IMG/VR virus record: IMGVR_UViG_3300008117_000011
Coordinates: 159,672-223,671 of that record
Origin: a virus
Strand: one strand, 5' to 3'
DNA length: 64,000 nucleotides
Shown here: positions 1 through 64,000 of the stretch, piece after piece
How the letters are laid out: each line of letters begins with the position of its first letter
Position numbering within the stretch: position 1 is the stretch's first letter
The notes under the pieces: model-generated
The model's input: the letters and a program-made list of their open reading frames with translations, nothing else
Told to the model about the DNA's origin: nothing
The model's database searches: none
Program-made: the position numbers and the translations under genes

Positions 1-3000
1 GTATATTCATTTGTCCCAAATAATCCAAAGTTTTGTTGTGTTTCACTATCCGAAAATACATCTCTTATGTATTGATCAGGATTTGGTTTAATTAATTTAC
101 TAACATCAAAATAACCATAATTTGGTGCTTGCCAGAATAATCTAACAGAACCATTATGAACCGCCGGATTATTAGGTACCGATAGTATTTTAGTATTTGT
201 TAATGAAAAGCACTCACTTGAAGTTTGATTGACATTGGACCCAAGCGAAGGCATCAAATAAATTGATTGATTATCTTGACTTAAAACATAACAATTCCAA
301 GGTGTTACGTTAATAGCTGTAGTTGGGTTTGTAATATCGTAACCAAATGGTGCATTTATCACTGTTGGTGGTGATATTAACATTTTAAAGTTGGTGTTAA
401 TTGCATTTTGTATATTTTGGTTTGAAAAAACCCCAACCTTTTTATTTGTAACAATAAAATTACCTGGTGTTTGACCTGTTAATATATTTGTTGTTTGACT
501 TGGTGATATTTTGTAAAAACCAGTTGACCCTGGTACACCGCTTATTTGTGAAACAATTTTTGTACCTAGGTCAAGAGAACTCCCTGAAAGTGTTTCACCT
601 GGTTCTAACGCAATAAAATTTACTGATAGAACTTCAAGGGTATCTCCACTCACATAATAAGTTCCGGTAATATCATTTAATTCTGAAAAAACTTTAGACC
701 CTTGGAAAAATGTGTTATAATCATTTATTAATTTCGGATAGAACCCGGTATTTATAATGTCTTTATAATTTGTTCCAATGGTGGCTGTTTCATCCAAAAA
801 TATATCGTAGTTTTGTCCATCAACATTTACTTGATATTGTGTTGTTGATGCCGAATAAAATGGATCATAGTTATATATGTAATCCGTGTCTTTCCAGACA
901 TCGGTTAATATATCAACACCATTTTCAATCCAGTTTTTATATCTATACCATATAGAACCATATTTTAAAACCCAAGCATATGGTAATTCGTGTACCGCAC
1001 CAAATTTTAGTAATGAAGGTAATATATACCCTTTAGTTGATACACTACCATCTGAATTATAAAGTTTATATTTATCTCTTAATGTTGCTAATGGTAGACT
1101 ATTCAAAAATAGATATGCGGCCGTTTTAAATGGTGACAAATCATTTTGATCATACGTTGCGTTTTTTACACCTAGTTGTATTGCATTTGAGAATATTGGT
1201 GTATTAAAAATTGATGTTGTTTGGTTTGGTGTTAGTCCACCATCATACCCTTCATATGTAACATTACCCTCCGTTGCAAACTGGTCTTTAATTTGTCTAG
1301 TTGTGTAAAATGTATTTAAGTTTGTTAAATTTAAAGTCTGATTAAAAACATCTTGTTTATAATTAAAGTTTGTAACAGGTGATAATGTTTTATTTTTTAT
1401 TAACTTTATTGATGTGTTATATTCAAGTGTGTCACTTGTTTTAAATGTATCACCCTCTGATTGTATTGCAACACCATTTACTAAATTATCTTTACACCAG
1501 GTTAAGTTTGTTAATGGATACAAATCAGTAAAATCAAATTCATCAACAATATTTTTTTCAAAATATGCAACACTTTCATCATTTTTTGTTAAACCAATAC
1601 TTGGGAGCGCGGCATTACTTTGGAGGATTGAACCTTTATATAAAAAGAATGGTACATTAACGTCATTTTTAATATATGATGTATTATACTCTTTTCTTAT
1701 AAAATTTTGGTAAGATGGTCCCTCACCTTGATTTGATATTTGTTTTAAGAATGTTTGATAGTTTTGCGCATTAATATCATACTCTTTTAATTTTTTAATT
1801 AAAAACGGATTATCATTTCCCAACGCTTTAACAATATCACTTGATTCAGATTCAGATACAAAAGAATTTATGTTATATTGCTTAACACTATTTCTATTCA
1901 TTTTTGTATAAAAAGAATTAAGTAACATTCTTTCGTAAATCTCATAAAAGAATTTAACTTCTTCAGTGTTTTGATACACATCATTACCTATTGTGAACTC
2001 AATGGCATTGAAGCTAAATCTATCTGGTTTATCTAAAAAGTTACCTGTGTCCCCAGCGCTAATGCTAGGACTCTCTCTTTCTGTAAACCCTCTTAGGAAC
2101 TCCTCAACAAACTGGACCTCTGGCCATATTTCTGGGAAATACGCATTTATCTTTGTTGCAATATCGCTATCACCAGGATATTTTAGAACATACTTTTCTT
2201 TCCCATCTTCCAATACTTCACCGATAACTTGGGGCCAAGGATATATTGGTGTATTAATTTCGTTATTTTTATTATCAACACTACTTGTATTTAAAACGGC
2301 TTTTCGTCTATTGGGATCATCTCTTAAATCCCAAGCTTTAGTGTGAACATCATCTAATAATCTTAAAAATGCTTCACCTTGTGCAAAAAACACAGCCATA
2401 ACATTTCTAATGGTTGGTTGAAATCCTAATCCATTAGTTTTATTTTCAAATTGCGCTTGTATTTCTTTTGTTAAACTTTCCTCAACTTCTTGTTTTTTTG
2501 TAACAAATTTTTCTTCAATGTTTTTTATAACATCCAAAAACGAGTTGACACCATCAAAAACAATTAATCCCTTATATTTTCCTAAACTTACTCCGTTTAT
2601 AATTTCATTTGCTATTTGATTTCTAAACTTTTCATATTCATTAGTTTGGAGTGGAACACCATTTCTTTTTTTATATGTTTTTTCAATATTGATATCATTA
2701 ATTGTTACTGGTTTGAAAAAAATGCCTGGTGTAATAGCTACTGGTATGTCTTTTCCTACAACCGGATTTGATGTAAGTTGTGTGTTATATTTGGTTATTT
2801 TTGATTCTAGATTTTGTAAAGCCTTTTCTTGGTTTTCACTATCGTTAATTAAGTCTTTTCTAAATTGATAAAATATAGTTTCATTTGTATTGTTTTGAAT
2901 AAACACAAGTTCTTGATCACAAAATTCTCTAGCCCAAGATGTTTGTAATTCGTAATAAACTTTTTTTGTATACTCGGCAATGGTGTCAGTGTAACTTTCA

Positions 3001-4010
3001 AGTTTATTTATTTTATCTAAATTTGTTTTTTTAAATTGTTCTTCAATATTTGTAATTAACTTTTCAAGTCTTGTTTTTAATTCAAGAATTGTTATTTCAG
3101 GAAAATCATCAGCAATTAAACCTTTTGATTTATATTCCGAATAAATTTCTTTCATTTTTTGTAGGCCACCACTACTATGTGTCTGTTCTACAGTTGTTTT
3201 AGTATTTGCTGGATTATCAGAATTTATAATTTGTTTATCAACTTTAACTCTATACATTGATGGAACAGCCATCATTTGTGCCCAAGTGATATCGGCCATA
3301 AGTGTATATTTGTAAGTATAAAACTCACACCTTACTCTAAAATTATGTGTTGATGGGTCAAATGAAGCATTAAATGATTGTAACATTAATGGAATTCTAA
3401 TTGCTTTTCCAAGATATCCTTTAAGTGTTAAATAAAATAATGGATAAGGTAAATTAAAAAAGGCGGCATATGGGGAGTTGTTCCCAGCTTCAAATAAAGC
3501 TCTACCTTTAACATCCTCAAGGGTAATTTCAATTACTGGTAAAAAATCAGTACCTATATTTACATTAATATCAACAATACCAAGTAATCCATTATCTACA
3601 GCTCCTGGGTCGCCATTTGATTTTATTATCTGACTATAGTAATAATCATCAGATAAATCTGGATTTTTTGTAATATTAATTGCTGGTTGATTTACACCTT
3701 TACCTTGTAGTGTGTCCTTACCAGTTATTTCATCACTCCAGGCATTGTCTAAAAATTCTCTAAATCCAGGATTTAAAAAATTAATTTTACCTACAGACAC
3801 TGTTCTTATGGCTTCGGTTTGTGGGACACCAACCGCTAATTTTGTTCTTGGTAAAACAGAACATTCAAGATTTGCATACATAACAAGATTTTCTTGTTGT
3901 ATAAGTCTATCTTGTACATTACCATCTAAATCAACAATTTTGTTTGGGTCTATTAGTGATATATTTTGGTAATCAAATTCAACTAATATATTTTCTGAAT
4001 TATCTACCAT
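1..4010 (-). CDS. Large baseplate-type structural protein, C-terminus beyond the window
   Basis: An open minus-strand frame begins with ATG at 4010 and shows no stop down to position 1, so at least 1336 residues are present and the C-terminus is missing. The start overlaps the end of the upstream LysM gene by 11 bp, as expected for translationally coupled tail genes. Around residues 140-240 it carries a segment (GRALFE, SPYAAFFNLPYP, LTLKGYLGKAIRIPL) that I associate with very large baseplate proteins of T4-like environmental phages. Much of the remainder is Asn/Thr/Lys-rich without a motif I can name. It lies with gp53-like and OmpA-containing baseplate genes, so a baseplate or hub role is inferred from context; no catalytic motif was seen. 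Confidence 0.8.
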   Translation of the reverse strand, partial: MVDNSENILVEFDYQNISLIDPNKIVDLDGNVQDRLIQQENLVMYANLECSVLPRTKLAVGVPQTEAIRTVSVGKINFLNPGFREFLDNAWSDEITGKDTLQGKGVNQPAINITKNPDLSDDYYYSQIIKSNGDPGAVDNGLLGIVDINVNIGTDFLPVIEITLEDVKGRALFEAGNNSPYAAFFNLPYPLFYLTLKGYLGKAIRIPLMLQSFNASFDPSTHNFRVRCEFYTYKYTLMADITWAQMMAVPSMYRVKVDKQIINSDNPANTKTTVEQTHSSGGLQKMKEIYSEYKSKGLIADDFPEITILELKTRLEKLITNIEEQFKKTNLDKINKLESYTDTIAEYTKKVYYELQTSWAREFCDQELVFIQNNTNETIFYQFRKDLINDSENQEKALQNLESKITKYNTQLTSNPVVGKDIPVAITPGIFFKPVTINDINIEKTYKKRNGVPLQTNEYEKFRNQIANEIINGVSLGKYKGLIVFDGVNSFLDVIKNIEEKFVTKKQEVEESLTKEIQAQFENKTNGLGFQPTIRNVMAVFFAQGEAFLRLLDDVHTKAWDLRDDPNRRKAVLNTSSVDNKNNEINTPIYPWPQVIGEVLEDGKEKYVLKYPGDSDIATKINAYFPEIWPEVQFVEEFLRGFTERESPSISAGDTGNFLDKPDRFSFNAIEFTIGNDVYQNTEEVKFFYEIYERMLLNSFYTKMNRNSVKQYNINSFVSESESSDIVKALGNDNPFLIKKLKEYDINAQNYQTFLKQISNQGEGPSYQNFIRKEYNTSYIKNDVNVPFFLYKGSILQSNAALPSIGLTKNDESVAYFEKNIVDEFDFTDLYPLTNLTWCKDNLVNGVAIQSEGDTFKTSDTLEYNTSIKLIKNKTLSPVTNFNYKQDVFNQTLNLTNLNTFYTTRQIKDQFATEGNVTYEGYDGGLTPNQTTSIFNTPIFSNAIQLGVKNATYDQNDLSPFKTAAYLFLNSLPLATLRDKYKLYNSDGSVSTKGYILPSLLKFGAVHELPYAWVLKYGSIWYRYKNWIENGVDILTDVWKDTDYIYNYDPFYSASTTQYQVNVDGQNYDIFLDETATIGTNYKDIINTGFYPKLINDYNTFFQGSKVFSELNDITGTYYVSGDTLEVLSVNFIALEPGETLSGSSLDLGTKIVSQISGVPGSTGFYKISPSQTTNILTGQTPGNFIVTNKKVGVFSNQNIQNAINTNFKMLISPPTVINAPFGYDITNPTTAINVTPWNCYVLSQDNQSIYLMPSLGSNVNQTSSECFSLTNTKILSVPNNPAVHNGSVRLFWQAPNYGYFDVSKLIKPNPDQYIRDVFSDSETQQNFGLFGTNEY

Positions 4011-4323
4011 AATATAAGAAATAATTATCTACTTGTAATTTATAATCTTGTAAAGACGTGACTAATGGAAATGGTATTGTAAGGACCGCTCCGTCAGGAA
4101 TGTTAGATTCAAATCCGGTATATCCAGGATTTGCAACCATAATTAACCAACCAAAAAATGGACTATCATAATATTGTTGTGATATTTTATCAAGTCTTGA
4201 TTTACCCATAATATAGATATACTTCTTATCAGTTGGTTTACTTGGTAAGTCAACGTACGGAACAGTTGTTTGTACTCCGTTAAACAAAAATTGATTATAT
4301 CTATTATAATATTGCAATGCCAT
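4000..4323 (-). CDS. Baseplate wedge protein, T4 gp53-like, with LysM-type motif
   Basis: The 107-aa protein has a short N-terminal segment, then a LysM-like stretch at about residues 37-85 (SRLDKISQQYYDS, then FFGWLIMVANP, then IPDGAVLTIP). This 'repeat - YY - W - N - G - IP' pattern is what T4 gp53 and related small LysM baseplate proteins show. In T4, gp53 sits in the wedge and helps join wedges around the hub; the LysM fold there is structural rather than proven to bind peptidoglycan. It is packed between two giant baseplate genes, 2 bp after the upstream one and overlapping the downstream one by 11 bp. A generic tail LysM (gpX-like) protein is the main alternative. Confidence 0.75.
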   Translation of the reverse strand: MALQYYNRYNQFLFNGVQTTVPYVDLPSKPTDKKYIYIMGKSRLDKISQQYYDSPFFGWLIMVANPGYTGFESNIPDGAVLTIPFPLVTSLQDYKLQVDNYFLYYGR

Positions 4324-4325
4324 AA

Positions 4326-7300
4326 TTAATCAAATGCCACTTTACCGTTGAAGGTGTTTTTCTTTTTATTTGTATTCAAATCACTATACGCTTCTTTGAG
4401 TAATTTTTGATTGTCCTTTGTATTGTCGTTTACCTCTGTTGAGTACTCAAGTTCACTTTCTGGTTTGTCAATTTTAAAATTAACAAATTTTTGATATTCA
4501 GGACTTGTTTCAAAATCGGTAAATACCTTTTTCTCAGCATCAAATTCTTTTATATGTTCTGTTTTAACACTTGCACAAGTTTCTTTTATTGTATTTTCCA
4601 TTGTTGTGTTAAGTTTTACTCTTTCAGTAATAATACTTTCTACAAATGTATTATACTTACTATCATCAGTAAAGATATTTGACATAACAAAGTAAAATCT
4701 AAGATCCGCATCATCTAACAATATACCATTAACTAATGGTACAAATGTAAAATTACTATCATCTACAAAACTATTATTTAGTATTTTTTTATCATTTATG
4801 GTTTTGAAATAATCATTTAAATTTGTTACAATTTTATCTGGATAAATTTTTTGTAACTCTTGTTGTTTTGATTGATTTAGAACATTATCTAAATTATAAA
4901 CTTTATATTTACCTGTCTCTAATTTATAACCATCAATTACGTTTCCAATAACAAGATCCAAATCTTTAAATATTTGAACATAATTTTGCTGATAGTTTGT
5001 AAGTTCATTAATAAAACCTACGGTATCGTCAAGTATTTTATTTTCTTGTTCTGAGACAAGTTCAATTAGTTTATTTTTGTATTCTCTTTTTGTTTGTTTA
5101 GAATATTCATCAGTTGCAATAGGTCTAACTAATGGACAATTATCATCTTCAATATCTTTTATAGTTTGTTTAATTAAACTAGTTACTAAATCTTCATATT
5201 GAATCATCTTACCTAGAATTTCAACTTCTATTGGTGGTATTGCCTGTTCATTTTCTTTTTCCGGTAAATTACCTTTACTATAATTCCTAGTTTTAGAAAG
5301 TATTTGTAGTGTTGGGTAATTTCTAACTTCGTTTATTGATTTAAGTTGGTTAAATATTGTTGTAAAATACGTATTTGTTGATGTTGATAGATTTTCAAAT
5401 AATTTAGTATATTCAATATTACCAGTTTGGTATGCACCATCGTCAAAGTTGCTAGTTGATAGTATGGTACCAATAGTACTTCCACCCTTTTCTGGGATTA
5501 AATTTTGTATATCACCATTGTTAACCCCTAATCCCGGATTGTTATTTAATATTTTTTGAACTAAAGCTTCGTCTTTATCTTTTGTACTTTCTGTTGGGAT
5601 TGACCTTTCATCATATATTTCTGTATTTGCATAGAAATTAAATGAAAGTGCGTTTTGTAGTTGTTGGACCGGATTCGCAAGACCCTGTCCACCAATAAAG
5701 TCAAAACCTAATGAAATTTTTGCAATCATAGGTTGTACACCAATTCCTTCAGGATTTATGTCATATAAAAGTGGTTCATATGATATTTGTAAATCATTTG
5801 GTATTATCTTTGAGTGGAAGAAGTCACCAATTCTTAGAACTAGCACTGGTGGTGCCCCAAAAGATGTATTTCTAGCATCATTATATTTTGGTTTACCATC
5901 CGGACCAATTACTGGAATTGTTTGTCCAGGTCTTACACATTGTTGTAAGAATGTAAGTCTAGCGTTTAATCCTTCTGGTGTCATTGAATGGAAGGCCGGA
6001 TTAAAGAATTTTATTTTATCTTTAAAGCTTGAGTATACCATTGGGTTTGTTTCTTTGATTACCTCAAAATAATCACATTCAGAAAATAATGTTCTTAATA
6101 CTTGTTTAGAAATACCATCTTTAATTTTTTTATCAATAGTTGGTTTTGGTGTTGGTGTTGGTTTTGGTGCTTCAATATTTTCTTTACCACAAGCATTACG
6201 ACAATTTGTTTCACCAGTAAATTGTGCTGGATCATTTGGTGATGTAACTTCAATACAATTACCATCAACACAATTAAATCTTCTATTGTCAACCGGAACT
6301 ATAGGATTTACAACTGGTACTTCTACAACTTCAATATCTACTGGTGGCGGTGTAAAACTATCAATATTAATTTTAGTTATTGCGACTCTGCGACAAGCCA
6401 TCGCTGGTACACTATACCATTGTGATAAAGATGTTACTTTATTTGTACTAGCATCTTGTATGTCCGCGGTACAAACAACATTTGTAATACTAGGGTCACC
6501 ACTTGTATTAGGTATTACAGTTTCTTCACCTAACGAACTAAAAGAAAATTTTACTTGTCCTCCTTCAATCCACTCACTTATTTTTTTATCACCAACAGTT
6601 TGATCTTTAAACCAATTTTCAACAACACTATTTCTTCTTTGTGATAATTTTTTATTATAAGCTTCTTTTGCTGGCGCCGATGCGGAGCCAGTTAGTTCTA
6701 TTGTAACTTTTCCTTGATAATCAACAAGTAGTTCTTTTAGTTTAGGTAGGAATTCAGTTTTTATTGCGTTAAAATTTCCTTCAACAACTTTATTGAAAAA
6801 TGGTGCAACACCACTAGAGGTGTACTCTTTCCCAGCGCTGATTACTTTTGCCGGTGCTTTTGACACGTAATCTGTTGATTTTTTACCTATATATTGATCA
6901 TACCAAAATTGGAAGGATGAATTTAAATTTGTTTCAAAACTTGTTTGTCCAATTGGGTAGTCATTGTCAAAGTAAAAACCATAACCAATGAATTTGTTTA
7001 AATCGTTACCAAATGTATCTTGTGTCACATCACTAACTTTAGATGTGAATGTTTCTGTTGTTTGATTATCACCCTTTTTACTACCATCAGATGTACTATT
7101 TGATCCATTCGTTCCTTGTCCACCGGTATTACCAACAATTTCTTGATTTACCAACTTAATTTCTTCATCGGTTGCACCCGGATTTTGTAATATTTGTTGA
7201 TAAGTATATAATTTGTCGGTAGGTATTGTATTAAACTTAGCTGCTAGTTCATATAAATCATATTTTACGCAACCAGCAAAAAATGAATCCATTATTGAGT

Positions 7301-9437
7301 CAATTCTTTCTGGTGGAACGTTTGCTAGTTGTTTTTCAATAATTGTGTTCATCGCTGATGGGTGGTCAACAATAATTTTCCAACTTATACTTCCACCTCT
7401 TGTTGTTTCTTTGTATGTATATATTGGTTCTGGTCTACCTAAAAATGATGTTGGGTTCCAAGTGGCTCTTGAGGATTCACTAAAACTTAAATCATAAGGT
7501 GGGAACCACATAGTTCTACCTCCGTTTGGTCCTTTTTCACAAGTCGGTAAATCTTGATATGTAAACCCTGGTCTGTCTGATGTTCTCCAAGCTAAGTTTT
7601 CAAGTGAGAACATATATTTCTTTACCTTACCATCAACAATGTTTGTTGATCCTGGATTTCTTAATGGTGCAATATTTAAATTAAATGTATTATCAAGAAC
7701 TGAATTATTAAATCTTCTTCCAGCTGTTGTAATACCATCAGTTTTTTGTAAATCAGCATATGTTAGATATGGTGTATCTTTTTGAAATACTCTACAATAT
7801 TCAATTCCAGCTTCAGCTCCAGATGTGTTATCGGTATATGAAACAACCCTTGACCCTTTTGTCATTTCTTTATACCCATCATTGAAAACTTTTGATACTT
7901 GATTAATTGCGTTTCCAACGTGTTGTAATCTTCTAATACCAGTTACACTATCAGCAGAGTCTACAAGTCGTTGAGTATTATCAAGTATTGACCCTTGTTT
8001 AAACTCAAATCCGGTAGATTCGGTATCATCATTAAATTCATTTTTAACTTCAAAAAATTCTTCGTCCTGACTTGTTGGGTCTCCGCCAGGTTTTACTTTA
8101 AAGCCTAAGTTATCTTTATATTTTGGTGATACCCAAGTAAATTGTCCTGTAATACCCCCTTGGTCAGAATATGATTTACCAGCAAGACCAAATTTTATTT
8201 TTGCGTCATTACCTTCATATAGTTTTCCAAGTTCAGACGGTCCGTAAACTGGTGATGGTTGTTGTTTACCATAAGCGTCAACCGGAATTTCATTATCTGG
8301 TGAATCAACTCTTGATGGGTCAGTTTTTTCGTCTCCAACATAAAATCCACCACCTTGTGTTGTATTGTTACCTAATAAGTTATTAATGGCTGTTGTAGCA
8401 CCCAAAAGTAATCCTTTGTTATAACTTGGTCTATATTTGTTATAATCTAAACTTTTAAATAAAACAGATTTTTGTCCGTACCCAGTGTTTGATAAAAATA
8501 ATTCTGACGGATTTCTATATTTGTTTAATATTGGGCCAAGTAGTCCACCAGTTAAATTATTAACAACATTTAATGCATTTTCTGTTTGTGGTGAAAGAAC
8601 TTGATTTGTTTCATCAAAGTAATCACCAGGAATAAAAGATACTGGAAAATAAGTTCCAGTTATTCTATTTAAAAGATTTACACCAGCAAGTAATGGGTTT
8701 TCTGGTACAGTAATTTTCCAGTTCTTACCAATAAGTGGTTGTTGTCCCGTTGCAACAAGACTTGCCTCAAATGGGTCTTGTAGTGAATCTAAATTTACAA
8801 CACTATTTAAAATTTGTTGCTCTTCATATGCAATTCTTTCTTCAAAAGCAAATTTTAAAGAATCAGCACCTATTTTTGCAAGAAATGAATCTTGTGATAA
8901 AGGCCCATCTGATCCTTGTGGTGTATTTGATGTAATAATTTCAAATGGCGTGTATTGTGAAGGAATAAATACAAGCGGATTTAAATCATAATATGGTAAA
9001 AAATATTGGTATCCAGGGGTTACGTCAGTTACAATTACCAAATCTTTGTAACCAGCTTCTGGTCCAAATGCATTTTTTACATATGCCGCATCAATATAGA
9101 ATTCATTTATAAGTTCTAAATCACTATCTTCATATCCATATTCTCCTTGGTTTGACTCAACTGGAAGTGGTGGATTATTTGTGTTTACAATTACACTATA
9201 ACCACCTTCTGGACCATACTCATTTAACGGATAAAGTTCATTTGCTTGAACTGCTGTTCCTACTAAGTCATTTGGTGAATCAATTACTGAATTATCAGAA
9301 AGTGGCGTTGCTTCATATACAACATCACCTGCTGGTGCTGTATAAGCTCCGGGAACATTATATGGTGCCAGGTTTCTGGCAATAAGAGTGTTCCTAAACG
9401 ATGAGGATGATGCAAATGATAATGAGCTTTCTGACAT
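4326..9437 (-). CDS. Giant baseplate/tail protein with OmpA-like domain
   Basis: This 1703-aa protein has several distinct regions. Residues about 650-700 contain WFPPYDLSFSES and FLGRPEPIYTYKETTRGG, a block I associate with large baseplate proteins of T4-like environmental phages. Residues about 870-990 resemble an OmpA/MotB C-terminal domain (ELTGSASAP followed by YNKKLSQRRNSVVENW), which in other proteins binds peptidoglycan. Residues about 1052-1083 form a small four-cysteine module (NCVDGNC ... NCRNAC), followed by a Thr-Pro-Lys linker. The C-terminal third is Lys/Asn-rich and partly helical. It is presumably a virion baseplate component contacting the cell wall during injection. The ATG start is preceded by a TATTTAT element. 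The combination of domains is inferred by eye only. Confidence 0.85.
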   Translation of the reverse strand: MSESSLSFASSSSFRNTLIARNLAPYNVPGAYTAPAGDVVYEATPLSDNSVIDSPNDLVGTAVQANELYPLNEYGPEGGYSVIVNTNNPPLPVESNQGEYGYEDSDLELINEFYIDAAYVKNAFGPEAGYKDLVIVTDVTPGYQYFLPYYDLNPLVFIPSQYTPFEIITSNTPQGSDGPLSQDSFLAKIGADSLKFAFEERIAYEEQQILNSVVNLDSLQDPFEASLVATGQQPLIGKNWKITVPENPLLAGVNLLNRITGTYFPVSFIPGDYFDETNQVLSPQTENALNVVNNLTGGLLGPILNKYRNPSELFLSNTGYGQKSVLFKSLDYNKYRPSYNKGLLLGATTAINNLLGNNTTQGGGFYVGDEKTDPSRVDSPDNEIPVDAYGKQQPSPVYGPSELGKLYEGNDAKIKFGLAGKSYSDQGGITGQFTWVSPKYKDNLGFKVKPGGDPTSQDEEFFEVKNEFNDDTESTGFEFKQGSILDNTQRLVDSADSVTGIRRLQHVGNAINQVSKVFNDGYKEMTKGSRVVSYTDNTSGAEAGIEYCRVFQKDTPYLTYADLQKTDGITTAGRRFNNSVLDNTFNLNIAPLRNPGSTNIVDGKVKKYMFSLENLAWRTSDRPGFTYQDLPTCEKGPNGGRTMWFPPYDLSFSESSRATWNPTSFLGRPEPIYTYKETTRGGSISWKIIVDHPSAMNTIIEKQLANVPPERIDSIMDSFFAGCVKYDLYELAAKFNTIPTDKLYTYQQILQNPGATDEEIKLVNQEIVGNTGGQGTNGSNSTSDGSKKGDNQTTETFTSKVSDVTQDTFGNDLNKFIGYGFYFDNDYPIGQTSFETNLNSSFQFWYDQYIGKKSTDYVSKAPAKVISAGKEYTSSGVAPFFNKVVEGNFNAIKTEFLPKLKELLVDYQGKVTIELTGSASAPAKEAYNKKLSQRRNSVVENWFKDQTVGDKKISEWIEGGQVKFSFSSLGEETVIPNTSGDPSITNVVCTADIQDASTNKVTSLSQWYSVPAMACRRVAITKINIDSFTPPPVDIEVVEVPVVNPIVPVDNRRFNCVDGNCIEVTSPNDPAQFTGETNCRNACGKENIEAPKPTPTPKPTIDKKIKDGISKQVLRTLFSECDYFEVIKETNPMVYSSFKDKIKFFNPAFHSMTPEGLNARLTFLQQCVRPGQTIPVIGPDGKPKYNDARNTSFGAPPVLVLRIGDFFHSKIIPNDLQISYEPLLYDINPEGIGVQPMIAKISLGFDFIGGQGLANPVQQLQNALSFNFYANTEIYDERSIPTESTKDKDEALVQKILNNNPGLGVNNGDIQNLIPEKGGSTIGTILSTSNFDDGAYQTGNIEYTKLFENLSTSTNTYFTTIFNQLKSINEVRNYPTLQILSKTRNYSKGNLPEKENEQAIPPIEVEILGKMIQYEDLVTSLIKQTIKDIEDDNCPLVRPIATDEYSKQTKREYKNKLIELVSEQENKILDDTVGFINELTNYQQNYVQIFKDLDLVIGNVIDGYKLETGKYKVYNLDNVLNQSKQQELQKIYPDKIVTNLNDYFKTINDKKILNNSFVDDSNFTFVPLVNGILLDDADLRFYFVMSNIFTDDSKYNTFVESIITERVKLNTTMENTIKETCASVKTEHIKEFDAEKKVFTDFETSPEYQKFVNFKIDKPESELEYSTEVNDNTKDNQKLLKEAYSDLNTNKKKNTFNGKVAFD

Positions 9438-9452
9438 TTATTTCATTTTAAT

Positions 9453-9459
9453 ATAAATA
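9453..9459 (-). promoter_or_regulatory. TATTTAT late-promoter-like element upstream of the OmpA baseplate gene
   Basis: The minus strand reads TATTTAT 15 nt upstream of the ATG at 9437, within an almost pure A/T gap. It is one of at least 14 copies placed before structural genes here; see the finding on this motif. Confidence 0.5.
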
Positions 9460-9485
9460 GATTGTTGTTACTTTTTATAAAAATA

Positions 9486-9779
9486 TTAATCTTTATTAGT
9501 AAGTCTTGGTCCTGTTAAATTATACCTATTTTCAACATCCATAATTCTTGATCTAATCAAATTAATGTTGTTATTACTTTCAGCACCTGTAAACCACTTT
9601 TCAACACCTTGTGATATTAATGTTGTTAGTGCTTGATTTTGTAAATTAGGGTCCATTGTTACATTTACATCAACTTTTATATTTTCATTAATATCAATTG
9701 GCTTAAATTCAATCGCATTTAAATTTTGTGAGATTGATTGACTTGAAATTTTTTGTTCAACTTGAAATTTTTTGTTCAA
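9486..9779 (-). CDS. C-terminal fragment of the tape measure, split by frame change
   Basis: This 97-aa frame has only a TTG as possible start, inside a 19-bp tandem duplication. It reads VEQKISS again and then continues QSISQNLNAIEFKP. The upstream 588-aa frame ends in the same VEQKISS followed by a stop. Removing one 19-bp copy would fuse both frames into one protein of about 675-680 residues. I therefore read it as the C-terminus of the tape measure rather than an independent gene. Whether it is made by frameshifting, by a variant without the duplication, or not at all cannot be decided here. Confidence 0.6.
   Translation of the reverse strand: MNKKFQVEQKISSQSISQNLNAIEFKPIDINENIKVDVNVTMDPNLQNQALTTLISQGVEKWFTGAESNNNINLIRSRIMDVENRYNLTGPRLTNKD
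9741..9778. repeat. Perfect 2 x 19 bp tandem duplication at the tape measure frame break
   Basis: The 19-mer ACTTGAAATTTTTTGTTCA occurs twice head to tail (9741-9759 and 9760-9778). Each copy encodes VEQKISS in one of the two frames. Because 19 is not a multiple of three, the duplication moves the downstream coding sequence out of frame. Each copy also contains a run of six A (minus strand), where a one-base change would likewise restore the frame. Confidence 0.95.
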
Positions 9780-11523
9780 CTTTGTTTAATGTTGTATTTG
9801 TACCTCCTCCCATTTCTTGAAAATTACTATATGGGTCGGTTGTTGATCCACCGATTCCGAACTCTTTTGCTTTTTCGGCAATATAATCATATGTACCACC
9901 AAAAATATCTTTAATATTTTTACCTAAATTATCTATCATATTTTGTGCTCCAGTAAAATCAAAATTAGTTAAATCAAAACTACTTAAACTTGTCATAACG
10001 TTACTTAAGTCTGTCACAAGAGTTTTTGCCACATTTGCCAAAACTTCAGTACCTTTTTCGCCACCAAATTTCCTCCAGGTTTCAGTTTCGGTGTACATAG
10101 GTGTAACAAAACCTTCAGTACCTAATCTTTTATCACCAAAAAGTTTTTCTCTAGTGGTTGTTGTTGCAAAATCATAACCAGCAAGAACATCTTTTTTTGT
10201 TGCAATTCCCATTCCAATTGCTTCAACTAAAGATTTAAAATTTGCATTTAATTTTGTTTGTTCACTTAATTGGTCAAAGGCAATTTCTTCCATTGATTTG
10301 CCTCGTAGTTCTTGATCTTTTTTGATGTTTTCAAGTTCTTTCACTGTGAGTTGTGAAGCTTCAACTGTTCTATATTCACCAGTTCTATTACCTTCTGCGT
10401 CTAATTTTGCAACTTTGATTTCAGCAACACCTTGTGCGTTTACTTCAGCTAAAGTTGCGATAAGTTCTCTATCTTCTTTTGATGCAATACTTGATGGGAA
10501 TCTAATTTGTTTCATTTTCATATCAAGATTAGCGGCGTTAAGGGCCATTTTTTGAATTGCCCCATCAGCTAGTCCAAGTTCTTTTCCGATTTCATTTAAT
10601 CTTCTTTTTTCACCTGGCATAATTTCAAATTGGCCTAATTCTTTGTTAAAACGAACAAAATCTTTTGACATATTAACAATTTGATTTTGAAGTTCTGTTG
10701 GGTCATTTTGAGATAGATCCATCAATCGTAATGGGTCTAAAAGAGCGTTTGCTGAAACCCCTAGTCTTTGCATTGCTGCAGCAGTTTCTATAGCACCTTT
10801 AGGGTCAAATACTTTATCTACAATTGTAAATATTTGTGACATATCAATTCCCAATTTTGAGGCTTGCGCTGACATTTTTGCGAGGCCTTTAACGCCACCC
10901 TCAAAATTATAGATATTCATTTTATCTAGATTTTTGACGACTTGTTCGGATACTGCCGAAACTGAAACACCTGCCTGTCTTGCGATTTCTGCAACCTGTG
11001 TCATATTTTCACCAACTTCTTGAATACTAATACCAACACCTCTAAATCCACCAGCTAAATCCTTTGCATTAATATTAGTTACTTTTGCTGTCGCACCAAG
11101 TTCAAGTAAATCTTGATCAGATACTGAAATATCAGTTTTAAATGTATCAGCTAGAGCTTGATATGTCTTTCCAACGTCAGCAGTCTCAAGACCTATTGAT
11201 GCAAATTTAGACGCACCATCTGCAATTAATTTTTTAAATTCATCAACTTTTTGTGAACCTAAACCAATAAAACCTCTTAATCTAGCTTGTTCATCATCTA
11301 AAAATCTAGATGTTTTTAGAATACCAGAAGTACTAACAAGGGCATTACCAATATCAGCAAAATATTGTGATGCCTCCTTTAAACCATCTCTACCTTTGGC
11401 AATATTAGCATAGAAACCTTCAGTAAATGATTTTGTTAGTATATCACCTTTTATTCCTGCCGAATCACCGGTACCAGATTTACCTTCAACATCAGAACCT
11501 TCTGTACTTTGGAACATTAACAT
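9757..11523 (-). CDS. Tail tape measure protein (main part)
   Basis: The 588-aa protein is rich in Ala, Leu and helical segments, with ARQAGVSVSAVSEQV-type repeats and the phrase LGIDMSQIFTIVDKVFDP, typical of phage tape measure proteins. It lies directly downstream of the gp26-like gene and upstream of baseplate genes, as gp29 does in T4. T4 gp29 is 590 residues, so a tail of similar length (about 100 nm) is predicted. No long transmembrane segment is obvious in the part I read. The frame ends prematurely at a stop created by a 19-bp tandem duplication, and about 90 further residues follow in another frame. The start is ATG at 11523, or the third codon at 11517. Confidence 0.8.
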   Translation of the reverse strand: MLMFQSTEGSDVEGKSGTGDSAGIKGDILTKSFTEGFYANIAKGRDGLKEASQYFADIGNALVSTSGILKTSRFLDDEQARLRGFIGLGSQKVDEFKKLIADGASKFASIGLETADVGKTYQALADTFKTDISVSDQDLLELGATAKVTNINAKDLAGGFRGVGISIQEVGENMTQVAEIARQAGVSVSAVSEQVVKNLDKMNIYNFEGGVKGLAKMSAQASKLGIDMSQIFTIVDKVFDPKGAIETAAAMQRLGVSANALLDPLRLMDLSQNDPTELQNQIVNMSKDFVRFNKELGQFEIMPGEKRRLNEIGKELGLADGAIQKMALNAANLDMKMKQIRFPSSIASKEDRELIATLAEVNAQGVAEIKVAKLDAEGNRTGEYRTVEASQLTVKELENIKKDQELRGKSMEEIAFDQLSEQTKLNANFKSLVEAIGMGIATKKDVLAGYDFATTTTREKLFGDKRLGTEGFVTPMYTETETWRKFGGEKGTEVLANVAKTLVTDLSNVMTSLSSFDLTNFDFTGAQNMIDNLGKNIKDIFGGTYDYIAEKAKEFGIGGSTTDPYSNFQEMGGGTNTTLNKVEQKISS

Positions 11524-11533
11524 TTTTTATTTT

Positions 11534-11540
11534 ATAAATA
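11534..11540 (-). promoter_or_regulatory. TATTTAT element upstream of the tape measure
   Basis: Minus-strand AGTATTTATAAAATAAAAA lies 10 nt before the ATG at 11523. It closely matches the copies ahead of the gp13-like gene (23230) and the 53555 gene. Confidence 0.5.
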
Positions 11541-11548
11541 CTTTCTTA

Positions 11549-11707
11549 TCATTTTTTATCTTCAAGTAACTTGTCAATGGTATACTTTCTAAAATAGGTG
11601 GGCATTATCAAATAATCACTATATGATAGATGAAGCATTTTTGCTAAAAAAATGTATTCGTCAATAATAATTTTTCTATACTCAGAAGAAAGGCCGAAAA
11701 AATTCAA
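11549..11707 (-). CDS. Small ORF overlapping the gp26-like gene, possible frameshift partner
   Basis: This short frame of about 52 residues (TTG start at 11707, or TTG at 11713) overlaps the 3' end of the gp26-like gene. It reads NFFGLSSEYRKIIIDEY, then MLHLSYSDYLIMPTYFRKY and ends DKLLEDKK. A small protein with a MP-x-Y/W-x-R pattern just before the tape measure recurs in T4-like environmental phages. It has no ATG and lies in the +1 frame relative to the upstream gene. At the overlap the upstream gene reads TTT TTT CGG, where a +1 slip would give VEFFGLSSEYRK. It could be expressed alone, or as a fusion analogous to tail assembly chaperone frameshifts. Confidence 0.55.
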   Translation of the reverse strand: MNFFGLSSEYRKIIIDEYIFLAKMLHLSYSDYLIMPTYFRKYTIDKLLEDKK

Positions 11708-12446
11708 CCCCAAAAGTAATGTTTACCATTACTCTTTCTCCAGACGGGGCTATAACTTCTTTGTTTAAATCTAATCTTGGTTCATTGTTTACCAAAAATG
11801 ATCTTATATATTTAGAATCCATTATAGGCATTGACTCAACAAATTTTCCAATTTCAGATCTGTCTTGTGATCCGTTTATTTCAACAATTTGTTTGGCAAG
11901 TCTTAATGTTATAATTGGTGCTGTTCTTCCTTGAGGGTATGAATCAACAATACTTTCAATTTCAAGCGAATCCCTAAGTGTTAAAAGTTTTAATTTAACA
12001 GTCGCCTTACTTCTTGGTAAAGTTGTTGTAAATGTACCATCAGTATCTGGTTGTGCTTCACATTTTTTGATATCCATCTCATCTAGTAAAATTGATGATT
12101 CAAATTTTTTCTCAGTTTTTGGGTCAATAAGTGTTACTTTATATTCCGGACCAAAAGATGTGTTTCTTAAAAATAAAAGTATTGCTTCAATATCACCATC
12201 AAGCAAATCTTCCGGACGAAGATCTGGTTCGTAAAGTTTATTTCTTAATAGTGGTAATACAATTGTTTCTTTAATTGTTTTATTACCCTCAATATTAAGT
12301 AATATATTCTCATCGCTTGCGGTTAAATAACCCACTTTAACTGATTTCTTTTTTGATGGGTAAAAAATACCACCTGATGGTAATGGTACAACATCGTGTG
12401 GTAAGTTAAAATTCATTTGTCCAGCATCATTTACACTTATATCCAT
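11682..12446 (-). CDS. T4 gp26-like baseplate hub protein
   Basis: The 254-aa protein begins with the segment LPHDVVPLPSGGIFYPSKK followed by VGYLTASDENILL. This 'LPS-G--Y- ... T--DE-ILL' opening is characteristic of the T4 gp26 baseplate hub family. It ends GVEFFRPFF, matching the FFxP ending I associate with this family. The gene lies upstream of the tape measure and downstream of the tube gene, a T4-like order. Its last 26 bases overlap a small ORF in the +1 frame. The role is assumed to be in hub assembly or as an assembly chaperone; family assignment is from motif recognition only. Confidence 0.65.
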   Translation of the reverse strand: MDISVNDAGQMNFNLPHDVVPLPSGGIFYPSKKKSVKVGYLTASDENILLNIEGNKTIKETIVLPLLRNKLYEPDLRPEDLLDGDIEAILLFLRNTSFGPEYKVTLIDPKTEKKFESSILLDEMDIKKCEAQPDTDGTFTTTLPRSKATVKLKLLTLRDSLEIESIVDSYPQGRTAPIITLRLAKQIVEINGSQDRSEIGKFVESMPIMDSKYIRSFLVNNEPRLDLNKEVIAPSGERVMVNITFGVEFFRPFF

Positions 12447-12490
12447 AACTTTTTTATTATAAAAATACTTGACTTATGTTTTTTGTAAAT

Positions 12491-12518
12491 AAAAAATCCC
12501 ATACTTGAAATATGGGAT
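12491..12518 (-). terminator. Rho-independent terminator after the tail tube gene
   Basis: A perfect 8-bp stem ATCCCATA / TATGGGAT (12496-12503 and 12511-12518) with a 7-nt loop is followed on the minus strand by a T run (12495-12491). It lies just past the tube stop codon at 12542. Confidence 0.8.
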
Positions 12519-12541
12519 TAGTAAAAATATGTAAAAAATAA

Positions 12542-13030
12542 TTAGTACACGAGTATACAACGATCCATTCGTAAACCACAAGTAATATCAGCAAGTGCAT
12601 CTTGACTATAAGATAATGTACCAAAGTTAGCTGAAGTTAAAAATGTTCCTTCTAGAATCCACTTCTCAACAACAACACCTGTTGGATCTAACATCTCAAG
12701 GTCAACATTTTTCTTATATCCTGCAGCATAACCCATACGACCAGTTACTGATTCAGCACATAAACGAACCCATTCCATAAGTGCTTGTGAGGCTGATGGT
12801 CCAATTGGGTCACGGAATTTAACTGAAATTTCATCCCAAGTAAATCTACCTGCAACATATGTTGAGGTGTTTAGGAACTGAATCTCAGTTGGGTTTATTT
12901 TTATTGAAGGCCGAGACGCACTTTCTACATACCATTCATTTATACCCAAACTTGATGGAAATCTCAAGATAAACCTGTTCTGTCGTTTGGGCTCATACGG
13001 AACCGGCATCTTCATTAATAAATCAGCCAT
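12542..13030 (-). CDS. Tail tube protein, T4 gp19-like
   Basis: At 162 residues this equals T4 gp19 (163 aa). It begins MADLLMKMPVPYEPKRQNRFILRFP, with the polar strand motif for tube monomers, then NEWYVESASRPSI, and TSTYVAGRFTWDEISVKFRDPIGPSA, a typical tube inner-barrel sequence. The C-terminal part DALADITCGLRMDRCIL matches the usual gp19 ending. It forms the hexameric-ring inner tube inside the contractile sheath. The gene has its own upstream TATTTAT element and a strong terminator directly downstream, which would let it be expressed as a single abundant transcript. Confidence 0.9.
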   Translation of the reverse strand: MADLLMKMPVPYEPKRQNRFILRFPSSLGINEWYVESASRPSIKINPTEIQFLNTSTYVAGRFTWDEISVKFRDPIGPSASQALMEWVRLCAESVTGRMGYAAGYKKNVDLEMLDPTGVVVEKWILEGTFLTSANFGTLSYSQDALADITCGLRMDRCILVY

Positions 13031-13065
13031 AGTTTTTTAATTTTTAATTATGTTTATTTTTTATT

Positions 13066-13072
13066 ATAAATA
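13066..13072 (-). promoter_or_regulatory. TATTTAT element upstream of the tail tube gene
   Basis: Minus-strand TATATTTATAATAAAAAATAAA lies 35 nt before the tube ATG, with the whole gap nearly G/C-free. Together with the downstream terminator it would delimit a one-gene transcript. Confidence 0.5.
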
Positions 13073-13095
13073 TATCCGTAATAAATTTTTTCTAT

Positions 13096-14049
13096 TTACT
13101 TTGATTTAATTTTGGATACAATTCTATTAATTAAGTTCTCTATTATTATTCCTTCATTTAATTCCTCTTCTTTATTATCAGTTTCTATATGAATTTTTGT
13201 ATATCCTCCTTCTGAAGTATCTTGAATTATAAATTTAACTTCTGGATACATCCTTGATAATTCATTTCTTACAAATTCTATCATAGCTTTAACATTCCTT
13301 GGGTCATCGTCTGAAAACCCTAATGAAGCACTAACATATTTGCCACTTCTAATTAAGTCGTCATATTTTGAAATAAAGTCCGCGAGGGCCACCTTTTTGT
13401 TATGTTCAGGGTTTGCCGCACCACCACTAACTTCTAAACCAAATCTTTCTCCAAACTCCGGAGATGAAACCGGGTAGTAATCCCCTTTTTCGTCAAGATA
13501 TAAATCAAGAATTTGATTTTTATCCAAATACTCTAATTTTTCAATAAAATCATCACTAAATTCATTTTCGTGTTTTAAAGTGTCAATAATATTTTCTAAC
13601 ATTTTTTCTTTTTCTTCTGGTGACAATACTAAATGAATAAACATTTTAACACCCTTTTTAAGTACTTCTGGGTTGTGACCTCTAGCTGTAATAATTGAAA
13701 ATGGATTAGCGTAAATTAAACTTTCTTTAAATTTGTTAAAACTTGGGGATTTTTTATTTTTAAGTATTGCCTCTTTTGAGTCTCTTAAAAAAGTGTCCGG
13801 TAATGTAAAATCAATAAAAGCCTCTTTTGGGTTGTTATTTCTTACTCTATAATCTGGTTCTGTTCTAATCTCCGCAAATTTTTCAGTTGACACCTCAATT
13901 GGTTTCCATCTTTTACCAACTTTTTGATCCATTTTGATTTTGGTCGGCATTTGTAAAATATTATCGTCCCAGTCAAAAGCATAGAGTCTTAACTTTCTAT
14001 TGCTTTTCATCTCTAAAAGAATTTCTCTAACTAATTTTTTGTGATTCAT
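13096..14049 (-). CDS. HAD-like phosphatase with possible capsid-targeting N-terminus
   Basis: The 317-aa protein carries HAD-superfamily marks: motif I YAFDWDDNIL (residues about 23-32, D-x-D), motif II SIITARGHN (about 115-125), and an acidic motif IV-like LGFSDDDPRN (about 240-250). The TARGHNPEVLKKG stretch resembles the phosphatase part of polynucleotide kinase/phosphatases, but no kinase P-loop is present. The substrate is unknown. Its first residues, NHKKLVREILLEM, contain L-L-E at 11-13, fitting the L/I-x-E cleavage site of T4-type prohead proteases just before the catalytic domain. Packaging into the capsid and delivery to the host is therefore a hypothesis. A second IIIE occurs near the C-terminus. 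It sits between tube and sheath genes. Confidence 0.75.
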   Translation of the reverse strand: MNHKKLVREILLEMKSNRKLRLYAFDWDDNILQMPTKIKMDQKVGKRWKPIEVSTEKFAEIRTEPDYRVRNNNPKEAFIDFTLPDTFLRDSKEAILKNKKSPSFNKFKESLIYANPFSIITARGHNPEVLKKGVKMFIHLVLSPEEKEKMLENIIDTLKHENEFSDDFIEKLEYLDKNQILDLYLDEKGDYYPVSSPEFGERFGLEVSGGAANPEHNKKVALADFISKYDDLIRSGKYVSASLGFSDDDPRNVKAMIEFVRNELSRMYPEVKFIIQDTSEGGYTKIHIETDNKEEELNEGIIIENLINRIVSKIKSK

Positions 14050-14053
14050 AATA

Positions 14054-14071
14054 ATAAATATTATATAAATA
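14054..14071 (-). promoter_or_regulatory. Two overlapping-region TATTTAT elements upstream of the HAD gene
   Basis: Minus-strand TATTTAT occurs at 14071-14065 and again at 14060-14054, only 4 nt before the ATG at 14049. The first copy abuts the terminator of the sheath gene's opposite side, so the transcript leader would be extremely short. Confidence 0.4.
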
Positions 14072-14100
14072 AAAAAAGGGAGAACTTGTCCCCCTTTTTC
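14071..14100 (-). terminator. Terminator downstream of the tail sheath gene
   Basis: On the minus strand an A-run/GGG and CCC/T-run pair form an imperfect stem (AAAAAGGG ... TCCCTTTTT) with a 10-12 nt loop, ending in seven T. It lies 16 bp past the sheath stop codon. Confidence 0.65.
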
Positions 14101-14115
14101 CTTATTCTATTTTTA

Positions 14116-17100
14116 TCACACATCCTCAAACGAAGCACCTGTTGGTGTGATGTAGAAGGTAATGTCAATAAATTCAAGAGATTTTGTAGGTTTGATATAG
14201 ATTTTACCAACAAGTTGGTTTTTATCTAAATCTTCTGTACTATTAGAAACTGTTACTCTAAAGTCATACAAACCTCTATCTCTTCTAATTGCATCAAGAA
14301 TTGGGTTAACCGCATTCAAGAAGTCCTGTCTTACTTGTTGATCATTTTGATCAAACAATAGCCTTACAGAAACCGCAGAAATCAACTTACGAGCTTGTAG
14401 TAACAATCTTCTTACGTTAATTCTGTCAAGAGCAGATTCTCTTACTTGTAGAGTTTTGTTACCCCAGATTACAGTACCAACATCAGAGAAAGTTGCAATT
14501 GGGTTAATTCTACCAAGGTAAAGAACATCTCTATCTTCTTGTGTCAACTTCTTACGAGCTTTAACCGCATTAACAATACCACGAGTATAACCAGCGGCCG
14601 CAAACCAAGGGAATGCAATGTTATCAGTTAACGCCAAGTTTCTTGTAACTTCAGCTGTTGGTGGTATGTAGATTTGTGTATTATTCACAGTATCTCTTGT
14701 TAATACCCAAGGATAATAAGTTGCTGTGTAGTTAGAATCAATTCCTGTTTCTTCTAACAAGTCAACAGCTTCTTGTGGGTAAATTAAACCATCAGATTCA
14801 GTTGTTGTTGCTTGGAACATATTAAAGTCTGGCATTGTTGTTACATAAAGTGAGTCAGCTCTTTCGTTCTCAATCATATCAATTGTACCCTCAACAAGAC
14901 CGGAGTTATTGTAAAGATCAATACCCGGTGTTGTAAATACATTGATGTTAACAGCTTCAGGATTTGCAAATGTTCTAATACCTAACATATAAGCATAGTA
15001 ATCTGTGTTACCGTATTCCACACTACCATCACCGATAGATATTTGTTTGAATAGTCCGTTTCCAGTACCATTAGGGTATCTTGTTGATGTGCACGCTCCT
15101 TTTAAGAAACCAGATCTACCAAGAGTAAACTTATCTGCGTTTGTTCTATATTCTCTATAGATGTCCCATCCGTCAAATCCACCATAAACAAATACTGTGA
15201 ATTTTCTTGAGTTTAATCTGTAGTAAGGATTCTCAGGGTCAGTTGGTTCAGAAGAGAATGATGTATTACCAACCTCAAACGCTGGAGTTCCAGATGATGC
15301 GTAAACACTTGAAATTGTTACAGCACTAGCGAATTGGTCCATATGGTATCCTTTTGTTTGGAAATCCCATTCAACACCTTCACCAGTACAAAGATTAAGA
15401 GGTCGTCTTTTTCCTTTATATTGGAAGAAATCACTATCGTAACCCCAGAATGATGAAAGTCCAAGATATGTTCTTCTTACGTTATCCCCAGGACTTGTAA
15501 ATACATCGTCAATTCCGTTAGATAATCCAAATGGTGGGTTATAAACAACTTCACCAGGTATATCATATTTAGTTTTGTAAACTGGGAATGGAGATGTTAC
15601 TCCCGGATATTCTCTAAATGTATAACCTCTAAATCCACAAGGAAGAGCGTCAATTGGTGCGTCCTCATTCATCTCTATTAAAATGTATTTAGAATTCAAC
15701 ACGTATTCACCATCAAGAGTTCCTACTTTTTTAGCGATGAAATTATTTTCTTGTGGGTTCATAGAACAATTTGTGAACTTTTCAAGAACTGTTGGGTTAG
15801 CATCACTATCAAAATAATCTCTAATCAATAATGTGAATGTTAAATTATTAAATGAAATATCAGAAATTGACACTTTAATTTCAGTGTTTGCTGAATTACC
15901 ATCAGAAATGCTATAAACTTTAAATAAGTTGAATACTTTATTACCTCTAACTTCAGAAACAACCCAAGGTGTTACAGGGGACTGGAATCTATCTAAATAC
16001 CATCCAATTGTATTAGGGTCATTTGCTTGAGCTTCTTCTGTTGTTACAAGTTCAGAACTTAATCCTCTAATAAATCCTTTATTCCATCCATAACTTAAAA
16101 GAGTTTGGAAATTTTCTTCAACCATAAGTGGTGTTTGTAATCTTGGTTTACCAAAGTTACTTTTCCCAAATACTTTATTGATATTTTTAGAGTCGTTTGA
16201 AGACAATGAAACCTCAAAGTCAAAATCAGTACCAACTTTATTTGTCGCATTGATTGCAAATTTAGCGAAAGGATTTTTCTTAACTGAAGAATAAACACCT
16301 GTCATATCTAAAGTAACATCAGTAACACCAGTGATTTCGTAAACTGGGTTAACATCAGTACTATAAGTTGAGATACCTCTTGATCTTAAAGTTACAACAA
16401 CTAAGTCATCATATTCAGTGTATGATGTTCCAGTGTAATAATAGATAACACCAGTAACATTACCAGAATAGCACTCATTTACAATTGGGGCTGTTGGTGT
16501 TGGCGTTGGTGGAACTGGAGTTAAAGTAACACAAGGATCTGGTGTTGGTGTTGGCGTTGGTGCCGCACTTGTTGTTGTGGTTGTAACCGGTGTTATATTT
16601 GTTAAATCCGTTACTGTTGTAAAGAATGAATAACCAGTATAAAGACCTGAACCAACATTGTCCATAAGGGCATAATACCAAGCATCGTTAAGTGGTGATG
16701 AAGTGTCTAAAGATTCAAAAGGAATTGACTCAACACCAAAAACATTTGTTTCTTGTGTATATCCTGTTGTACTTAAATATGTGTAATCACTTTCTGGTAT
16801 AGCACCAAAATAGTAAACAACCTCATCTTCCGCAGTTGATGGGTTACTACTTGTTATCACATCTGAGACCATTAAACTAATTTGGTCATCAAGAGTTGTG
16901 ATGTCACCATCTAACTCTTCATATTCCTCAGTCAACATACTTTCAATGTCAGACGGAAAAGCACCTAAGAATAATACGTTAGTTGGATTGAGTGTACAAG
17001 CACTAAAAGGAATTGAGAATGACAATTCTTTTTTAACAACACATACTGGTTCACAATCAACTGTTACACCACTTAAACAAAAATAATCCAATGTTTTAGG

Positions 17101-17451
17101 ATCTAAGTTAGCTTTAGTTACAATTGACCAAGATGGACCCGCATCATATCCGGATAATCCTAATATTCTTGTTACAAATAATTGATTTGATTGTTGTAAA
17201 TATGACTTAGCAATATATGCCGCTTCATATTTAGGGATTTGTGTATTTACAAATTTTTCTGGTGAAGTTCCACCGAAATAAACTTGGAATTCGTCGTAGT
17301 TCTTAACAAAGATTGGTTCAAATGCTGGACCCCTTAAAGTCTCACCGGCAATACCTAATGTGGTAACACCAACACTTTGTGCAACGAAACTCAAATCTAC
17401 TTCAGAAGTGTACACACCTGGTGATACAAAAACTTTACTGTTAGTAGCCAT
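14116..17451 (-). CDS. Tail sheath protein, gp18-like, unusually large
   Basis: The N-terminus (FVSPGVYTSEVDLSFVAQSVG, then GIAGETLRGPAFEPIFVKN, then FGG) is the classic sheath opening. The C-terminus (GTVIWGNKTLQ, then SALDRINVRRLLLQARK, then GLYDFRV and ITFYITP) is the conserved sheath core whose strands interlock neighbouring subunits. At 1111 residues it is far longer than T4 gp18 (659). The surplus includes a Thr/Pro-rich insertion at about residues 284-325 (runs of Thr then PTPTPTPDP), flanked by Cys residues, and further domains before residue 700; these would face outward on the tail surface. It has its own TATTTAT element 34 nt upstream and a terminator downstream. Confidence 0.95.
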   Translation of the reverse strand: MATNSKVFVSPGVYTSEVDLSFVAQSVGVTTLGIAGETLRGPAFEPIFVKNYDEFQVYFGGTSPEKFVNTQIPKYEAAYIAKSYLQQSNQLFVTRILGLSGYDAGPSWSIVTKANLDPKTLDYFCLSGVTVDCEPVCVVKKELSFSIPFSACTLNPTNVLFLGAFPSDIESMLTEEYEELDGDITTLDDQISLMVSDVITSSNPSTAEDEVVYYFGAIPESDYTYLSTTGYTQETNVFGVESIPFESLDTSSPLNDAWYYALMDNVGSGLYTGYSFFTTVTDLTNITPVTTTTTSAAPTPTPTPDPCVTLTPVPPTPTPTAPIVNECYSGNVTGVIYYYTGTSYTEYDDLVVVTLRSRGISTYSTDVNPVYEITGVTDVTLDMTGVYSSVKKNPFAKFAINATNKVGTDFDFEVSLSSNDSKNINKVFGKSNFGKPRLQTPLMVEENFQTLLSYGWNKGFIRGLSSELVTTEEAQANDPNTIGWYLDRFQSPVTPWVVSEVRGNKVFNLFKVYSISDGNSANTEIKVSISDISFNNLTFTLLIRDYFDSDANPTVLEKFTNCSMNPQENNFIAKKVGTLDGEYVLNSKYILIEMNEDAPIDALPCGFRGYTFREYPGVTSPFPVYKTKYDIPGEVVYNPPFGLSNGIDDVFTSPGDNVRRTYLGLSSFWGYDSDFFQYKGKRRPLNLCTGEGVEWDFQTKGYHMDQFASAVTISSVYASSGTPAFEVGNTSFSSEPTDPENPYYRLNSRKFTVFVYGGFDGWDIYREYRTNADKFTLGRSGFLKGACTSTRYPNGTGNGLFKQISIGDGSVEYGNTDYYAYMLGIRTFANPEAVNINVFTTPGIDLYNNSGLVEGTIDMIENERADSLYVTTMPDFNMFQATTTESDGLIYPQEAVDLLEETGIDSNYTATYYPWVLTRDTVNNTQIYIPPTAEVTRNLALTDNIAFPWFAAAGYTRGIVNAVKARKKLTQEDRDVLYLGRINPIATFSDVGTVIWGNKTLQVRESALDRINVRRLLLQARKLISAVSVRLLFDQNDQQVRQDFLNAVNPILDAIRRDRGLYDFRVTVSNSTEDLDKNQLVGKIYIKPTKSLEFIDITFYITPTGASFEDV

Positions 17452-17485
17452 AGTTTTAAAAATGTTTTATTAATTTATTTTAATA

Positions 17486-17492
17486 ATAAATA
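17486..17492 (-). promoter_or_regulatory. TATTTAT element upstream of the tail sheath
   Basis: Minus-strand AATATTTATTATTAAAATAAA is located 34 nt before the sheath ATG, a longer leader than most other copies have. Confidence 0.45.
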
Positions 17493-17571
17493 TTAGTAAT
17501 TTTCGTAAAAACTTTACTTCTTATAAACTATTTATATTTTGGTAAGAATTTTTTCTACCTTTTTTCTACCT

Positions 17572-17736
17572 ATGGAAAATAAGCCAAAAAAGATAAAAAA
17601 TTTAAAGATTTCTGTTGAAGCTCATAACACTCTAAAGAGTTATTGTGATAAACGTGGTATCAAAATGTATAAGTTTTTAGAGAACTTAATCTTTGAGAAA
17701 TGTAAAGAAAAAAGAGATATCTACGGAGAGAATTAA
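17572..17736 (+). CDS. Small basic protein, ribbon-helix-helix-like
   Basis: This lone plus-strand gene encodes about 54 residues from ATG 17572 (an upstream in-frame TTG at 17539 would add 11 residues). The sequence KNLKISVEAHNTLKSYCDKR followed by KMYKFLENLIFEKCKEK looks like a ribbon-helix-helix fold: a short beta strand with alternating residues, then two helices. Such proteins are usually DNA-binding repressors; the target is not evident. The stop codon overlaps that of the convergent gp15-like gene by four bases (TTAA). It may be host-derived or an early regulator placed among late genes. A TATTTAT copy lies at 17529-17535. Confidence 0.6.
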   Translation: MENKPKKIKNLKISVEAHNTLKSYCDKRGIKMYKFLENLIFEKCKEKRDIYGEN

Positions 17737-18770
17737 ATTAGTTGTTGCATGTATGTTATCTTTGCAACCTCAGTAGCATTTACCCTAACAATTTGTAATG
17801 ATAAAGTATCGTTTGTATTGATTTGTATTTGACTAAGATTTTCACCATAATAATCACCATTAATATAAACTTGGAATGAACTTACATTTTCAGATGACAT
17901 AAGTTCTAAATTAAATGTGTAGTTAATTAACTCCTCAGTTTCATCGGTTGTTGTTGGGAATACAAATTCAAACACCTGTGGCTCCGGTGGATTTTCTTGT
18001 CGTTTCTTTCTTTTCTTATATGGAGTTTCAGTTTCAAATATTTGAAACGTCCTTGTAATTGCGGGACTTACCTCAAACTGATCCTCGTCAATTAAAAATC
18101 CCATCATTGTGAATTCATACTTTTGAATGTAGTATTTTCTTTTTTCAAGTTCCATCACCGATTCATCAGCAATACTATTAAGTTTTAATGGTATATAATG
18201 TCCTTTTATTGTTTGATAAGATTGTAATGATGAAAATTTCTCAAGAATAATTTGATTAAATTTATTAATCTCTCTCATTCTATTACAAACAATTGCAACT
18301 GTATATGTAATGTCACAAGGAACCGGTTGTGGTATTTTATAAATGTCATACCCATTTTTATTTCCGTCCCAAGTTGGTACTTTCATATAAAAGTATAATT
18401 TTCTATTCGGAATATTATAAACTATCGCCGGATTATTTCCGTATTTGACCTCCGGAGTTCTAATTACTGTTATGAATGGTGGTTCTGTATTTTTATCAAT
18501 GTTTTGGAAGTCCCAAGTCTCTGTAAATTGTGCCCAGTTTTGTGTTGTAATTAAAATATCAATCATTGGAATTGTTTTTCCCTCAACAACACAAGTTAGT
18601 TGGTCTCTTACAAAATCTAAAAACCCTCTATCAAGATCTGCATGTAGTAAACTTTTAGGAAGAAATGTTCCATCGGCCTCAATCATATCACGAAGTTCTC
18701 TTCTTCTAGGTAAAAGAGTTTTTTCCTCCGTAAGTGGGATATATTTTTTTATTTTTTTAGGTAAAGCCAT
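17733..18770 (-). CDS. Tail completion/sheath stabiliser protein, T4 gp15-like
   Basis: The 345-aa protein has a central block (residues about 145-245) reading PVPCDITYTVAIVCNRMREINKFNQIILEKF, with later MELEKRKYYIQKYEFTMMGFLID. The arrangement 'I-Y-L-I-R--D-MFQIVEQIL-YF' then 'RR-EW-LTFEV-GW' is that of T4 gp15, which caps the tube and sheath and joins tail to neck. The N-terminal 'GFLDFVRDQL' helix would be part of the same fold. A C-terminal extension of about 80 residues looks like an Ig-type beta domain (FQVYINGDYYGENLSQIQIN), not present in T4. It follows the gp14-like gene by 3 bp, as in T4 gene order. Confidence 0.6.
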   Translation of the reverse strand: MALPKKIKKYIPLTEEKTLLPRRRELRDMIEADGTFLPKSLLHADLDRGFLDFVRDQLTCVVEGKTIPMIDILITTQNWAQFTETWDFQNIDKNTEPPFITVIRTPEVKYGNNPAIVYNIPNRKLYFYMKVPTWDGNKNGYDIYKIPQPVPCDITYTVAIVCNRMREINKFNQIILEKFSSLQSYQTIKGHYIPLKLNSIADESVMELEKRKYYIQKYEFTMMGFLIDEDQFEVSPAITRTFQIFETETPYKKRKKRQENPPEPQVFEFVFPTTTDETEELINYTFNLELMSSENVSSFQVYINGDYYGENLSQIQINTNDTLSLQIVRVNATEVAKITYMQQLI

Positions 18771-18773
18771 TTA

Positions 18774-19286
18774 TTATAATCCTCTAAATTCATTAGGTCC
18801 AACAGGAGCCGCAGTGATACTTTTATAGAATGGACGAATTCCTCTGTATGTGTGTTTAAAATCAGAAGTTACTCTACCATCATTTACAACAGTATAATAT
18901 CTTACAAAATTTTCACTATCATAATATCCTATATAATCACCAAGATCAATATCAATCCCTAAATCTTCTAAAGTTTTTAGATAAACAGATATCGTAATGT
19001 TTCCGGGTTCAAGTTGTGCATTTTTTGTTGTTCCAACCGTTTTATTTTCTGGTGCCAATACTTGGATATACGCATTAAACTCAATTGGTGGCAAAAACTT
19101 TATACCATCTGAAACAGTTTCACCATACACATCATCTGTTTTTGTTTTTAACCTATCAACTTTATATAACACACAAGTAAAATTTAAATCACCAATTAAC
19201 CATTCTTGACCCATTTCTATTTCAAGATTAAAATCGGTATCCCCAAAAAATTTACCAAGTCTTGTTACAGGAATTCTATTTTCCAT
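18774..19286 (-). CDS. Neck protein, possibly T4 gp14-like
   Basis: The 170-aa protein contains IEMGQEWLIGDLNFTCVLYKVDRLKTKTDDVYGE and, in the second half, LGDYIGYYDSENFVRYYTVVNDG, a small beta-barrel-like segment comparable to the 'GDLIYF ... FEI-WV' part of T4 gp14. Gene order (this gene, then gp15-like, then sheath) matches T4 14-15-18. In T4, gp14 forms part of the neck between portal and tail terminator. It is shorter than T4 gp14 (256 aa) and similarity is weak, so a generic head-tail connector is the alternative. A TATTTAT element lies 15 nt before its ATG. Confidence 0.5.
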   Translation of the reverse strand: MENRIPVTRLGKFFGDTDFNLEIEMGQEWLIGDLNFTCVLYKVDRLKTKTDDVYGETVSDGIKFLPPIEFNAYIQVLAPENKTVGTTKNAQLEPGNITISVYLKTLEDLGIDIDLGDYIGYYDSENFVRYYTVVNDGRVTSDFKHTYRGIRPFYKSITAAPVGPNEFRGL

Positions 19287-19301
19287 ATTGATTATTTATT
19301 G

Positions 19302-19308
19302 ATAAATA
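19302..19308 (-). promoter_or_regulatory. TATTTAT element upstream of the gp14-like gene
   Basis: Minus-strand AATATTTATCAATAAATAATC lies 15 nt before the ATG at 19286. It would drive the two-gene unit gp14-like and gp15-like. The region is shared with the divergent helicase gene at 19346. Confidence 0.5.
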
Positions 19309-19345
19309 TTCTTTTTTTGTTTATTTTTATATATATTATTTAGTT

Positions 19346-21106
19346 TTGGATTTAAAAAATAATCTAATAGAACACAAAGCTCTTGATTTGTTAGACTCGT
19401 ATAGTGGTGCTAACAATTATATCCTTTATATGAAATCAAAAAAGGATGTAAATAAAAAGTTCTACCCCACAAGAACTCAGGCTGATTATATTATTAATTA
19501 TTTTGATGTAAAACCAAAGGTTGCAAGGAAGTGGGTTGATCTTGATTCTTATTTTGCAAATAAGTTTGCTAAAGATAGATACCTACTTGAAATACCAGAA
19601 AAAGTTTATATTGAAAAACTACTTGTTGAAAAAGATAAGTCCTACCATATTTGGGGTAAGTTCTTTGAGAAGGATAATTTATCAGAATTTTGGGTACCAA
19701 AATCATCATTAATAAAATCACATACGATAGAAAAGGTTGATATTGATTATTCTAAATATGGTCACAGACCACCTTTGTCTCACCAAAAAGAAGCGATAGA
19801 AAAACTTGTTGGGTCAAAAAGATTTATATTGGCAGACGATATGGGGCTTGGAAAAACAACCTCTACAATTATTGGAGCTCTTGAGACTGGTGCTAAAAAA
19901 ATTCTAATCATATGTCCAGCGTCACTTAAAATTAACTGGGAAAGAGAAATAAAAAACTATACCGATAGGAGTGTTTACATTTGTGAAGGAAAAAAATACT
20001 CAACAGATGAAGATTTTACAATTGTAAACTATGACATATTAAAAAACTTTTACGATCCTAAAGACAAAGAAAATTCTGAACTTGTTAAAACAAAATATGA
20101 TTTAGTAATTTTAGATGAAGCCCATATGGTTTCAAACGCTCAAGCTCAAAGAACAAAAATTATTAACAATTTTGTTAAAGATATAAAACAAGTTTGGCTT
20201 TTGACTGGAACACCAATGACATCAAGACCAATCAACTATTATAATCTTCTTAATATTATTGAAAGTCCGGTGGCACAAAACTGGATGGCGTATGCAATTC
20301 GTTATTGTCAGGGGTATCAGTTTAGAGCTGGTAATAGAAAAGTATGGAACGTAACCGGGGCTTCAAATCTTGAAGAACTCCGAGATAGGACATCAAAACA
20401 AATTCTTCGTAGATTAAAAGAAGAGGTGTTAGATTTACCTGAAAAAATAATAACCCCGGTTTATTTAAGAACCTCATCAAGAGAGTATAAAGATTTAATG
20501 GGTGAGTACTACGAGTGGTTAAAAAACAAAAAAGAAGAATCATCATCTCTTACAATTCAGTTCACAAAACTTATGAAAGTAAGAAAGGTAATCGCAAATG
20601 AAAAAGTTAAAGACACAATTGAGTTCGCACAAAATATTATAGACCAAGGAAAAAAAGTAATCATATTTACAAATTTTACCGATACCCTACAACTAATTCA
20701 TAATCACTTTGGTAAAGAATCGGTGTATCTTGATGGTAGTTGTAATAAAGTACAAAGACAATATGCTGTTGATCAATTCCAGGATAATGAAAAAATTAAA
20801 GTTTTTGTTGGTAACTTAAAAGCCGCTGGTGTTGGTCTTACATTAACCTCAGCCGAAGTTGTAATAATGAATGATTTATCTTTTGTTCCTGCGGAACACG
20901 CACAAGCTGAAGATAGGGCTTACAGATATGGTCAAAAAAATAATGTACTTGTTTATTACCCAATATTTGAAAACACAATAGAAGGTGTTGTGTATGATAT
21001 TTTAAATACAAAGAAAAAAATAATAGGGACTGTAATGGGTGATGAGGTTACAGAATCTTTTGACGTTGTTGAAGAAATCCTAAATCTTATAAACTCAAAA
21101 AGGTAG
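19346..21106 (+). CDS. SNF2-family DNA helicase/translocase
   Basis: All main SF2/SNF2 motifs are visible: motif I ADDMGLGKTTSTI (residues about 167-180), Ia ICPASLKINW, motif II LDEAHMV (about 255-261), motif III LLTGTPMTSRP, then in the second RecA domain IIFTNFTDTL, VFVGNLKAAGVGLTLT and QAEDRAYRYGQ (motif VI). It would move on double-stranded DNA using ATP, perhaps remodelling protein-DNA complexes during replication or transcription. About 150 N-terminal residues precede the helicase core. The only upstream start is TTG at 19346, since the first ATG would remove about 27 conserved-looking residues. It is divergent from the gp14-like gene. Confidence 0.93.
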   Translation: MDLKNNLIEHKALDLLDSYSGANNYILYMKSKKDVNKKFYPTRTQADYIINYFDVKPKVARKWVDLDSYFANKFAKDRYLLEIPEKVYIEKLLVEKDKSYHIWGKFFEKDNLSEFWVPKSSLIKSHTIEKVDIDYSKYGHRPPLSHQKEAIEKLVGSKRFILADDMGLGKTTSTIIGALETGAKKILIICPASLKINWEREIKNYTDRSVYICEGKKYSTDEDFTIVNYDILKNFYDPKDKENSELVKTKYDLVILDEAHMVSNAQAQRTKIINNFVKDIKQVWLLTGTPMTSRPINYYNLLNIIESPVAQNWMAYAIRYCQGYQFRAGNRKVWNVTGASNLEELRDRTSKQILRRLKEEVLDLPEKIITPVYLRTSSREYKDLMGEYYEWLKNKKEESSSLTIQFTKLMKVRKVIANEKVKDTIEFAQNIIDQGKKVIIFTNFTDTLQLIHNHFGKESVYLDGSCNKVQRQYAVDQFQDNEKIKVFVGNLKAAGVGLTLTSAEVVIMNDLSFVPAEHAQAEDRAYRYGQKNNVLVYYPIFENTIEGVVYDILNTKKKIIGTVMGDEVTESFDVVEEILNLINSKR

Positions 21107-21123
21107 AAATAACCTAATTTGTA

Positions 21124-21130
21124 TATTTAT
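21124..21130 (+). promoter_or_regulatory. TATTTAT element upstream of the SOD fusion gene
   Basis: GTATATTTATTATATAA precedes the ATG at 21138 by 7 nt. It implies that the fusion gene is expressed with the structural genes, not with the helicase ahead of it. Confidence 0.5.
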
Positions 21131-21137
21131 TATATAA

Positions 21138-23219
21138 ATGAGAGTTAAAGTAAAACACGTAAAATGTGATATGTCTGAAAAGGACAAAGAACTTATGAAC
21201 GATTTTATTAAGTTCTTACAGAAGAAGTATCCTTTAAAGGATGATATTACTATTATTTTTACCGGTGAAAGATATGGTAAAATGTCCACAGGTAGTAGGA
21301 CACAAGATTCTGAACTTAAGATTTTCACTAAAGACAGAATGAATAGGGATATTGTAAGAACATTAGCTCACGAATGGATACACGAAAGACAAATTAAAAT
21401 CCAAGGTAAAAAACCAAAACAAGATATTGGTGGTCCCCTTGAAGATGAGGCAAACGCAAAAGCTGGTTCTGCAATTAAACAGTTTGAAAAGGAGTTTCCA
21501 AAAAAAGAAGAGTTAATGTACGAAGGTATAAATAATAAGTTAAATCTGATTAACGAGCAAATCTTATTAAAGGAAAAGGAAAATATTAAAGGTGAGTTTT
21601 TAACCGAAATGAAAAAAATCGGTATTGAAAAATTACCTTATTCATATTCAGCTTTAAAACAATTTGTGGATCCGGAAACAATGGATATTCATTACAACAA
21701 ACACTATAAAGGTTATGTCAAAAAATTAAATGACGCTCTTTCTAATAAAAAAGGTGAAATGGAGCTTGAGGATATTGTAAAAACAATATCAAAGTTTAAC
21801 ACTAAAGTTAGAAACAATGCTGGTGGTGCTTTTAATCACGCGTTATTTTGGAAAATGTTATCACCAAAAAAACAATTACCAAAAGGTGAGATATTAGAAA
21901 AAATTACAAAACAATATGGTAACATCAAAAAAATGAAAGATGAATTCAATGATGTTGCTAAAGAAAGATTTGGGTCCGGATGGGTTTGGCTTGTTTTAAC
22001 AAAGACAAATAGACTTAAAATTATGTCAACACCAAACCAAGATAATCCACTTATGAATGTTATTAAAGATGGTGGATATCCACTTTTAGGTTTAGATTTA
22101 TGGGAGCATGCTTATTATTTGAAGTATAGAAATAAAAGGGATGAATACATTAAAAATTTCTGGAATTCTGTAAACTGGGAATTTGTAAATGAACTTTTTG
22201 TTTCAAAGACAACAAAAAAGTTAAATGAATCATATATGAAAATTTTATTAGAAAACGAGGATTTACAACCAGATCTGAAAAAAATTATGAGTCGTGAATT
22301 ACAAAAAATTAGACTTATACCATTAGATGCTGAGGCAGGAGCCGAAGCAATTAACAACATTACAACAGCTGAAATTTCAAGGGGGAACCTTGACTTTAAT
22401 AGGACTATAAGTGGACTTATGACTCTTGATTTATCAACTGTTTCTGAAAGATCAAAATATAGATTTAATAATTATTTTCAAAGATTTATTAAAAGCAAAA
22501 CTAGAGGTTTTGACTTTGAGGGTATGGTTACCGGATTTCTTGATGGTGAACTAGCAACAAGCTTATCGTCTCCTTATGATATCTCAACATCAGAGGGAGA
22601 TTTAATTTCTTGTAAAGTAGTTAGAGACACTAATGAAAGAATATCACTTAAAAGTATTAGGACTGGGGTTAAAGATTTTGTTGAGAAATACGAAGGGTCA
22701 GAAGAAAATAAATATATATTAAGTGGGTTAACTCAATTTCCAAATTTTTTAGAACTAGTTGTAACACACGAAAATTCAGATATACAAAATCAAGGTGAAG
22801 ATATTTTAAACAAATTACTTATTGATATTACAGGATTACTTGTTGGTGTACCAAACTCACAAAATCTTGGGGTTGATTTATACTACTATGATAAAGCTCG
22901 TCTAATTGAACTTGCTAAAACACCAGGAATTCTAAAAGCTGGAAGATCAGCTGAAGCTCAAACAATATCCTATTCGGCTAAAATACTTAAAATGGGTACA
23001 ACCAAAAGTGGGTTTATTCAGTTTCCGATTGTTACTCAAGAACAATATGCCGAATTTTTAATTGGTAATGAAAAAACAAAAGAAATTGTAAATATTTTTA
23101 ACACTATGGGTGAAAAATATGGAGTCCCAAGATTAGGTGACAATATCCCACAAGATATTATTAGGGATTTATCAAAAAATGAAAGATTCAAATTAGATAT
23201 TAGAAGAATACTTAAATAA
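21138..23219 (+). CDS. Metallopeptidase - superoxide dismutase - nuclease-like fusion
   Basis: This 693-aa protein has three parts. Residues 1-130 carry HEWIH (78-82) and a downstream LEDEAN (101-106), a zinc-metallopeptidase arrangement. Residues about 163-352 are a full-length Fe/Mn superoxide dismutase (LPYSYSAL; ligands H185, H234 in NHALFW, D320 and H324 in LDLWEHAYYLKY). Residues 373-693 are unidentified; FDFEGMVTGFLDGE, then YDIS and LISCK suggest a PD-(D/E)XK-type nuclease fold, weakly. The junctions hold L/I-x-E sites (INE 138-140, LKE 144-146, LLE 370-372) like T4 prohead protease targets. I infer a possible capsid-packaged polyprotein. The next gene is a gp13-like neck protein. Confidence 0.85.
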   Translation: MRVKVKHVKCDMSEKDKELMNDFIKFLQKKYPLKDDITIIFTGERYGKMSTGSRTQDSELKIFTKDRMNRDIVRTLAHEWIHERQIKIQGKKPKQDIGGPLEDEANAKAGSAIKQFEKEFPKKEELMYEGINNKLNLINEQILLKEKENIKGEFLTEMKKIGIEKLPYSYSALKQFVDPETMDIHYNKHYKGYVKKLNDALSNKKGEMELEDIVKTISKFNTKVRNNAGGAFNHALFWKMLSPKKQLPKGEILEKITKQYGNIKKMKDEFNDVAKERFGSGWVWLVLTKTNRLKIMSTPNQDNPLMNVIKDGGYPLLGLDLWEHAYYLKYRNKRDEYIKNFWNSVNWEFVNELFVSKTTKKLNESYMKILLENEDLQPDLKKIMSRELQKIRLIPLDAEAGAEAINNITTAEISRGNLDFNRTISGLMTLDLSTVSERSKYRFNNYFQRFIKSKTRGFDFEGMVTGFLDGELATSLSSPYDISTSEGDLISCKVVRDTNERISLKSIRTGVKDFVEKYEGSEENKYILSGLTQFPNFLELVVTHENSDIQNQGEDILNKLLIDITGLLVGVPNSQNLGVDLYYYDKARLIELAKTPGILKAGRSAEAQTISYSAKILKMGTTKSGFIQFPIVTQEQYAEFLIGNEKTKEIVNIFNTMGEKYGVPRLGDNIPQDIIRDLSKNERFKLDIRRILK

Positions 23220-23229
23220 GATATTAAAG

Positions 23230-23236
23230 TATTTAT
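23230..23236 (+). promoter_or_regulatory. TATTTAT element upstream of the gp13-like gene
   Basis: AGTATTTATATAATAAAATC lies 14 nt before the ATG at 23251, and is nearly identical to the element at 53535 (AGTATTTATAATAAAATT). Confidence 0.55.
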
Positions 23237-23250
23237 ATAATAAAATCATT

Positions 23251-24378
23251 ATGGCAATTATTGGTGAACCACAAAGAAGTCAACTATATACTAAAGTAAG
23301 ACATTTACTTGGTGCCCCACAAAGAAGTGTGGAATTAGAGGACGAACAAATGGATACATTACTTGAATTCTCAATTGATGAATATTCACAGTATGTCCAA
23401 GATTGGTTAATTGAATCTCAATGGACCGCTCTTAATAACTTAAATCTGGATACGCAATCTTTAAGTAGGGCTTTTACGACTAGAAGTTTGGATTATGAAA
23501 CAAGATATACTTACGCCTATTCTAAGATAGTTGGTTTGCAGGCCGGTGGTGAATGGGAATTAAAAAAAGATTATATACAATTAGTACCAAATCAACAGAT
23601 ATATGAAATACCGGCGGGTAGAGAATTAAATGAATTATTGTGGTTTACGCCAGCAACAATGAACAATATGTTATTTGATCCTTGGGCTTTTGGGGGTATC
23701 GCTGGTGGTGGTATTGCTGGTCCAGCAGGTTACGCTCAAGTTGGTAACTTATCTGGTAGTTACTTTATGATGCCAGCTTTTGATATGCTTTTAAGGATGC
23801 AAGAAATTAATATACAAAGAAGAATTATTGCTGGTGATTTAACTTATAGAGTAACCGCTCTTCCGGGTGGGAAAAAGGCGGTTCACTTAATGAACACACC
23901 AGGTGGTAAATTTGACTTTGGTAACTCAACCCTTATGAAGGGTAGAGTTTGGTATTGGTATTATGACACAACTGATGGTGACAAGGATAAGTGTCTGGCC
24001 GATAATCCGGATATTATTAAATTACCATCTGATGTTCCGTTTGACAAAATGAACTGGGATGAGTTAAATAATCCAGCACAAGTTTGGGTTAGAAGATGGT
24101 TTATCGCATATTGTAAAGAAACATTATCTAGAGTTCGTGGAAAATTTAGTGGTAACTTAAAAACTGGTGATGGTGGTGATTTAACAATGGATTATACCTC
24201 ACTTGCAACTGAAGCCAAAGATGAAAAGTCAAAATTAATTGAAGAACTAATTGGTGCTGAAGGAAGACTTACAAGATTGAAACCTGAAAAGGTTATGGAA
24301 AGGGAGGCTCTTATTGCTGAAAACTTAAATAAACAGCTCAAGTTTAGAGCGATGCCGAGACAAATTTATGTAATATAA
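23251..24378 (+). CDS. Neck protein, T4 gp13-like
   Basis: The 375-aa protein opens with VRHLLGAPQRSVELEDEQMDTLLEFSIDEY, matching the 'LGAP--NVELT-DQI---I--AL--Y' start of T4 gp13. Its C-terminal part VRRWFIAYCKETLSRVRGKFSG, then GGDLTMDYTSLATEAKDEKSKLIEEL, corresponds to the gp13 'VKAYA-ALAKE--G-I--KF-G--LPGG-TIDG--L--EA--EKE-L-EEL'. The middle has a Gly/Ala-rich stretch (GGIAGGGIAGPAGYA) and a MLLRMQEINIQRR segment. gp13 joins the portal vertex to the tail. It ends in TAATG shared with the next gene, indicating translational coupling. Confidence 0.8.
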   Translation: MAIIGEPQRSQLYTKVRHLLGAPQRSVELEDEQMDTLLEFSIDEYSQYVQDWLIESQWTALNNLNLDTQSLSRAFTTRSLDYETRYTYAYSKIVGLQAGGEWELKKDYIQLVPNQQIYEIPAGRELNELLWFTPATMNNMLFDPWAFGGIAGGGIAGPAGYAQVGNLSGSYFMMPAFDMLLRMQEINIQRRIIAGDLTYRVTALPGGKKAVHLMNTPGGKFDFGNSTLMKGRVWYWYYDTTDGDKDKCLADNPDIIKLPSDVPFDKMNWDELNNPAQVWVRRWFIAYCKETLSRVRGKFSGNLKTGDGGDLTMDYTSLATEAKDEKSKLIEELIGAEGRLTRLKPEKVMEREALIAENLNKQLKFRAMPRQIYVI

Positions 24379-24752
24379 TGAGTGGATTTAGAGTAGAAAA
24401 TCTTACACCAAGAAAGAACGTTGTAAGATATCAAACACAAACTATTGTTGAACAACCAAAACCAATTGAGTTGCCAAAAGAAATTCAAAAAATAATATCA
24501 GACCCTATTTACACAACTGGTCTAGAAACATTACTTGTTGTTAAGGGTGAAGGTTCTGAAGTGACACTTAACTCAAGTGAGAATGAAAAAATTACAATTA
24601 AATCACTTACAACAGTTCTAATTAAATCAGATGTTGGTGCAATTGATGAAGAATGGGACGAACTCCTTTTAGAAAAAGGTGCTTGTGTTCACTTCCAATT
24701 CGTTGAGGGTAACTGGTACATATTAAGTTCTGACGGTCTGAAGATGAGTTAG
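24378..24752 (+). CDS. Small structural protein, beta-domain
   Basis: I do not recognise a named family. The 124-aa protein has a polar N-terminal arm (residues 1-50, with IVEQPKPIELPKEI) and a C-terminal beta-rich domain (GLETLLVVKGEGSEVTL, then IDEEWDELLLEKGACVHF, ending NWYILSSDGLK). That last pattern, a 'W-E--L-KGA-V-F ... WYI-SSDG-K' cap, resembles C-terminal domains of fibre and decoration proteins of similar phages. It starts one base into the stop codon of the gp13-like gene and its stop overlaps the convergent polymerase stop by 4 bp. A virion surface role is likely but unproven. Confidence 0.65.
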   Translation: MSGFRVENLTPRKNVVRYQTQTIVEQPKPIELPKEIQKIISDPIYTTGLETLLVVKGEGSEVTLNSSENEKITIKSLTTVLIKSDVGAIDEEWDELLLEKGACVHFQFVEGNWYILSSDGLKMS

Positions 24753-27709
24753 ATTAATTCTTCCCACCCATCTTCAGCTAATTCATATATGTAATTTGGG
24801 TCAATACCTACGTTTTTCCAAAAGTCAACTTCACCTTGTTCCATCATAATAAGGTCCTTCTCAATATCATCTTGATCACCATCATCAAATGGAATACCAT
24901 TGATAAGGTCACATTGGTCTTTGGTGAAGAATGGTCTTTCTTCTGGATTCTTAACTAGAAGTGAGTCTCTAATTTCTTGTTTAAACACAACAAGTAGTGG
25001 TTCAACTCTTTTGTTAAAAGTTACAATTGCTCTTTGGATATTATACTCACCTGTAAGTCCTGGATTACTTTCTAATTCTTGGGGGTCAATTCTATAACAA
25101 TTAAGTTGTACAACAGAATCTGAACTAGCGGCTCTATATGCTACATCTGTAGGTATACCGGTATTTGCTTCTTTGTTTGGTGAATCACTTCTCACCCAGT
25201 TATCATCTGACCAGGATTTTTCCCAACCATTATTTAATAAGAATTGTTCTTTATTTTTATAGTTTGACTTTTCATTGTTTGAAAAAAATAAACCTATCTG
25301 CTCTTCTGTCCATCCTTTCTTTGGTTTATTAACTTTCTGAACATCTCCGTGTGATGCTTTTGTTCCGTTGTTTACATAATAGATTACATCACCAAGACTC
25401 ACATTTAGTTTTTCTTTAATTACAAGTTCCATATGAGCTTGTCTTGACATTAAACTACCAGCTTTAGTTTTTGTCATACTCCTTTTGATGTAGTCATCAA
25501 TTGTTTGTTTGACCTTTGCTTTGTTTGCAATATCAATAAGAGGGATTCTTTGATCAAATATCTTTTGTAAGTATTCATAATACCACTCAACAAATCCTTG
25601 ACCATCACCACTAAGAAGTAATTTAATTCCTTTATCTAAAAATACCTCAATATATTTTGGCATCTTCTTTGATTTAATTGTATTTCCGGTAAGTTTTACT
25701 TTACCTCCGTGTTCTAATGTTGCATAGTTTTTACGAGCAAGGTTAATACAAGAATCCCAAGTACCGTCACAATCAAGACCCATTGTTCCTCTCATAAATC
25801 TATCGTTAAATTCTGCAACATCAGCATCATAACCATTGTAAACCTTTCCTTCTTTGACAAGCCAGTTTAATCCTCTACCGGTATAAACTCTATCGTCCAC
25901 ACCACCATCTGGTAATGAGAAGTTCATACCGTCCGTATCACAAACAAGAGGGGTGTATCCCCTTTTGTTAAAGAATTTTAACATCTGTCTTAGGTATTGT
26001 CTACCGGTACAGGTAATCTGTTCCCCCATATCCATATCACCCCAAGGAAATACTTGTGGTGCTGAAAGAGCACCAAATAGTGAGTTGATAAAGATTTTAA
26101 TCGGTAATTGTTTATTATCAAAAGATTTAGCTTTTTTACTATCAATTGATTTATATTCTGACGCAAGATTCTTGTACATAATACGAGTATCTCTAAAGTA
26201 AGATAATAAACCCTTCATTACACCAGAAATGTCTGATTGAGGAAACACATCGTGTGTTAATTGGATTGATGGGTAAAGGGAAGAGTAGTCAAGTTTAAGT
26301 ACGTCTTTTGAATACCCGGTTTTAAGAAGTCTTGATAAACCACCAACAAAGTTTCTTTTCTCTTTCTTTGCTGGAATCGCAAGTCCGTGTTTATAAGACC
26401 ATGCAAGCATTACCATCTTCCAGATTGTTGCCGTACCCATTGTGGATACTCTTTCGTATGTTGTTGGGAGAAGTGATGCAAGAAGAAAAGACCCTTGATT
26501 AAACTCAGCATCTACAAGTAGGGTTTCCTCAAGGTCATCGTCAAGATACCTCTCAATAATATCATCACCGGTTGTTTTAATGTAGATGTCATTTCTTTTT
26601 TCACATACCTTATCCACTTTACTATCAACACCAACCTTTTTGTATTTACCATTTTCGGTATTTAACCAATAATCTTCTTTATCGCGATACATTGAACCAA
26701 TTTTGTCGTGGTCAACATATACACGATCTGGTGCTTCAGCGTTAATAAATTTTGTAATATACTTAAGACCGGCCTCTTTAATTGACGAGTTAATTGCTTG
26801 TGCTCTACGGACCGAATGTAAAATATCAATAATATTATAACCCCACATTTGGGTTTGTGTAAAACTCTCAACTTCGTTACCTAATTTAAGCATTGAGTCT
26901 TTTTGTGTGATTTTTCTTTCAGAGTGTAATGTCTTTGATATTTTTTTAATATCAAGATTTAAAATTTTACATCTTTCATAAATCCAATACCAGTCAAAGT
27001 TTGCTGAGTTATAACCAGAAATAATTGAAGGTTTTATTTCGTCAATTATATTAAAGAACTCAACAAGTCCCTTTCTTTCCTCATCTTCATTTGTACACTC
27101 AATTACTTTCTGAAATCCCTTATTTGTTTTAAGACCAATCATAAAGATTCTACCATCTTTAGGCTCTAAAGATGTTGTCTCAAGGTCAAATACAAGTCTT
27201 GTAATGTCATTATAATCCTCAAATCCTTTAAACAATCTTTTTTCTTTTGAAACAAGAAACTGCTCAACCGGAGTTAACATTAAGAATTTATCTCTTACTT
27301 TTTCACCCCAGGGATCAATTCCACCATCTCTAAAAAATTGTGATAAAGCTCTATATCCTTTAAGTGATTTAACTAGGAATGTTAATCCATTCTCTAATTG
27401 TTCGTTCCCATCAGTACGAAGTTTTTCAATTACAATACCATACTTTGACATTGCTTCTTTTTGCATTGCTTTGGACCCCTGATAAAAGTTTAATCCTTTT
27501 AGGTCACCAACCCATGCAAATGCGATTAAACTATCTCTAACGATAGATTTACCTTTTCCCGGAACTTCTTTGATTTTATATATGTGATCCTTTTGATAGT
27601 CAAACTCAACTGAAACGATATGTTCTTCTGGATCATTTCCTTCTAGGAAGGATTTAATTTCTTCTGCTGTTATCATAATATATTTTTTGAGTGGTGTATT
27701 TTCTGTCAT
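24749..27709 (-). CDS. DNA polymerase, family B, T4 gp43-like
   Basis: The 986-aa protein carries the 3'-5' exonuclease domain (RLVFDLETTSLEP with D175/E177; ISGYNSANFDW) and polymerase motifs A (LKLDYSSLYPSI, about residue 471), B (NKQLPIKIFINSLFGALSAP, about 535) and C (VCDTDGMNFS, about 591), followed by thumb residues KASHGD. T4 gp43 is 898 aa, so this is slightly long. It replicates the phage genome. The ATG at 27709 and the ATG at 27676 (MITAEEIKSFLEG) are both possible; T4-type alignment would favour the second. It has its own sigma70-like promoter and lacks the TATTTAT element, as expected for an early gene. Confidence 0.95.
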   Translation of the reverse strand: MTENTPLKKYIMITAEEIKSFLEGNDPEEHIVSVEFDYQKDHIYKIKEVPGKGKSIVRDSLIAFAWVGDLKGLNFYQGSKAMQKEAMSKYGIVIEKLRTDGNEQLENGLTFLVKSLKGYRALSQFFRDGGIDPWGEKVRDKFLMLTPVEQFLVSKEKRLFKGFEDYNDITRLVFDLETTSLEPKDGRIFMIGLKTNKGFQKVIECTNEDEERKGLVEFFNIIDEIKPSIISGYNSANFDWYWIYERCKILNLDIKKISKTLHSERKITQKDSMLKLGNEVESFTQTQMWGYNIIDILHSVRRAQAINSSIKEAGLKYITKFINAEAPDRVYVDHDKIGSMYRDKEDYWLNTENGKYKKVGVDSKVDKVCEKRNDIYIKTTGDDIIERYLDDDLEETLLVDAEFNQGSFLLASLLPTTYERVSTMGTATIWKMVMLAWSYKHGLAIPAKKEKRNFVGGLSRLLKTGYSKDVLKLDYSSLYPSIQLTHDVFPQSDISGVMKGLLSYFRDTRIMYKNLASEYKSIDSKKAKSFDNKQLPIKIFINSLFGALSAPQVFPWGDMDMGEQITCTGRQYLRQMLKFFNKRGYTPLVCDTDGMNFSLPDGGVDDRVYTGRGLNWLVKEGKVYNGYDADVAEFNDRFMRGTMGLDCDGTWDSCINLARKNYATLEHGGKVKLTGNTIKSKKMPKYIEVFLDKGIKLLLSGDGQGFVEWYYEYLQKIFDQRIPLIDIANKAKVKQTIDDYIKRSMTKTKAGSLMSRQAHMELVIKEKLNVSLGDVIYYVNNGTKASHGDVQKVNKPKKGWTEEQIGLFFSNNEKSNYKNKEQFLLNNGWEKSWSDDNWVRSDSPNKEANTGIPTDVAYRAASSDSVVQLNCYRIDPQELESNPGLTGEYNIQRAIVTFNKRVEPLLVVFKQEIRDSLLVKNPEERPFFTKDQCDLINGIPFDDGDQDDIEKDLIMMEQGEVDFWKNVGIDPNYIYELAEDGWEELI

Positions 27710-27739
27710 ACTAACGATGACATTTACCTTACATCAATA

Positions 27740-27768
27740 AGTATATTAGTAAATTTGTTTTTTGTCAA
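27740..27768 (-). promoter_or_regulatory. Sigma70-like promoter of the DNA polymerase gene
   Basis: The minus strand reads TTGACA (27768-27763), exactly 17 nt, then TATACT (27745-27740). It lies 30 nt upstream of the ATG at 27709, and transcription would start near 27733. The hexamers fit the bacterial housekeeping consensus at 11 of 12 positions. Confidence 0.75.
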
Positions 27769-27770
27769 AT

Positions 27771-27804
27771 AAAAAAAGAGGGTTTTTGTGACCCCCTTTT
27801 TTTT
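27771..27804. terminator. Terminator between fibre and polymerase genes
   Basis: AAAAAAAGAGGGT and ACCCCCTTTTTTTT pair with one mismatch around a 7-nt loop. T runs on both strands mean it could work in both directions. It ends the fibre transcript (stop at 27820) immediately before the polymerase promoter. Confidence 0.75.
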
Positions 27805-27819
27805 ATCTTAAAAAATAAT

Positions 27820-30276
27820 TTAACTTGCAACATCTGTAATTAACAGTGTATCAGTTGAGTCGTAATATGATAGTCTAGGTTGAGCATCACTTCTTAAAAA
27901 TATAGTACAATTATAGTTAGCATATACGTGAGTTGATAAACTAAAGTCTACAGAATTTAAACCAAATTTAACTTCGTTTAACTGAAAAGTGCTATTATTA
28001 ATACTATTGGTACTGAAATCATTGGCAATTTGGTTATACCTAAAATCACCCTGAATTGTATTGTTACTAAAACTAAATGCGATATTATTTTTATAAAAAT
28101 TATATGACCCTAAATTTATTGAGTCACCAATCGTGTTGTTACCAAAATAATCACCAATAACATTGTCTTCATAATTACTATACAGTTGGTTATTATTAAA
28201 ACCATTACCTATTTTATTACCCTGATTACTACCAAATGTTCTATTATCATTATAACCATTTCCTATTGTATTTTTATAAAAATCATTATCTAATTTATTA
28301 TTATTAAATTGATTTCCTATTTGGTTATTTTGAAAATCCCCACCAGTAATAATGTTATTACTAAAGTCATTACCAATATTATTTCTATAAAAAGAACCTA
28401 TTGTTATTGTATTATCATAGAAATTATAATTTATTTCATTTCTTTGGAAATTAGCAGTTATATAGTTATTATAAAAATAATTACCAATTATGTTTTGATC
28501 AAAATCATCATCTGTTAGATTATTATAGAAATAATTACCTATAATGTTCTCAGTACAATCATCATCAAATGTGTTATTAAAACAAGCATCCCCAAAAGTG
28601 TTATTTAAATACTCGCTAGTACCATAAAAGACATTATTAGACAATATAAATGGGTTGCTATCAATACTATATAGGTTAGCGTAATTACCAATGTAATTGT
28701 TCGCACATTGTCCTAGACTACCAAAAGTTAAATGTTCTTGATAATTTTCCGTATCACCTGTTATATTAGATTGTTTAAAATTTAAAGACTTATAACTTAC
28801 TTGGTTTGCTGGTAAATTTGATGTTATACTCGTGAAATTGATATCCAAAATGCTTAAAGTGTAATTAATATCCGAATAATCAATCAAAGATAAATAACTA
28901 TTAACAACATTCTGAATTTGGCTATTGGTTGATTTAATACCACCAGCTAGCGCAAATAATAAGTAATGTATTTGTGTTACACCAGTTAAATTAGAAATGG
29001 TATCTAAATCATCCTCGGTTGACGTGTCAATATTATGTGTGATAGTCCCATCAATTGTATTAACGATGTATATATGAGTTACCGAAGGATCCTGTGCACC
29101 CCAAACTCTTTTACAATAAACTGAGAAATCACTACCACCATAAGTTAATGTATAATCAAATGTGTCGGCTTGACCATCACCATCTGAACCTAAATTACCG
29201 TCAATTTCAAAATCAGTAACACTAACATTATAAGCAGCCATCACAAATAATCCAGGGAAAGTATTGGTAAAATAGGAAGAACCTAACCCAAAATATAAAT
29301 CACCATTCTGTGCTGAACCATCATAAACAAAATCACCAAAAGAAGCTGGGTCACTATTATTAACTGGTGGATCAGTCATTTGCGTGTGGGTATAAGGTAT
29401 ATCACTAAATAAATTAGTGTATATTCTATTTCCACCATCATACATATCATCCCCACCATCGTCAATGTCGTTGTTACCAACATCATTAAAATAATATAAA
29501 CAACCATCAAGTAGTTGTTGATTTGAGAACATACGTTCACATCTGTACCCAATTGAGTCACTGAAATTATCGTAATTAAATCCAGCGACAACCATATCAG
29601 TTGGTGAGGTTATTTCTATAACTTCATATAATTTTGGGCTATTATAATAAATTAATATAGTATTGCCCGTAATTAAATCACCAGTAAAATTAGTATTTAA
29701 ACCCGTAACAATACCATTATTCATACCAATTATACGGCCAGCAATAGTACCATCTTGAAAATAAGTTCTATATCTTTTAAACAATATTGTTCTATGATCG
29801 TAATCAGTTCTATTGCCAAGGTCATCAATTCTTTCAGTTATCCTACCTTTCGCTGGATTACCAGTACTTTCAGTAACATCAAAAGAATAATCATATTTTA
29901 TTTTATCATTAGGATATGTTGGCTGATATGCGTCCGGGGACAAAGTGTTATTTGATGTAGCTAAAACTAAAATAGGTTCAATTGTTGATGTGTGATATGT
30001 ATTTGGTCCTGTGATTGAATTACCATTATAATCAAAATCAGGTTGGTCGTAACAAGTTTGGAAATCGGTAATTAAATAAAATGTACCTAAGTTTAAACTA
30101 TTGCCTGAGATTAAATTAACCAATTCAGAGTAAGTAACTTCTGTATAATTAGAATATGAAAATGCTGAAAATGGTAGGTTAAATGTTGTACCAAGATACT
30201 CAACAGGAAATAGTGTATTGTTACTAACTTCATTTAGTAATGGTAGTTCTGCTATTGTTTTACCAGTAATGCTCAT
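27820..30276 (-). CDS. Tail fibre/adhesin with Asn-rich beta-solenoid repeats
   Basis: The 818-aa protein starts with ITGKTIAELPLLNEVSNNTLFPVEY, a virion-attachment type opening found in fibres. The middle is Asp/Asn/Thr-rich with many short strands. Residues about 575-775 consist of some ten repeats of 18-19 residues with the pattern N-x-I-G-N-x-F-x-N-N-x-I-(6)-F, for example NIIGNYFYNN and NKIGNGFNNN. Such regular Ile/Phe spacing with Asn ladders is expected for a right-handed beta-solenoid, like pentapeptide or autotransporter helices. The C-terminus (TIFLRSDAQPRLSYYDSTD) would form a tip. It is probably a receptor-binding or depolymerase fibre, but no catalytic residues could be assigned. 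Confidence 0.75.
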   Translation of the reverse strand: MSITGKTIAELPLLNEVSNNTLFPVEYLGTTFNLPFSAFSYSNYTEVTYSELVNLISGNSLNLGTFYLITDFQTCYDQPDFDYNGNSITGPNTYHTSTIEPILVLATSNNTLSPDAYQPTYPNDKIKYDYSFDVTESTGNPAKGRITERIDDLGNRTDYDHRTILFKRYRTYFQDGTIAGRIIGMNNGIVTGLNTNFTGDLITGNTILIYYNSPKLYEVIEITSPTDMVVAGFNYDNFSDSIGYRCERMFSNQQLLDGCLYYFNDVGNNDIDDGGDDMYDGGNRIYTNLFSDIPYTHTQMTDPPVNNSDPASFGDFVYDGSAQNGDLYFGLGSSYFTNTFPGLFVMAAYNVSVTDFEIDGNLGSDGDGQADTFDYTLTYGGSDFSVYCKRVWGAQDPSVTHIYIVNTIDGTITHNIDTSTEDDLDTISNLTGVTQIHYLLFALAGGIKSTNSQIQNVVNSYLSLIDYSDINYTLSILDINFTSITSNLPANQVSYKSLNFKQSNITGDTENYQEHLTFGSLGQCANNYIGNYANLYSIDSNPFILSNNVFYGTSEYLNNTFGDACFNNTFDDDCTENIIGNYFYNNLTDDDFDQNIIGNYFYNNYITANFQRNEINYNFYDNTITIGSFYRNNIGNDFSNNIITGGDFQNNQIGNQFNNNKLDNDFYKNTIGNGYNDNRTFGSNQGNKIGNGFNNNQLYSNYEDNVIGDYFGNNTIGDSINLGSYNFYKNNIAFSFSNNTIQGDFRYNQIANDFSTNSINNSTFQLNEVKFGLNSVDFSLSTHVYANYNCTIFLRSDAQPRLSYYDSTDTLLITDVAS

Positions 30277-30298
30277 TTTAATTTTTTATTTTTTATGT

Positions 30299-31276
30299 TT
30301 ATGTGTATTTTAAATATTCATTAACACCAATCTTTAAATATGTGTCTTGATCAACTAATATTGGATTTATTAACATTATTTGTGGGGTTGGTGAAGGTGT
30401 TGGTGTTGGGGTTGGTGAAGATGTGGGTGTTGGTGTGGGTGTTGGGTAATTTTCATAAACCTCAAAATATAAATTTGGTGGGTAAACCACAAAATCACCA
30501 AACGAATCTATTTTAGTTAATATGTTAAAATCTTCATTAATTATTACTTCTGTATTACCAATAGTTTCCCCAATAGGAATTGTAACACCAGTCATTATTG
30601 TTATTGGACTTCCACTTGTTCCTAAATTATGAGTAAAACTCATACTTATTTCCTCACCATATGTTTGATTTGATGTTAAGTTATAATTAATAACAATAGA
30701 TCCTGGTGCTATATCAACATCTAATATAACCGTTAATGGTGTATTTGTAGTTGTCGTTGTTGTAACTGGTGCTTCTGTAGTCGTCGTTGTTGTAACTGGT
30801 GGACACGGTGGACAAGTAGGACAAGGTGTTGGCGTTGGTGGAATTGGTTTTTTTGTTGTTGCGCAACAAGGGAATCCAGTTTCATAACAACCATCTCCAG
30901 GTTCTAAGTCATCAGCAATAAAACTTTCTTGAACGTTTATAAACAATTTTTCTCTAATTGGTAGAATTAACGTTCCATCGCTGGATATAAAAATAAATTG
31001 ACCTTCAAATCTACCAACTTTTCTAGTATCAAACTTCCTAAATTGATAATAAACATAATATTCTGGTTCGGCATTTGGGTCAAGCATTGTCTTTGCAACA
31101 ATGCCAGCTGGACGTGTGGTAATTTTTGGAACCCCAGTCTCAACATCAACCATAGAAAAAAATATGGCAGATTGTTCTATTAAATCCATCATATTATTAT
31201 AATCGCTACGACCATCCTTTACGACTTGCATTTTAAGTAAAGGGAGTGAAGAGTTCTTTTTAATGAAAAATTCCAT
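30299..31276 (-). CDS. Structural protein with Thr/Pro mucin-like linkers
   Basis: Residues 1-125 of this 325-aa protein form a beta-rich domain (KKNSSLPLLKMQVVKDG, then SAIFFSMVDVETGVPKI, then FEGQFIFISSDGTLILPIREKL). I have seen this type in T4-like environmental phages, and it likely attaches to the virion. Then come a Cys/Pro stretch (PTPTPCPTCPPCPP) and Thr runs (about 142-180), an Ig-like or Calx-beta-like domain (about 180-275) and a second PTPTPT linker (about 279-299). A 25-residue C-terminal tail ends GVNEYLKYT. The Thr/Pro segments are potential O-glycosylation sites, noteworthy beside the glycosyltransferases encoded next to it. Function is otherwise unknown. Confidence 0.7.
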   Translation of the reverse strand: MEFFIKKNSSLPLLKMQVVKDGRSDYNNMMDLIEQSAIFFSMVDVETGVPKITTRPAGIVAKTMLDPNAEPEYYVYYQFRKFDTRKVGRFEGQFIFISSDGTLILPIREKLFINVQESFIADDLEPGDGCYETGFPCCATTKKPIPPTPTPCPTCPPCPPVTTTTTTEAPVTTTTTTNTPLTVILDVDIAPGSIVINYNLTSNQTYGEEISMSFTHNLGTSGSPITIMTGVTIPIGETIGNTEVIINEDFNILTKIDSFGDFVVYPPNLYFEVYENYPTPTPTPTSSPTPTPTPSPTPQIMLINPILVDQDTYLKIGVNEYLKYT

Positions 31277-31290
31277 CTATAGTTTTTACT

Positions 31291-31297
31291 ATAAATA
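31291..31297 (-). promoter_or_regulatory. TATTTAT element upstream of the Thr/Pro structural gene
   Basis: Minus-strand TATATTTATAGTAAAAACTA lies 14 nt before the ATG at 31276. It separates this structural unit from the glycosyltransferase genes upstream. Confidence 0.5.
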
Positions 31298-31303
31298 TAT
31301 GAA

Positions 31304-32938
31304 TTAACATTCTTTTCTTAATTCTGCTGGATAAAAATCAAAACGATTATGTTCGGTTGGTGTTATAAGAAGAAGTCCAGGATTTAATTTACCTTTAACT
31401 AAATTTTGAAAGTTATGGGACATTAAAGTTTGTTCATAAGGATTGTCAAATTTTGTCTCAATATAACATTTGTAATTACCTTCTTTTGATAAGACAATTG
31501 GCCAATTAGAAAGATAGATTTCCCCACTAGCGTAGGGGATACCATTTAATGATTTTATATTTTTAAATTCTAGACTTGGGGCGCTTGGATCATAACCAAC
31601 AACTGGTAGATTTGGTTTTTCCGGCCAATGATTTTCTCTGAAACTTTGGGGTGTATTGTACCAAGCCCATTGTGTTGTGTGACTTCCGAAAAATTCAGTA
31701 AAATTTAATTTTAAAAAATCAAAATTTTCTTTTTTAATTATTTGTAATGACGTACTATATAAATTTTTTACTTTTCTATTAAAACCATTTTTACAAACAT
31801 CACAATCTTTAGTAACAAAAGCCATATCGTCCTCAAAGAAATAGTAATAACCCAAATCGTCTTGTTGATTAAAGTGTTCGGCAATAAATTGTCTACCACC
31901 GGTAATACCTATATTATCTTTTTTAATATGTTCAAAACCATATTGTGAACAAAGATTTAAATATTCTTTTGTTGTTGTTAAATCCGTTGAGTTATCCAGT
32001 AAAAATTTTTTTGTTTTTGTTATAAAATCTATATCGTACTCTAACATTGATTCAATTAAAGTTTCAAATTGTTTTGGTGAGTTAAACGTAATAACATATA
32101 GACCAACATCATTACCTTCTTTTTTTACTTTATTATTTTTAATATTTTCAAAAAACGTATATAATAAACCATCAGAATTAATAAGGTAATTATCAATTAA
32201 ATTTGGGTGTAAATAACTCATAATCGTAAAGATACTTTCTTCTGTTCCCATTAAATTATTATTTAATGTATGTGTAAGTAAACTATAATATATTGTGTTT
32301 AAATCGCTAATATATTTTTTAGGACCACCAAAAAAACCACCCCTACTTACATAGTTTGTTTTTGTTTTTGCATACTCACATAACTTATCGTATGAAAATC
32401 CGTGAACCTCTGTGTTTGCCTCATATGGAAAAGATATAAATAAAAACTTATCGTATTTTTTATTTATTTTCTCAAGAACATTATCATTTGTGAAATATCC
32501 TGGACTTACTGTGTTTGAGATTCCAGCGTCAATCCAGAATAGTTTTTCAGAATTAAATTTATCTAAAATTACAGCATCGTGCAGTAAAAACATTTTAGAC
32601 ATTACAATTGGATTATACATCTCAAGTTTTGCTTGTGTTGATTCTTTTAACCAACCAACTTGATTGTACCAATTTTCATTTGTTCTTATTTTTTGTATTT
32701 TGTCAAAAAATTCATTATTTCTAAACCAAGAAAGGTCCCGGATAATAAATTGTGTTTTTGACATATCCCTTCTTTCACTAACAAATTTATAAAGAGATTC
32801 GTCCCCAAAAATTATGAGATTACAATCAATTTTTAATAAATCATCAAATTTATTTAAATAGTAATCAAAAGACCTATTCCATCCTTTTTCTAAATTACCC
32901 CTACCAATATCCCATAATCCGGTAACAAGTGTCATCAT
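31304..32938 (-). CDS. Two-domain glycosyltransferase: HtrL/YibB-like plus GT-A
   Basis: The N-terminal half (residues 1-260) resembles the HtrL/YibB/WlaTC family: LVTGLWDIGRGN, RSFDYYLNKFDDLL, IIFGDE, then LFWIDAGISNT and RGGFFGGPKKYI. That family is tied to capsule or lipooligosaccharide synthesis. The C-terminal half (about 270-540) has a GT-A-like core: VGLYVITFNSPKQFETLIESM, then ITGGRQFIAEHF and a metal-binding YYFFEDDMAF. Its 3' region ends KGKLNPGLLLITPTEHNRFD. The stop-proximal TATTTAT element belongs to the next gene, and this gene overlaps the upstream GT by 4 bp (ATGA-type), so both are co-translated. The acceptor sugar or protein is unknown. Confidence 0.75.
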   Translation of the reverse strand: MMTLVTGLWDIGRGNLEKGWNRSFDYYLNKFDDLLKIDCNLIIFGDESLYKFVSERRDMSKTQFIIRDLSWFRNNEFFDKIQKIRTNENWYNQVGWLKESTQAKLEMYNPIVMSKMFLLHDAVILDKFNSEKLFWIDAGISNTVSPGYFTNDNVLEKINKKYDKFLFISFPYEANTEVHGFSYDKLCEYAKTKTNYVSRGGFFGGPKKYISDLNTIYYSLLTHTLNNNLMGTEESIFTIMSYLHPNLIDNYLINSDGLLYTFFENIKNNKVKKEGNDVGLYVITFNSPKQFETLIESMLEYDIDFITKTKKFLLDNSTDLTTTKEYLNLCSQYGFEHIKKDNIGITGGRQFIAEHFNQQDDLGYYYFFEDDMAFVTKDCDVCKNGFNRKVKNLYSTSLQIIKKENFDFLKLNFTEFFGSHTTQWAWYNTPQSFRENHWPEKPNLPVVGYDPSAPSLEFKNIKSLNGIPYASGEIYLSNWPIVLSKEGNYKCYIETKFDNPYEQTLMSHNFQNLVKGKLNPGLLLITPTEHNRFDFYPAELRKEC

Positions 32939-34182
32939 AAATTACCAACTATTCTTTCTCCCCAACCTTTTGATGCCGAGTGTGGCCATACAACCCAATA
33001 CGCTGGTTTTTCTGAGGTGTTAAATTCTCTCCATATTTTTCCGTAACCATCTGGATCATTTTTTATTCTATTAATTTCATCTGGTTGTGCGTCTTGCCTA
33101 AATAGGGTTTCATCATTTTTATTATGAAACGCAACAACAAAGAAATTATAATCTGTTTCCGGAACCTTATCTAATGGCAAATCAATACAATGTTTGAATA
33201 TTGTAAAGAAACTTTTTTCCCAATCCTCTTCTGTTGAAAAATCGTATGGGTTTGGTGGATACTTTTTATCTAATGTATATTGTTGTACTGACCTATTTGA
33301 AAACTTTATTCCGGCGTACTTTTCATAGTCCTTAATTGTTCTTTCAGAACCAAATCCATACTTACCAAGGTCTTCTTCATATTTCTCATTATCAATACCA
33401 AGTATCTTTCTATTCTTTTCGTGTGATGAATTATTTTTCTTCCACCATTCTTTATTGTCATCCCATTGTTTTGTTCTGTTCTTTCTGGTGTACTCGTGCC
33501 AGATAACAACTTTATGTGGGTGAAACAAATCATATCCGTGAGTAAATGCCCTAACGGCAATTGATATTTCTTCTCCGTGAAAATAATAATCCGGGTCGTG
33601 CTGAACTTCCGTTGAGAATTGTCCTAACGTGAAACAAAAATGTGCCGAGTAAAATCTAGCCCTTAATGGTTTTTTAATTTTTTGCCACCCTGGGATTACC
33701 TCTGGTAGAAAAAATACAACTCCTTCCGGTGTGAATCTATCAAAGGCCATTCTCCAAGGTTCACCAACTCTACCAGCCGGGTCGTTGTCCGGATCAAAAG
33801 ATGAAACATAACCTGTAAGTAATGGTTTTTTAACTCCATCTTTTTGTAATCCTTGTAACATTCTGATTAAGATTTGATCCCAGTTTTTCTCAAAACGCAT
33901 GTGGGAATCAACTTGAAGAGTATACTCTTCTCCTTTATATAATTGTTGTACCTGGTTTCTAGCCCAACAAACACCTGTTGATTCTGAATATAAGACATCT
34001 AAAATTCTAAATCTTTCATCATCTTTATATTCCGATAAATCATCAAAACCATCTTCTGGATGATACTGACGACAAATACCAAAAACTAAATTTTCTGGGT
34101 GTTTTGCGTTTGATAAACAATCTTTAACTGTTGGGATAAGTTGGGGGTCTCTATATGATGCAATTTGTATAAAAATCTTCAT
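32935..34182 (-). CDS. GlcNAc-type glycosyltransferase (PF11397-like)
   Basis: The 415-aa protein begins KIFIQIASYRDPQLIPTVKDCL and contains CWARNQVQQLYKGEEYTLQ followed by VDSHMRFEKNWDQ, the signature of the 'glycosyltransferase (GlcNAc)' family related to eukaryotic Skp1 prolyl-GlcNAc transferases and bacterial surface-polymer enzymes. A second conserved block is FYSAHFCFTLGQFSTEV, then YYFHGEEISIAVRAFTHGYDLF, with a final WHEY. The C-terminal 130 residues carry an extra domain (YNFFVVAFHNKNDET). Donor is probably UDP-GlcNAc, by family; acceptor unknown. It is divergent from the 34.3 kb glycosyltransferase, with a roughly 110-bp A/T-rich gap in which no clear promoter was found. Confidence 0.85.
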   Translation of the reverse strand: MKIFIQIASYRDPQLIPTVKDCLSNAKHPENLVFGICRQYHPEDGFDDLSEYKDDERFRILDVLYSESTGVCWARNQVQQLYKGEEYTLQVDSHMRFEKNWDQILIRMLQGLQKDGVKKPLLTGYVSSFDPDNDPAGRVGEPWRMAFDRFTPEGVVFFLPEVIPGWQKIKKPLRARFYSAHFCFTLGQFSTEVQHDPDYYFHGEEISIAVRAFTHGYDLFHPHKVVIWHEYTRKNRTKQWDDNKEWWKKNNSSHEKNRKILGIDNEKYEEDLGKYGFGSERTIKDYEKYAGIKFSNRSVQQYTLDKKYPPNPYDFSTEEDWEKSFFTIFKHCIDLPLDKVPETDYNFFVVAFHNKNDETLFRQDAQPDEINRIKNDPDGYGKIWREFNTSEKPAYWVVWPHSASKGWGERIVGNL

Positions 34183-34293
34183 ATAGAAAAATTAACGATT
34201 TTTTATTTTAAATAAATAATATTCAAAACCTAATTCTATATATTTCTACTAATGTTTTACTATTTTTTTCATAACAATTAATTGATAACTTTA

Positions 34294-36414
34294 ATGAAAA
34301 AATTAATGATAATAACACCCCATTTGTCAACAGGGGGTCAACCACAATTCTTATTAAAAAAGATTGAATTATTAAAAGATACGTACGACTTATACTGTGT
34401 TGAATATAACTTTGTGTCTCCAGATTTTGTTGTACAAAGAAATAAAATAAAAAATTTATTAATACTTAATTTTATCTCATTAGAAGAAAATGAATTGAGA
34501 TTGACAAATGTTATTAAGGATATAAATCCAGATATAATTTGGTTTGAGGAGTTACCAGAAACGTTTATAACAAACGAAGAATGTGAGTACATTTATAAAA
34601 AAGAAAGAAGTTGGCAAATAATTGAAACGACCCATTCCTCCCAAGATTTAAGTTTTAAAAAAAGATACGCTCCGGATAAATTTATTTTTGTATCCGATTT
34701 ATCAGTTAAACAATACGACAATTTAGGAATTGAATCTTCAGTAATTCAATACCCAGTAAACAAGAAAACAAAAAATACTGACAACTTTAAAAGTAAGTTA
34801 TCATTTGATAATGAGTATAAACATATTGTAATTGTTGGGTTATTTACCCAGGGTAAAAATCAATCGTATGCTTTTGATATTGCAAGAAAATTAGAAAAAG
34901 AAAAAGTATTATTTCACTTTGTTGGTAATACTGCAATCAATTTTAAAGACTACTGGGAACCACTACTTTTAAATAAACCTAAAAATTGTATACTACACGG
35001 AGAAAAAGAAAATATTGATGATTATTTACAAGCTTCTGATTTATTTTTATTTCCCTCAAAATTTGAATTAAATCCTTTGGTTGTTAAAGAAGCTCTTTGT
35101 TATGATGAGTTACCTATTGTTATGTTTAATTTAGAATCATATTGTGGTCAGTATGATAATGAACCTAACATTAGTTTTATGAAAAATGACATTAATATTG
35201 ATTCAAAACTAATTAAAGAATTACTTTTTGGTAAAACCAAGACCTATCAAGATATTGAGGGTTGGTTTTCATATGAAGAACTATACAATAAATTTGTAAA
35301 CGAATGTTCTGATGGAAGTACAATTGTTGAAATTGGTAGTTGGTTTGGTAAATCAACAAAATACATTTCAGATAAAATAAAAGAAACAAATAAAAATGTT
35401 AAGTTAATTTCTGTTGATACTTTTAAAGGGTCTCAAAATGAGCAACTCCATATAGATACTGTTGGTAATTTTGATAATGACATATATCAAATTTTCTATG
35501 AAAATTTAATTGGTAATAAAATAGAAGTAATAAAAGACTCTTCACATAACGCTTCTAAATTATTTAACAATGGGTCCATTGATTATCTAATGATTGATGG
35601 GGATCATAGTTATGAAGGTGTTAAAAATGATATTGAAGATTTTTTCTACAAAGTTAAACCGGGTGGTATTATTTCAGGTGATGATTATGTAGTCTTTGAT
35701 GGTGTAACAAAAGCTGTAAATGAGTATTTTAATGGGACTCAAAATATAACAACAAACGGATATAACTGGTATTATAAAATACCTAAAATTCAAGTAATTC
35801 ATATTTCAACATTACCTAAGCAAAAAAGGGCTATAAAATCAATTACAAATATAAAAGAGTTAAAGAGATACAACATTGATATTAAGTTTATTGAGAATTA
35901 TGTATATGATGGTGAAGTTGATGTATCAACCCACAGATATCCAGAAAGTCAAAATATAAATAAGGGTCACTATGGTTGTTATTTAGCACACAAAGAGGCA
36001 ATACATTCAATTGATAATGACTATGACTATACAATTATAATGGAGGAGGACGCTTACATTTTTGAGAATCTTAATGATTTTGTTGATATAGTTCATAAAG
36101 CCATTTTTAATTGTATTAAAGATGAAATATACTTTGTATCATTTGGTGGATTAATTTTAGATTACGCACTAAACGAATATGATAATTTATTTAATGAGTG
36201 TTGGCATCAAACTATGGCTCATTGTTATATGATACCAAACAAGTATAAACAATGGTACGTTGATAAATTTGAGACTAGCCCTTGGGATTCGGCAGATCTT
36301 TGGTTTAACCATATTTTTTGTCACGATAGAAAATTAAGATTAATAACCAAAAAATTCTATAGTAAACAACTAGATGGTACCTCACTTATTGATAATGTAA
36401 AAAAAGAATATTGA
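34294..36414 (+). CDS. Triple fusion: GT4 glycosyltransferase, methyltransferase, GT25
   Basis: From the ATG at 34294 (a TTG at 34282 is a weaker start) 706 residues follow. Residues 1-320 form a GT-B, GT4-like enzyme (MIITPHLSTGGQPQFL; IVIVGLFTQGKNQ; LFLFPSKFELNPLVVKEAL). Residues about 335-500 form a class I SAM methyltransferase (IVEIGSWFGKSTKYI; YLMIDGDHSYEGVKND; KPGGIISGDDY). Residues about 505-706 are GT25-like (VIHISTLPKQKRAI; HYGCYLAHKEAI; IIMEEDAYIFE), a family of LPS galactosyl- or related transferases. One polypeptide could extend and methylate a glycan. The next gene begins two bases after its stop. Confidence 0.88.
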   Translation: MKKLMIITPHLSTGGQPQFLLKKIELLKDTYDLYCVEYNFVSPDFVVQRNKIKNLLILNFISLEENELRLTNVIKDINPDIIWFEELPETFITNEECEYIYKKERSWQIIETTHSSQDLSFKKRYAPDKFIFVSDLSVKQYDNLGIESSVIQYPVNKKTKNTDNFKSKLSFDNEYKHIVIVGLFTQGKNQSYAFDIARKLEKEKVLFHFVGNTAINFKDYWEPLLLNKPKNCILHGEKENIDDYLQASDLFLFPSKFELNPLVVKEALCYDELPIVMFNLESYCGQYDNEPNISFMKNDINIDSKLIKELLFGKTKTYQDIEGWFSYEELYNKFVNECSDGSTIVEIGSWFGKSTKYISDKIKETNKNVKLISVDTFKGSQNEQLHIDTVGNFDNDIYQIFYENLIGNKIEVIKDSSHNASKLFNNGSIDYLMIDGDHSYEGVKNDIEDFFYKVKPGGIISGDDYVVFDGVTKAVNEYFNGTQNITTNGYNWYYKIPKIQVIHISTLPKQKRAIKSITNIKELKRYNIDIKFIENYVYDGEVDVSTHRYPESQNINKGHYGCYLAHKEAIHSIDNDYDYTIIMEEDAYIFENLNDFVDIVHKAIFNCIKDEIYFVSFGGLILDYALNEYDNLFNECWHQTMAHCYMIPNKYKQWYVDKFETSPWDSADLWFNHIFCHDRKLRLITKKFYSKQLDGTSLIDNVKKEY

Positions 36415-36415
36415 T

Positions 36416-38233
36416 ATGAATTCACAAATATTTAAAGAAACAATCATTTCGGAAATAGAAAAAACAAATTTAACAAATAATAAAATTGGTGATATTTTAA
36501 AATTTATTTACACACAAATAAATGGTGCCTTTTTAGAAATAAAAGGTAATGTTGATAAAAATTTTAATGTTAGTTTTGAGGATGACCAGGGAAATATAGT
36601 TTATCAAACTGAATTAAAAACTGATATGTGGTCAAGACTAAATGCTAAGTATTTTAAAAATTATACAATAAAAATACAAAATGATGATTACTATAATGAA
36701 ATAAAAACCGATTTAAAAGATAAAAGAATTTATATAACTCTTGAGTCTAAATCATTAGGTGATACTTTGGCCTGGGTTCCTTATGTTGATGAATTTAGAA
36801 AAAAACATAGTTGTGATATAGTCCTATCAACATTTATGAATGATTTATTTAAGGAGCAATATCCGGAGATAGAATTTGTAGAACCAGGTACTTCTGTAGA
36901 TAATATATTTGGTATGTTTAATATCGGATGGTTTTATAATCAAAATGACGAAATTGATTACAGTAGACACCCAAATAATTTTAGAACTCAACCATTACAA
37001 AAAACGGCTTCAGATATTTTAGGTCTTGACTATGAAGAAATAAGACCAAAATTAAAACTAAAAGAAAATGTTAAAAAAGAAAAAAAAGTAGGTATTGCAA
37101 TACACGGAACCGCCCAAAGTAAGTATTGGAATAACCCAACTGGTTGGCAAGAGGTTGTTGATTATCTAATTAAACTTGGATATGAAGTTGTTTTATATTC
37201 TGTTGAGCCGGATGGTTATATGGGTAATTTTCATCCTACTGGAATTAAAAATTTCCCAAGAAGTCCATTACAAGAAGTAATTTACGATTTGCAAAGTTGT
37301 GAATTTTTTATTGGTATTGGATCTGGTCTTTCTTGGTTAGCCTGGAGTGTTGGTTTACCAACTATTTTAATATCCGGCTTTAGTGAGGAGTACACCGAAA
37401 CAAAATCAAATACTTATCGTGTTATAAATAATAATGTGTGTACCGGGTGTTTTAATTCCCATAGATTAAATCCTAGTGACTGGAATTGGTGTCCTATTCA
37501 TAAAAACACTGAAAGACAATTTGAATGTAGTAAATCAATAAATTCTAAATTAGTTATTAGTAAAATAAAACAAATTGGTTTTAACTGGGGTTTTTTTGAT
37601 TCAGACCAAAACTTTAAAAAACTAGTTGAGGAAGAATTATTTGTTAATAATATATATGAAAAGTATTTTAATATAAAAGATGGGGATATCGTAATGGATA
37701 TTGGTGCTAGTGTTGGTCCTTTTGTAAAATCATTATGTGATAGAAAATTAAAAAAGGTTTACGCTATTGAACCTAGTAAAACGGAGTTTAATATATTAGA
37801 AGAAAATATTAGTAATAAAAATGTTGTTTTAGTAAATAAAGCAATTGGTAATACAAATCAAACAAATTGTCAACTTGATGAAGTATATGGAGATGATAAG
37901 AGTGTTGACTATATTACTTTTGATAAATTATTAGAAGATTATAAAATTGATAAGATAGATTTTTTAAAATTAGATTGTGAAGGTGGTGAGTATGATATAT
38001 TCACAAATGAAAATTTAAAATTTTTAAAACAAATACCAAAAATAGTTGGTGAGTGGCATTTAAATGACCCAACAAAAAAAGAAAAATTTTTTAAATTTAA
38101 AAATGAAATTTTGTCAAACTTTTCTAAATTTACAATAAATTCAGTTGATGGTTACGATATAACACAAAGACTAAACGATCAAAATTTTATAGAGTATTAT
38201 AGTGAGATTTTAATCTACATTGAAAATAATTAA
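36416..38233 (+). CDS. TibC/Aah-like O-heptosyltransferase fused to FkbM methyltransferase
   Basis: The N-terminal 400 residues look like bacterial autotransporter heptosyltransferases (BAHT; TibC/Aah): ITLESKSLGDTLAWVPYVDEF, VGIAIHGTAQSKYWNNP, FFIGIGSGLSWLAWSVGLPTILISGF, then a four-cysteine cluster (about residues 341, 344, 359 and 371, in CTGCF, NWCPIH and FECSKSI) that binds iron in TibC. This family transfers heptose to Ser of repetitive beta proteins. The C-terminal 180 residues are an FkbM-type methyltransferase (VMDIGASVGPFVKSLC; YAIEPSKTEFNILEENI; FLKLDCEGGEYDIF). A GT that O-glycosylates proteins beside so many fibre genes suggests virion glycosylation. The stop overlaps the next convergent stop by 4 bp. 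Confidence 0.88.
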   Translation: MNSQIFKETIISEIEKTNLTNNKIGDILKFIYTQINGAFLEIKGNVDKNFNVSFEDDQGNIVYQTELKTDMWSRLNAKYFKNYTIKIQNDDYYNEIKTDLKDKRIYITLESKSLGDTLAWVPYVDEFRKKHSCDIVLSTFMNDLFKEQYPEIEFVEPGTSVDNIFGMFNIGWFYNQNDEIDYSRHPNNFRTQPLQKTASDILGLDYEEIRPKLKLKENVKKEKKVGIAIHGTAQSKYWNNPTGWQEVVDYLIKLGYEVVLYSVEPDGYMGNFHPTGIKNFPRSPLQEVIYDLQSCEFFIGIGSGLSWLAWSVGLPTILISGFSEEYTETKSNTYRVINNNVCTGCFNSHRLNPSDWNWCPIHKNTERQFECSKSINSKLVISKIKQIGFNWGFFDSDQNFKKLVEEELFVNNIYEKYFNIKDGDIVMDIGASVGPFVKSLCDRKLKKVYAIEPSKTEFNILEENISNKNVVLVNKAIGNTNQTNCQLDEVYGDDKSVDYITFDKLLEDYKIDKIDFLKLDCEGGEYDIFTNENLKFLKQIPKIVGEWHLNDPTKKEKFFKFKNEILSNFSKFTINSVDGYDITQRLNDQNFIEYYSEILIYIENN

Positions 38234-38490
38234 ATTACGTTTAGTAATTCTTTCACTTTATTATTAACATCATCATCAGTCCAATTGCCAATGTTGATAT
38301 AATCTTGACCCTCCCATAAAGTTAAAATCCGACTAAGACCTGTTGTACTAAAAAAGGATATCCTAGCTACAACCTTTTCTCCATCATCACTAACAGTGTC
38401 AATACTGATTTTATCGGTTAATAATGTTGTCTCTTCTCTTGTAATAACAATCACCGATTGTTCACTACTTAATTGTATTTCTCTTCCCAT
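38230..38490 (-). CDS. Small hypothetical protein downstream of the GTSG fibre
   Basis: An 86-aa acidic protein with alternating strand pattern (EIQLSSEQSVIVITREETTLLT, then EKVVARISFFSTTGLSRILTLW, then GQDYINIGNWTDDDVNNKVKELL). No family recognised. It follows the fibre C-terminal frame by 11 bp on the same strand and could be a fibre-tip cap or chaperone, as such genes often follow fibres; that is inference. Its stop shares TTAA with the convergent heptosyltransferase gene. Confidence 0.65.
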   Translation of the reverse strand: MGREIQLSSEQSVIVITREETTLLTDKISIDTVSDDGEKVVARISFFSTTGLSRILTLWEGQDYINIGNWTDDDVNNKVKELLNVI

Positions 38491-38501
38491 AATTTAATTT
38501 T

Positions 38502-41402
38502 TTATCCTACCCAAGTTAACTTAACATAACTGTTCCACCAGAACGTAGTTGGTGCTGCATTTGTAGTATTTTGAGCACCCTGAACGCTTACAGTTACCGT
38601 TGTTACCGGCGCTAGAGTACCTTTTATTGTATAAATACCAGCTCCAGCTGTATTTGTTGCAAATTCTGAACCAGCAAATATAGTTCCTCCGGCGGCAATT
38701 TGATTATTTTCGTATAAACCATTACCAACACTATAATTACTTCCTAGGTCAATTCTACCCCAGGTTCCAGAAACTGTTAGTAATCTTAATCTTGCACCAC
38801 CAGCACCAGCTGTTACCCTACCATATAGTTCAATTTCATATATTGACCCAGCGTTAAGAACAAACGTCATACTAGGTAAATCAACAAATGTGTTATTAGT
38901 GAACGCTAAATCATTAGTTTGTCTAATAAAATCACCATAAAAAACTTTATGTCTAGCATCACTATTTGTTGTATATAGTTGATTACTATTATATTCTATC
39001 GTACCAGCCTCTGGTGTTGTATTTAATGTACCATTAGTAAATTTAAGAGGTGCAGTTCCAGCGGTTGCAGCTCCAGCTCCTAAATGTAGTTTTGCTGTTG
39101 GTGTTCCTTGTGTAATCCCAATAGCATTGGCGGACGCGTCTAAAAAAAACATATTTGTTTGCGTGTCTGACTCAATTCTAAAATCTGAATTAGCATCCCC
39201 CACTTCATTAAATATACTACTACCCTGAGTTGATCTGTATGCAATATTAGTGGTTCCAATAGAGGCTATCGCTTCAAATGCGATATTAGTTGCAGTCCCA
39301 TTAACAGAAGAATCAACCCCAATTGATGTACCACCAACAGAATCTGCGGAAGCTCTAAGACCAAATGTTTGCCCATTGGATGCATTTGATCTTCCGACCA
39401 GTAATCCACTTGATGGTCCTCCCGCCGCAGCAACACTTGATTGGTTAACAATACTATAAGGGTTTGCAAACGTTGTTGTTAAAAGCGAAGCGTTCCCTAT
39501 AAGATCAAGATTAAATGATGGTGTTGTATTTATACCTAGTTGCGTCCCATTAAATATTAAATTTGCTTCGCCTTGTAGTGTATTTGCCGTTCCGGTTGCT
39601 GTTACTACATAGTCATTTACGTTATTGTTTATAATAACACTAGCACCAGATGTCCCAGAAGAACCCCCACTACCTGCAGTACCAGAAGTACCATTAACTC
39701 CAGATGTTCCAGAAGTACCATTAACTCCAGATGTTCCAGAGGATCCACCACTCCCACTAGTACCTCTAGTGCCACTTGTCCCAGAAGAACCTCCACTACC
39801 CGCAGTACCACTCGTTCCATTTATTCCAGAAGTTCCAGAAGTTCCATTAACGCCAGAAGTCCCACTCGTTCCATTTATTCCACTAGTTCCACCACTACCC
39901 GCGGTACCTGATGTACCGTTAATACCAGAGGTTCCACCACTACCAGAAGTCCCTCTAGTACCACTTGTACCACCACTACCTGCGGTACCACTCGTTCCAT
40001 TTATTCCAGAAGTTCCACTCGTTCCATTTATCCCACTAGTACCAGAAGTTCCTGAAGAACCTCCGCTACCTGCAGTACCACTCGTTCCATTTATTCCAGA
40101 AGTTCCATTTATTCCACTTGTACCTCCACTACCAGAAGTACCATTTATTCCACTTGATCCTCCACTGCCAGAAGTTCCAGAGGTACCATTTATACCGGAA
40201 GTACCACTCGTTCCGTTAATACCAGAAGTCCCAGAAGTTCCACTCGTTCCGTTAATACCAGAAGTCCCAGAAGTTCCACCACTACCAGAAGTCCCTCTAG
40301 TACCACTCGTACCACTTGTTCCGTTAACACCAGAAGTTCCATTTGTTCCATTAATGCCAGATGTCCCTGAAGTTCCATTAATACCAGATGTCCCTGAAGA
40401 ACCACCACTACCAGAAGTCCCAGAAGTTCCAGAAGACCCCCCACTACCAGCAGTACCACTCGTTCCATTTATTCCCCCACTACCAGCAGTACCACTCGTT
40501 CCGTTTATTCCAGACGTGCCAGAAGTTCCTGAAGAACCTCCGCTACCGGATGTTCCATTAGTCCCATTTATTCCACTAGTTCCTGAAGTACCCCCACTAC
40601 CAGAAGTTCCACTTGTACCACCACTGCCCGCTGTACCTGATGTGCCATTAATACCAGAAGTTCCTCCGCTACCTGCAGTCCCACTCGTTCCGTTTATTCC
40701 AGACGTGCCAGAAGTTCCTGAAGTTCCTGAAGAACCTCCGCTACCGGATGTTCCATTAGTCCCAGAAGAACCACTTGTTCCGGATGTCCCATCAATTCCA
40801 CTAGTACCAGAAGTTCCGTTAACACCAGAAGTACCACTAGTCCCATCAATTCCACTAGTACCAGAAGTTCCGTTAACACCAGAAGTACCATTGGTTCCGG
40901 AAGACCCTCCACTACCGCTTGTCCCATTAGTTCCAGAAGATCCGCTAGTTCCATCAACACCACTAGTACCAGAGGTTCCATCAACACCACTAGTACCAGA
41001 GGTTCCATCAACACCACTAGTACCAGAAGTTCCGTCAACACCACTAGTACCAGAAGTTCCATTTGTTCCAGAAGTTCCATTAACACCACTAGTTCCAGAA
41101 GTTCCATTAACACCACTAGTTCCAGAAGTTCCATTAACACCACTAGTTCCAGAAGTTCCATCTACCCCACTAGTACCTGATGTACCGTCAATTCCACTGG
41201 TACCAGAAGTTCCGTTAGTACCTGATGTACCGCTAATACCATTGGTACCAGACGTTCCATCAATTCCAGAGGTTCCATTTATACCGCTTGTACCAGAAGA
41301 GCCATCTACGCCACTTGTTCCAGAAGTTCCATCTACCCCACTAGTACCGGAAGTTCCATCTACCCCACTAGTACCGGAAGTTCCATTTGTTCCAGAAGTA
41401 CC
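38502..41402 (-). CDS. Tail fibre: GTSG collagen-like shaft and C-terminal head (no own start)
   Basis: This open frame of 967 codons has no ATG, and its only usable in-frame start (GTG 39203) lies far inside. It continues the 169-aa upstream frame after a shift at a run of four C (41401-41404). About 580 residues are a Gly-Thr-Ser-Gly based shaft (GTSGTSGVDG, GTSGINGTSG, with G-S-G-G interruptions). Then come SVIINNNVNDYVVTATG, a region of GINTTPSFNLDLIGNAS type strands, TTNIAYRSTQGSS, and a head domain ending TFWWNSYVKLTWVG with jelly-roll-like repeats (FVLNAGSIYEIELYGRVT). It probably makes a trimeric collagen-like fibre. Total with the N-terminus would be about 1120 residues. Confidence 0.7.
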   Translation of the reverse strand, partial: GTSGTNGTSGTSGVDGTSGTSGVDGTSGTSGVDGSSGTSGINGTSGIDGTSGTNGISGTSGTNGTSGTSGIDGTSGTSGVDGTSGTSGVNGTSGTSGVNGTSGTSGVNGTSGTNGTSGTSGVDGTSGTSGVDGTSGTSGVDGTSGTSGVDGTSGSSGTNGTSGSGGSSGTNGTSGVNGTSGTSGIDGTSGTSGVNGTSGTSGIDGTSGTSGSSGTNGTSGSGGSSGTSGTSGTSGINGTSGTAGSGGTSGINGTSGTAGSGGTSGTSGSGGTSGTSGINGTNGTSGSGGSSGTSGTSGINGTSGTAGSGGINGTSGTAGSGGSSGTSGTSGSGGSSGTSGINGTSGTSGINGTNGTSGVNGTSGTSGTRGTSGSGGTSGTSGINGTSGTSGTSGINGTSGTSGINGTSGTSGSGGSSGINGTSGSGGTSGINGTSGINGTSGTAGSGGSSGTSGTSGINGTSGTSGINGTSGTAGSGGTSGTRGTSGSGGTSGINGTSGTAGSGGTSGINGTSGTSGVNGTSGTSGINGTSGTAGSGGSSGTSGTRGTSGSGGSSGTSGVNGTSGTSGVNGTSGTAGSGGSSGTSGASVIINNNVNDYVVTATGTANTLQGEANLIFNGTQLGINTTPSFNLDLIGNASLLTTTFANPYSIVNQSSVAAAGGPSSGLLVGRSNASNGQTFGLRASADSVGGTSIGVDSSVNGTATNIAFEAIASIGTTNIAYRSTQGSSIFNEVGDANSDFRIESDTQTNMFFLDASANAIGITQGTPTAKLHLGAGAATAGTAPLKFTNGTLNTTPEAGTIEYNSNQLYTTNSDARHKVFYGDFIRQTNDLAFTNNTFVDLPSMTFVLNAGSIYEIELYGRVTAGAGGARLRLLTVSGTWGRIDLGSNYSVGNGLYENNQIAAGGTIFAGSEFATNTAGAGIYTIKGTLAPVTTVTVSVQGAQNTTNAAPTTFWWNSYVKLTWVG

Positions 41403-41710
41403 CCAGAGGTTCCACTTGTACCAGAAGTACCATCAATACCACTAGTACCAGAAGTTCCATCAATACCACTAGTACCGGATGTTCCGTCAATACCACTAGT
41501 ACCATCAATTCCAGAGGTCCCAGAGGTTCCGTCAATCCCTGATGTACCAGAAGTGCCGTCTATACCAGAGGTTCCGTCTACCCCACTAGTGCCAGATGTA
41601 CCATCAATACCTGATGTTCCAGAAGTACCATCAACACCAGAAGTACCAGAAGTTCCGTCTATACCAGAGGTCCCAGAGGTGCCTGCGGTTCCAGAAGTTC
41701 CACTTGAACC
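39640..41710. repeat. Low-complexity GTSG-encoding tandem repeats
   Basis: Imperfect repeats of 9-18 bp encode Gly-Thr-Ser-Gly-(Ile/Val)-(Asp/Asn)-Gly units on the minus strand. They make large open frames in all three frames on both strands, which is an artefact of the periodic codons. The array spans about 2 kb and is a likely site of slippage and recombination. Confidence 0.9.
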
Positions 41711-41869
41711 AAAAGTTGTTGATATATAGTTTGCAACTTGATCTATTGTTGCCTTATATGAAGAACCCCCTGAATATTGTATTGTATCACCGGTATTTAC
41801 GATGTGAATTAATGTATCACCAGTTATATATGGGGCAATTGTTCTATCTGTTAATCTTTGTTGTGACAT
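41360..41869 (-). CDS. N-terminal fragment of the GTSG tail fibre
   Basis: The frame starts with ATG at 41869 and gives a compact attachment domain (RLTDRTIAPYITGDTLIHIVNTGDTIQYSGG, then YKATIDQVANYIS), followed by about 85 residues of GTSG repeats. It then runs out of frame at the C run 41401-41404: SGTSGTSGV is followed by out-of-register LLEQMELPVLVG and a stop at 41360. The register of the repeats continues in another frame, so this is the head end of the 38502-41402 frame and not a separate gene. The attachment domain is typical of fibre genes in related uncultured phages. Confidence 0.8.
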   Translation of the reverse strand: MSQQRLTDRTIAPYITGDTLIHIVNTGDTIQYSGGSSYKATIDQVANYISTTFGSSGTSGTAGTSGTSGIDGTSGTSGVDGTSGTSGIDGTSGTSGVDGTSGIDGTSGTSGIDGTSGTSGIDGTSGIDGTSGTSGIDGTSGTSGIDGTSGTSGTSGVLLEQMELPVLVG

Positions 41870-41876
41870 ATCACAT

Positions 41877-41883
41877 ATAAATA
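41877..41883 (-). promoter_or_regulatory. TATTTAT element upstream of the GTSG fibre
   Basis: Minus-strand GATATTTATATGTGATATG lies 7 nt before the ATG at 41869, immediately after the stop of the 101-aa gene at 41885; the two genes may therefore have separate transcripts. Confidence 0.45.
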
Positions 41884-41884
41884 T

Positions 41885-42190
41885 CTAGGCTTCAAAAATA
41901 AATGTTGGACCGTCCATAAATATGAAAATCATTTCATCCTCAAATATTTTAACAGTATTAATATCTGTAGAACATTCTAGATAAATAAATTTCTCACATC
42001 CATTTGAATCAATTATTTTAACTAATAGCTGGTCAACATTATCAAGTGGTGGTGGGACATTAAAGATTTGAATTGGCGTTATTGTTGTTGACGCACTAAC
42101 GGAAAAACAATATGTGTTTGTGATATCACAAACATATACATCATATGTTGGTGTTCCGGTAATTGCTGTAATTTGAATTTGCCTTGCCAC
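41885..42190 (-). CDS. Small conserved structural protein
   Basis: The 101-aa protein (GTG start) reads ARQIQITAITGTPTYDVYVCDITNTYCFSVS, then NVDQLLVKIIDSNGCEKFIYLE. I associate this 'YDVYVCD ... C-F ... VKIID--GCE' pattern with small proteins beside fibres and Thr/Pro proteins in similar phages, but know no function. Four cysteines, all in a beta-rich context, could form disulphides. It is clustered between two fibre genes on the same strand, 14 bp before the GTSG fibre start and downstream of the 985-aa fibre; probably a virion surface or fibre-associated protein. Confidence 0.65.
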   Translation of the reverse strand: MARQIQITAITGTPTYDVYVCDITNTYCFSVSASTTITPIQIFNVPPPLDNVDQLLVKIIDSNGCEKFIYLECSTDINTVKIFEDEMIFIFMDGPTFIFEA

Positions 42191-42216
42191 TAAACTTTAT
42201 TAAAATACTAATTTAA

Positions 42217-45174
42217 TTAAACGTCATCTAACCAAGATAAAGATACTTGAGCACCAGTATTGTTACCACCAGTTGCAATTATAGATACAGTTTCACCTGG
42301 ATTTATAAAAATTTCATAATTAGAAATATCAATAGTGTTACTATCCGTTTTATTTAAAATTGTTTTATATGCGGATCTACCAGTTCCTGCAGTGTAAGTC
42401 CCGTCAATAGCCGCTTGTACAGGTGAATTTACACTTACTGATGTATATGTTGGTGCCACTGAAAACGTACCATTTTTAACTAAATTAAATGTTATAGTAC
42501 TTACACCATCTGTTACAAGTGTTAATGTTTTAATAAGTGCAATTGTTTTATTTGGTACACCATTAAATGTTAGTGGGTTTGATAATGATATCATACTTTT
42601 ATTTGCCGTTGCACCAGGACTACCGTCTGCCGAATAATTGACACCATTATATATAATTATACCCTCAACAAACGCAGCCATTGATGCGTTTTTTATTGAA
42701 ACTGCGGTATTATTTGTTGTGTTTTGTGATATAAAACTAATTGGAAATGTTGGGTTAATTAAACTTGGTGATGTGTTTTGATTTGCAAATTTAATTTGAT
42801 GTGCCGGTGAAAAAAGACCTGTGGTCGCACTTTCAATATTAAATTGAATGGCCCCAAATCCTAACCATTGTACAACAATTTCATATACATTTCCTTTTGT
42901 TGGATCTAATAATACCCCACTTGGATTACTAGGGTTTGGTGAACTTTGTGTTGATGACCCATCAAATTTGTCAATGTTCCAAGAAGTTTGAGGAATAAAT
43001 TCATCGGTTCCTTGAAATCTTCTCATAACACCAAATGATGTCCCACTATATCCAATAAAAAATCCATTTGTGTTATCACCCCATCCAGCCCACTGAGTGT
43101 TTCCTGTAGCACCACTTGTAAATAAACAAGTAAATCTAATGTTTAATCCTTGACCATTTCTATATTTTGCTAGTTTTACAGTTCTTAATTGACCTGTGTT
43201 ATTAGTTGCTGCCGCTGTTGAGATGTTTACAAAAGTATTACCACTTTCGTAAGTAACGGTTCCACCAGTTGTAAAACCTGTTGTTATTAAATCAGTATTA
43301 ATACCGTATGGGTGTGTAATTTGAATAAGTGGTGACATTTCAGCAACTTGTAGTTCACCAAAAGCAGTTAATGGTTCGTCAATTTGAACTTTTAAGTGAC
43401 CCTCTTCATCAACACCAACGTTTCTAAAATTAAACCCCTCATCTTGACCCAATAGAATGTTTCTACCTAAGTTCGCTAAAACCTCTGGTGGTACTGGTGA
43501 GTTTGTTGAAAGTAAAAAACCACTTAAAGGTTTTATAAGTAATTTAGTATCAAAATAAAAATCCGTTTGATTTGTTGATGATGTATTTGTAAATTCTAAT
43601 TTAGCGTATGGTGAAAGTGCTGGTGATGAAAATGTTTGTAGTCCAGCGCCAGCTACATACATCACCATAGATGTCCTTAATAAATCAGTCCCAGCAGAAT
43701 CACTATAAAAATAAACGGTCAATATACCATCTGTATCTGAAAGAATTGATGTTTGTTGTTGTGAAAAATCTGGTGAAAGAGCAAAAACTGATGATGTATA
43801 TGTTTGACCAGACAACAATGGTGTTGTTGTTTTAAAAGCAAAACCATCTTGTCTAGTGTTAGCATAAGTACCATCAGGTTGAACCCCAGCTGTAATATTT
43901 CTACCCAAGTTTGCAACCATACCAGATGCAATTGGTGCAGTTAAATTAAGTACTTGACCATTAATTGATTTTGTTGTGAATTTTGTATCAAAATAAAAAT
44001 CGGTTTGTCCTGTTGCTGAGGTATTCTCAAAAGTATATTTTATGTAAGGAGCAAATGCTGGTGCACCAAACATTTGAAAACCATCAGTCGCCGCGTAAGG
44101 TAAACTTAGTGTTCTTATTTGGTCAGTACCAGCAGAATCAGAATACCAAAACACTCTTAATGTACCTGCTTGGTCTGCTCTTACGTGTGTTTGAACTTGT
44201 GAAAACCCAGGTGATAGTGCTAAAACCCCTGAGTCATATGTTTGACCTGAAGCTAAAGGCGTTGTGGTTAAAAACGCATAACCATCTGTTTTAACATTTT
44301 CATAACTACCGTCAGGTTCTTGACCAACAATAACATTCCTTCCTAAGTTTGCTACCATACCTGCCGCTATAGGGGCTGCCAAATTTAAAACTTGTCCATT
44401 AATTGATTTTGTTGTGAATTTTGTATCAAAATAAAAATCAGTTTGACCAGTTGCTGAAGTGTTTTCAAAAGTATATTTTATGTAAGGAGCAAAAGCCGGA
44501 GCCCCAAACATTTGGAACCCGTCAGTTGCCGCGTACGGTAAAGTTAGAACCCTTATTTCATCTGTACCCGCAGAATCAGAATACCAAAACACTCTTAATG
44601 TACCTGCCTGATCCGCTCTTACGTGGGTTTGAACTTGTGAATAACCGGGAGATAAAGCTAAAACACCTGAGTTAAAAGTTTGACCTGAACCCAAAGGTGT
44701 TGTTGTTAAAAATCCATACCCATCTGCTTTTAAGTTATCATAATTACCATCAGGGTCCTCACCAATTATAACAGATTTTGTAACATTTGCATCCCAATCT
44801 GTTTGTAATGAACCACTAAGATTTGAAGTTAGTGCTTCAAAATCACCTGCGGTTGTTTGTAATCTAATAAAAGTTTGGTTAGAATTACTTGTATTTGTAA
44901 ATCTAACCCTTGCATATTGTCTTGTAATAGTTATTCTGTGTACCTCATTTGTATTAGCACTTACGGACCAAGATATTGTGCTATCAGTATTTACACCATC
45001 TGGTGAAAAATCTAAAAATAATGTACCATTTTGATCTGTAAGAACCGCCATAACTATAGCGGAATATCTTTCAACGTCTACATATGTTCCGGTAAATGTT
45101 GTGCCCGACAATAATGGTGTTGTTGTTGAATTTGTGTCTAATACTTTATTTACTATTTGTGGTATAAAAGCCAT
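42217..45174 (-). CDS. Tail fibre/adhesin with three tandem 140-residue domains
   Basis: The 985-aa protein opens with an N-terminal virion domain (residues 1-130, VERYSAIVMAVLTDQNGTLFLDFSPDG). Then three tandem copies of an about 145-aa domain follow (units at about 130-275, 275-420, 420-570). Each runs from PDGNYDN/PDGSYEN through TTTPLGSGQTF to FDTKFTTKSINGQVLNL, and residues YSQVQTHVRADQAG recur nearly unchanged. After a short 'NLGRNILLGQDEG' start the remaining 400 residues form a different beta-rich head, with a LamG-like stretch (GNVYEIVVQWLGFGAIQFNIES) and a final VSIIATGGNNTGAQVSLSWLDD. The repeats look recently duplicated in DNA, giving a fibre of variable length. Confidence 0.8.
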   Translation of the reverse strand: MAFIPQIVNKVLDTNSTTTPLLSGTTFTGTYVDVERYSAIVMAVLTDQNGTLFLDFSPDGVNTDSTISWSVSANTNEVHRITITRQYARVRFTNTSNSNQTFIRLQTTAGDFEALTSNLSGSLQTDWDANVTKSVIIGEDPDGNYDNLKADGYGFLTTTPLGSGQTFNSGVLALSPGYSQVQTHVRADQAGTLRVFWYSDSAGTDEIRVLTLPYAATDGFQMFGAPAFAPYIKYTFENTSATGQTDFYFDTKFTTKSINGQVLNLAAPIAAGMVANLGRNVIVGQEPDGSYENVKTDGYAFLTTTPLASGQTYDSGVLALSPGFSQVQTHVRADQAGTLRVFWYSDSAGTDQIRTLSLPYAATDGFQMFGAPAFAPYIKYTFENTSATGQTDFYFDTKFTTKSINGQVLNLTAPIASGMVANLGRNITAGVQPDGTYANTRQDGFAFKTTTPLLSGQTYTSSVFALSPDFSQQQTSILSDTDGILTVYFYSDSAGTDLLRTSMVMYVAGAGLQTFSSPALSPYAKLEFTNTSSTNQTDFYFDTKLLIKPLSGFLLSTNSPVPPEVLANLGRNILLGQDEGFNFRNVGVDEEGHLKVQIDEPLTAFGELQVAEMSPLIQITHPYGINTDLITTGFTTGGTVTYESGNTFVNISTAAATNNTGQLRTVKLAKYRNGQGLNIRFTCLFTSGATGNTQWAGWGDNTNGFFIGYSGTSFGVMRRFQGTDEFIPQTSWNIDKFDGSSTQSSPNPSNPSGVLLDPTKGNVYEIVVQWLGFGAIQFNIESATTGLFSPAHQIKFANQNTSPSLINPTFPISFISQNTTNNTAVSIKNASMAAFVEGIIIYNGVNYSADGSPGATANKSMISLSNPLTFNGVPNKTIALIKTLTLVTDGVSTITFNLVKNGTFSVAPTYTSVSVNSPVQAAIDGTYTAGTGRSAYKTILNKTDSNTIDISNYEIFINPGETVSIIATGGNNTGAQVSLSWLDDV
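43470..44790. repeat. Tandem domain duplications inside the 985-aa fibre gene
   Basis: Three units of roughly 430-440 bp are present. The first two (about 44360-44790 and 43920-44355) are very similar at the DNA level (for example the stretch around 43966-44015 recurs at 44401-44450 with few changes). The third, 43470-43915, is more diverged, showing duplication at different times. Confidence 0.75.
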
Positions 45175-45201
45175 AACCTTTTTAATTTAAATATTTTAAT
45201 G

Positions 45202-48153
45202 TTACATTTGTAACCAAGTTCCTGTTCCTGTATTAAATAATATAATTGCACCTCCATCGGCATCTAATATTAGTGTTTGTGTGTTTTCAACTCCAATAAT
45301 TGTGTCTGTACCATTTGCAATAAATGTTATATTATTAATATATGAGTTTAACCCAATGTCTTTAACATCATACCTTAATCTACCAGATGTAACAGAATTA
45401 GGTAAATAAATTGTAGTTGCTGATATTGAAGAGTCAACACCAATAACATTGTCGGTTGTAAGGGCTGAATATGTGGCGCCGCTAACATAGGTGTAGTTAT
45501 TTCCAATAGTATTAACATTTCTATACTCAACCACACCAGTTGTTTCATTTCTCCCTAAAATTTGTGTTAAATTGTTATTAAGGTTTGGTATATCTGATAT
45601 TGTAATGGTGTTAGCGGTAAACCCATTTTGTACAACTGTTCCACCAGTAACAATTAAATCACCATCATATACTAAATCACCAACAACAACGACATCCCCC
45701 ACAACATCTAAATTACCATTAATACAAGTATTTCCTGTTACAGATAAAGTACACCCTGTTGTGTGTCCAGAAATATTGAATGACCCAATTTGGTTTGTGT
45801 TTCCTGTTACATTATAGTTACCAATCTGTGTTGTATTACCAGAAATTGTATAATTACCATTTAATGTTTTTGTATATTCCCAATATCCTTGTGATGAATT
45901 ATATGATATTAAATCACCATTTGTTTGACCACTAGTTTGAACATTGTGTAAATCACCTAAGTTATATCCTAATGATGGTCTGACAAATAGTGAACCATTA
46001 ACAGCAGCATCAATAACAATAGCCATTTGGATTTTAAGGTTTGGTTCAGTAGGTTCAAAACTAGTTAACCCACCAGGTATTGTTGGACTTACATAAAGTA
46101 TCGTACCATCAACCCAGGTTTCACCATATAGTGAACCTGTAGTGTTTACCCCCCTAATTAAGCCAAATTCATAAACATAACCATCTTCACCATTTAATAT
46201 GTTTTCCCCAGCAATACCTAATGTAAAATAGTATGGAATAGTACCATCTGCAATCATATACTCACCAAGTATTCTACCACTAGTACCAAGAGTACCAGAC
46301 GCTCTGACAACCCTACCTTTATTTATTGTCGCACCACTTTGGTTTTTAATATAATATAGATTGTCTAAACCAACTTTAAGGCTTACGTTATTTCCTTCTA
46401 AATCAACATCAAGTGTTCCATAATCAACATCCCAATGAAGCCTACCTTCTTGTACTGTTGGTACGTATGCGGTATTAAAATCAATGTAATTTGTATATAC
46501 TGATGTTGCGGATAATGAATTAAATTTTGAATCCCCCGATGCGGTAATCCAAGCAGTTTCAACACCCGCATTGTTCTCAACGATAATATTTTTATCATTA
46601 TCATTTCCAGTACCACCTTTAAATTGAACCCCCCCTAATATTGAATTTGTTGTAATTTCAGGTGATGTTGAATTATTATATGCTTGTTGTAAATTTGTTG
46701 TGGATGTTCCACCAAACTTAGACGCAAAAAAGAATTTAGCCTTAGTTTCGTCAGTTAAATCAGTTGCCGTACTTAATACAGATAAAACACCTATAAGAAC
46801 AGCATCGGTACTTAAATTAGGGAATGATATAAATGATTCATTTTGTAATGCTGAAATTGCTAATGCTAGTGTATTGTAATTTTGTTGACCATACATTACC
46901 ACAACTGAACCATCTTGTTGTAAGTAAATTCTTTGATTTGTTGCCTTTGTTCCTGTTATTGGTGTAATAACACCACCAAGGTCATAATTTAAAGGGTCAA
47001 TATCTGTTACATCTGTCAATGTCGCCCCTGTTTGTGTTCTATATTGAAATGTTCTAGGGTTTTCTCCTGTAACGTAAATAGTGTTTGGACTTAAAGTATT
47101 ATTTGCAAAATTAATACCTAACCCATATAGATAGCCAGCACTTGTATTAAACTTTAAATTAGCCCCATTTGTTGATGGTAGTATACCTCCATTAATTAAA
47201 TTAATAGGTGTGAACATATCTCGTAATTGACCCAATGGGGATAAAACAAAATCAGGTTGACTAAATACTGAATAAATTGATGTTTTATCTGGGTGGCTTA
47301 ATTTACCTAAAAATATATTTTGTCTTCTTTGTTGTTCCGATAAAGGTGTTGATTGTTGTGATATTGTACCACCACTATTTAAAAAAACAAATGTTTCAGT
47401 GGAAGTGTTAACAAAATTATCTGTGTTTACCCCACCACTATAAGATAAATAATATATTTGTGGACTTAAAGGGTTTGATGTGTCATCAACAATCCACCCT
47501 TTAACTGGTGATACATAAAATGTTGTTGTTGATGCTGTTGTAATACCTGTAAATTCAAACACACCTGTTGATGAGTTTACCGTAGATATATTATATCCTA
47601 AAGCTACCCAATCAGAACCATTACTAACCAATTGTAACGCATTTGTTTCACCAAGTATCACAAATGGTTTATCATCTATTGTTTCTGAACCAAAAGGTTG
47701 TACTGTTACAGCGCCTCCTCCATTATTTTTAATATTATATAATTTACCTTGTACACCTACCGCAGTTGGTAAATATATTGTAAAAGTTCCACCAGAAGCA
47801 TCTATCATAAAATCTTCTGTTTGTGCTGTATACGTTGAATTAATTGTCTTCTGTGGAAATATAATACCACCAGTTGATGTAATACCACTAGTTTGTGTTA
47901 AACCACTAACAAATAATGTATCGGCTGATAGACCATTTGTAAAAATTGTAGGACCGTAAACAGTTCCTCCGGATAATGTTGATAATCTATCCCACCCTAT
48001 TGGGAGTATTTGATTTGCTGTTGATCCTGATGTATATAAAATTGCATCAGCTGTATTAAGTGCTAATTCACCAGATGTTAGTCCACTTGCGGGTGGAACT
48101 TTTCCTGGGACATTAGACCTTTTAATAAGGAATGTCGTTTGTCTATTTGCCAT
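45202..48153 (-). CDS. Tail fibre with typical 'RSNVPGKVP' attachment domain
   Basis: The 983-aa protein starts ANRQTTFLIKRSNVPGKVPPASGLTSGELALNTADAILY, an attachment domain widespread in fibres of T4-like phages that begins by matching 'GEL-LNTADG-LY'. The following domain (YTAQTEDFMIDASGG, FTIYLPTAVG) is the beta-prism/trimerisation type seen in fibres. The centre is a long beta shaft; residues about 780-870 repeat 'GNTTQIGNYNVTGNT' and 'DVVGDVVVVGDL'. The C-terminus ends GGAIILFNTGTGTWLQM. A second, separate gene of similar type (560 aa) lies upstream. It is preceded by a TATTTAT element and, further up, by the terminator of the 560-aa fibre. Confidence 0.85.
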   Translation of the reverse strand: MANRQTTFLIKRSNVPGKVPPASGLTSGELALNTADAILYTSGSTANQILPIGWDRLSTLSGGTVYGPTIFTNGLSADTLFVSGLTQTSGITSTGGIIFPQKTINSTYTAQTEDFMIDASGGTFTIYLPTAVGVQGKLYNIKNNGGGAVTVQPFGSETIDDKPFVILGETNALQLVSNGSDWVALGYNISTVNSSTGVFEFTGITTASTTTFYVSPVKGWIVDDTSNPLSPQIYYLSYSGGVNTDNFVNTSTETFVFLNSGGTISQQSTPLSEQQRRQNIFLGKLSHPDKTSIYSVFSQPDFVLSPLGQLRDMFTPINLINGGILPSTNGANLKFNTSAGYLYGLGINFANNTLSPNTIYVTGENPRTFQYRTQTGATLTDVTDIDPLNYDLGGVITPITGTKATNQRIYLQQDGSVVVMYGQQNYNTLALAISALQNESFISFPNLSTDAVLIGVLSVLSTATDLTDETKAKFFFASKFGGTSTTNLQQAYNNSTSPEITTNSILGGVQFKGGTGNDNDKNIIVENNAGVETAWITASGDSKFNSLSATSVYTNYIDFNTAYVPTVQEGRLHWDVDYGTLDVDLEGNNVSLKVGLDNLYYIKNQSGATINKGRVVRASGTLGTSGRILGEYMIADGTIPYYFTLGIAGENILNGEDGYVYEFGLIRGVNTTGSLYGETWVDGTILYVSPTIPGGLTSFEPTEPNLKIQMAIVIDAAVNGSLFVRPSLGYNLGDLHNVQTSGQTNGDLISYNSSQGYWEYTKTLNGNYTISGNTTQIGNYNVTGNTNQIGSFNISGHTTGCTLSVTGNTCINGNLDVVGDVVVVGDLVYDGDLIVTGGTVVQNGFTANTITISDIPNLNNNLTQILGRNETTGVVEYRNVNTIGNNYTYVSGATYSALTTDNVIGVDSSISATTIYLPNSVTSGRLRYDVKDIGLNSYINNITFIANGTDTIIGVENTQTLILDADGGAIILFNTGTGTWLQM

Positions 48154-48196
48154 ATATATGACTTAAATTATATGTAATGGTTATATAACCTTTTTT

Positions 48197-48203
48197 ATAA
48201 ATA
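48197..48203 (-). promoter_or_regulatory. TATTTAT element upstream of the 983-aa fibre
   Basis: Minus-strand AGTATTTATAAAAAAGGTTATATAACC; the element is 43 nt from the ATG, and the leader contains a short palindrome (GGTTATATAACC) not seen in other copies. Confidence 0.45.
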
Positions 48204-48239
48204 CTAATGGTTGATAAAAAAAATTAAATTATTTGAAAT

Positions 48240-48269
48240 AAAAAAGGGGAGTTACCCTCCCCCTTTTTT
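48240..48269 (-). terminator. Terminator after the 560-aa fibre gene
   Basis: GGGGAG (48246-48251) pairs with CTCCCC (48257-48262) around a 5-nt loop; flanking A/T runs lengthen the stem and give a T run on both strands. It lies 35 bp beyond the fibre stop at 48305. Confidence 0.75.
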
Positions 48270-48304
48270 GTATTAAAATTATTTGTTGTTAGTAATAACT
48301 ACCC

Positions 48305-49987
48305 TTAGTAGCTGCCCCCATCTAAAACATCAAATTCGGCCAAGACTCTAACCCCATTAAATGAACCATCATCAGTAGGGTCTGTACTTCTAATTACAAT
48401 GTCATTTAATTGTGTAACCCAACCTCTATTTGGATATCCAGTAAGAGCAGTATATTCTGTAACACTTGGTACCTCTGTTCCGGTAAGACCTGTAAGGTTT
48501 TGCATTCTTACAATATCAAAATTAACATCACCAGCCGCAATACCATTACCGTCTTGGATTGTAAATCCGGCGTTAACAGATGTTGCAATTGTTGATCCAG
48601 TTGGGTTATAGTTTAATGTAATGTTTGGGTCTTCTACGTAAAGGTTGCTTGTAAATGCTGATATTGCAGCTCCAAGTACCGTTAAGTCACCTTGGATTAC
48701 AACATTACCTGCGGCATCAATGTTATCAACACTTAAAGTATTTGTTCCGTCATTGTATGTGAATGTTGATTCATCTGTTAGTAATCCTCCAGGTCCAACA
48801 TAAACAACTCTTCCCTGTGTAAGGTTTGAGAAACTTAAACCAGAAACTGTGTTGATTGACGCAACCAAATCTGGTTGTCCTTCATTTTGAGAAATTGTGA
48901 AAGTATTTGTTGTTGGACTATATGTAAAACCTGTAACATATGTATCGTTAATATCAATACCAGATAAACTAACGCTATACACAACACCATCATTTCTTGT
49001 AAAGTCTAAAGCTTCAGTTCCAGAGTTGTATGTTCCACCAGTTGTATAAACGTTTGTATATGGTAATGTGTATGTACCAGGAGCAACGTCTTGATTATAT
49101 AACAATCCAATTGACGCTGTACTAGTATTATCGGTAGCAGCCGTATTTGTACCACCGGTAACATAAGTGTCGTTTGTGTCAATAGTGCTTAAATCAACAG
49201 TATATGATGTACTATCATTTTTAACAAAAGTAATTAATTTATTACCATTGTTGTATGTACCACCAGTTGTAAATGTATCTTGTGTTGTGATAAAATAAGG
49301 GCCACCTATAGGTGTGCCGTGATAATCTAACTGAGCTGATTGTGTCGGTGTATCGTTAGTTGACGGAGTTAAAGTATTTCCAGTAACATAAACATCATTT
49401 GTTTGACTAAAAGCTGTAAGCGATCCATAATTTACAATCTCTAATGAGCTTGATCCAGTTGCGGTTGTGTTATAAAGTCCAGTACCAGTAATTGTTAAAT
49501 TATTAACAACTTCAGTTCCGGTTACATTTAAATTACCATTAATTGTAAGAGCTGTAAAAGAATCAATTGTTACTGGAACAGCTGGCTTACCATTATTTAG
49601 TTCAATTGTTAGTACATTTGGTGACCAAGTAGCTCCAGTTGTATATGAGTCAACAGATGCCGCAATGTCCGTTATATCTGCCAACACAAAACCAGATGTT
49701 GTACCAGAAAGGAATTTACCAACAAGCCCAGAACCAGTTTGGTCTTGATATTTTGTGATTTGATTTCTTAATCTTAAATCATAGAGATTAGAACCAACCT
49801 CAAAAAAGTTTGCTGTAGTACCTGTTCCTGCCGGAGTCCATTCTGCTGTTGATGTTGTAAATCCTGAGAAAAATACAATACCATCTGCGGTATTAACAAT
49901 TGGTTCACCTTTTAATAGACTACTAGGTAATGGTCTATTAACTATATCTGAATTTTTTAAAACGTGTGTTGTGTTTCTTATTGCCAT
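48305..49987 (-). CDS. Tail fibre, short form with periodic beta repeats
   Basis: The 560-aa protein starts AIRNTTHVLKNSDIVNRPLPSSLLKGEPIVNTADGIVFF, the same 'GE--VNTADG-L-F' attachment pattern as the 983-aa fibre. Its middle has a series of similar segments (TTGGTYNNGNKLITFVKNDSTSYTVDLSTIDTND and TTGGTYNSGTEALDFTRNDGVVYSVSLSGIDIND), each a strand-turn-strand repeat of about 60-70 residues. The C-terminal third (ISAFTSNLYVEDPNITLNYNPTG, then WVTQLNDIVIRSTDPTDDG) looks like a fibre head. It is most likely a separate side fibre or whisker. It is flanked by a TATTTAT element upstream and a terminator downstream, so it is probably transcribed alone. Confidence 0.85.
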   Translation of the reverse strand: MAIRNTTHVLKNSDIVNRPLPSSLLKGEPIVNTADGIVFFSGFTTSTAEWTPAGTGTTANFFEVGSNLYDLRLRNQITKYQDQTGSGLVGKFLSGTTSGFVLADITDIAASVDSYTTGATWSPNVLTIELNNGKPAVPVTIDSFTALTINGNLNVTGTEVVNNLTITGTGLYNTTATGSSSLEIVNYGSLTAFSQTNDVYVTGNTLTPSTNDTPTQSAQLDYHGTPIGGPYFITTQDTFTTGGTYNNGNKLITFVKNDSTSYTVDLSTIDTNDTYVTGGTNTAATDNTSTASIGLLYNQDVAPGTYTLPYTNVYTTGGTYNSGTEALDFTRNDGVVYSVSLSGIDINDTYVTGFTYSPTTNTFTISQNEGQPDLVASINTVSGLSFSNLTQGRVVYVGPGGLLTDESTFTYNDGTNTLSVDNIDAAGNVVIQGDLTVLGAAISAFTSNLYVEDPNITLNYNPTGSTIATSVNAGFTIQDGNGIAAGDVNFDIVRMQNLTGLTGTEVPSVTEYTALTGYPNRGWVTQLNDIVIRSTDPTDDGSFNGVRVLAEFDVLDGGSY

Positions 49988-50002
49988 AACTTATTTTATT
50001 TA

Positions 50003-50009
50003 ATAAATA
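50003..50009 (-). promoter_or_regulatory. TATTTAT element upstream of the 560-aa fibre
   Basis: Minus-strand AATATTTATTAAATAAAATAAG precedes the ATG at 49987 by 15 nt, in the typical 10-15 nt spacing. Confidence 0.5.
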
Positions 50010-50018
50010 TTTACTTTT

Positions 50019-50597
50019 TTAAAAAGTCCCACCATTTAGTGTATCATTTTGTATAACTGAACTATTGGCTGTTATAATTCTTGAATTTCCTAAACTATCA
50101 AGACCTAAATCAACTTGTGGTGTATTAACTTTTGTGGTTGATGTCCATATACTAGAGGTTCCATTTACCGTGTTAATATCTCTAAAACGCTTAAGTGGTT
50201 TACCCAAATCAATTGTATTATCTGTTACTGGTGTTACATTATTATGAATTGTAATTCCTGTGTTACAACTATGAATATTTTCTACATATAATTCTGTAAT
50301 ACAGTTGCCACTACCACCAGAAAATTGTGATCCAGTATTAAATAAAGACCAGTCAGTTATTGTACCATTCCAAGGTGAAGGATTTAATTTATAGTATTGA
50401 GTTCCACCACTAACACCAACAACCATCCCAGCTCTTCTTCTTAAGTTAGGAATTGCGTTTAGTTCAGTTAAATTATTGACGTTTCTAAATCCGTCAATAC
50501 CATACAAGGGGTCAATTACCGGATATGTATCAAGCGGATCTGTAGGTGAGATAAACCCTACAATTTCAACTCCTCCGGAAAGACTAAAACTCATCAT
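50019..50597 (-). CDS. Small fibre/virion protein
   Basis: The 192-aa protein begins SFSLSGGVEIVGFISPTDPLDTYPVIDPLYGIDGFRNV and continues LTELNAIPNLRRRAGMVVGVSGGTQYYKL. The 'DPLYGIDG-R-V--L-EL--IP---R--GM-V-V--TN--Y-L' block resembles surface domains seen in fibre proteins of related phages. The second half, CITELYVENIHSCNTGITIHNNV, has short strand repeats ending in a putative trimer (DLGKPLKRFRDI). It lies between the 560-aa fibre and the Thr/Pro protein and may be an accessory fibre subunit; no motif proves it. Confidence 0.65.
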   Translation of the reverse strand: MMSFSLSGGVEIVGFISPTDPLDTYPVIDPLYGIDGFRNVNNLTELNAIPNLRRRAGMVVGVSGGTQYYKLNPSPWNGTITDWSLFNTGSQFSGGSGNCITELYVENIHSCNTGITIHNNVTPVTDNTIDLGKPLKRFRDINTVNGTSSIWTSTTKVNTPQVDLGLDSLGNSRIITANSSVIQNDTLNGGTF

Positions 50598-50618
50598 AAT
50601 TTATTTTTCTTTTTTAAA

Positions 50619-51470
50619 TTAACTACACATCCAACTATAAATATTTCCGTTAAAGTTGAAGTATGTTCTGTATATGTTATATGTTACTGGGAATCCACCT
50701 CCATCAACAATTGTAATTTGTCCATTGAGTATTGTTGGAATCACAAATCCATTACATCCTGACAAACTATCTCTAAATTTAGAAGGTTGTGCAAGACTTG
50801 TAGGTATTAAAATATATCCATAACCAAGACCGACATTAAATTCAACATAGGTCTCCACGACAGGATTTCTAGCATCAAATGTAAGTGATGGTACATCTAC
50901 TAGTGTAATATTTGTTTTATTAACCTTACCATAATAAATACCGAGCTCAGCTGGTGTTGGGCTCTTTGTAGGTGTTGGTGTTGGTGTATTTGTAGGTGTA
51001 ACCGTTGGTGTAACACTTATTGTAGGTGTTGGTGTTGGTGTAAACGCAGATGGTAATGGCGTAATACAAATATCCCAAGTCGCCGTAGGAGTTGGTGTTG
51101 GTGTCGCAGTCGGTGTTGACGTAGGTGTTTTTGTAGGTGTCGGTGTAACACTTGACGTAGGTGTAGGTGTCGGTGTAACACTTGACGTAGGTGTAGGTGT
51201 CGGTGTAGGTGTTCTTGTTGGTGTTGGTGTAGGTGTAGGAGTTGGTGTAGGCCTAGGTACATTTAAAATATACGGACAATCATCATCTAATACCAATATT
51301 GTATACGTCCCATAAATTTCTTGAGGTGGAATTAAAAGTCCCGGTTCAAATGTTAATGGTAATACGACAATACCCAGATTTATAACATCAAGTGAGTTAT
51401 CTGGTTTAAAAAGAACTTGAGCTTCTTCCCCATCATTATAAACGCTATTTATTGTAATTGTTTGACTCAT
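50619..51470 (-). CDS. Structural protein with long Thr/Pro mucin-like linker
   Basis: Residues 1-70 of this 283-aa protein form a small beta domain ([22 protein letters not shown]). Then about 110 residues (coordinates about 50940-51250) are almost purely Thr and Pro with Ser/Val interruptions, a mucin-like rod. Residues about 185-283 form a C-terminal domain ([21 protein letters not shown], then [12 protein letters not shown], ending [12 protein letters not shown]) probably a surface tip. Such rods are extended and heavily O-glycosylated in other organisms. Its start overlaps the next upstream gene by only a few bases. It is probably a virion decoration or whisker-like protein. Confidence 0.7.
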
Positions 51471-51472
51471 CC

Positions 51473-53032
51473 TTATGGATTTGTTGTTGTAGTTGTTGTT
51501 ATATTATGTGTTGTTGTAGTTGTTGTATTATCATTTATTGTGTAAGTAAAATCATTTGGCTCACAGAAAGTTGTTGAGCAATCTGGACAGAATGGGTTAA
51601 ACATTTTAAATTTATCTTTAAGAACTTCAAAGTTGTGTCTAATCTCACTTGAATCAAGTGGTTCAACGTACATTCTAAATTGTGATATACCACCCTCAAA
51701 TGTTCCAGCAAATTCCTGTTCAAGAAGGATATCTGTTTTAAGACCAGAAAGTGATGACATATCAAGAACTGACGTTGGGAAAAGTTCAGGATCTTGGATA
51801 TAAGGGCCCGTAAGACCACTACAAGATTGTGGGATAAGATTTTCGTGAAGTCCTTGAGTTCCACCACCCCAAGAAACATTAAAAGGAACCCCAACTTGTT
51901 TTTCCTTATCAGTACTTAAAGCTCTTGGTATTATCTCTTCAAAATCTTTTATTGTGTAAATTAACTTACCATTAACATAAATGAGTAAAGTCCCATTTCT
52001 AAATTTCTTATCATCAAGCCATTTATCATTTAACTGAACAATATCAATTTTTTCTGGTTGTTTTTTATTTGTGTATGGTGGCTTAATAAGGGCTATTGTG
52101 TTATTTGCAAGTGACTCAAGATATACACTTTCTGTTATATCACCAAGTCCACCATCATACCACAAATGACAGTTATTAAGATTTGTATCTCTTTTCCACA
52201 CAACATCAAGTAAGAACCAATGTTCAAAATCTAGATAAGCCGGATTTTCTTTTTCACAGGTTGGGTAAATTGGAGGTGTACACCATTCTTGTATTGTATA
52301 CCCAGTCATATATGTATTTCCAGTAACACAAGTTCCAGTTGTCTCACAACCACCAGTGAATTTCAATACTTTTATTCCGATTCCCGGATTTTTTGGGTCA
52401 CCACATAATTTAAATGAGATGTTATTTGACATTACATCAAATAATGGATCTGACTCACAAGTATTTTCAATTGAGGTGAATCCAGTTGATGGGCAATCAA
52501 CACAATCAAGACAACCCTCACAAGTTGTACAAGTTGGTGTACAAGTTGTGGTTGGGGTATTACAAGTATCTACTGGAGTTGGTTCTGGTGTTGGTGTCGG
52601 TGTTGGTGTTATAATAGTCTCACAATTATGTGTTCTACACTCCCACCCACAAGTCTGACATCCATAATCGTTACACCCACAACCACAACTTATTGATTTT
52701 GTAAGATCTCCTTGACATGCATTGCACCCATAATTTAAATGTGGGTCGTGAATTCCATCAGCAGATCTTGGTGGATAAAGATATATACATCTACTATTTG
52801 TAATAGTTTGGTTACAGCAAGCACAAGTTTGTAAACAATTCGCAAGTGGTGTTGTAACTCTTGTGTATCCACTAAAACAATTTGGTGTACCATCTGCGTA
52901 GTGGTAAAATTTATTTTCAGCTCTAGCGCCTAAATAAAAAAATGTATTTTTGTTTTTTGGGTATAACTGATTTAATGTCGTTTCATTTGGTAATGGATTG
53001 TATTCATTTGTCAATCTTGGTTTCAAGACCAT
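51473..53032 (-). CDS. Cys-rich LamG-like virion protein (C-terminal frame)
   Basis: Listed from ATG 53032, but the frame clearly extends upstream: codons to 53082 read YDYDIFPERVNKGWAVE before MVLKPRL, so it is a continuation of the 53053-53502 frame by a -1 shift. It contains a Cys-rich segment (LQTCACCNQT, then CGCGCNDYGCQTCGWEC and CTPTCTTCEGCLDC), a PTPTPTPEPTP linker and a LamG/concanavalin-type lectin fold (FEHWFLLDVVWKRD, LLIYVNGKLIYTI, GGISQFRMYVEPLDSSEI). Thr runs end the protein. Likely a virion surface lectin; many cysteines imply disulphides or metal binding. Total protein is about 676 aa. Confidence 0.75.
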   Translation of the reverse strand: MVLKPRLTNEYNPLPNETTLNQLYPKNKNTFFYLGARAENKFYHYADGTPNCFSGYTRVTTPLANCLQTCACCNQTITNSRCIYLYPPRSADGIHDPHLNYGCNACQGDLTKSISCGCGCNDYGCQTCGWECRTHNCETIITPTPTPTPEPTPVDTCNTPTTTCTPTCTTCEGCLDCVDCPSTGFTSIENTCESDPLFDVMSNNISFKLCGDPKNPGIGIKVLKFTGGCETTGTCVTGNTYMTGYTIQEWCTPPIYPTCEKENPAYLDFEHWFLLDVVWKRDTNLNNCHLWYDGGLGDITESVYLESLANNTIALIKPPYTNKKQPEKIDIVQLNDKWLDDKKFRNGTLLIYVNGKLIYTIKDFEEIIPRALSTDKEKQVGVPFNVSWGGGTQGLHENLIPQSCSGLTGPYIQDPELFPTSVLDMSSLSGLKTDILLEQEFAGTFEGGISQFRMYVEPLDSSEIRHNFEVLKDKFKMFNPFCPDCSTTFCEPNDFTYTINDNTTTTTTHNITTTTTTNP

Positions 53033-53052
53033 TTCAACAGCCCATCCTTTAT

Positions 53053-53502
53053 TTACCCTTTCTGGAAAAATATCATAGTCGTACCCAAACTATCAAATTT
53101 TACAGAGTCGTTGAAAATTCCTTGGGTAAAATTAATTGTTTGATTGTCCATATTATCAACAAGCCCATTATCAATACCGGTAAATCCAATATCACAACTG
53201 CTTGATTCTGAAAAACAAGAAAGGTCTTTATCATCTGGGTTATAGTAATTTTGAGATACTATAACATTATTTGGATTAAATTGTTTGTAATTTAAATTTA
53301 TTTGTTGGCTTGTCTCCGAGTCATCTAAATCAAAATAAAACGGGACTTTATTTCCATATGTTTGTGCAATTATATATGGTGAAAACACAACCTCCTCATT
53401 ATAATCCCTCTCATCTGATGCCAATGACATATCCATACCGTCATAAATTAGGTTCAGATTAAATTTTTTATAACTATACTGGTTAATATTTTGGTATGCC
53501 AT
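53053..53502 (-). CDS. N-terminal frame of the Cys-rich LamG-like virion protein
   Basis: The 149-aa frame begins AYQNINQYSYKKFNLNLIYDGMDMSLASDERDYN and ends artificially with TMIFFQKG and a stop at 53053. The expected continuation is in the -1 frame (GYDYDIFPERVNKGW). At the change of frame the sequence is T TTG GGT (minus strand, 53089-53083), a perfect X XXY YYZ -1 slippery heptamer: TTG can re-pair as TTT and GGT as GGG. Alternatively one G was lost from the G run. It is thus the first quarter of a single protein with the 51473-53032 frame. Confidence 0.7.
   Translation of the reverse strand: MAYQNINQYSYKKFNLNLIYDGMDMSLASDERDYNEEVVFSPYIIAQTYGNKVPFYFDLDDSETSQQINLNYKQFNPNNVIVSQNYYNPDDKDLSCFSESSSCDIGFTGIDNGLVDNMDNQTINFTQGIFNDSVKFDSLGTTMIFFQKG
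53083..53089 (-). promoter_or_regulatory. Candidate -1 ribosomal frameshift site T TTG GGT
   Basis: The heptamer follows the X XXY YYZ rule in the 149-aa frame: codon TTG at 53088-53086 and GGT at 53085-53083, with T at 53089. The -1 frame then continues as TAC (53082) into the 519-aa frame. I did not find an obvious pseudoknot, and no SD-like stimulator upstream. Confidence 0.45.
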
Positions 53503-53514
53503 ACTTATTTCTTA

Positions 53515-53521
53515 ATAAATA
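53515..53521 (-). promoter_or_regulatory. TATTTAT element upstream of the LamG-like gene
   Basis: Minus-strand TTGTATTTATTAAGAAATAAG precedes the ATG at 53502 by 12 nt, back to back with the plus-strand element at 53535. Confidence 0.45.
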
Positions 53522-53534
53522 CAACTAATCAAAG

Positions 53535-53541
53535 TATTTAT
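53535..53541 (+). promoter_or_regulatory. TATTTAT element upstream of the 288-aa gene
   Basis: AGTATTTATAATAAAATTAAAT precedes the ATG at 53555 by 13 nt and is the best example of the extended form AGTATTTATAATAAAA. Confidence 0.55.
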
Positions 53542-53554
53542 AATAAAATTAAAT

Positions 53555-54421
53555 ATGATAGAGTTTGAAAAACCATACTTTAGAAAGCCTTATTATTTCC
53601 GATTAGAAGATGGGAAAGATAAAATTTCTTTATATTATTCAGTTTCTGAAACAATATCTGAAGCAAAGGGTAAAGACAACAAAATTGATTTTGATAAAAC
53701 TAGTGAATCTGAACTAAAAAAATTAATAAAAAAAATTTTAGATTCAGGTAAAAAATTAAATCCAAAAGATGTTTATAATAGTCTTTTTAAATTAAAAAAT
53801 AAATCAAAGAATAACAAAACAAAAAAAGAAGGTGGTGAGATTGAGGAGCTTGTTGATGATGATGGTACATTTTCCACCTCAAATATCCCAATTCTTGATA
53901 TGGGTCAACATACTAGTTGGACACAAGATATGAGAGCAGCCCTTATTCGTCAAGCCGGATCTACATTCCCATTCAAGGCAAGAATTTATTATGGAGAATC
54001 CGAAGAAGAACAAGAAATTATTGACGAAGAGGATTTCTCTGACGCTTATGGTTATGAGGAAATTGAAGGTGAGGATGTTAAAACATTTAAAGGCTGTATA
54101 AGTGTCTTTAAAGATTTGGAAATTGAAGATCCTTTTGAGAGATATGAAAGATGTATGAGTTTTGGTTTTGACCCAGAACTTGACAAGAATCACCAACAAA
54201 GAATTGTTGAGTTAAAAAAAGAAAAAATGAAAAATATTCTTGATGAACTTTTGCTTAACAAAAAATCAGATGAAAAAGAAATATCAAAAAAGAATATTGA
54301 TGACGATACTGATGAAGAATCTGTAATATATAAATTACTTTTAAGAAATATAGAATCAATTAAAAAAATTGCAGAAAAAGAAAATATTGATATTTCTAAA
54401 CTAATTAAAAAATTAAAGTAG
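53555..54421 (+). CDS. Hypothetical acidic protein, possibly capsid- or scaffold-related
   Basis: The 288-aa protein has three regions: an N-terminal part with FEKPYFRKPYYFRLEDGKDK and a Lys-rich helical segment, a middle with LDMGQHTSWTQDMRAALIRQAGS and a DEEDFSDAYGYEE acid stretch, and a C-terminal part with coiled-coil-like heptads (VELKKEKMKNILDELLLNKK, then SIKKIAEKENIDISKLIKKLK). I do not recognise a family. It leads a plus-strand run of small proteins and has a TATTTAT element, so it may be a late, virion-related protein. The next gene begins one codon after its stop, suggesting an operon. Confidence 0.7.
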   Translation: MIEFEKPYFRKPYYFRLEDGKDKISLYYSVSETISEAKGKDNKIDFDKTSESELKKLIKKILDSGKKLNPKDVYNSLFKLKNKSKNNKTKKEGGEIEELVDDDGTFSTSNIPILDMGQHTSWTQDMRAALIRQAGSTFPFKARIYYGESEEEQEIIDEEDFSDAYGYEEIEGEDVKTFKGCISVFKDLEIEDPFERYERCMSFGFDPELDKNHQQRIVELKKEKMKNILDELLLNKKSDEKEISKKNIDDDTDEESVIYKLLLRNIESIKKIAEKENIDISKLIKKLK

Positions 54422-54422
54422 T

Positions 54423-54893
54423 TTGAATAAGGATTTATATAATAGACCAATAACCTTACCCAAAGAACTTACAGAATATCTTGGGACTTGTTTTGATCAT
54501 GCGCAAAATGCGGACGCAAACACAGAAGGGTTTAATAGAAACCAGGAACTAAGGGATAGTGGGTACGTCACATACCAGCAACTTGGTAGAATTAAAAACT
54601 GGTTTGATAATTATGGTGGTGACGGAAAAGACGCGCCATATATATTAAATGGTGGTGATTATATGAAAAGTTGGGTTGATAGAACTTTAGAACATTTAAG
54701 AACTGATGACTCAGTTACAAAACAAATAAGAAAAGATAATATGCCAGCGATGGTAGATAAAAAATTAGTAGATGATATGGGATGGCTTGCCGATATGAAT
54801 AGACCATCAAAAGAACATAGTAATTTTGTAGATGATATAAAAATTACAGAAAACCTAAAAAGGATAAACGATATAATGAAAAAACTACTCTAA
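54423..54893 (+). CDS. Conserved hypothetical protein (156 aa)
   Basis: The frame starts with TTG at 54423, two bases after the preceding stop, and no ATG follows nearby. It reads NKDLYNRPITLPKELTEYLGTCFDH, then GYVTYQQLGRIKNWFDNYGGDGKD, then YILNGGDYMKSWVDRTLEHLR. The 'ITLPKEL---L--C------A......V-Y--L-RIKNWFDNF-G' segment is a type I have seen in T4-like environmental phage clusters; function unknown. Its C-terminus, KITENLKRINDIMKKLL, is helical. It is translationally coupled to the next gene (overlapping ATG at 54893). Confidence 0.65.
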   Translation: MNKDLYNRPITLPKELTEYLGTCFDHAQNADANTEGFNRNQELRDSGYVTYQQLGRIKNWFDNYGGDGKDAPYILNGGDYMKSWVDRTLEHLRTDDSVTKQIRKDNMPAMVDKKLVDDMGWLADMNRPSKEHSNFVDDIKITENLKRINDIMKKLL

Positions 54894-55180
54894 TGGCAAC
54901 AACAGAAAGATTAGATTTTAGTCAACCAATGAATGATCTTGGTGTTATAGGTGAAGAACAAAGAAAAAGGTTAATACCAAAAAATGACTACAAACCAGTA
55001 AATCAATATTCATCAACAAACAAAGATGCAATATCCGATGGTGATGAGTTTGGTAAAGGTACCGGTACTTTTCTTGATACCGCAAATGGTGGGTCATCAA
55101 CAGACGTGTTTGAGAGAATTAACGAAATTAAAGTTAACGAGTATCAACCAGAAAAACCATACACCACTCCTAGTGCTTAA
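54893..55180 (+). CDS. Small hypothetical protein (95 aa)
   Basis: Reads TTERLDFSQPMNDLGVIGEEQRKRLIPKNDY, then GDEFGKGTGTFLDTANGGSSTDVFERINEIKVN. It is polar and likely partly disordered, with no domain I can name. It starts on the last base of the upstream stop and its stop codon shares one base with the following ATG, so all four genes from 53555 form a tightly coupled group. Confidence 0.6.
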   Translation: MATTERLDFSQPMNDLGVIGEEQRKRLIPKNDYKPVNQYSSTNKDAISDGDEFGKGTGTFLDTANGGSSTDVFERINEIKVNEYQPEKPYTTPSA

Positions 55181-55560
55181 TGAAACTTTACAATACATAT
55201 AAAAATCTTATTGTTGAGGTAGCATCAATTGATAATATCATTAACTCAATTAAAAATAAAAAAAGAGTTATTGTATATTATGATGGTGACGAACCGGGAG
55301 GTAAAGGGTTAAGGATTGTTGAGCCTGTTTGTTATGGGTATAGTAAAGCTGGTAATCCAGTTTTAAGAGCTTGGGACATTGAGGGTGCTTCACATAGAGC
55401 TTATTTAGGTGAAAAACCACTACCCAGTTGGAGGCTTTTTAGGATTGATAAAATTATAACTTATAAAGAAACAACTGAAAACTTCAATGAGATGAGACCA
55501 GACTACAATCCAAATGGTGACAAAAGTATGACAAGAGTTATTATAAACGCAACATTTTAA
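55180..55560 (+). CDS. WYL-like protein with T4-type capsid-targeting N-terminus
   Basis: The 126-aa protein has residues 1-17 MKLYNTYKNLIVEVASI. This resembles the capsid-targeting peptides of T4 internal proteins (MKxYxxFIxEA), which the prohead protease cuts after L/I-x-E; here I-V-E at 11-13. The remainder (RVIVYYDGDEPGGKGLRIVEPVCYGYSKAGNPVLRAW, then SHRAYLGEKPLPSWRLFRIDKI) is a small beta-barrel of the WYL type, with the conserved 'R-V-P---G-S--GN--L-AW' and 'W-LFR-D-I' features. WYL domains bind nucleic acids or ligands. I infer a virion-packaged, injected protein. Confidence 0.65.
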   Translation: MKLYNTYKNLIVEVASIDNIINSIKNKKRVIVYYDGDEPGGKGLRIVEPVCYGYSKAGNPVLRAWDIEGASHRAYLGEKPLPSWRLFRIDKIITYKETTENFNEMRPDYNPNGDKSMTRVIINATF

Positions 55561-55565
55561 AAAAT

Positions 55566-56162
55566 ATGAATTCTGAAGATCAATTATTGCAAAAATTAGT
55601 TATTGCAAAAAAAATAATGGAAAAACATAATGACATTAATAGAGGGACAGTACAAGAAAGTCCAACTATTAATACACCATCATTACAAGAGTTCCAACCA
55701 GCAAATGGCAACTACAATATCCCTAGTGAATTTTTGGGTGAAGAAGTTAAAATGACACAACAACACACCGAAATCCCAACACAAGACAGAATTATGGGTT
55801 CAAGATTACCTGACGAAATTAAAAGGTTAATGATTGAACACCCAATTGACAAACCAAATAATATGGGTGGAGCAACACTTTCAAACGATTTGGTGGAGAA
55901 AGCGTCAAGACTTATGAATGTTAACGCAAAGGGTGATACTGTTAATGAAAATAAAAAACAAATAACAAGTCACGAAAGACCACAAGGATTATTATCTGCG
56001 GATACCATTAGAGATATTGTAAGAGAAACTGTTGAGGACGTTTTAAAAGAAAATGGTTTACTTGTTGAGTCAACTAGAAAAAGTAACGATATGTTTAAAT
56101 TTAGAGTTGGTAACCACATATTTGAGGGTAAGGTAACAAACGTCAAAAAGATTTCTAAATAA
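55566..56162 (+). CDS. Hypothetical protein with a C-terminal L-V-E site and small beta tail
   Basis: The 198-aa protein is mostly polar and low-complexity from residue 30 to 120 (NTPSLQEFQPANGNYNIPSEF, PTQDRIMGSRLPDEIKRLM). Its last 60 residues, LLSADTIRDIVRETVEDVLKENGLLVE, form a helix ending in L-V-E, followed by a small beta tail (KSNDMFKFRVGNHIFEGKVTNVKKISK). L-V-E matches the prohead protease consensus, so the tail could be released on head maturation. It follows the WYL-like gene by 5 bp and precedes a strong terminator, ending this operon. Confidence 0.6.
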   Translation: MNSEDQLLQKLVIAKKIMEKHNDINRGTVQESPTINTPSLQEFQPANGNYNIPSEFLGEEVKMTQQHTEIPTQDRIMGSRLPDEIKRLMIEHPIDKPNNMGGATLSNDLVEKASRLMNVNAKGDTVNENKKQITSHERPQGLLSADTIRDIVRETVEDVLKENGLLVESTRKSNDMFKFRVGNHIFEGKVTNVKKISK

Positions 56163-56184
56163 ATTTAATTTATACTTAATGTGT

Positions 56185-56216
56185 AACCCTTTTATCGTTT
56201 GATAAAGGGGTTTTTT
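56185..56216 (+). terminator. Terminator ending the 53.5-56.2 kb operon
   Basis: AACCCTTTTATC (56185-56196) pairs with GATAAAGGGGTT (56201-56212) over 12 bp with one T-G wobble and a GTTT loop, followed by six T. It lies about 20 bp after the stop at 56162 and just before a strong promoter. Confidence 0.9.
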
Positions 56217-56230
56217 ATTTTAAAACAGAA

Positions 56231-56259
56231 TTGACTTGTTTCTCAATAAGGGTTATAAT
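56231..56259 (+). promoter_or_regulatory. Sigma70-like promoter of the glycosylation/nucleotide operon
   Basis: TTGACT (56231-56236), 17 nt, TATAAT (56254-56259), the consensus -10 and 5/6 of the -35. Transcription would start near 56266, about 17 nt before the ATG at 56283. It follows a terminator, which isolates it from the late operon upstream. Confidence 0.8.
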
Positions 56260-56282
56260 TTAATGGTAAATTGTATAAAATT

Positions 56283-57497
56283 ATGAGTAAAATTAGAGTA
56301 TTAGTCATCCCTTCAGATACATCGGGAGTCGGAAAATTCAGATCAGTTGATCCCCACGTTAAACTACAAAATATGTATCCGGATGAATTTCACGTTGATA
56401 TTAACTACCAACCAAATGTAAATGATATAAACTTTTGGAAAAATTATCAGATAGTTCACTTTCATAGAAACATTGGTCAAGACTATGATAGTTGTCCAAA
56501 ATTAATTAAAATGTTACAATCTATGGGTATTGTTGTAATTGGTGATGTTGATGATTACTGGTTACCAACAAAAGAGCACCCAATCCACCAACTAATTGTT
56601 CAAAACAAGTTACACGAAAAAATTGTAAATAATTTAAAAGTTTGTGATTATGTAATAACAACTACCGAAATTTTTGCAAATGAAATTAGAAAGTTTAATA
56701 AAAATGTAATTGTATTCCCAAATGGGGTTGACCCAGAGGACCCACAATTTAATGAACCAACACTTCCTTCAGAAAAAATTAGAGTTGGCTGGCTTGGTGG
56801 TTCATCTCACTTACACGACCTTAAACTTCTTGATGGTATGGTAAGTAAATTATCACCTATACAAGATAAATTACAATATTATGTTTGTGGTTTTGATATC
56901 CGTGGAAGTGTAACTGAAATTAATAAAACTACAGGTGAAAAAACCCAAAGACCAATTAGACCAGATGAAACTGTGTGGGTTAAGTATGAAGAAATTTTTA
57001 CAAACAATTACAAAATCATTACACCAAAATATAAAGAGTATCTTGATACATTTACAGAAAATGATTACTCTGGTGTTATGGATGAGAACTATGTTAGAGT
57101 TTGGACAAGACCTGTTACTAGTTACGCAAAGAATTACTCTAAGTTTGACATATCATTAGCACCAATTAAAAATCACGTATTTAACAGAATGAAATCACAA
57201 CTTAAGGTAATTGAAGCCGGTTTTTATAAAAAGGCATTAATTGCATCAAATGTTGGTCCGTATACTATTGATTTAAAACACGCGATGAAAAATGGTCAGT
57301 TTACTGATGGTAACGCTCTTCTTGTTGATGAAACTAGAAATCATAGTGATTGGGCTAAATCAATTAAGAAACTTGTTGAAAATCCTAATATGGTTGTAGA
57401 TCTTGGTGAAAGACTATATGAAACTGTTAAAGACAAATACAATTTACAAAATATAACTAAATTGCGAAAAGAATTTTACAAATCCCTAATTAAATAA
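56283..57497 (+). CDS. GT4-type glycosyltransferase
   Basis: The ATG at 56283 gives a 404-aa protein (an upstream TTG at 56271 would add four residues, MYKI). It has a GT-B fold: SKIRVLVIPSDTSGVGKFRSVDPHVKL, then VVIGDVDDYWLP, CDYVITTTEIFANEI, then VFPNGVDPEDPQ, KIRVGWLGGSSHLHDL and YSKFDISLAPIKNHVFNRMKSQLKVIEAGF. This is a donor-binding GT4 signature except that the usual E-x7-E is replaced by a K-x3-K-x2-EAG pattern. It lies first in the early operon. The donor and acceptor are unknown. Confidence 0.85.
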   Translation: MSKIRVLVIPSDTSGVGKFRSVDPHVKLQNMYPDEFHVDINYQPNVNDINFWKNYQIVHFHRNIGQDYDSCPKLIKMLQSMGIVVIGDVDDYWLPTKEHPIHQLIVQNKLHEKIVNNLKVCDYVITTTEIFANEIRKFNKNVIVFPNGVDPEDPQFNEPTLPSEKIRVGWLGGSSHLHDLKLLDGMVSKLSPIQDKLQYYVCGFDIRGSVTEINKTTGEKTQRPIRPDETVWVKYEEIFTNNYKIITPKYKEYLDTFTENDYSGVMDENYVRVWTRPVTSYAKNYSKFDISLAPIKNHVFNRMKSQLKVIEAGFYKKALIASNVGPYTIDLKHAMKNGQFTDGNALLVDETRNHSDWAKSIKKLVENPNMVVDLGERLYETVKDKYNLQNITKLRKEFYKSLIK

Positions 57498-57500
57498 TTT

Positions 57501-58202
57501 ATGATTACCATTCCAATTACTAAAATTTTATTTCTTGACATTGAGACTGTTGGTGGCTGTCCAGACTATGAATCTTGTCAAAGATTTAACCCAGAAATAT
57601 CTGACCAATTTGAAAAATACTTTGATTGGTTTCAAAAAAGATTTCCGGAAGACTTAGGTCTCTCAAAAGATGAGGTATTTGTTAAAAGAGCTGCACTTGT
57701 TCCGGAGTTCGCTAAAATTGTTTGTGTATCAATGGCTTTTGTGTTAGACAATGGAGAAGTAAAAAAACAAACCTTTTCAAGTGAAGACGAAAAAGAATTA
57801 TTAACACAAGTAAGAGCCCTTCTTGATAGATGTCATAAACTTGATTTCTATCTTTGTGGTCATAATTTAAAAAACTTTGACATTCCAATGCTTGCAAAAA
57901 GGATGATTATCAATGGAATTATGCCATCAAAAATCCTTCCATCTTACGATACAAAACCCTGGGAAGTAAAAGCAATTGACACAAAAGAAATCTGGCAGTA
58001 TGGTGCTTATTCATCTGTTGGCTCACTTGACTTAATGTGTTCTTGTCTTGGTATACCAACACCAAAAGATGGTGAGGTTTCAGGTGCTAATGTTCACAAA
58101 TCATATTGGGAAGAAAGAAAAATAAAAGAAATATCTGAATATTGTGAAAAGGATGTTGAGGTATTAGTTGAAGCTATAAAAAAATTAAAGGATTTAAAAT
58201 GA
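57501..58202 (+). CDS. 3'-5' exonuclease (PF10108-like DNA polymerase B exonuclease)
   Basis: The 233-aa protein carries the DEDD catalytic motifs: ExoI LFLDIETVGG (D14/E16 region), ExoII CGHNLKNFDIPML and ExoIII YCEKDVEVLVEA. The overall pattern 'LFLDIETV ... VCVSMAFV' is that of PF10108, a stand-alone exonuclease related to the proofreading domain of family B polymerases. It is distinct from the exonuclease within the polymerase gene at 24.7-27.7 kb. It might process DNA ends during replication or host DNA degradation. It overlaps the dUTPase start by 4 bp (ATGA), suggesting that both work in nucleotide and DNA metabolism. Confidence 0.85.
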   Translation: MITIPITKILFLDIETVGGCPDYESCQRFNPEISDQFEKYFDWFQKRFPEDLGLSKDEVFVKRAALVPEFAKIVCVSMAFVLDNGEVKKQTFSSEDEKELLTQVRALLDRCHKLDFYLCGHNLKNFDIPMLAKRMIINGIMPSKILPSYDTKPWEVKAIDTKEIWQYGAYSSVGSLDLMCSCLGIPTPKDGEVSGANVHKSYWEERKIKEISEYCEKDVEVLVEAIKKLKDLK

Positions 58203-58762
58203 TAAATGGAATAGAAGATTTGTTTGACGATTCAATCACAAACGCAGATTACGAAAAAATGGCTGAAGAATTTGGTTTTGATGTTAGAGAGTTAGCAAAA
58301 GAAATGGATGGATATCAACCAACAATGGGTATTAACTTTTCTTTGAGTAATCAAGATGCTGTTGAACCAAAATATGTTTATCCGACAGACTCTGGATTTG
58401 ATTTGTATTCAACAGAAGAACTATACGTAGGTCCACTTGAAAGGATTTTAGTTCCAACCGGTTTACACGTTGATATTCCAGATGGATATGAAATACAAGT
58501 AAGGTCAAAAAGTGGTTTAGCTTTAAAACAAGGACTTATGGTTTTAAACTCACCCGGTACCGTGGATCAAGGATATACTGGGGAAATCCAGGTTATTATT
58601 TTTAATACAGCAAAAAATGAAGTAACAATTAATAAAGGACAAAAAATTGCTCAAGCCGTAATTTGTCCGGTTGTTTCTGGTAAATGGGTTACATTTAAAA
58701 AGATTGACAACATAGAAGATAAAGATAGGTCTGATAAAGGATTTGGAAGTACTGGTATATGA
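58199..58762 (+). CDS. dut: dUTPase (deoxyuridine 5'-triphosphate nucleotidohydrolase)
   Basis: All five motifs of trimeric dUTPases are visible: motif 1 TDSGFDLYS, motif 2 RSKSGLALKQG, motif 3 GTVDQGYTGEI (with catalytic D), motif 4 GQKIAQAVICP and motif 5 DRSDKGFGSTG. The enzyme turns dUTP to dUMP and pyrophosphate, which keeps uracil out of the DNA and supplies dUMP for thymidylate. About 45 N-terminal residues (INGIEDLFDDSITNADYEKMAEEF) are an extension not needed for the fold, perhaps a helical interaction arm. It overlaps the upstream exonuclease gene by 4 bp and the downstream GT by 4 bp. Confidence 0.97.
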   Translation: MINGIEDLFDDSITNADYEKMAEEFGFDVRELAKEMDGYQPTMGINFSLSNQDAVEPKYVYPTDSGFDLYSTEELYVGPLERILVPTGLHVDIPDGYEIQVRSKSGLALKQGLMVLNSPGTVDQGYTGEIQVIIFNTAKNEVTINKGQKIAQAVICPVVSGKWVTFKKIDNIEDKDRSDKGFGSTGI

Positions 58763-60282
58763 TTACAATTGGATATTCTACAAGGAAACATAACCCAGAG
58801 TTAATTGAGTATTTGAAAAAAACTTGTGGTGGTGGTAAAAGGACCGAGGTCATTGAAAAGGTAAACGGTGGTGATAAAAGTTTGGCACAAGTTTACAATG
58901 AGATTTTAAACGAAGCACAAAATGATTTTGTTGTTTTTTGTCACGATGATTTGGAATTTGACACAAAAAACTGGGGTGAGAAGTTAACAAAACTTTTTGA
59001 GCGAAATCCAGAATATGGTATTATCGGAATTGCCGGAACAACGGATTTAATTGATGGTCGTTGGTGGACATTAAAAGAATCAATGACCGGAATTGTGTCT
59101 CACAAACACGAAGGAAAAAAATGGACAAATACATACTCACCGGATCAAGGGAATAAACTAAAAGAAGTTGTTGTTTTAGATGGTTTATATTTTGCTGTTG
59201 ATAAAAGAAAAATTAAAAATGGTTTTGATGAATCATTTAATGGTTTTCACTTTTATGAAATCCCTTTCTGTTTTGAGAATTATTTAAATGGTGTTAAACT
59301 TGGGGTAACAACACAGATACGAGTCACGCATATGTCAATTGGACAAACTAACCAGCAATGGGAAGAAAATAAAATTCAGTTTGAGGAAAAATATAAAGAT
59401 AAATTTCCGGTAAGATTAACAAATAATAAAACCATTGAGGAAAAATTAGTTATTGATTTTTCTAAAATTGGTATTGGTATGACAACATACAATGCTGAAC
59501 ATAGAATTAAACAATCTGCATTTACTGTTCCTAAATGGATTAAAAACTTTGTTATTGTAAATGATGGGACACCTTATGATAATTCTTCATATCCAGAACA
59601 AGCACACATCATCCAACACGAAACAAATCTATGTGTTGGTGCTGCAAAAAATTCGGCAATGCAATATCTTTTGGACCAAGGTTGTGAACATATATTTTTA
59701 ATGGAAGATGATATTTTAATTAAAGACGAAAAAGTTTTTGAGAAATATATTAACCATTCGTTAATATCTGGAATTAAACATTTAAACTTTGCTCTTCACG
59801 GTCCGGCAAACAAGAAAGGGTCCACCGGGTTTAAGACACTTGAGGATAGAAAAGATGTTGATGGTGAACCAAACCCAAGAATGATTATCCCGTATCCTGA
59901 AGGAGTTAAAATTGCGTTATACCCAAATTGTGTTGGGGCGTTCTCCTATTATCACAAATCAGTTCTTGACAAAATTGGTCTTTTTGATCCAATGTTTAAA
60001 AACGCTTGGGAACACGTTGAGCATACTTTTCAAGCAATTAAAAATGGGTTCCATCCTCCATTCTGGTATTTTGCGGATATTGAGAATAGTTGGGAGTACC
60101 TTACGGATATTCCAAATTCAATTCAGGAAAGTACAATAGCAAGAACTCCGGAGTGGAATGATAACTTTATAAAAGGTACTGAGTGGTATAAGAAAAAACA
60201 CGGAATTACACCAACAGAAACACCTTTAGTAAACCAAGAAGTTGTAGTTAACAACATCAAATACTTTTACAATAATAGATAA
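58759..60282 (+). CDS. Tandem GT2-like glycosyltransferase (two GT-A domains)
   Basis: The 507-aa protein has two GT-A domains in series. Residues about 1-230 begin ITIGYSTRKHNPELIEYLKK, with FVVFCHDDLEFDT as the DxD metal site and YFAVDKRKIKNGFDESFNGFHFYE. Residues about 235-470 begin IGIGMTTYNAEHRIKQSAF, with NFVIVNDGT, HIFLMEDDILIKDE as its DxD-like site and HKSVLDKIGLFDPMFKNAWE. Two active centres suggest stepwise addition of two sugars. It overlaps the dUTPase by 4 bp and the next GT starts right after, so it belongs to the same operon. Confidence 0.85.
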   Translation: MITIGYSTRKHNPELIEYLKKTCGGGKRTEVIEKVNGGDKSLAQVYNEILNEAQNDFVVFCHDDLEFDTKNWGEKLTKLFERNPEYGIIGIAGTTDLIDGRWWTLKESMTGIVSHKHEGKKWTNTYSPDQGNKLKEVVVLDGLYFAVDKRKIKNGFDESFNGFHFYEIPFCFENYLNGVKLGVTTQIRVTHMSIGQTNQQWEENKIQFEEKYKDKFPVRLTNNKTIEEKLVIDFSKIGIGMTTYNAEHRIKQSAFTVPKWIKNFVIVNDGTPYDNSSYPEQAHIIQHETNLCVGAAKNSAMQYLLDQGCEHIFLMEDDILIKDEKVFEKYINHSLISGIKHLNFALHGPANKKGSTGFKTLEDRKDVDGEPNPRMIIPYPEGVKIALYPNCVGAFSYYHKSVLDKIGLFDPMFKNAWEHVEHTFQAIKNGFHPPFWYFADIENSWEYLTDIPNSIQESTIARTPEWNDNFIKGTEWYKKKHGITPTETPLVNQEVVVNNIKYFYNNR

Positions 60283-60283
60283 T

Positions 60284-61048
60284 ATGATAGATTTTAAAGA
60301 TGTTACTTTCATTATCCCAATAAGATTTGATAGTGAAGACAGAAAAAGAAATTTTAAAATTACAATTGGGTTTTTAGAAAAAACATTTGATACCAACATT
60401 ATTGTGATGGAATCGGATAAAGAATCAAATGAAGAGTTTGTTAAATCTGTTTCTAATAAAGTACTCTACTTATTTGAACAAACTGAAGACACTTTATTTC
60501 ACAGAACTAGAATGTTAAATGTTATGACAAAAATGTCAAAGACAAATATTGTTGTTAATTATGATGTTGATGTTTTGTTTAAACCAGATCAATATATTGC
60601 AGCCCGGTTTGCACTTAATACCGGTATTGATTTTGCATTTCCATATTCCGGAAAATTCTATGACATCCCACCAAAGTATTTTCAGAACGTTGAGTCAAAC
60701 AATTTTGATACAATAAATTTAAATGAATGTACGTTATTTAACCCAAACTCACTTGGTGGTGCAATATTCTTTAATAAAGATGCATACACAAAAATTGGTC
60801 TTGAGAATGAGAATTTTATATCCTGGGGACACGAGGACTGGGAAAGAATTGGAAGAATTGAAAAGATGGGATATGGTATTTATAGGGTTGATGGTGTGTT
60901 ATATCATCTAACACATCATCGGACACATAATAGCTCTGGATCAAACCCAATGTACGCCCACAATGGTAATGAGTATAATAGAATTATGTCAATGAATAAA
61001 GAACAATTAACAGAACATATAAAAACTTGGAATTGGATTAATGATTAG
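60284..61048 (+). CDS. Galactosyltransferase-like GT (GT7-type C-terminal motif)
   Basis: The 254-aa protein begins DFKDVTFIIPIRFDSEDRKRN, then NIVVNYDVDVLFKPDQY (DxD type metal site), then LGGAIFFNKDAYTKIGLENENFISWGHEDWERIGRIEKMGYGIYRVDG. The 'GGAIFFNK--Y-KIG--NE-F-SWG-EDWE' block corresponds to the C-terminal region of beta-1,4-galactosyltransferases (GT7). It ends with LYHLTHHRTHNSS. The reaction is therefore likely transfer of a galactose-type sugar from UDP. It overlaps the fucosyltransferase start by 8 bp. Confidence 0.78.
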   Translation: MIDFKDVTFIIPIRFDSEDRKRNFKITIGFLEKTFDTNIIVMESDKESNEEFVKSVSNKVLYLFEQTEDTLFHRTRMLNVMTKMSKTNIVVNYDVDVLFKPDQYIAARFALNTGIDFAFPYSGKFYDIPPKYFQNVESNNFDTINLNECTLFNPNSLGGAIFFNKDAYTKIGLENENFISWGHEDWERIGRIEKMGYGIYRVDGVLYHLTHHRTHNSSGSNPMYAHNGNEYNRIMSMNKEQLTEHIKTWNWIND

Positions 61049-61808
61049 TGTTAGTTTAGCTGGTGGTCTTGGTAATTATATGTTTCAGATTGCTGCAGCG
61101 TATTCGTTAGCAATTAATAACAATGACAAATTAATACTTGACGAACAAAGAAGTGTTACCGTCCACAAAGGGATTTCTAACTACAAAAATAATATTTTTA
61201 GAAATCTTGAGTTTGACCAGGTAATTTATAATGGTCTTTACCAAGAACCATATTTTCATTATAAAGAAATTAATTATCGCCCAAATATCTTATTATCCGG
61301 GTATTTCCAAAGTGAAAAATATTTTTTTAAAAATAGAAATGAGATATTAAATTTATTTTCTATTGATGAGTTGAGTGAAAAAATAATAAAGGAAAAATAT
61401 AAAGACGTTAATTTTGAAAATAGTTGCTCACTACACGTAAGAAGGGGTGACTACTTAAAGTATCCTGGAATTCATCCTACTTGTGATTTAAAATATTATC
61501 AAAATTCTATTGACATTATAGACTCTGAAAATATATTAATTTTTTCAGATGATCTTGATTGGTGTAAGGAAAATTTAACCTTTGAAAATAAAAATCTGGT
61601 TTTTATTGATGGTAATCAAGATTACATAGATTTATACTTAATGTCTTTATGTAAAAATAATATAATTGCAAACTCAACATTTTCTTGGTGGGGAGCTTGG
61701 TTAAACAATAATGAAAATAAAAAAGTTTTTGCACCTAAAGTTTGGTTTGGGACAAATACTAACCATAATACAGAGGATTTAATACCAGAAAGATGGGAAA
61801 GAATATAA
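61041..61808 (+). CDS. GT11 alpha-1,2-fucosyltransferase-like
   Basis: The 255-aa protein starts ISVSLAGGLGNYMFQIAAAYSLA, the GT11 opening, and shows the conserved HVRRGDYL (donor-binding HxRRxD motif), then YYQNSIDIIDSENILIFSDDLDWCKENL and NNIIANSTFSWWGAWLNN, all hallmarks of bacterial FutC/WbsJ-type enzymes that move fucose from GDP-fucose to galactose. Length is usual for the family. It is directly preceded by a galactosyltransferase-like gene and followed by a GT10 gene (16-bp overlap). Together they resemble a route to H- or Lewis-type fucosylated glycans. Confidence 0.95.
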   Translation: MISVSLAGGLGNYMFQIAAAYSLAINNNDKLILDEQRSVTVHKGISNYKNNIFRNLEFDQVIYNGLYQEPYFHYKEINYRPNILLSGYFQSEKYFFKNRNEILNLFSIDELSEKIIKEKYKDVNFENSCSLHVRRGDYLKYPGIHPTCDLKYYQNSIDIIDSENILIFSDDLDWCKENLTFENKNLVFIDGNQDYIDLYLMSLCKNNIIANSTFSWWGAWLNNNENKKVFAPKVWFGTNTNHNTEDLIPERWERI

Positions 61809-62545
61809 AAGTAATAACACTTGGGACACTCCATAACGAGCTTTTTTTTGATAAAAAAGTTTCAATATCTTTTGATACAATAGCAAATACTTTAGACGCT
61901 GATTTAAATGTTCTAGTGCAGATTGAGCCACCATCAATTATGAATACAACACAAGCAATAATAAACAACCAAAATAAATTTAATGTAATTTTTACTTGGA
62001 ATAAGGATATACTTAATAAGTGTTCAAATAGCGTTTTATTCCCATTTGGTTCCTGCTGGATTAAGAATGAAGATCGGAAAATACACGAAAAAACAAAAGA
62101 AACTTCAATCATAGCATCAGTTAAACGTAAAACAATTGGACATAACTTAAGACACAACATTATACAAAGTAATCTTATTGAATTAGATTTATTTGGTAAT
62201 GGTTATAACCCAATTGAAAATAAAATTACAGCGCTTAAAGATTATAGATTTTCACTTATTATTGAAAATGAAAAAATGGATAACTGGTTTACAGAAAAAA
62301 TTATTGATTGTTTAGTTACTGGTACAATACCAATTTACTGGGGATGTCCAAACATAGGTGACTATTTTGATACTAGGGGTTTTATAATTATAGAATCTAT
62401 TGAAGATTTGGCAACTAAGAAAAATATGTTAAATGATGCAACATATTTTGAGATGTTACCATATATTAAAACTAATTTTGAGTTAGCAAAAAATTATACT
62501 GATTTTTGGTCAAGACTTGAGGGAAAAATAAAACTTTTAATATAG
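61793..62545 (+). CDS. GT10 alpha-1,3-fucosyltransferase-like
   Basis: Residues about 70-230 hold the GT10 signature: SVLFPFGSCWIKNED, ETSIIASVKRKTIGHNLRH, LFGNGYNPIENKITALKDYRFSLIIENEKMDNWFTEKIIDCLVTGTIPIYWGCPNIGDYFD. The FxLIxEN and EKIxDxLxxGTIPIYWG motifs are those of alpha-1,3/4 fucosyltransferases. It is shorter than typical FucTs because the N-terminal acceptor domain is reduced (about 60 residues). It overlaps the GT11 gene by 16 bp. With that gene it could build difucosylated structures. Confidence 0.85.
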   Translation: MGKNIKVITLGTLHNELFFDKKVSISFDTIANTLDADLNVLVQIEPPSIMNTTQAIINNQNKFNVIFTWNKDILNKCSNSVLFPFGSCWIKNEDRKIHEKTKETSIIASVKRKTIGHNLRHNIIQSNLIELDLFGNGYNPIENKITALKDYRFSLIIENEKMDNWFTEKIIDCLVTGTIPIYWGCPNIGDYFDTRGFIIIESIEDLATKKNMLNDATYFEMLPYIKTNFELAKNYTDFWSRLEGKIKLLI

Positions 62546-62642
62546 ATTAAATATGAATTTATCTGACGACACTGTTCCTATTAAGTAGGAAGACCACTTA
62601 AAAGATTGTATAAAAAAGGTTTAAAATTTAATATTAAAGTAT
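62546..62642 (+). other. Gap with probable gene remnant
   Basis: Between the GT10 and the next GT lies a 97-bp gap. It contains an 11-codon frame (ATG at 62554, MNLSDDTVPIK then TAG) and, in another frame, codons reading GRPLKRLYKKGLKFNIKV. The latter looks like protein sequence but has no start and no known match. I read it as the residue of a decayed or deleted gene, with low certainty. Confidence 0.3.
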
Positions 62643-63335
62643 ATGAAGTTTTCAATAGTAATACCAACCTGGGAACAATATGGGTACGGTGTAAAATTCT
62701 TAAAACAACTATTAACATCTATTGGTACACAAACATATAATGATTTTGAAATTATAATTTCAGATCATAGTATAAATTCTGAAATTAGGGACTTGTGTTT
62801 ATTGTTTAAAGATTTAAATATTATCTACGTTAGAAACGAAAAAAATAGAGGTAATAGTCCGGCTAATTTGAATAATGGGTTAAAGCTAGCTAATGGTGAA
62901 ATTATAAAGATAATGTTTCAGGATGATTTTTTTATTAACAATGATTCTCTAAATTTAATTTATAATTTTTTTAACGAGAATTCTTGTAATTGGTTGGTCA
63001 ATGGTTGTTGCCACACGAAAGATGGTATTAACTATGAAAGATATATGATACCATCTTGGAATGATGAAATATTATACGGTGTCAATACAATAAGTTCACC
63101 ATCTGTGTTGTCATTTATTAATGATGATATCTTATTTTTTGACGAGAACCTAACAATGTTAATGGATTGTGATTATTACTATTCTCTTTATGCGCGATAT
63201 GGTTTACCTTGTGTATTACCAGATTATCTTATTACAAATAGAATGCATAAACACCAAATAAGTAGTCTATATAATAAAAACTTAAATGACGAAATAAACT
63301 TAGTTAAAAATAAAAATTATGAATTTAGAAAATGA
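62643..63335 (+). CDS. GT2 glycosyltransferase
   Basis: The 230-aa protein has the GT2 start KFSIVIPTWEQYGYGVKFLKQLLTSIGTQTYNDFEIIISDHS and a metal site in IIKIMFQDDFFIN, with MLMDCDYYYSLYARYGLPCVLPDYLI near the acceptor loop. It is a single-domain family 2 enzyme transferring an unknown sugar. The end overlaps the following methyltransferase start by 17 bp, so they are coupled. Confidence 0.87.
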   Translation: MKFSIVIPTWEQYGYGVKFLKQLLTSIGTQTYNDFEIIISDHSINSEIRDLCLLFKDLNIIYVRNEKNRGNSPANLNNGLKLANGEIIKIMFQDDFFINNDSLNLIYNFFNENSCNWLVNGCCHTKDGINYERYMIPSWNDEILYGVNTISSPSVLSFINDDILFFDENLTMLMDCDYYYSLYARYGLPCVLPDYLITNRMHKHQISSLYNKNLNDEINLVKNKNYEFRK

Positions 63336-63957
63336 TGGAGAAAGAATGGACATTAATTATTATAATATGAATTATAATAATTTTAACATATACCAAAAGT
63401 CACATTATAAAAGATACGAGATGGCTAAAACACAAGTCAAAGAAAATTATGTTGTTGGTGATATGGCATGTGGTTCCGGATACGGAAGTTTAATGTTATC
63501 AGAAATAAGTAAGGAGGTTTATGGTGTTGACATTGATCAAATAACAATTGACGAAATAACAAAAAGATATGAAAATGAAAAAAAAGTAAAATTTTATAAA
63601 AATAATTTACTTGATATTGATTTTGAAAATAAATTTGATTTAATTGTCTCTTTTGAGACTGTTGAACATTTTGATGAACCTGATATTGAAAGGTTAATGT
63701 TTAATTTTCATAAAGCTTTAAAGTCTGGCGGGACGATAATCTTCTCAACACCCTATAATCAACCTAAAACACCAGCTTCAATGAAGTGGCATAGAACTTT
63801 TTATATTGTTGAGGATAAGATGAATGAACTACTAAATGGTTATTTTGAAATTGAGAAGATTTGGTACCAAGATTATCAAACTCACTACTTAAAAGAAAAT
63901 ATTGATACTAAAGATTTTATTATCTGTAAAGCAAAAAAATTAGATAAAAATGGATAA
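63319..63957 (+). CDS. Class I SAM-dependent methyltransferase
   Basis: The protein shows motif I VVGDMACGSGYGSLMLSE, motif II with YGVDIDQITIDEI, and the later FDLIVSFETVEHFDEPDIERLMFNFHKALKSGGTIIFSTP, the pattern of UbiE/Methyltransf_25-type enzymes. Two starts are possible: ATG at 63319 (overlapping the GT) or ATG at 63346; 63319 gives 212 residues. It probably methylates a sugar or lipid in the glycan pathway. An ATG at 63950 for the next gene overlaps its end by 8 bp. Confidence 0.87.
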   Translation: MNLENDGERMDINYYNMNYNNFNIYQKSHYKRYEMAKTQVKENYVVGDMACGSGYGSLMLSEISKEVYGVDIDQITIDEITKRYENEKKVKFYKNNLLDIDFENKFDLIVSFETVEHFDEPDIERLMFNFHKALKSGGTIIFSTPYNQPKTPASMKWHRTFYIVEDKMNELLNGYFEIEKIWYQDYQTHYLKENIDTKDFIICKAKKLDKNG

Positions 63958-64000
63958 TACGGTTAATTTTAATCTCCAAACTATATGTGACGGACATCAT
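63950..64000 (+). CDS. Start of a further gene, cut by the window end
   Basis: ATG at 63950 starts an open frame reading MDNTVNFNLQTICDGHH to the last base of the window. It overlaps the methyltransferase stop by 8 bp, the spacing used throughout this operon. Too short to assign. Confidence 0.55.
   Translation, partial: MDNTVNFNLQTICDGHH

What the first reader, a model, noticed from the sequence alone, without database searches (positions are those of the whole stretch)
21138..23219. Metallopeptidase-superoxide dismutase-nuclease-like fusion with prohead-protease-like sites at the domain joints
Seen: one 693-aa ORF with HEWIH (78-82), a full Fe/Mn SOD core with all four metal ligands (H185, H234, D320, H324), and a third domain with weak PD-(D/E)XK features. 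L/I-x-E tripeptides occur at E140, E146 and E372, exactly between the domains. Known: T4 gp21 protease cuts after L/I-x-E, and T4 internal proteins have MKxYxxFIxEA targeting peptides. Inference: a polyprotein packed into the capsid and cut on maturation, releasing a peptidase, a SOD and a third effector for injection into the host. An injected SOD would protect the phage or host from superoxide early in infection. I know of no described phage protein with this architecture.
Basis: partly seen in the sequence, partly recalled or inferred. Interest (0 to 1): 0.92.

Follow-up and report, generated by a model that had tools for sequence, protein, structure and literature searches.

The report
Cleavable multi-enzyme cargo protein in phage
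A large freshwater phage makes one long protein that joins a protease-like domain, a superoxide-detoxifying enzyme and a DNA-cutting-enzyme-like domain by strictly conserved cut sites of the phage's own head-maturation protease, so it is probably packed into the virus head, cut apart there and injected into the host, which would be a new kind of viral cargo protein.

Summary
The ORF is real and conserved. Window 21138-23219 encodes 693 aa: zincin-like domain (HEWIH + EDEA), complete Mn/Fe SOD (all ligands invariant) and a PD-(D/E)XK-like domain whose model best matches NhoI/Eco15I restriction enzymes. Hundreds of related viral stretches were found; about 200 distinct loci were read. T4-type gp21 protease and gp23 lie on the same contigs as the full fusion in three relatives; the window's own record lacks the head genes. 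The MCP has LINE|A where T4 is cut.

L/I-x-E sites are concentrated in the two disordered linkers (5 of 9; p=2e-4), and only these are conserved. E146 is not strictly conserved. All 114 C-terminal extensions, of several types, start with L/I-x-E peptides; one relative has five modules with INE at every later joint. Stand-alone peptidases end exactly at E129. Many other genes carry leaders with L/I-x-E.

Best reading: a prohead-packed cargo polyprotein, cut by gp21. Cleavage, virion presence, injection and activities are untested. New variant of T4 internal head proteins.

The parts
21138..21524 (+). Module 1 (residues 1-129): zincin-like putative metallopeptidase, HEWIH 78-82 and ExE 102-104; ends at invariant E129
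   Evidence: HExxH, G98-G99 and E102-D103-E104 invariant; helices 69-87 and 100-119; sub-threshold Pfam matches to several zincin families in individual members; stand-alone 129-aa versions end at ...MYE* in L210/L212/L214 and in L396 (G013)
21525..21608 (+). Linker / SOD propeptide (residues 130-157) with L/I-x-E at E140, E146 and E157
   Evidence: AF2 pLDDT <50 for 129-171; E140 and E157 100% E with P3 only L or I in 80 proteins; same region is the N-terminal leader of SOD-only relatives
21606..21611 (+). Predicted maturation cut E157|M158, directly before the SOD
   Evidence: [LI]xE at this place in 151/152 distinct proteins; P1' is M in 148 and A in 4
21609..22208 (+). Module 2 (residues 158-357): Mn/Fe superoxide dismutase with H185, H234, D320, H324
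   Evidence: Pfam PF00081/PF02777; best solved match Sphingobacterium MnSOD 6gsc, 9.2e-60 by sequence and 3.0e-17 by Foldseek; ligands invariant
22209..22259 (+). Second linker (residues 358-374) with L/I-x-E at E364 (LNE|S) and E372 (LLE|N); resembles the phage's N-terminal MNLxESIRRILREE leaders
   Evidence: pLDDT <50 for 360-378; residues 361-373 rank 20th of 64,017 13-mers against the leader matrix; 114/114 C-terminal extensions in the family have [LI]xE in their first 30 aa
22260..23216 (+). Module 3 (residues 375-693): PD-(D/E)XK-like domain resembling NhoI/Eco15I restriction endonucleases
   Evidence: AF2 model mean pLDDT 88.5, pTM 0.83; top 8 PDB Foldseek hits all NhoI/Eco15I, prob 0.96-1.00, best E 4.6e-3; stand-alone homologue L155 with its own leader
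19346..21106 (+). Upstream SNF2/UvsW-like helicase (conserved neighbour)
   Evidence: PHROG DNA helicase 4.4e-107; helicase signature upstream in 104 of 107 family loci
23251..24378 (+). Downstream neck / head-tail adaptor protein (conserved neighbour in many relatives)
   Evidence: phrog_211 head-tail adaptor 2.9e-9; its signature follows the gene in 52 of 107 loci, some of which are short

Best explanation
This is a cargo polyprotein of a large T4-like phage. The precursor (zincin-like peptidase, SOD, nuclease-like domain) is drawn into the prohead through the leader/linker peptides. There the gp21-type prohead protease cuts after L/I-x-E in the linkers, at E157|M (and probably E140, with the peptidase ending at E129) and at E364 and E372. 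This frees three enzymes that stay in the mature head and enter the host with the DNA. The SOD would remove superoxide early in infection and the nuclease-like domain would act on nucleic acid. Shown by sequence: domain identities, conserved sites, a leader present only on the phage SOD, exchangeable C-terminal modules, and protease and MCP site in relatives. Inferred: packaging, cleavage, injection and all activities.
For: SOD identity. Sites concentrated and conserved only in linkers. E140 and E157 100% E with P3 only L or I and P2 free in 80 proteins. 151/152 proteins at E157, including 49/49 SOD-only proteins with an otherwise variable 27-30-aa leader. Cellular SODs whose start could be read lack this leader. 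Linkers predicted disordered. All 114 C-terminal extensions begin with [LI]xE. Five-module relative L239 with INE at 368, 504 and 621. Stand-alone modules: peptidase ending at MYE, C-domain with its own leader, SOD with leader. gp21 and gp23 on contigs with the full fusion (G001, G008, G010) and in three other relatives; MCP LINE|A where T4 has LTE|A. Junction 361-373 matches N-terminal leaders of other genes of this genome, where L/I-x-E leaders are enriched below 60 kb, 48/82, p=4e-6. gp21 specificity L/I-x-E and removal of N-terminal targeting peptides: PMC9026906 and PMC9958956.
Against: No virion proteomics or cleavage assay. The three-domain protein starts directly with the peptidase and has no leader at its own N-terminus, so targeting would rely on internal peptides. 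P1' at E157 is mostly Met and at E140 mostly Gln, whereas T4 and this phage's MCP have Ala. E129 fits only loosely (M/V/I at P3). The window's own contig lacks gp21 and gp23 and looks like a fragment. The T4-CTS likeness of the leaders is functional analogy, not shown homology. The NhoI-like core has S-x-K where most PD-(D/E)XK enzymes have D/E-x-K, so activity is uncertain.
Confidence: 0.72

Rival explanations
1. A cytosolic multifunctional enzyme expressed during infection (auxiliary metabolic gene fused to other activities); the linkers are ordinary helical spacers and no processing occurs.
For: SODs are already annotated in other phages; no virion data; linker modelled as helix although at low confidence.
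Against: An ordinary spacer does not explain L/I-only P3 with invariant E at 155/157 beside a free P2, its retention as an N-terminal leader when the peptidase is absent, or [LI]xE at the joint of unrelated C-terminal modules.
Confidence: 0.15
2. The protein is packaged but stays one chain inside the head (scaffold-associated), or is cut only once; the remaining sites serve targeting rather than release.
For: P1' residues at E140 and E146 are atypical; E146 is often D or has K at P3, and D at P1 blocks processing of the T4 CTS (PMC9026906).
Against: E157, E364 and E372 are kept even when modules are exchanged; C-junction P1' is mainly S, N, G, T or A.
Confidence: 0.1
3. The leaders are recognised by some other system (another phage or host protease, or an intracellular compartment signal), not by the prohead protease.
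For: Many genes of unknown role carry these leaders; leaders are far longer than the ~10-aa T4 CTS.
Against: The motif is exactly the gp21 specificity, the phages encode S77 proteases, and the MCP has the same INE at its predicted maturation site.
Confidence: 0.03

Closest known systems
T4 internal head proteins IPI/IPII/IPIII and Alt (CTS leader removed by gp21)
   Same: Short leader ending in L/I-x-E, T4-type protease and MCP in the phage group, cargo presumed to enter the host (PMC9026906, PMC9958956)
   Different: T4 cargo is one protein per gene with one short leader; here several enzymes are chained with sites between them, and the cargo includes SOD and nuclease-like modules
phiKZ / SPN3US-type ejection proteins
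   Same: Head-packed proteins with propeptides removed by a prohead protease at x-x-E sites; SPN3US propeptides range from 20 to 254 aa (PMC10052503)
   Different: Motif S/A-x-E; propeptides are discarded, whereas here the linkers separate enzymes
Bacterial Mn/Fe superoxide dismutases (Sphingobacterium 6gsc; Fluviicola)
   Same: Full catalytic core, 44% identity to 6gsc in the Foldseek alignment; best cellular match 51%
   Different: Cellular SODs inspected lack the 27-30-aa leader and these fusions
PA5oct EST35_0261 (SOD-like, Pseudomonas jumbo phage)
   Same: Phage SOD-like protein, N-terminus MNDSIKKYISIAE|A, S77 protease in the genome, record note ESI-MS/MS
   Different: Distant (27% identity), not fused; the MS note also marks clearly non-structural enzymes, so it is weak evidence for the virion
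NhoI / Eco15I methyl-dependent restriction endonucleases
   Same: Fold of the C-terminal domain
   Different: Low sequence identity; S-x-K in the core; specificity unknown

Membership tests
Fe/Mn superoxide dismutase | Both Pfam domains over cut-off and four metal ligands | tested here: met
Fe/Mn superoxide dismutase | Superoxide dismutation activity | not testable with these tools
   Needs enzyme assay
T4-type gp21-processed internal head protein | L/I-x-E site between leader and mature domain, conserved in homologues | tested here: met
T4-type gp21-processed internal head protein | S77 prohead protease and gp23 encoded by the same phage group | tested here: met
   relatives only, the window's own record lacks them
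T4-type gp21-processed internal head protein | N-terminal CTS on the precursor itself | tested here: not met
   The three-domain protein begins with the peptidase domain; SOD-only relatives do have an N-terminal leader. It is therefore described as working like an internal head protein, not filed as a member
T4-type gp21-processed internal head protein | Present and cut in the virion, injected | not testable with these tools
   Needs virion proteomics
Zincin metallopeptidase | HExxH plus downstream Glu in adjoining helices | tested here: met
Zincin metallopeptidase | Significant match to a curated family | tested here: not met
   Only sub-threshold matches; no PDB match
PD-(D/E)XK nuclease | Fold similarity to solved members | tested here: met
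   prob up to 1.00, though best E only 4.6e-3
PD-(D/E)XK nuclease | Canonical D...(D/E)xK catalytic set | tested here: inconclusive
   Invariant E, D and S-x-K; S replaces D/E

The most novel reading that the evidence does not exclude
Tailed phages of this group carry maturation-cleaved cargo polyproteins: enzyme modules strung together with prohead-protease sites, module order and C-terminal effector freely exchanged, as part of a larger arsenal of leader-tagged proteins packed in the head and injected. This includes a superoxide dismutase delivered by a phage particle.
Probability: 0.62. Interest if true: 0.88.

Novelty: new variant of a known kind. Interest (0 to 1): 0.82.

Why it matters
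Polyproteins cut into separate working enzymes are a hallmark of eukaryotic RNA viruses; I know of none described as head cargo of tailed phages, and the library searches found none. If true, it shows how phages load several enzymes into the head with one gene, gives a sequence handle (leader plus L/I-x-E) for predicting injected proteins in large uncultured phages, and makes testable whether superoxide is a barrier in the first minutes of infection.

Tried and rejected
E146 as a key cut site: rejected as not strictly conserved. Curated family for the peptidase domain: none over cut-off. S77 or gp23 in the window's own record: absent, the contig is probably a fragment. The type-A leader peptide as a tblastn query in phages: no match. 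My first regex for cellular SOD starts found nothing and was replaced. The PA5oct ESI-MS/MS note as proof of virion SOD: rejected, because ribonucleotide reductase and thymidylate synthase carry it too. Contig-wide L/I-x-E leader enrichment: real only below 60 kb. Counting independent C-terminal module families by single linkage merged several types, so I claim only 'several types'. Late-promoter evidence was not tested.

Full report
OBSERVATION. The ORF at 21138-23219 is real, 693 aa. It lies between an SNF2/UvsW-like helicase gene and a neck (head-tail adaptor) gene; the helicase signature is upstream in 104 of 107 family loci and the neck signature downstream in 52 of 107. The record is a 223,671-base IMG/VR contig. 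The SOD is beyond doubt, with all ligands invariant in 36 homologues.

ARE THE SITES MORE THAN CHANCE? The protein has nine L/I-x-E tripeptides; five lie in the 52 linker residues (Fisher p=2e-4). Across the 36-row alignment, linker sites are kept (E140 36/36, E157 36/36, E372 23/23, E364 23/26, E146 31/36) while those in folded domains are not (9/36, 17/36, 23/36, 4/21). In 80 distinct proteins, 138 and 155 are only L or I, 140 and 157 only E, and the middle residue varies, which is the pattern of a protease site rather than of helix packing. E146 is D or Q in 10 of 80 and its P3 is K or R in 11, so it is not a strict site; in T4 an Asp at P1 blocks processing (PMC9026906).

RELATIVES. 293 stretches in IMG/VR encode relatives of the whole query, 493 of the peptidase domain and at least 592 of the SOD; only the best 80 of each search could be read, so all counts here come from those samples. 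Architectures: peptidase-SOD (about 360 aa), peptidase-SOD-C-domain, and leader-SOD with or without a C-domain. In 49 SOD-only proteins the linker is an N-terminal leader of 27-30 aa in most, variable everywhere except L/I at P3 and E at P1, followed by MK(K/R)IGIEKLPY, or AKKIGIEKLPY in four. Overall 151 of 152 proteins keep L/I-x-E there; the exception, L287, has V-L-E. Most cellular SODs retrieved start about 10-15 residues before this point; Paenibacillus ones carry an unrelated N-terminal domain and Romboutsia a signal-like N-terminus. Nearest cellular SOD: Fluviicola, 51%.

Stand-alone peptidase domains of 129 aa end in MYE, at E129 of the fusion, in two lineages (L210 type; G013). The C-domain occurs alone in L155, behind a leader with IAE and LNE, next to a gene resembling an alternative C-terminal module (resemblance judged by eye). 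All 114 C-terminal extensions carry L/I-x-E in their first 30 residues, against about 30% for internal 30-residue stretches of this genome; these 114 are not independent. L239 is a 958-aa protein with five modules and INE at 368, 504 and 621. Junction residues 361-373 match N-terminal MNLxESIRRILREE leaders of other genes of the same contig, 20th of 64,017 13-mers.

PROTEASE AND CAPSID. Six relatives encode Peptidase_S77 and Gp23 far over the cut-offs; three of them (G001, G008, G010) carry the full three-domain fusion. Their MCPs read LINE|ATSE where T4 gp23 is cut at LTE|A (the T4 alignment is from my own knowledge). The window's record has neither gene. T4 gp21 cuts after L/I-X-E and removes N-terminal targeting peptides (PMC9026906; PMC9958956).

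MODULES. The C-domain model (pLDDT 88.5) has NhoI/Eco15I as its eight best PDB matches, best E 4.6e-3, and the sequence profile independently lists NhoI at a non-significant E 1.3. Its core has S-x-K. The peptidase domain has HExxH and a second acidic helix, but no family match over cut-off. Several alternative C-modules carry G-x-D...Q-x-K, also nuclease-like, by eye only.

MECHANISM AND LIMITS. Shown: conserved anatomy, protease and MCP in relatives, modular exchange. Inferred: packaging, cleavage in the prohead, injection, activity. Weak points: mostly Met at P1' of E157 and mostly Gln at P1' of E140, and no leader in front of the three-domain chain. No virion data exist here.

NOVELTY. Leader-tagged, gp21-cut internal proteins are known from T4, and S/A-x-E-cut ejection proteins from phiKZ-like phages. 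Chains of several enzymes separated by such sites, with exchangeable modules and a SOD, were not found in the held library; that library lacks most subscription papers.

Noticed in passing
G000:C1:1-60000 (outside the window; L082-L085): Dozens of small genes share near-identical N-terminal peptides (MKKVIRLTESDLxRIVKRVISE, MKIIITESQ, MNLQESIRRILREE); L/I-x-E falls in the first 30 residues of 48 of 82 genes against 34% background, p=4e-6. Possibly a large set of head-packed proteins.
   Followed up: partly
G000:C1:29731-30414 (L083): A 227-aa protein with the leader at its N-terminus and again at residue 117, so possibly another two-module polyprotein; further internal copies in the genes at 32709 and 39709.
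   Followed up: no
G000:C1:106210-108793 (L087): Three tandem C5-cytosine DNA methyltransferase genes (PF00145, 144-163 bits), of interest beside a C-domain resembling methyl-dependent NhoI.
   Followed up: partly
L425 1468-2016 (PA5oct EST35_0261): Unfused SOD-like protein of a Pseudomonas jumbo phage with N-terminus MNDSIKKYISIAE|A, close to the T4 CTS; the genome has an S77 protease and the record notes ESI-MS/MS.
   Followed up: partly
L432-L440 (Flavobacterium phage immuto): Cultured phage with repeated leaders MENFDLKKFLVEN (four genes) and MKKSQLR/MKKSELV; L/I-x-E in the first 30 residues of 55 of 153 genes against 24%, p=6e-4.
   Followed up: partly
L426 2444-2842 (Synechococcus phage S-SRM01): Stand-alone 132-aa homologue of the peptidase domain (HEFIH, ENEANAKAG) without leader or fusion.
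   Followed up: no

Follow-up and report, generated by a model that had tools for sequence, protein, structure and literature searches.

A TibC-like glycosyltransferase fused to an FkbM methyltransferase in a large phage, with a collagen-like rod as its probable acceptor

Introduction

TibC and Aah, the closest described systems, are bacterial autotransporter heptosyltransferases (BAHT) of family TIGR04414 (structures 4RAP and 4RB4; PMC4358343) whose genes neighbor an AIDA-type autotransporter. In TibC, D110 is the base, T226, K230, R286, and W305 are ligand residues, P300 is the stereoselectivity position, C339, C342, C358, and C370 are the iron ligands, and F265, V266, and F368 make oligomer contacts in a dodecamer, the first two at the hydrophobic tip of a beta-hairpin thumb (PMC4358343). 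R286 contacts adenine, and the activity of its Ala variant is lost or largely lost (PMC4358343). The second domain of the gene described here belongs to the FkbM-family methyltransferases (PF05050, TIGR01444), which have a SAM-binding core in common. Collagen-like Gly-X-Thr repeats of the BclA type, found on Bacillus spores, carry O-linked, partly methylated sugars.

TibC-like domains also occur in phages, namely in proteins of uncultured phages annotated as Aah/TibC (e.g. BFVD A0A6J5SVC1) and in WWT39291 of the cultured Microcystis phage Mel-JY01, which is annotated only as methyltransferase FkbM. Our literature search turned up no account of TibC-like enzymes or GTSG rods in phages, though such an absence is not proof. 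Here we describe a gene of a large aquatic phage that joins the two domains, and the collagen-like rod beside it.

Results

A TibC-like and an FkbM domain in one protein

We analyzed a window of 64,000 nucleotides, positions 159,672 to 223,671 of the viral record IMGVR_UViG_3300008117_000011. A 605-aa frame with an ATG start (36416..38233, +) encodes a BAHT-like glycosyltransferase fused to an FkbM methyltransferase, as judged from the frame itself, TIGR04414, TIGR01444, PF01075, PF05050, an AlphaFold2 model, and PDB fold matches. The TibC-like domain (aa 35-387; 36518..37576, +) was delimited by alignment to TibC and by invariant residues. Residues 49-387 match the NCBIfam model hepto_Aah_TibC (TIGR04414) at 1e-85 and 287.9 bits, above the curated cut-off of 200, and residues 56-381 match TibC (4RB4/4RAP) at 4e-56 in a phmmer search against the PDB. 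Behind it stands the FkbM-family SAM methyltransferase domain (aa ~398-603; 37607..38224, +), of which residues 426-560 match PF05050 (53.7 bits, cut-off 22.7) and TIGR01444 (67 bits, cut-off 37.7). Used as a probe, this domain matched the same phage only, at the sensitivity of the scan.

An AlphaFold2 model, with the window and locus sequences as input, has a mean pLDDT of 87.3 and a low-confidence linker at residues 390-401. Its top PDB matches are TibC chains (E ~1e-34; TM by target 0.80-0.84, with 0.84 for 4RB4); WaaC and ADP-heptose heptosyltransferase II rank after them as distant fold matches. At ~35% identity and a TM of ~0.82, the fusion shares with TibC and Aah the N-terminal beta domain, the GT-B core, and the iron finger. 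Profile score, residue conservation, and predicted model together exclude a chance match of the TibC-like domain. A prior sequence-only reading had placed a BAHT-like domain and an FkbM domain in this frame and had named a BAHT profile search as a check; both domains are borne out, and the fusion likely works as a protein O-glycosyltransferase of the TibC type with a sugar methyltransferase attached.

Conserved and altered residues

The four cysteines of the iron-finger motif (C342, C345, C359, and C371; 37439..37528, +) align in order with the TibC iron ligands, TibC numbering having been verified on the PDB sequence. These putative iron ligands are invariant in 33 of 33 non-redundant viral homologs and in all 19 of the nearest bacterial ones, so that the cysteine conservation expected earlier is confirmed. 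D116, T232, K236, and W307 of the fusion are the equivalents of TibC D110, T226, K230, and W305, positions that are likewise invariant across the 33 viral homologs. The same expectation for the nucleotide-sugar residues holds at these four positions and fails at R286, which is Val in the fusion, in a surrounding alignment that is ungapped. With groups labeled from locus numbers ahead of any reading of the tree, as in our other counts, Arg occupies this position in 69/69 canonical sequences, 1/33 viral homologs, and 8/19 of the nearest bacterial ones, where it is kept in L077-L082, L084, and L085 and missing in Methylococcaceae and Polaromonas. A further difference from TibC is Gly at P300. At the positions of F265, V266, and F368, the fusion has Tyr, Met, and Phe, respectively. 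The hydrophobic tip of the beta-hairpin thumb is missing or changed in several viral relatives.

The loss of R286 means that the donor pocket is altered within the branch and that the donor site of TibC is retained only in part. Moreover, an HldE-type adenylyltransferase (TIGR02199) was not found in the 223,671-bp phage record, the search for an ADP-heptose pathway being of TIGR02199 only. Phage-made ADP-heptose through HldE was accordingly set aside, and ADP-heptose, if used, is probably host-supplied. Given both the lost arginine in 32/33 viral homologs and the missing adenylyltransferase, heptose as the sugar and the name O-heptosyltransferase given to the protein earlier are extrapolations, and we do not retain the name. 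A 'cytidylyltransferase like protein' of Mel-JY01 was also considered as a donor-making enzyme and rejected, having no NCBIfam match at 1e-5.

A sister branch of the BAHT family

From 54 viral loci, the 80 top-scoring ones among 313 bacterial candidates, and plasmid examples found beside annotated autotransporters, we built a tree comprising 107 sequences. A branch with 99% SH-aLRT separates 61 canonical sequences from the viral sequences and the bacterial loci L067-L085; two divergent Thioalkalivibrio copies, which had been labeled canonical from their locus numbers, sit with the viral sequences. Within Methylococcales, canonical enzymes score ~655 bits against TIGR04414, compared to ~310 for members of the fusion's branch. 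In this tree, the TibC-like domain sits in a BAHT sister branch and not among the autotransporter enzymes. The fusion is homologous to the BAHT enzymes and passes their profile, but with neither the R286 arginine nor an autotransporter neighbor found, we class it with the sister branch and not as an autotransporter heptosyltransferase. Judging by their genes, L067, L068, L077, L078, and L083 among the bacterial contigs resemble phage contigs that were binned into MAGs.

WWT39291 of Mel-JY01 belongs to the same branch, and this phage resembles ours in carrying GTSG repeats (record positions 68-2167). Its domain order differs from that of the fusion, with other modules first and the TibC-like domain last. 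At 68-2298 of the Mel-JY01 record (L381), the GTSG repeats lie on the plus strand and an annotated hypothetical protein on the minus strand (739-2298); the rod gene appears to have been missed by the record's annotation.

The rod and the surrounding glycosylation genes

Where TibC and Aah have an autotransporter as gene neighbor, the fusion has a collagen-like (Gly-Thr-Ser)n rod, our proposed acceptor, directly downstream on the opposite strand (38502..41869, -), with (GTSG)n repeats and Gly at every third residue. In the window assembly, the rod lies in two frames with one frame switch inside the repeats. This is probably an assembly error, because in a sister assembly (L149; IMGVR_UViG_3300031963_008173) the rod is a single frame of 1163 aa. 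That intact copy matches Collagen (PF01391) at 278.9 bits, above the cut-off. No further GTSG-type repeat was found in the remainder of the phage record. A Pro-rich plus-strand ORF of 606 aa (39625-41445) is a spurious antisense shadow of the rod.

The fusion is preceded on the same strand, across a gap of 1 nt, by a 710-aa gene with GT4, Methyltransf_24, and GT25-like modules (34282..36414, +; PF00534 and PF13578 over cut-off, PF01755 weak). The two genes have a GC content of 0.26-0.27, compared to 0.34-0.35 in two neighbors, which is consistent with a mobile cassette. By tblastn and domain search, the GT4 module recurs fused or adjacent to the TibC-like domain in many relatives, in which the latter is usually C-terminal in a larger protein with the GT4 module ahead. 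The order of TibC-like domain followed by FkbM domain in one frame was found by local tblastn in no fewer than six further phage loci (L019, L162, L173, L179, L180, and L187). One of these, L019, encodes a single chain of 1519 aa with GT8-, GT25-, GT4-, and TibC-like modules plus FkbM, covering most of the modules that the two window genes contain. The recurrence supports the view that these modules work together to transfer, extend, and methylate sugars.

On the other side of the 710-aa gene lies a PF11397 'Glycosyltransferase (GlcNAc)' protein (32935..34182, -; PF11397 2.6e-69, phrog_24687 1.1e-164), which may act together with the fusion, being part of the same glycosylation region. This gene occurs in no fewer than 131 viral stretches and is 64-79% identical in the 78 best-matching other loci. 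The nearest cultured relatives of its product come from Xanthomonas phage XacN1 and from Stenotrophomonas phages. The region also contains a protein with an HtrL/YibB domain (PF09612, 5.9e-22; 31304-32938, -).

Other features bear on the phage at large. Its DNA polymerase matches only those of remote Salinibacter and Nostoc/Anabaena phages, at ~23% identity, its tail sheath matches T4-like phages at ~30% identity, and no tRNAs were found in it; we assign no host on these grounds. An Fe/Mn superoxide dismutase region (Sod_Fe_N, Sod_Fe_C) is present in full within a larger phage protein of 693 aa (21138-23219, +). Outside the window, at 1-100 kb of the phage record (G000; L004-L008), dozens of ORFs that otherwise differ start with similar peptides (MKRIIRLTESDLTRIVRRVI.., MNLQESIRRILREET.., and MKIIITESQ..), apparently a common N-terminal tag that may be a capsid-targeting or prohead-protease propeptide.

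The branch is associated with (Gly-Thr/Ser-X)n proteins

We counted Ser/Thr-rich arrays of five or more consecutive Gly-[T/S/A]-X triplets in flanks of up to 8-10 kb on each side of the enzyme. Such (G-T/S-x)n repeats lay near 34/55 viral and 15/19 bacterial genes of the branch, and near 0/68 canonical genes. Among non-redundant loci the contrast was 31/44 for the branch versus 0/62 (Fisher 9e-17, a value that, like the p-values below, overstates independence because the loci share ancestry), and for bacteria alone it was 15/18 versus 0/62. The other 13 of the 44 branch loci had no such rod in the flanks examined. AIDA-type repeats, searched by tblastn with two autotransporters, showed the opposite pattern, being present at 43/63 canonical loci and at none of 74 branch loci (0/55 viral and 0/19 bacterial).

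A small GTSGTSGTAG-repeat protein with an apparent signal peptide adjoins the enzyme in Methylobacter, Methylomicrobium, Polaromonas, and one more genome of the Methylococcaceae, and several gammaproteobacterial MAGs encode one or two lipoprotein-like proteins with similar repeats near it. All three bacterial repeat proteins tested in Pfam matched Collagen (PF01391). In L079, L082, and L084, which are from such MAGs, a conserved protein of ~275 aa (..HLIQAxTRLxRPLxRxLLxxGFTY..) precedes the enzyme and one or two GSSG/GTSG lipoprotein-like proteins flank it, an arrangement that is possibly an uncharacterized surface-glycoprotein locus.

Two further comparisons gave the same association. The first was a matched control of 54 non-redundant phage loci picked by a neighboring PF11397 gene and not by the enzyme; rods were found in 7/8 of the loci that carry an iron-finger enzyme and in 4/46 of those that do not (p=1.4e-5), where L158 and L164, with matches at 28-32% identity that lack the iron-finger motif, were left out of the members. 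The second covered 201 Methylococcales genomes, 11 of which exceeded the TIGR04414 cut-off (4 canonical and 7 branch). The Gly-[T/S] pattern occurred in six of the seven branch carriers, compared to 24 of the 194 remaining genomes (p=4e-5), and in none of the four canonical carriers; all six pattern-positive carriers had a signal-peptide GTSG protein within the few-kb locus around the enzyme. In the reverse direction, the enzyme was found in 7/120 viral stretches with the GTSG pattern, and in 7/60 of those of at least 10 kb, among the matches listed. The pairing is therefore one-way, and the rods are not locally dependent on the enzyme. Since rod and enzyme both lie in tail-fiber regions, the association in phages could be partly positional, an objection that the bacterial cases escape.

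Discussion

Because genes of this branch adjoin collagen-like rods in both phages and bacteria, the enzyme probably coats the phage's own fiber with modified sugars. We consider it fairly likely that the fusion is a two-step enzyme for virion-protein glycosylation whose acceptor is the (Gly-Thr-Ser)n fiber rod, and we infer the transfer reaction, acceptor, methylation target, and purpose as follows. The TibC-like domain would take a sugar from a nucleotide-sugar donor and attach it to hydroxyls of Thr/Ser in the rod, after which the FkbM domain would O-methylate the attached sugar. The GT4/methyltransferase/GT25-like protein, probably co-transcribed, might extend or modify the glycan further. 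Such a coat may serve rod stability, protease resistance, or the tuning of adsorption.

An alternative role is the modification of a host surface glycan or protein during infection, for superinfection exclusion or receptor masking as with other phage glycosyltransferases, the rod being a mere neighbor. TibC-like enzymes are GT9-related and have the fold of lipopolysaccharide heptosyltransferases, as the lower-ranked matches to WaaC and heptosyltransferase II reflect. We regard this role as unlikely, given that chromosomal bacterial enzymes of the same branch adjoin signal-peptide collagen-like proteins, that the fusion fits TIGR04414 far better, at 287.9 bits, than it fits the lipopolysaccharide enzymes, at 23 bits, and that its gene is positioned inside the fiber region. 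It also seems improbable that the substrate is another Ser/Thr-rich virion protein in place of the collagen-like rod. Thr-Pro rods do exist in the window (30299-31276 and 50619-51470), and several glycosyltransferases are encoded in the same region, but bacterial members of the branch adjoin (Gly-Thr/Ser-x)n proteins, with no Thr-Pro rods among the proteins read. Within the phage, we found no evidence that discriminates between GTSG and Thr/Pro rods; the cross-genome association holds for the GTSG type only. The earlier suggestion that the phage's own repeats are modified thus gains strong contextual support for GTSG, from the genomic surroundings in phages and, independently, in bacterial chromosomes. 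That the phage took up a host's canonical autotransporter O-heptosyltransferase, with an autotransporter of the host as substrate, would fit the above-cut-off TIGR04414 score, the iron finger, and the four retained active-site residues, but is very improbable given the separate branch, the lost R286, and the lack of AIDA-like neighbors throughout the branch. An autotransporter passenger as target was rejected on the same lack of neighbors and on the absence of any match to the strand-loop-strand target repeat TIGR04415 in the phage record.

With the rod as the preferred acceptor, the likeness to BclA is one of analogy only, in that the rod, like BclA, would be a glycosylated collagen-like repeat; the BclA enzymes are unrelated, and the setting there is the spore and not the virion. 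More generally, the evidence is about evenly balanced on a wider hypothesis, in which a second TibC/Aah branch, found in large phages and some proteobacteria, is dedicated to the O-glycosylation of collagen-like (Gly-Thr/Ser-X)n rods in place of autotransporter beta-helices, with a phage donor that may not be ADP-heptose and with fused methyltransferases capping the sugar. If true, this would supply a substrate class for enzymes that are now automatically annotated as 'autotransporter O-heptosyltransferases'. It would also mean that large phages encode enzymes which glycosylate and methylate their own collagen-like fibers, and it would connect phage fibers to the collagen-like surface proteins of bacteria, a family that has received little study.
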